Shown here: positions 1 through 11,334 of the stretch, one piece after another
How the letters are laid out: every line of letters begins with the position of its first letter
Position numbering within the stretch: the stretch's first letter is position 1
NCBI GenBank assembly: GCA_002728915.1
Contig: PBWE01000009.1
Span: forward strand, 1,082 to 12,415
Reading direction: 5' to 3'
DNA: 11,334 bases
DNA from: Micrococcales bacterium
Lineage (GTDB): Bacteria > Actinomycetota > Actinomycetes > S36-B12
The notes under the pieces: model-generated
What the model was told of the DNA's origin: nothing
Databases searched by the model: none
Seen by the model: only the letters and a program-made list of their open reading frames with translations
Translations under genes and position numbers: made by a program

Positions 1-755
1 GAGCACCGAACGTGATGAGCCAGGTAGTCGGCCACGGAACCCAGCCTGAGACGTTTGCTGCCCGTCAAGCCTTTCGTTCCCACGACGACCAGGTCACATC
101 GATGGTCGGCGAGAAAACTGTCGATCTCATGTCGAACGTTCACCGTCAACGCGTTCTCATCGTGCGGTACAACCCGGCGATCGACTGCCAGTGCATGGGA
201 CTCCAGCAGCTCGGCAGCGCTCTCGACGGCCGCAGGCGCCCTCCCGTCTCCCTCGTCCACACTCAACAAGGTGACGCGGGTAGCCCCAATCCACGGTAGA
301 GCGGCGACGATCCTCACGGCCTGCTCGGAGTACCCCGATCCATCGACCGCAATGGTGATGTGTTCGACGGTGTGGTTGTCGTGAGCGACCAGCAATGGAG
401 CCGATGGATTGTCCAGGAGTGCCTCGGCGACGCTGCCCACGTGCAGCCGTTTGAGGAGGCCGGAGCCGCGTGGCCCGATGACTAGTAAGTCTGCCGGGGT
501 AGTGGAAAGGACCTCTCGCGGATCACCGTCGGCGACCATATGCGTCAGCGATGCCACCTCCGCCTCGGCGGGGAGATCTCTTGGTGAGGCAGGAGACCAC
601 GGCTGCGGTGGCTGGGGATCGCGGTGGTCGACTCCCTGACGCTGAACGGTGAGTACGCGCACCTGCCATCCAGGCCATGACTGTGCGCTAATCCACTCCC
701 ATGCGTGGGTAGAGCCATCAGAGCCGTCGTCGGCGAACAGAAGAAGTCGATCCAT
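1..755 (-). CDS. Tandem universal stress protein (UspA family), C-terminus cut by window edge
   Basis: Reading leftward from the ATG at 755-753 gives 251 codons with no stop before the edge. There are two Usp domains, about residues 1-125 and 131 onward. Each carries the ATP-binding signature G-x2-G-x9-G-S: G94/G97/G107-S108 in the first (GPRGSGLLKRLHVGS) and G226/G229/G239-S240 in the second. The second domain also opens with the usual AVDGS strand-loop (residues 136-140). By family comparison only the last beta strand, roughly 5-15 residues, is missing. Such ATP-binding tandem Usps in actinobacteria are cytosolic proteins linked to hypoxia, redox or starvation responses; the specific role here is not visible. 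A GGAG lies only 2 nt from the ATG. It sits 72 bp downstream of the alcohol dehydrogenase on the same strand and could share its transcript. Confidence 0.9.
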   Translation of the reverse strand, partial: MDRLLLFADDGSDGSTHAWEWISAQSWPGWQVRVLTVQRQGVDHRDPQPPQPWSPASPRDLPAEAEVASLTHMVADGDPREVLSTTPADLLVIGPRGSGLLKRLHVGSVAEALLDNPSAPLLVAHDNHTVEHITIAVDGSGYSEQAVRIVAALPWIGATRVTLLSVDEGDGRAPAAVESAAELLESHALAVDRRVVPHDENALTVNVRHEIDSFLADHRCDLVVVGTKGLTGSKRLRLGSVADYLAHHVRC

Positions 756-827
756 GTCTCCACTAGAACACGGAAGCGCGCGATGTCCAAGTCTGGGTGC
801 CAACAATCACGACACCTGAGCCGCGCA

Positions 828-1982
828 TCACAGGTTCGGGTTGATGACCACTTTCAAGCTTTCTGTATCCATCGACATGCGCATGGCCTCGTCTACGTCT
901 GCGAGCGCGTACTCGTGACTGACGAAGTCGTCGAAGGGGTATCGATCGGCGTATCGCTCGAGTAGATCCATGGCGGGTCCGTAGCCCGTGGAGGGATGGT
1001 TGGTCAGACCGATGAGCCGAATGTTTTTGCTGCAGATGTGCCGGTGAATATTCATGTTGATATCCCCGGTATCAGCGAAATTTCCCATCTCCAGCATCAT
1101 GCCGCCGCGCTTGAGCATCTCGATGCCCTCGACAAAGGAGGCCGGGGTGTTCGCCATATGCAGCACAACGTCTGCACCTCGCCCACGAGTCATCTCCATG
1201 ACCTGGTGGATGCGCTCCTCGGCGGATGATTGCGAGACGTTCAGTGTCACGTTCGCGCCGCACCGTTTGGCGAAGGACAACCGGTGCTCGCTGAGGTCGG
1301 TGGCGATGATCCGACCCGCCCCCATCATGTCTGCCTTGACGATGTGCAGAAGGCCGAGCGGCCCGGAACCGATTACCACCACGGTGTCGCCAGAATTGAA
1401 ACCCTCGATCGCGTAGGACGAGAACTCCTTCAATTTGTCGAGGGACGCCGTGCAGGCCATGAGCTCGGCGAGAACAGCGACGCGTGGACTCAGGCCCGAA
1501 GGAACTTTGTAGACGAACGTGTCAGGACGGATGTACATCTGCTCGGCCCAGCCACCCATCAGATGCGGGGGATCGGCGGACGAATAGGAGTTTCCGTAGC
1601 AATCGCTGTTCTCGCACCACACGTATCCCATGACGTGTGTGCATTCGTAACACGAGCCGCACACGATGTCGGGGCACATCGTGATGCGATCCCCGACCTT
1701 CAGTGGTCGACCGTAGAACTCTAAGGACTCTGCCGCGGTGGGTGTGATTTCGGAAATAAGTCCAACGTTCTCGTGACCTTGAATGATGGGGAACGGTGTG
1801 TCCGTCTCCGCCGGGGTGCCGGCGTACTGCCTTGTTTCGCCGAGGTACGTGTGCTTATCCGTGCCGCAGACGCCAGACATCTCGATCTGCATGAGCAGCG
1901 CGCCGTCTTGCAGTTCTGGATATGGGAAATCTTGAACTTCATACTTACCCGGTGCCGAGAGGACTGCGGCGCGAACGTCCAT
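828..1982 (-). CDS. Zinc-dependent alcohol dehydrogenase (medium-chain MDR superfamily)
   Basis: This encodes 384 residues, a full-length medium-chain dehydrogenase. Catalytic zinc ligands are visible as C39 (VCGTDKH) and the G69-H70-E71 motif, with a third near E173-C177. The structural-zinc lobe has C108, C111, C114 and C123 (C-x2-C-x2-C-x8-C). The Rossmann motif is GSGPLG at residues 205-210, followed by an acidic residue at the end of the next strand (D229), which favours NAD over NADP. It oxidises an alcohol or polyol, or reduces the matching carbonyl, in the cytosol; the substrate cannot be read from sequence. The start is supported by a strong AGGAGGT at 1993-1987, four bases before the ATG. 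The usp gene follows 72 bp downstream. I see no iron box in front of it. Confidence 0.93.
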   Translation of the reverse strand: MDVRAAVLSAPGKYEVQDFPYPELQDGALLMQIEMSGVCGTDKHTYLGETRQYAGTPAETDTPFPIIQGHENVGLISEITPTAAESLEFYGRPLKVGDRITMCPDIVCGSCYECTHVMGYVWCENSDCYGNSYSSADPPHLMGGWAEQMYIRPDTFVYKVPSGLSPRVAVLAELMACTASLDKLKEFSSYAIEGFNSGDTVVVIGSGPLGLLHIVKADMMGAGRIIATDLSEHRLSFAKRCGANVTLNVSQSSAEERIHQVMEMTRGRGADVVLHMANTPASFVEGIEMLKRGGMMLEMGNFADTGDINMNIHRHICSKNIRLIGLTNHPSTGYGPAMDLLERYADRYPFDDFVSHEYALADVDEAMRMSMDTESLKVVINPNL

Positions 1983-1986
1983 GACG

Positions 1987-1993
1987 ACCTCCT
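1987..1993 (-). promoter_or_regulatory. Strong ribosome binding site of the alcohol dehydrogenase gene
   Basis: On the minus strand this reads AGGAGGT, four bases before the ATG at 1982-1980. It is a near-perfect complement of the 16S rRNA tail and fixes the start. Confidence 0.85.
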
Positions 1994-2022
1994 GGATTTG
2001 GCCCTGCAGCTAGAACCATAGA

Positions 2023-2054
2023 TGGCGGGCCCCATGGAAACATGGGACCCGCCA
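2023..2054 (-). terminator. Hairpin terminator after the secreted-protein gene group
   Basis: A 14-bp stem (2054-2041 with 2036-2023) encloses a 4-base loop and begins 13 bases past the stop at 2068. In minus-strand RNA all 14 positions pair, one as U-G (TGGCGGGTCCCATG / CATGGGGCCCGCCA). In plus-strand RNA the same position is a C-A mismatch, so the hairpin is better formed for the minus-strand transcript. There is no U-tract, which is common for actinobacterial terminators. It lies between the iron-linked group and the alcohol dehydrogenase gene and probably insulates the two. Confidence 0.72.
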
Positions 2055-2067
2055 AAAGTGATGGCAA

Positions 2068-2862
2068 TTACGACGTTAAGTCGAAGTTGTATTGCCGAAT
2101 GAGCGGCTTCACGTTCTTTCCGCCGCTAGAAGTAATGGTGACAGTGCACGTACCTTCATTCGAAAGTGCGGTTATCGACGAGTCCTCGACCGAGCAGGTT
2201 GTACTGCTGACGGTGGGGGTAAGTCCTGACCCGAGACTGACCTTGAATGGTGTAGCGACGCCCTCGACCAGGGCTGGAGCAGAGCGCTTCGTCACTCGCT
2301 TGCCATCCACCATGACCTTGATGGTGTCGTTGCGACGGTCCTTCGTCAACGCGTTGAACTGCGTGGGGAACACCCGCAAGTAAGCCGGGTTGCTTGACTC
2401 GCGGCCGGCTCCCAATATGTAGACGGCGCAGGTGGTGGAGCGTGGATTGCCAGTGTCAACCCGGCAGTCCACAAGTTCAGGTGCATCGGGTGCGCCCTGC
2501 GGATTCGGGTTTACCCCGTAGAACTCTGCGTTGACCTTCAAGGGGAATTGGGCAGAACCACCTCGAACAGAGCCGGCCGGAAGATAAACCAGGGTCCCCG
2601 TGCCTCCGTCACACTGCGTTGGCGCGGAGCGCGGATTTTCTGGCACCGCGCAGTGCAGCGCATACATACCCACAGTCTCGGGAAGACCAGAGACAGCGAC
2701 GTCCAAATTGACACTCGGCGGCAGCGCGGCGAGAACCGAGTTTGCCGGTTGCTCAGCGATAGTGACATCGAACCCCCCCGGGGTGGCATGCGCAGATGCC
2801 GTGGCCGACCCCACGAGAGCACCGGCAGCTAGCAGCGTCAAGCCAATGCGAAGTGAGAACAT
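2068..2862 (-). CDS. Secreted protein with neocarzinostatin-like domain and C-terminal Ig-like domain
   Basis: This encodes 264 residues from the ATG at 2862-2860. An ATG 12 bases upstream is in frame, but its GAG-GAA codons are part of the GGAGGAA ribosome site, so the downstream ATG is preferred. Residues 1-27 form a Sec signal peptide with a likely AxA cleavage site. Residues 31-168 follow the pattern of the next-door 165-residue protein: a VAVSGLP strand, an aromatic strand ending in Cys (GMYALHC, C71) with partner C84, then VDCR...TTCAVYI (C133, C145), suggesting an enediyne-apoprotein Ig fold with two disulfides. Residues 180-264 look like a second Ig-like domain with C223 and C239. There is no membrane anchor or sortase signal, so it is probably released or held in the envelope by other contacts. 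Function is not known. It lies 42 bp downstream of its apparent paralogue and distal to fbpA, so an iron-linked envelope role is an inference. Confidence 0.75.
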   Translation of the reverse strand: MFSLRIGLTLLAAGALVGSATASAHATPGGFDVTIAEQPANSVLAALPPSVNLDVAVSGLPETVGMYALHCAVPENPRSAPTQCDGGTGTLVYLPAGSVRGGSAQFPLKVNAEFYGVNPNPQGAPDAPELVDCRVDTGNPRSTTCAVYILGAGRESSNPAYLRVFPTQFNALTKDRRNDTIKVMVDGKRVTKRSAPALVEGVATPFKVSLGSGLTPTVSSTTCSVEDSSITALSNEGTCTVTITSSGGKNVKPLIRQYNFDLTS

Positions 2863-2865
2863 TCT

Positions 2866-2872
2866 TTCCTCC
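2866..2872 (-). promoter_or_regulatory. Ribosome binding site that decides the start of the 264-residue secreted protein
   Basis: On the minus strand this reads GGAGGAA, three bases before the ATG at 2862. The in-frame ATG at 2874 immediately precedes it and would translate the ribosome site itself, which argues for the shorter protein. Confidence 0.75.
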
Positions 2873-2904
2873 ATAGTTGGTGCCCGGTTCCGCCGAGCGA
2901 CGGT

Positions 2905-3402
2905 CTAGCGGAAATCGACGGGGATGATGACGTCATGGGACCGGTCTTGGGAGCGGGTATGGTCCGCGCGAACCGCGATGGCGCATTGAATGCGGCGGCA
3001 GTCCACGTTGCCGATCCTCGACGAGACATACAAGGTCACTTTGAATCGACCCTTCTTCTTGAAAGGGGTAGCAAGATTTCGGGCGTACGGAGGTGGGTTA
3101 GACGACACCCAGGCCGAAGATTGGGAGGAAGCATCCAAGTTGACGCCGCCGCCGCAGGGGCTTGGGGCGTCACCCTCGTTTGGTCTTACACATAGCGCGA
3201 CGTAAACACCTATGCGTGGATTAAATTGGCGACCTCGCACCACCACGCGCTGCCCCGAAGGATCCAGATTTTGGGTCTCAGAGACGATGACGCGCTGTCC
3301 ATAGTCCCCTTTGGCCACAGCGCGCGAAGAGTCAGCGGCTGCGCTTGGTACGGCTAGCAGCAATGACGCTAGGAGAACGACGGTGACGGATGTACTGCGC
3401 AC
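2905..3402 (-). CDS. Small secreted neocarzinostatin-fold (enediyne apoprotein-like) protein
   Basis: This encodes 165 residues from a GTG at 3402-3400. That start is chosen because a GGAG lies six bases ahead and because it puts a clean signal peptide (VVLLASLLLAVPSAAA, residues 8-23) at the N-terminus; a TTG further up (3441) lacks such support. The mature part (about 140 residues) has features of the neocarzinostatin family: a GQRVVVRGRQF strand, VYVALC (C71) with partner C83, and C135-x4-C140 followed by AIAVRADH and a closing IPVDF strand. The C-x4-C spacing matches the second disulfide of neocarzinostatin. In that family the fold binds a small chromophore in a cleft, and many actinobacterial relatives have no known ligand. 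There is no enediyne biosynthesis gene here, so a toxin-carrier role is unlikely. It lies between fbpA (84 bp) and the 264-residue apparent paralogue (42 bp). Confidence 0.72.
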   Translation of the reverse strand: MRSTSVTVVLLASLLLAVPSAAADSSRAVAKGDYGQRVIVSETQNLDPSGQRVVVRGRQFNPRIGVYVALCVRPNEGDAPSPCGGGVNLDASSQSSAWVSSNPPPYARNLATPFKKKGRFKVTLYVSSRIGNVDCRRIQCAIAVRADHTRSQDRSHDVIIPVDFR

Positions 3403-3408
3403 AAAGAT

Positions 3409-3412
3409 CTCC
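3409..3412 (-). promoter_or_regulatory. Ribosome binding site supporting the GTG start at 3402
   Basis: On the minus strand GGAG stands six bases before the GTG at 3402-3400. It favours this start over the in-frame TTG at 3441, which has no comparable site. Confidence 0.55.
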
Positions 3413-3467
3413 ACGTAAGGCGTCCTAATCGTAAATAGCAAATCCTTAAGTTACGGGCTTTTTTGCA

Positions 3468-3485
3468 GACCTGCATTTTCAGGTC
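3468..3485 (-). terminator. Weak hairpin just past the fbpA stop
   Basis: A perfect 6-bp stem (GACCTG / CAGGTC) with a 6-base loop begins 2 bases after the fbpA stop codon. In the minus-strand transcript it is followed by an A-run rather than a U-run, so it is at most a weak or partial terminator. It might instead lower expression of the downstream secreted-protein genes relative to fbpA, or do nothing. Confidence 0.3.
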
Positions 3486-3486
3486 C

Positions 3487-4539
3487 TCAACTGAGGCCCA
3501 CCCGCTCCAGCATTTTCAGCGTGCCAGGAAGGTCCTGTATTTCAGCGAGAGGGATATCCGGTCCCGACACTTCTTCAATAGGCGGGACATGAGCGGGCCC
3601 CGGAATGCCCTGGGCAAGCGGATATTCGGTAGTTGTGTCAACGAACCATTCTTGAGCCGCATCCGACAAGAGCCACTCAATGAAAGCTGTTCCTTCAGCG
3701 GGGTTTTCCGAGGCGCTCAAAACGCAGGCGCCCGCCACGTTTACTAGACCGCCTGGGTCACCAGGTTCCGTGAAGGCCAGCGCCACGTTGACGTTCTCTT
3801 CGCCAATCTCGTCTGCAAGCCGGTACCAGTAATAGTGGTTGATCAATCCAAGCTGAACTTGGCCGGCGTCAACCGCATCCTGAATCGCGATGTTGTTGTC
3901 GTATCTTTGGACGTCGTTATCGATAAGACCTTTGAGCCATGTCTCCGTGACCTCTTCTCCGAATGCAACTCTCATTCCTGTCACGAATGCTTGGAATGAG
4001 CCGTTAGTGGGCGCAATCGCAACCTCCCCGGCCCACTGGGGCTCGACCAGGTCCAGTACTGACGTTGGAACCTCGGTCAGGTCTAGCTCAGAGGAGTCGT
4101 AAGCTATAACTCGAGCTCGGCCCGTCACCCCCGTCCAATTTCCAGTTTCGGCCCGGTAGGCAGCAGGTACTTTATTCATGATTTCCTGTGATGTAGGAAG
4201 ACACAAACCGGCCGCGTCAACTGCACCAAGTGCTCCTGCATCCTGAGCAAAGAAGACGTCTGCCGGTGACTTGAGACCTTCTTCCTGAATCTGGGCAGCT
4301 AATTCTGCCGTCTTCCCGTAGCGCACCTCGAGATCAACGCCGGTATCGCACACGTATTGCTGTAGCAAGTCACCGACAAGGTACTCACCTCTCCCTGAGT
4401 AGACAGTCAGGGATCCAGCATCACCAGAAGGTTCGCACTCGCTTCCGTCGGCGAAGTCGTCCCCCCCACAAGCCGAAAGTGCTGACAGCGATATCGAGGC
4501 CAGAAGCAGCGGCGCAAAGACCTTGTGGCGGAAATTCAT
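3487..4539 (-). CDS. fbpA: Ferric-iron ABC transporter substrate-binding lipoprotein (FbpA family)
   Basis: This encodes 350 residues. The N-terminus is a lipoprotein signal ending in LSAC with the lipidated C24, so the mature protein would sit on the outer face of the membrane and hand ferric iron to an FbpBC-type permease and ATPase. Family features include LTVYSGRGEYLV (residues 44-55), YGKTAELAAQI (74-84), ADVFFAQDAGALGAV (93-107) and the paired tyrosines Y236-Y237 in LINHYYWYRL, which are iron ligands in FbpA proteins. The ATG at 4539-4537 has a GAGAGGT ribosome site (4550-4544). No permease or ATPase gene of the Fbp type occurs in the window, so it is an orphan binding protein or its partners lie elsewhere. 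Two DtxR-type boxes lie 73-124 bp upstream, supporting iron repression. It heads a likely operon with the two secreted proteins downstream. Confidence 0.9.
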   Translation of the reverse strand: MNFRHKVFAPLLLASISLSALSACGGDDFADGSECEPSGDAGSLTVYSGRGEYLVGDLLQQYVCDTGVDLEVRYGKTAELAAQIQEEGLKSPADVFFAQDAGALGAVDAAGLCLPTSQEIMNKVPAAYRAETGNWTGVTGRARVIAYDSSELDLTEVPTSVLDLVEPQWAGEVAIAPTNGSFQAFVTGMRVAFGEEVTETWLKGLIDNDVQRYDNNIAIQDAVDAGQVQLGLINHYYWYRLADEIGEENVNVALAFTEPGDPGGLVNVAGACVLSASENPAEGTAFIEWLLSDAAQEWFVDTTTEYPLAQGIPGPAHVPPIEEVSGPDIPLAEIQDLPGTLKMLERVGLS

Positions 4540-4608
4540 CTTGACCTCTCTTGCTTTTGAATACGAATGGGGGGAGCACAGGGCACGACCCTCCCGAGTG
4601 CTTTCTGT

Positions 4609-4642
4609 TATTTAGGTAAGGCTTTCCTTACCCGCTTGGCAA
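4609..4642 (-). promoter_or_regulatory. Candidate fbpA promoter
   Basis: On the minus strand TTGCCA (4642-4637) and TACCTA (4618-4613) are 18 bp apart, and the AT-rich run continues to 4609. These are moderate matches to -35 and -10 elements. The 4612-4630 box would cover the spacer and -10, which suits repression. No experimental start site is implied, and other pairings are possible. Confidence 0.35.
4612..4630. promoter_or_regulatory. DtxR/IdeR-type iron box (upstream, imperfect)
   Basis: The 19-mer TTAGGTAAGGCTTTCCTTA matches the consensus TTAGGTTAGCCTAACCTAA at 14 of 19 positions (15 if G is allowed at the centre, where C or G occurs). Seven of nine symmetric pairs are complementary. 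Its centre is 33 bp from the centre of the second box, about three helical turns, so both could be bound on the same face. It is well placed to control fbpA on the minus strand. Confidence 0.7.
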
Positions 4643-4644
4643 AT

Positions 4645-4663
4645 TTAGGTTAGCCTAACCTTA
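4645..4663. promoter_or_regulatory. DtxR/IdeR iron box (18 of 19 consensus), overlapping the start codon
   Basis: TTAGGTTAGCCTAACCTTA differs from the ideal palindrome TTAGGTTAGCCTAACCTAA at one position. DtxR/IdeR-Fe(II) binds such sites and represses when iron is sufficient. The last base is the A of the ATG of the adenylation-carrier-acyltransferase gene, so a bound repressor would cover the probable -10 element and the transcription start together. Confidence 0.93.
4651..4656 (+). promoter_or_regulatory. Probable -10 element of a leaderless promoter
   Basis: TAGCCT (TANNNT form) ends seven bases before the A of the ATG at 4663, which is the expected -12 to -7 distance if transcription starts at the ATG itself. 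There is no Shine-Dalgarno sequence before the ATG, in keeping with leaderless mRNA, which is common in actinobacteria. TAGGTT at 4646-4651 is an alternative and would give a leader of only about 5 bases. The -35 region (TTACCC at 4628-4633, 17 bp away) is weak. Confidence 0.5.
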
Positions 4664-7233
4664 TGGAAGATGCTACTTGGGGTCGGCCCCTGGACCTGAG
4701 CGATCTCGCCGCCGATGTAGACCCCAACACACCAGCCATCTGGACCCCGGAAGGCACCATTACGTACGGGGAATTGGTCGCACTCGTACGCCAGCAACAA
4801 AGTCGCTTGCCCGACCGTCGCTCTCTGATCCTGCTAGCTGTTGACAATTCACTGGGTAGCATCGTGAGCTACCTCGCGTGTATCGCATCTAATCTACCGA
4901 CGATCCTTCTCCCACAGGGCGACGACAACTTCTCGTCTGAGGTTGCCCTGCATTACGACCCGAACTTTATTGTCGACGGGCCTTCAGGACGCGTGACCCA
5001 TCGCTCGGCAGCAGAACACAAACTGCATCCTGAACTCCAAATTCTTTTGAGCACATCTGGCTCCACGGGATCACCGAAACTCGTGCGCTTGTCCGAGAAG
5101 AATTTGACCGCAAACGCGACGTCGATAGCGCAAACACTGAATCTGTCGAAAGAAGACAGATGTGTCGCCAGCCTTCCAATGTCCTACTCCTACGGGCTTT
5201 CCGTCATCAACAGCACGATTGCGGCCAGAGGCTGCATCCTTTTGATTCCCGGAACGGCCACGCAACCAAATTTTTGGAACCACGCACGAGCCTCAAACGC
5301 TACGACCTTGAGCACTACCCCATACATGTGGGACCTGATTGAATCCCAGGGCTTGAATGTTTTGCAGATACCGACCCTTTCACGAATCACCGTTGCCGGT
5401 GGTGCTTTACTTCCATCCAAGGTCACCAAGTATGCCCACCTCGGACGTGTAACCGGATGGGATCTGTACGTCATGTATGGGCAGACGGAAGCAACAGCAC
5501 GTATTTCCATTCTCCCCCCAGATCTTGCCTTCGATTGCCCCGACGCTGTCGGATTCCCAATCGAAGGTGGATCTGTGCGCTTGGAACACATCGCCGGTCA
5601 TCCGTTAACCACGGGAGAATTGATCTACCGCGGTCCCAACGTCATGATGGGTTACGCGACTTCGGCTCAAGATCTGAGCCGTGGCCACGACTTAACGGAG
5701 CTCGCCACAGGTGATCTCGCCACGATTGACAAGTCGGGCTGCGTACGAATCGTGGGTCGAACCTCACACATCACAAAAGTTCGTGGTCACCGTGTTGACT
5801 TACGGCATCTTGAATATACGGCAAAACAAAGTGGACTCGAGGTTGCTTGCATTGCGAGCGCAAAGCACATAAACGTCGTCACAACGTCCATCACGCCGGA
5901 AGCAGTTCTATCAACAGTGTGCACAAATTCCGGCCTTCCTCCCGACGCTTTTCAACTTTTCCTAGTGGAGGCATTGCCTCGCTCTCCAAATGGCAAAGTG
6001 TCAATGAAGCAAATCCAAGAGATAGTCGAGACAGAGTCTTGCTTGGTGTTGACTGTTGACCACCCTGACTCCACCATCGACGCAGTCTTTCAACGCCACT
6101 TGTTGCTTTCCCACGTCGACCCTGACCGTTCTTTTGCCGACTACAGGGGGGACTCCCTGAACTACATATCGGTATCAAACGCTCTGCAGAGATTAATTCC
6201 TCATCTTCCCGGTCATTGGCCATCAATGACAGTAAGAGACTTAAAGGCACTTCAAGATCGACAGGGACCCGCGCGTCGAGTTCGGTGGGTGGAAATGCTG
6301 GAGACAAGCATCTTGGTAAGAGCCGTAGCCATTGTTCTCATCGTCTTGAACCACACAGATTTCGTAAAGATTCCGGGCTCTGCGCACGCACTTCTACTAC
6401 TTGCAGGGTACGCCTTTGCACGGTTTGTCTTGCCCGCTAATCTCAGCGAGCCCTACGTGAGACGAACAACACGTTACATCGTCTCTTTGTACACGCCAGT
6501 ACTCATGTGGCTGATCTGTCTTGTCGTGATTAGTGATCAATACGGGCCGTCTCTCTTCTTCGTCAACAGTCTCAGTGATGAATTTAATGGCCCGCATCTC
6601 AGATATTGGTTTGTTGAAGTTCTGTTGTACGCACTTGTGGCCTTTGGCTTGCTCTTCACGTGGCAGCAATTTCGAGATCTATTGCGATTCAAGCCTCTGC
6701 AGGTCACGGGGCTTCTCGCAGTGGCCTGCTTCGCCTTGAGCTTACTTGTTACTAGTCCAGATTCTCTGCATCGCGCGTACTCCCCAGTAGGCACCCTTTG
6801 GCTCTTTGCTGCCGGACTGACCCTGTATTACCTAGACAGCAAAAAAATCGCATATTCGATTCTCTTGAGCGGCGCGCTCTTAATATATTTTGATGAGTTG
6901 CTGAGAGCACTTGTATGCACCGCACTGGTTTTACTGGTTGTCTGGGTGGATCACATCCGGCTTCCGACCTTCCTGGCCAGAATCTTCTCCATACTTGCCT
7001 CAGCGTCTCTGATCATCTACCTCACGCACTGGCAGATATATCCACCGATCAAACACGGGATCGATTTCGCGGATGGTGCTCTGGTGTCAGCCCTGGTGTC
7101 CTTGCTCATCGGTTGTGTGGCATGGTTCTTGTTCAATCAAATGTCATTGCGACTCTCTCGGGCTTTAACCTCGAAACAGAAATCACCGGGAACACCACAT
7201 ATGCAAAAGGAAGCGGTCTCCGCTGATGTCTAG
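4663..7233 (+). CDS. Adenylation-carrier-acyltransferase 3 membrane fusion protein
   Basis: This encodes 856 residues in three parts. (1) Residues 1-460 are an adenylate-forming (AMP-binding) domain with P-loop-like STSGSTGSPK (130-139), YGQTE (272-276), TGD (349-351), hinge region VGRTSHITKVRGHRVD (364-379) and the A10 lysine K445 (SPNGK). (2) Residues 465-532 are a carrier domain with the phosphopantetheine site at S498 (DYRGDSL). (3) Residues 548-828 are an acyltransferase-3-like membrane domain with about ten hydrophobic helices, the start motif RAVAIVLIVLNH (553-564, putative catalytic H564) and the late YLTHWQI motif (786-792). The simplest reading is ATP-dependent activation of a carboxylic acid, thioester loading on S498, and transfer by the membrane domain to an unknown acceptor. 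The A4 region (MSYSYGLS, 173-180) lacks the Asp that holds the alpha-amino group in standard NRPS A domains, so the acid may not be an amino acid. There is no condensation or thioesterase domain. The ATG has no ribosome site and appears leaderless. It heads a three-gene operon. Confidence 0.87.
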   Translation: MEDATWGRPLDLSDLAADVDPNTPAIWTPEGTITYGELVALVRQQQSRLPDRRSLILLAVDNSLGSIVSYLACIASNLPTILLPQGDDNFSSEVALHYDPNFIVDGPSGRVTHRSAAEHKLHPELQILLSTSGSTGSPKLVRLSEKNLTANATSIAQTLNLSKEDRCVASLPMSYSYGLSVINSTIAARGCILLIPGTATQPNFWNHARASNATTLSTTPYMWDLIESQGLNVLQIPTLSRITVAGGALLPSKVTKYAHLGRVTGWDLYVMYGQTEATARISILPPDLAFDCPDAVGFPIEGGSVRLEHIAGHPLTTGELIYRGPNVMMGYATSAQDLSRGHDLTELATGDLATIDKSGCVRIVGRTSHITKVRGHRVDLRHLEYTAKQSGLEVACIASAKHINVVTTSITPEAVLSTVCTNSGLPPDAFQLFLVEALPRSPNGKVSMKQIQEIVETESCLVLTVDHPDSTIDAVFQRHLLLSHVDPDRSFADYRGDSLNYISVSNALQRLIPHLPGHWPSMTVRDLKALQDRQGPARRVRWVEMLETSILVRAVAIVLIVLNHTDFVKIPGSAHALLLLAGYAFARFVLPANLSEPYVRRTTRYIVSLYTPVLMWLICLVVISDQYGPSLFFVNSLSDEFNGPHLRYWFVEVLLYALVAFGLLFTWQQFRDLLRFKPLQVTGLLAVACFALSLLVTSPDSLHRAYSPVGTLWLFAAGLTLYYLDSKKIAYSILLSGALLIYFDELLRALVCTALVLLVVWVDHIRLPTFLARIFSILASASLIIYLTHWQIYPPIKHGIDFADGALVSALVSLLIGCVAWFLFNQMSLRLSRALTSKQKSPGTPHMQKEAVSADV

Positions 7234-7648
7234 TCGTGTGGGCATTGACTTCGTGCACACAGGTCGCATCCGCGACCTAGTCGGTGCATCTAGCCCTGCT
7301 GAACTGCGGAGAATTTGGACTGGTCGCGAATTGGAGGAGTGTGATGGACGTCTCGACTCCCTCGCCGGGCGATGGGCCGCGAAGGAAGCTGTTCTGAAGT
7401 GTTTGAGGTCGGGGATAGCGGAGCACCCTCTAACCAACATTGAAGTCTTGAAAAGCCCACTGGATGGCTCGCCTCACTTACGGCTGCACCGCTCAACCCT
7501 GTATTTCAGTCTCCTGAAGGGATTGAGCCGATGGACGATTTCAATATCGCACGACATCGGAATAGCTATTGCGATCTCTGTCGTTGAAGAGTCGACTCAC
7601 ACCAATCCGCATCGTCCAAAATCTCAAGATGCCTCGAGGAGAAGATGA
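7226..7648 (+). CDS. 4'-phosphopantetheinyl transferase, AcpS type
   Basis: This encodes 140 residues. It moves the phosphopantetheine arm of CoA onto a carrier-domain serine. AcpS hallmarks are GIDFV at residues 6-10 (metal ligand D8), WTGRELEEC (31-39), GRWAAKEAVLK (48-58, metal ligand E54) and the late SISHD strand (about 111-115). The length is slightly above the usual 110-130 because of a basic C-terminal tail. It overlaps the preceding gene by 8 bp, pointing to translational coupling; AGGAAG at 7208-7213 may help. The obvious partner is S498 of the upstream fusion protein. Whether it also serves fatty acid synthesis in this organism cannot be told from the window. I give no acpS symbol because it seems to be a dedicated copy. 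Confidence 0.9.
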   Translation: MSSRVGIDFVHTGRIRDLVGASSPAELRRIWTGRELEECDGRLDSLAGRWAAKEAVLKCLRSGIAEHPLTNIEVLKSPLDGSPHLRLHRSTLYFSLLKGLSRWTISISHDIGIAIAISVVEESTHTNPHRPKSQDASRRR

Positions 7649-8376
7649 AAATGAATCGCCGTGAAGCCGATCCGAGTGGAGCACAAAGGGCGAGACAGGT
7701 ATTAGCCGAGGCAGACACCTTTCAACTTCTGCGTCTAGAGCCGGTGACGAGTCACTTTGATGTAGAAACGTTGGTGGTTTGCCCCTGGTCTGGATGCGTC
7801 ACGTATGTCTTTGGAGACCTTGCCGACATTCCCTCGGGACAGATACGTGTTTCGATACGTGCGGAGAGGCGAGAAATCGGCACTCTCACCATGGGTGGGA
7901 GTTTCGGCCGCCCACAAGTGATCGATCCAGAGCGATTGCAACACACAAAAAAGTTAGACGATAAGTATGTCTCTGATCTCGGCGCGAAAACGCTTATCGG
8001 CGTGCAACTTATTCCTGACACGATTCGTGTAGATGTGGTGTGTGACACTGAAGCTGACATACACCGAGTGCAGTCCTTACAGGTAGCGCCGTTGGACTTT
8101 TTTCACGTGCGTTTTGATTCCTGGTCACTTGATCCAAAGGCGTTTGTATCACACCTTGAGAGCGAGCATCAGCGTGAACTCAGGAACCTCGTAAACGTGT
8201 CCACACCGGAAGTGGGCGCCGTTTCGACGTTTATTTGCATTGATTCTATGAATCGAGATGCGCTTCAACTCGTATGTCTGAATGATGATGGATCAAGCAC
8301 CATTTCGATCCCGTACGGGGCTTTCCTGTCAGGTCCGCAAGACGTCGTGCGATGGGTGATGAGTTACACGAAGTAG
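7645..8376 (+). CDS. DUF2470 domain protein, HugZ-like heme/iron-associated
   Basis: This encodes 243 residues. The C-terminal part, about 165-242, fits DUF2470: SHLESEHQREL with H170 and H175, then a strand with an acidic turn (FICIDSMNRDALQLV), and the closing ISIPYGAFLSGPQDVVRWVMSY. The N-terminal 160 residues resemble the degenerate split-barrel half seen in actinobacterial DUF2470 proteins, with no recognisable catalytic motif. DUF2470 occurs in HugZ-type heme oxygenases and related heme-utilisation proteins, so heme or iron handling is plausible but not shown. The ATG overlaps the previous stop (ATGA). AGGAG at 7637-7641 lies 3 bp before it and 9 bp before a second in-frame ATG at 7651, which may be the true start. 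GC is low (24 of 60 in 7921-7980), unlike flanking genes. It is the last gene of the operon. Confidence 0.65.
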   Translation: MKMNRREADPSGAQRARQVLAEADTFQLLRLEPVTSHFDVETLVVCPWSGCVTYVFGDLADIPSGQIRVSIRAERREIGTLTMGGSFGRPQVIDPERLQHTKKLDDKYVSDLGAKTLIGVQLIPDTIRVDVVCDTEADIHRVQSLQVAPLDFFHVRFDSWSLDPKAFVSHLESEHQRELRNLVNVSTPEVGAVSTFICIDSMNRDALQLVCLNDDGSSTISIPYGAFLSGPQDVVRWVMSYTK

Positions 8377-9002
8377 CGGAAAATTCATAGTGATGTCTTT
8401 ACGACCGTGACCATGGGCGATTTGCCGCTGGTCGCTGAGCGGCTTCAGTTGGTCTCATGGAGCCGGGAGAGCCACGAGGACTCCCTGTCCTCAAACTCGT
8501 CGTGGCACCCTTTTTCGTCGACGTCGGCAGAGACTCTCGTCCGAGTTACTTGCTACGCGTAACGGCTAGGGGTACCCGCTTCGCTTCTCACAGTGGCGAT
8601 CACATTTTTTCATCCAGGCGGGTGCAATGTGTGACCTCGCAGATGTTGTGCGGCACCGCCTTCGACACACGTGCGTAGCTCACGCATCCCGGCGCAAGAT
8701 GGCAATAGGGGCTGCTAGACCGCCAGGGAGCATTCTGGAATATGCGTCACGTAGGAGGACATGCAGAGAGTGGGTCGGAGATCACCTGCAGGCTCCCATG
8801 ACAAGAACACTTGAAGGCGATACCGACCAAGCTCAGTAGTCGGTGACCGCAAAATGATTTGTTTAGCCGCCTCCATTGACCCCCGGCTGCACTATGTATT
8901 GACCACGGGCATGCCCTAACCCTCTTTCAGACTCTCCGAGACCTCTCAGGCAGCAAGGCCATCAAACGAGAATTCCGAATTGACTGGACAGCGGTTCTAG
9001 CC
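8377..9002. other. 626-bp stretch with no convincing gene
   Basis: I find no coding frame with a ribosome site, family motif or coding-like composition on either strand. Two open frames of 70-73 codons (8457-8678 and 8627-8839) are rich in Arg, Ser and His and look like chance. Small inverted repeats occur: the hairpin at 8424-8443, ACCGAC/GTCGGT (8822-8827 with 8839-8844), and the palindrome GGGCATGCCC (8907-8916). No full DtxR box is present; only a half-site (CCTAACC at 8915-8921) stands 82 bp before hmuT. The hmuT promoter must lie here, but I cannot place it. The length suggests a decayed gene or a regulatory leader. Confidence 0.6.
8424..8443 (+). terminator. Candidate terminator after the three-gene operon
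   Basis: GCCGCT pairs with AGCGGC around an 8-base loop, beginning 47 bases past the stop at 8376, with a short T-containing tail. The stem is short and there is no real U-tract, so this is tentative. Confidence 0.3.
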
Positions 9003-10025
9003 ATGCTGCGACATACTCAGTGGGTGCGAATTTGGTTTTCCTGTGTCGCCTTAGCGGTCATGACCGCGACGGTCAGTGCCTGCCAATCCTCCAGCATGAC
9101 CTCACCGAGGTCGGAGCCGACTGCCACTTCTTCAGCAACCCCCAGTTCTGATCCCTCTCAGCTGCCACTGAATTCTGGGGAGAAAACTTCCTGGCCGGTA
9201 ACGATTGGGATCCAACAGTTGGCGCCGATTGACTTCGTAAGCGATCCAATTAACGGTGACCAAAGGATTCTTGCTTTGGCTGCTGGGTCCGCGGAACTTG
9301 TAGACATGCTCGGGGCTGGCGGACAACTCGTGGGGCAAGATGAGACGAGCGAGCGCCGCACCGACGTCCCGGTAGTCACGCTGGGCCATCAGATTGACAT
9401 AGAAAAGGCTCTTGAGGTCGATCCAACGCTTGTTCTCGTGGATGAATTGATTGGGCCGCCGGAGGCAATCGAAGCACTGAAGCAAGCTGGCGCTGACGTC
9501 GTCACCGTGCCTCCGGTATGGACCCTCGCCGACGTTCCACAGCGCGTGGCAGCGCTCGCTGACTCGGTGGGCGCTTCGGATGATGTTGCCGCACAGTTGG
9601 GCTCGGCACTTGCAGTATCTGATCCCGCACCTGCAAGTACGTCACCAAGGGTCGCCTTTCTGTATCTGCGGGGGCCAAGTGCCGTCTATTTACTCGGTGG
9701 GTCGGAGACGGGGGCCGATGCGCTTATCAAGGCTGCGGGGGGCATTGACGTGGGTAGTGACATCGGCTTGAAGGGTTTTGTCCCCCTTACAGCTGAGGCC
9801 TTGATAGAAGCGGACCCGGACATCGTTTTGGTCATGACCGAAGGTTTAGCTTCGGTGGGTGGCGTGGATGGGCTTGTCAAGTTGCCGGGTGTCGCCCAAA
9901 CGGATGCTGGAATGCAGGGACGTGTGATTGCCGTAGATGATCGGGTACTTCTTTCTTTCGGAGCCCGCGCGCCATCTTTAGTCGCTGCGCTCCGTGAGAT
10001 CTTCGGTTCCGTTGAGAGAGAGTGA
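9003..10025 (+). CDS. hmuT: Heme ABC transporter substrate-binding lipoprotein
   Basis: This encodes 340 residues. The N-terminus is a lipoprotein signal ending in VSAC (lipidated C27), followed by a Ser/Thr/Pro-rich linker (28-58) and a class III binding-protein fold. Diagnostic stretches are RILALAAGSAELVDMLGAG (88-106), VGQDETS (110-116) and PVVTLGHQIDIEKAL (123-137). The residues expected to coordinate heme in corynebacterial HmuT, one His plus a Tyr-x-Arg pair, line up with H129, Y221 and R223 (FLYLRG). The late PLTAEALIEADPDIVLVMTEGLASVGG (261-287) is also typical. The protein would capture heme at the outer membrane face and deliver it to HmuU. Its stop overlaps the hmuU start by four bases. 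The ATG has only a weak ribosome site, but no alternative is better. No HtaA-type heme receptor gene is adjacent. Confidence 0.9.
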   Translation: MLRHTQWVRIWFSCVALAVMTATVSACQSSSMTSPRSEPTATSSATPSSDPSQLPLNSGEKTSWPVTIGIQQLAPIDFVSDPINGDQRILALAAGSAELVDMLGAGGQLVGQDETSERRTDVPVVTLGHQIDIEKALEVDPTLVLVDELIGPPEAIEALKQAGADVVTVPPVWTLADVPQRVAALADSVGASDDVAAQLGSALAVSDPAPASTSPRVAFLYLRGPSAVYLLGGSETGADALIKAAGGIDVGSDIGLKGFVPLTAEALIEADPDIVLVMTEGLASVGGVDGLVKLPGVAQTDAGMQGRVIAVDDRVLLSFGARAPSLVAALREIFGSVERE

Positions 10026-10990
10026 AGGTGTCTTCAGGGGGTCGCTTCGCGCTCATCATGATGATCGGGGTCATGGCATTGGGCGTTGTTTTCGCCGCGT
10101 CTTTGGTGACAGGGTTTGCTGACGTCAGCCCGCAGATCGTGTGGAGTATCCGTGCGCCGCGGGTCGTACTCACCCTTGTCGTCGGGGCGGGTCTAGCTGT
10201 TGCCGGTGGACTGCTGCAGGGAGTTTTTGGGAACCCTCTAGCGGCCCCCTCCATCGTCGGGGTTTCGGCTTCAGGTGCGGCCGGTGCGAGTATCGGAGCA
10301 GCACTGGGCATTCCCTTCAATTCGATACCGCTTGCGTTCATGGGGGTGATGATTGCCGGAGTTGGACTGATTGTTGTGCGTTCAATCGCTAGTCGTGATG
10401 GGAAGGTGAATTCAACAGCCCTGCTGCTCGGCGGAGTGGCCATCAGCTTCTTCTCTCTGGCGCTGGTGTTGCTGGCTACTCCTTTCGTCAACAGGGAAGC
10501 TGGGCGGTCTTTCTCTTTTTGGGCTAACGGATCCTTCGCATTGGCGACTTGGTCCGGAGTCATTGCAGTTGCACCTTTGGTTATCGTGGGGATTGTCATA
10601 GCTTTTGGGATCGCGAGCCGGGTGGACCCGCTGTCTCTCGGCTCTATCGCTGCAAGAGCCCTGGGGGTAGATGCCGGCCGAGTGACGCAGTTCGCGCTAG
10701 TCGCTGTGGTGCTGTTGGTTGCACCCGGTGTCACGGTCGTTGGCATTATCGCTTTCGTTGGACTCGTGGTTCCCCATGCCCTTCGTTTTTTTCTCGGACC
10801 GCGCAACACATTCCTGTTACCAGCTTCAGCCGTCTTCGGTGCGCTGTTGGTGGCGAGTGCGGATTTCATTTCCCGCAACATGCTTGCCCCCGCAGAAATA
10901 CCCGTGGGTGCAGTTACAGCACTGGTTGGAGCACCTGTCTTCTTGGTGCTCTTGCGCCAGATGGTGCGTCGTGGGGTTGTGAGCACCTGA
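10022..10990 (+). CDS. hmuU: Heme ABC transporter permease (FecCD family)
   Basis: This encodes 322 residues with about nine to ten hydrophobic helices. FecCD/BtuC features include RAPRVVLTLVVGAGLAVAG (44-62), QGVFGNPLAAPSIVGVSASGA (66-86), the ATPase-contacting region around ALGVDAGRVTQ (213-223), FVGLVVPHALR (245-255) and the closing EIPVGAVTALVGAPVFLVLL. It forms the membrane channel, normally as a dimer, for heme delivered by HmuT. The GTG at 10022 overlaps the hmuT stop (GTGA), a coupled arrangement. A second GTG six bases on (10028) is an alternative start that would remove two residues; GAGAGAGA just upstream could serve either. The protein is a little shorter than typical FecCD proteins (about 330-350). 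Confidence 0.93.
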   Translation: MKVSSGGRFALIMMIGVMALGVVFAASLVTGFADVSPQIVWSIRAPRVVLTLVVGAGLAVAGGLLQGVFGNPLAAPSIVGVSASGAAGASIGAALGIPFNSIPLAFMGVMIAGVGLIVVRSIASRDGKVNSTALLLGGVAISFFSLALVLLATPFVNREAGRSFSFWANGSFALATWSGVIAVAPLVIVGIVIAFGIASRVDPLSLGSIAARALGVDAGRVTQFALVAVVLLVAPGVTVVGIIAFVGLVVPHALRFFLGPRNTFLLPASAVFGALLVASADFISRNMLAPAEIPVGAVTALVGAPVFLVLLRQMVRRGVVST

Positions 10991-11334
10991 TGGCGTTGTT
11001 GGAACTGAAAGGGGTATCACTGCTCACAAATGGTGTTGAGCGAGTCGCGTCGGTGAGTGCATCGGTCGACGCGGGTCAGCTTGTAGCGATCGTCGGTCCC
11101 AATGGCTCAGGTAAGTCATCTCTGCTGGGTTTGATGGCTGGCCTGTTGACGCCTACGCGCGGATCCGTTCTGCTGGATGGTCGACTGGTATCGAGTATGG
11201 GGCTGCGAGAACTTGCCTGCCAGCGTGCGTGGTTGGGTCAATCGACACCGGGCGCCGACAGTTTCACCGTGGCAGAGATTCTGAACTGGGGGAGGAGTTT
11301 CGTAGCCAGAGAGACCATCGATGCACCGACCGCA
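10990..11334 (+). CDS. hmuV: Heme ABC transporter ATPase, C-terminus cut by window edge
   Basis: The first 115 codons are present. The Walker A motif is GPNGSGKSS at residues 36-44 and the Q-loop glutamine is Q84 (WLGQST). The signature motif, Walker B and switch His lie beyond the edge. The ATG shares its A with the TGA of hmuU (TGATG), so translation is probably coupled. It would power heme import by HmuTU in the cytosol. Assignment as HmuV rather than another FecE-type ATPase rests on its position after hmuT and hmuU. Confidence 0.88.
   Translation, partial: MALLELKGVSLLTNGVERVASVSASVDAGQLVAIVGPNGSGKSSLLGLMAGLLTPTRGSVLLDGRLVSSMGLRELACQRAWLGQSTPGADSFTVAEILNWGRSFVARETIDAPTA

Follow-up and report, generated by a model that had tools for sequence, protein, structure and literature searches.

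A putatively iron-controlled fusion of adenylation, carrier and acyltransferase-3 domains with a recurrent FbpABC-type transporter neighbour

We analysed an 11,334-nucleotide stretch of a Micrococcales bacterium (contig PBWE01000009.1), hereafter the window, in which a single 856-residue chain combines an adenylation (A) domain, a carrier domain (PCP) and an acyltransferase-3 (AT3) membrane domain, behind two DtxR-type boxes. This fusion belongs to a large family, and its recurrent partner, missed by the initial annotation, is an FbpABC-type ferric transporter. Our best reading, which we hold tentatively, is that the protein is a trifunctional enzyme induced by iron starvation, Dlt-like in its logic and unrelated to Dlt. 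It would transfer an anionic acyl group to an acceptor, either exported or part of the envelope, and serve ferric-iron import.

Results

Organisation of the locus

The features of the window discussed below are the following.
3487..4539, minus strand: gene of an FbpA-like ferric-type solute-binding protein (SBP; PF13343, 83.2 bits)
4612..4630, no strand: DtxR box 1, one mismatch to TWAGGTWAGSCTWACCTWA
4645..4663, no strand: DtxR box 2, no mismatch; its final base is the A of the fusion-gene start codon
4663..7233, plus strand: A-PCP-AT3 fusion gene (856 aa), adenylation, carrier and acyltransferase-3 in one ORF
4696..6033, plus strand: adenylation domain, fusion residues ~12-457 (PF00501, fold matches, alignment with 3wvn, conservation)
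5500-5502, plus strand: codon of Arg280 in the A domain, aligned with VinN (3wvn)
6070..6267, plus strand: carrier domain, fusion residues ~470-535 (PF00550 sub-threshold; conservation of Ser498)
6154-6156, plus strand: codon of the predicted phosphopantetheine Ser498 of the carrier domain
6304..7176, plus strand: AT3 membrane domain, fusion residues ~548-838 (PF01757; R-X10-H motif Arg553/His564; helices of the structure model)
7226..7648, plus strand: gene of an AcpS-type phosphopantetheinyl transferase (PPTase; 140 aa; PF01648), in the clade of fusion-linked AcpS
7645..8376, plus strand: third gene, lineage-restricted protein (243 aa; PF10615 below cut-off), possibly DUF2470 (DRI) and heme-related
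9003..11334, plus strand: siderophore-type ABC importer genes (Peripla_BP_2, FecCD, ATPase) neighbouring the three-gene run

The ORF coordinates agree with the tight run of three overlapping genes (4663..8376) described in the initial annotation, with overlaps of 8 nt between the fusion and AcpS genes and 4 nt between the AcpS and third genes. That annotation placed one near-perfect DtxR box ahead of the fusion; there are two, one perfect and the other with a single mismatch. The divergent FbpA-type gene at 3487-4539, overlooked at the time, shares the box region with the fusion gene. The importer ATPase gene runs beyond the window edge, and its full-length reading comes from locus L157.

Family spread and domain content of the fusion

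Of 394 genomes sampled from the class, 71 (that of the window among them) hold a member of the fusion family, and the match spans both ends of the fusion in 55 of those 71. The family also occurs in proteobacteria, and plasmids carry it too (97 of 72,556 records), the 15 listed plasmid copies being annotated merely as 'AMP-binding protein'. One plasmid copy is on pROB01 of Rhodococcus opacus B4, and SMc00592 is the likely copy in Sinorhizobium meliloti 1021. Neighbourhoods were counted in the best 80 of at least 455 loci. Sixty of these are actinobacterial, and 59 were retained after leaving out L111, in which a full fusion ORF was not called; the proteobacterial counts cover 16 loci, with L112-L115 left out. 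A second sample comprised 29 loci, the window's own excluded, from the 30 best-scoring of the 71 genomes; its organisms are partly shared with the first.

The AMP-binding match of the fusion lies far above threshold (116.3 bits, cut-off 29.9). Acyl_transf_3 (PF01757) scored 28.4 bits alone and 32.9 bits with neighbours in frame (cut-off 31), and PP-binding (PF00550) reached 13.9 bits, below its cut-off of 20.8; the carrier domain of one relative scores 20.9 bits, and PF01757 is borne by 106 of the 120 relatives listed. We accepted the sub-threshold carrier and AT3 domains because the key residues are invariant: Ser498 of the carrier, Lys445 of the A domain and Arg553 and His564 of AT3 are identical in 67/67 aligned sequences. 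All four, together with Arg280, are likewise identical in 80/80 sequences of an alignment combining 59 actinobacterial and 20 proteobacterial members with the window's own. Arg553 and His564 form, in the first membrane helix, the R-X10-H motif (67/67) described for AT3 proteins in a portion of PMC9833829. An RXXR at membrane helix 3, sought with a loose text pattern, was present in 62/67 sequences, 25-75 residues past the Arg. The structure model gives the AT3 domain about ten helices, and no MBOAT family stands among the family matches listed for it. The fold-match lists of the fusion are taken up by A-domain matches, so that the absence of AT3 structures there is uninformative. Judged from its sequence, the chain is an A-PCP-AT3 fusion that retains its key residues, and the earlier proposal that activation, carrier and membrane transfer reside in one 856-residue protein is borne out by both the domains and the invariant residues.

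Likely substrate of the adenylation domain

Among solved sequences, the ten that score highest with the window's A domain belong to VinN, oxalate-CoA ligase, malonyl-CoA synthetase (four entries, half of them chimeras with a benzoate-CoA ligase) and 2-succinylbenzoate-CoA ligases, all dicarboxylic-acid enzymes by name. VinN (3wvn) scored best (E 3.3e-24), and the fold matches include MenE, oxalate-CoA ligase, MatB and DltA (3e7w). When a 17-sequence family profile was used, NRPS domains (linear gramicidin synthase) came first, VinN seventh and oxalate-CoA ligase eighth.

Arg280, kept in 67/67 and 80/80 sequences, aligns with the Arg of the VinN Lys-Arg loop, whose residues are named K330/R331 (PMC11253843) and whose Arg has been proposed to bind the second carboxylate (PMC12186527). 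Its geometry is not certain, because ordinary A domains have one residue more than VinN in the loop that holds Arg331 (PMC11253843) and the alignment of the window's A domain with 3wvn has a gap at that loop. At the place of the amine-binding Asp230 of VinN, fusion residue 176 is Cys in 58/67 and Ser in 9/67 sequences; the Asp typical of amino-acid activation (GrsA 235, VinN 230) is absent, its place in the alignment with LgrA being taken by Gly178 (67/67). Tyr177, an aromatic residue at the place of VinN Phe231, is identical in 67/67. These features suggest that the substrate would be a small, most likely dicarboxylic acid that bears a second negative charge and lacks a free amine at the usual position.

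Putative iron control and linkage to ferric transporters

The window contains two DtxR-type boxes, against a mean of 0.01 in its shuffles, and both lie at the fusion-gene promoter as a predicted DtxR operator. Among the 59 actinobacterial loci of the best 80 of 455 relatives, 29 carry a box (≤4 mismatches) near the gene, against 0.095 expected from mononucleotide shuffling. Twelve further loci have one about 3.6 kb upstream, ahead of a transporter operon; such far boxes numbered 16, and the 12 counted are those with ≤3 mismatches. A box thus precedes the gene or its transporter operon in 41/59. Rhizobial relatives carry instead a RirA-type palindrome, TGA-N9-TCA, ahead of 11/14 genes (0.72 expected); the stretch considered, -120 to +20, was picked after the palindrome positions were known, and two of the 14 loci come from Rhizobium bangladeshense. 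The candidate RirA site has the form TTGAC-N7-GTCA. Of nine non-rhizobial proteobacterial upstream regions, one contains such a palindrome, at -208, and eight do not; upstream of the proteobacterial copies, Irr- and Fur-type boxes gave nothing consistent. The proposed iron control of the fusion operon is supported at the level of predicted operators, by the two boxes of the window and by their recurrence at most relatives.

An FbpA-type gene lies within 6 kb of the fusion in 34 of the same 59 loci, and SBP, permease and ATPase were all matched in 32 of these 34. The other 25 have no FbpA-type gene within 6 kb, some of their contigs ending early. Either an FbpA-type gene or a box, or both, is present in 50/59 loci and neither in 9/59. 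In the second sample (30 best-scoring of 71 genomes), a transporter gene within 1.5 kb or a box was found in 28/29 loci, and annotated iron ABC transporter genes adjoin the fusion in 4/5 actinobacterial plasmid records. The window itself has only the SBP of the FbpABC-type set beside the fusion gene; the complete FbpABC operon found in its genome is on another contig. At the 16 proteobacterial loci among the best 80 of 455, the only FbpA-type match was at L089 (69 bits, 7 kb away).

Other neighbours were considered and set aside. TOMM-like, YcaO and TfuA genes stand beside Rhizobium copies, at 3 loci only. Neighbour cluster 4 (14 loci) encodes a short-chain dehydrogenase mostly 5-12 kb from the fusion, and clusters 5, 6 and 8-12 belong to mycobacterial surroundings. 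Cluster 7 was taken as antisense ORFs because it has no Pfam match and sits where the transporter genes sit.

The AcpS-type and third proteins

The 140-aa protein matched PF01648 well above cut-off (45.5 bits against 25). It also scored above the cut-off of the general PPTase model TIGR00556 (59.3 against 45.35) and below that of the holo-ACP synthase model TIGR00516 (50.9 against 59.8). The four fusion-linked AcpS rows form one clade (support 99/96) in a tree that also holds 15 PPTases from the same bacterial family; in this tree the L170 row looks Sfp-type and several end branches are long. These matches and this separate clade agree with the view that the fusion has an AcpS-type PPTase of its own, encoded by the overlapping gene; a second, distant PPTase is encoded elsewhere in the genome.

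The assignment of the third protein to DUF2470 fared less well: the gene overlaps as described and weak signals exist, but PF10615 scored only 15.3 bits on the 243-aa protein, below the cut-off of 22 (E = 0.029). His170 and His175 fit the conserved HxxxxH pair (Dri1 His16/His21) in 9/9 aligned close sequences. A ten-row DUF2470 profile of the class, in which L148 is a wrong-frame ORF and L126 and L137 probably carry false N-terminal extensions, ranked the third protein first of 7493 sequences (12.4 bits, E 0.044), the first rank being held by two copies of one sequence. With a cleaner seven-row profile, hhalign gave a probability of 3.3% (E 0.013). Established DUF2470 members from the class give good matches to the heme-binding MSMEG_6519; the profile of the third protein had no convincing match to a solved structure (best E 0.085), and the structure model of this protein has a mean pLDDT of 35. 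The family search of the window's own genome found no DUF2470/DRI protein. The 19 homologues found all share at least 83% identity. Taken together, these signals hint only weakly at a DUF2470 identity.

Neither partner defines the system. Among the best 80 of 455 relatives, AcpS adjoins the fusion in just 2/59 actinobacterial loci, and tblastn gave no match to the third protein in 75 loci (59 actinobacterial, 16 proteobacterial). The tally of neighbours and boxes proposed in the initial annotation therefore divides: most relatives lack AcpS or the third protein, but iron boxes stand at most of them. Its self-contained low-iron acylation system keeps the one-chain activation, carrier and transfer, the iron control and the window's own PPTase, but loses AcpS and DUF2470 as defining members.

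Discussion

On this basis, we propose that the A domain would adenylate a small acid with a second negative charge, most likely dicarboxylic, and that the fusion would load the activated acid onto its own carrier domain, primed by the product of the overlapping AcpS gene. The AT3 domain would then carry the acyl group across the membrane and attach it to an acceptor that is exported or belongs to the envelope. The carboxylate-bearing product may help to retain ferric iron, or to make it available, for the FbpABC-type importer under the same control. In the window, the importer partner of the acyl product would be the divergent FbpA-like protein. The third protein may have a separate role, perhaps in assisting heme handling.

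The literature searched contains no description of a characterised system with the A-PCP-AT3 layout, as the initial annotation had supposed; in the portions of PMC554113 and PMC13032640 concerned, the domains appear in separate rows and not as a fused architecture. The Dlt system (DltA-DltC-DltB(-DltD)) shares the ANL activation, the holding on a carrier and the membrane acyltransferase step, and DltA (3e7w) is among the fold matches. The fusion differs in being one chain with an AT3 membrane part (PF01757 and the AT3 motif), whereas DltB is an MBOAT protein, a structurally distinct class according to part of PMC12423673. It differs further in its low score with the DltA equivalog TIGR01734 (62.6 bits against a cut-off of 559.85), and in the iron boxes and ferric transporter linkage of its loci. 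AT3 surface acylases of the OafA/OafB and OatA type have the same R-X10-H motif and a membrane domain of about ten helices; their donor is described as acyl-CoA in sections of PMC9833829, PMC9558356 and PMC12423673, whereas here the fused carrier is expected to donate. VinN-type A domains (VinN, AfcQ) share the Arg at the Arg331 place and an aromatic residue at the Phe231 place, but have Asp230 where the fusion has Cys or Ser, differ by one in loop length and are not fused to carrier and AT3 domains. Aas-type acyl-ACP synthetase/acyltransferase fusions also join a ligase and an acyltransferase in one chain, the latter of another family than AT3; NF006386 gave 96.2 bits on the ligase part of our fusion, far under its cut-off of 1221. 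The linked transporters are of the same broad family as FbpABC (the L047 ATPase scores 247.9 bits with NF008513, cut-off 496) and are annotated 'iron ABC transporter' in plasmid records. They differ from FbpABC in being paired with an acyl-transfer enzyme, and NCBIfam also places them near other substrates, e.g. 2-aminoethylphosphonate.

A more specific version, which we regard as doubtful, is that a carboxylate-decorated envelope acts as a fixed ferric-iron trap feeding the FbpABC-type importer, under DtxR in Actinobacteria and RirA in rhizobia. Synthesis or completion of a small metallophore for export, an acylated chelator that would return as its ferric complex via an FbpABC- or FecCD-type importer, is an unlikely role for the enzyme. 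Such a product would fit with the iron boxes and transporters that the locus has, with the siderophore-type importer genes downstream in the window and with the modification of secreted antibiotics by other AT3 proteins (described in part of PMC9558356). However, neither IucA/IucC (NIS synthetase) nor an NRPS condensation domain was found in the genome (assembly 87% complete), and no biosynthetic partner recurs, the annotated non-transporter neighbour clusters being common or lineage-bound families. FbpA-type proteins, moreover, generally take up Fe(III) that is free or only weakly complexed. Slightly less likely is envelope remodelling in iron stress, a Dlt-like alteration of surface charge or permeability that would belong to the iron regulon but have no direct role in iron capture; it leaves the recurrent FbpA-type linkage (34/59, best 80 of 455) and the joint control unexplained. 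A fatty-acyl or aryl-acid system using Arg280 otherwise, for example to make an acylated membrane anchor for a chelator, is improbable: the NCBIfam matches of the fusion are broad, long-chain acyl-CoA ligases included, and feruloyl-CoA synthetase is among the solved relatives of the A domain, but the ten nearest solved sequences are of dicarboxylate type and Arg280 and Tyr177 are invariant (67/67).

The combination of iron-shortage switches with a frequent iron importer neighbour suggests a means of iron acquisition that has so far gone unnoticed. If the reading of the fusion as an anionic acyl-transfer enzyme serving ferric-iron import is true, genome mining based on NIS synthetases and NRPS condensation domains would miss an envelope-modification or chelator pathway of iron-starved bacteria in soil and water. 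The fusion would also be an example of an AT3 domain that may receive its acyl group from a carrier in the same chain.

Organisation of the fusion locus

The source genome, 87% complete, is actinobacterial and spans 1.74 Mb over 48 contigs. The genes and sites in question are:

4663-8376: run of three overlapping genes, in the order fusion, AcpS-type enzyme, 243-residue protein
3487-4539: FbpA-like binding-protein gene, divergent from the fusion run
4612-4630 and 4645-4663: predicted DtxR-type boxes, between the fusion run and the FbpA-like gene
9003-11334: siderophore-type ABC importer genes, downstream of the fusion run

The window holds two DtxR-type matches, compared to a mean of 0.01 in shuffles. 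The last base of the second box (4645-4663) is the A of the fusion start codon; possible consequences are a leaderless message or a translation start further in. Two minus-strand genes downstream of the FbpA-like gene (2068-2874 and 2905-3441) look secreted by reading and matched no Pfam family above cut-off. Elsewhere in the same genome (contig C37, locus L155:3072-6877), a second, complete FbpABC-type operon is flanked by purine genes, read as purL-like and purF-like ORFs, and starts with a DtxR-like site carrying 2 mismatches.

Three domains in one chain

The presence of adenylation (A), carrier and acyltransferase-3 (AT3) domains in one chain, as claimed in the initial annotation, was borne out by catalytic residues that do not vary in 67 aligned sequences: carrier Ser498, A-domain Lys445, and Arg553 and His564 of AT3. 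Arg553-X10-His564 corresponds to the motif termed absolutely conserved for AT3 domains in PMC9833829. The predicted model (mean pLDDT 82.8, pTM 0.54) comprises an ANL fold followed by a helix bundle. On this sequence evidence we consider the weakly scoring domains of the fusion to be real.

Distribution and predicted iron control in Actinobacteria

A search with the fusion gave 7621 of 7995 scored candidates below E 1e-5, a number that may include proteins sharing just the A domain; among 120 candidates listed, all 120 matched AMP-binding and 106 Acyl_transf_3. At E 1e-40, 71 of 394 genomes of the class contained a match (the window's own counted), and 55 of these matches span from before residue 60 to past residue 790. 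Loci were sampled as the best 80 of 455, with organisms named; 60 of them are actinobacterial and 20 are proteobacterial. Dropping an actinobacterial locus that lacked a full fusion ORF left 59.

Of these 59 loci, drawn from the best 80 of 455, 34 have an FbpA-type gene no more than 6 kb from the fusion gene, and 32 of the 34 also match permease and ATPase. The transporter runs in the same direction as the fusion in, for example, Mycobacterium, Lentzea and some Nocardioides, and is divergent in Streptomyces and Protofrankia. In Rhodococcus opacus B4, R. fascians, R. gordoniae and Mycolicibacterium chubuense, plasmid-borne copies of the fusion have neighbours with an iron ABC transporter annotation; a Pseudarthrobacter plasmid carries the fusion gene without such neighbours. 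Six mycobacterial loci have a siderophore-interacting protein gene (PF08021/PF04954; L046:1266-2147) about 8 kb from the fusion gene, which may be mere shared surroundings.

A DtxR box (at most 4 mismatches) was found between -600 and +150 of the fusion gene in 29 of the same 59 loci, where mononucleotide shuffling predicts 0.095, and 12 further loci have one (at most 3 mismatches) 3.57-3.72 kb upstream, at the start of the transporter operon. In all, 41/59 loci have a DtxR box ahead of the gene or of its operon. Either a box or an FbpA-type neighbour was present in 50/59, and neither in 9. Boxes also occur at transporter-less copies in Arthrobacter, Pedococcus and Cryobacterium. In a second sample of 29 loci, which overlaps the first in part, a transporter gene occurs within 1.5 kb in 21 and a box at -1500 to +150 also in 21; at least one of the two is present in 28.

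Rhizobial and other proteobacterial copies

Rhizobial relatives of the fusion lie apart from FbpA-type genes. Within -120 to +20, the palindrome TGA-N9-TCA, which we take to be the RirA operator form, occurs in 11 of 14 rhizobial loci (0.72 expected from the same-locus rate) and the stricter TGAC-N7-GTCA in 6 of 14 (0.11 expected), in a stretch picked after a first look and with related sequences inflating the palindrome count. Among other proteobacterial upstream regions, TGA-N9-TCA was seen in 1 of 9, at -208. In Sinorhizobium meliloti (L153:7971-10628), TTGAC-N7-GTCA overlaps a possible -35 region ahead of the fusion gene; six Sinorhizobium/Ensifer copies keep its arms, with a variable middle.

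The S. meliloti gene order is fusion, DinB, GST, ndk and, ndk being SMc00595 (PMC2912261), the fusion would be SMc00592 if tags run in order. In PMC2848241, SMc00592 is listed as a 'hypothetical, transmembrane protein' (values -0.44, 1.47, 1.30, -0.23) in a table that also contains iron-uptake genes; the paper reports higher expression of 25 iron-related genes during swarming. In Rhizobium lentis (L106:12716-19030) and R. bangladeshense (L154:10747-16914), the fusion is followed by genes for a kinase/cyclase-like AAA protein, YcaO and TfuA, a set resembling peptide-modification clusters.

The two follower genes

AcpS adjoins the fusion gene in only 2 of the 59 actinobacterial loci from the best 80 of 455 (L060 and L105). 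It is also found there in G381 (locus L012), a genome of the same taxonomic order as the window's, and in G220, a genome of the window's family; the G220 and L060 enzymes are 98% identical, so these are nearly the same organism. In a 19-protein tree, the four fusion-linked AcpS (window, L060, L171, L105) form one clade (support 99/96), to be read with caution given its long branches and with L060 and L171 as near-copies, against 15 rows from genomes of the window's bacterial family, of which L170 is probably Sfp-type. Contig 42 of the window's genome encodes a second, distant PPTase, which scores 24.6 bits (25.4 with neighbours; cut-off 25). In the near relative, a PhyH-like dioxygenase gene (L060:6419-7231) follows the fusion and AcpS genes.

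As for the third protein, no relative was detected near the fusion gene by tblastn at E 1e-4 among 75 loci listed. Its 19 homologues found are all at least 83% identical, its predicted structure model was useless and no solved-structure relatives were found. The case for its being a DUF2470 protein is weak as judged from sequence: it ranked first in our own profile search, with a low score and a profile containing faulty rows, and has an HxxxxH pair at 170/175, but its DUF2470 score of 15.3 bits falls short of the cut-off, 22, and hhalign gave a probability of 3.3%. Such a pair is described in PMC11014987 as strictly conserved across the domain, GBP excepted; by the same source, many DUF2470 proteins have a link to iron or heme. 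Rv3839, a DUF2470 protein, is under IdeR control; a role as repressor of heme synthesis is proposed for it in PMC13258150.

Substrate of the A domain

Among solved relatives of the window's A domain, the ten that score best by sequence are all named for dicarboxylic acids: VinN (3-methylaspartate), oxalate-CoA ligase, malonyl-CoA synthetase and two chimeras of it, and 2-succinylbenzoate-CoA ligases. An NRPS, a second oxalyl-CoA synthetase, feruloyl-CoA synthetase and DltA scored lower. With a 17-member family profile instead, NRPS domains lead, VinN and oxalate-CoA ligase being seventh and eighth. Arg280 aligns with the arginine of the Lys-Arg pair past the YGQTE motif of VinN, in loops that differ by one residue in length, so its geometry is uncertain. 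A review names the VinN loop residues K330 and R331, D230 for the amine and the bulky F231 (PMC11253843), and in AfcQ the same arginine is proposed to bind aspartate by its second carboxylate (PMC12186527). In all 67 aligned sequences Arg280 is present, Tyr177 takes the place of F231, and Cys or Ser that of D230. Our best guess is therefore a substrate that would carry a second negative charge, without an amine at the D230 place.

A proposed acylation system linked to iron

We propose that the A domain would activate an acid, that the carrier would then hold the acyl group and that it would hand it to the AT3 membrane domain; AT3 relatives are described as moving acyl groups across the membrane (PMC9833829, PMC9558356, PMC12423673). 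Because the domains are fused and AcpS is linked, the donor would be the carrier, not CoA. The system works like Dlt but is not a member of it: its membrane part is AT3 whereas that of Dlt is MBOAT, and its DltA-model score is far under cut-off. As the initial annotation supposed, no description of the A-PCP-AT3 layout was met in the literature searched, which covers few subscription journals. No NIS synthetase or condensation domain was found in the window's genome (87% complete), and we therefore rate decoration of an acceptor in the envelope slightly above a small metallophore. Shared control and neighbours suggest a role in iron uptake. The fusion system occurs widely and is associated with iron in two phyla, the tie being firmer for Actinobacteria than for rhizobia.
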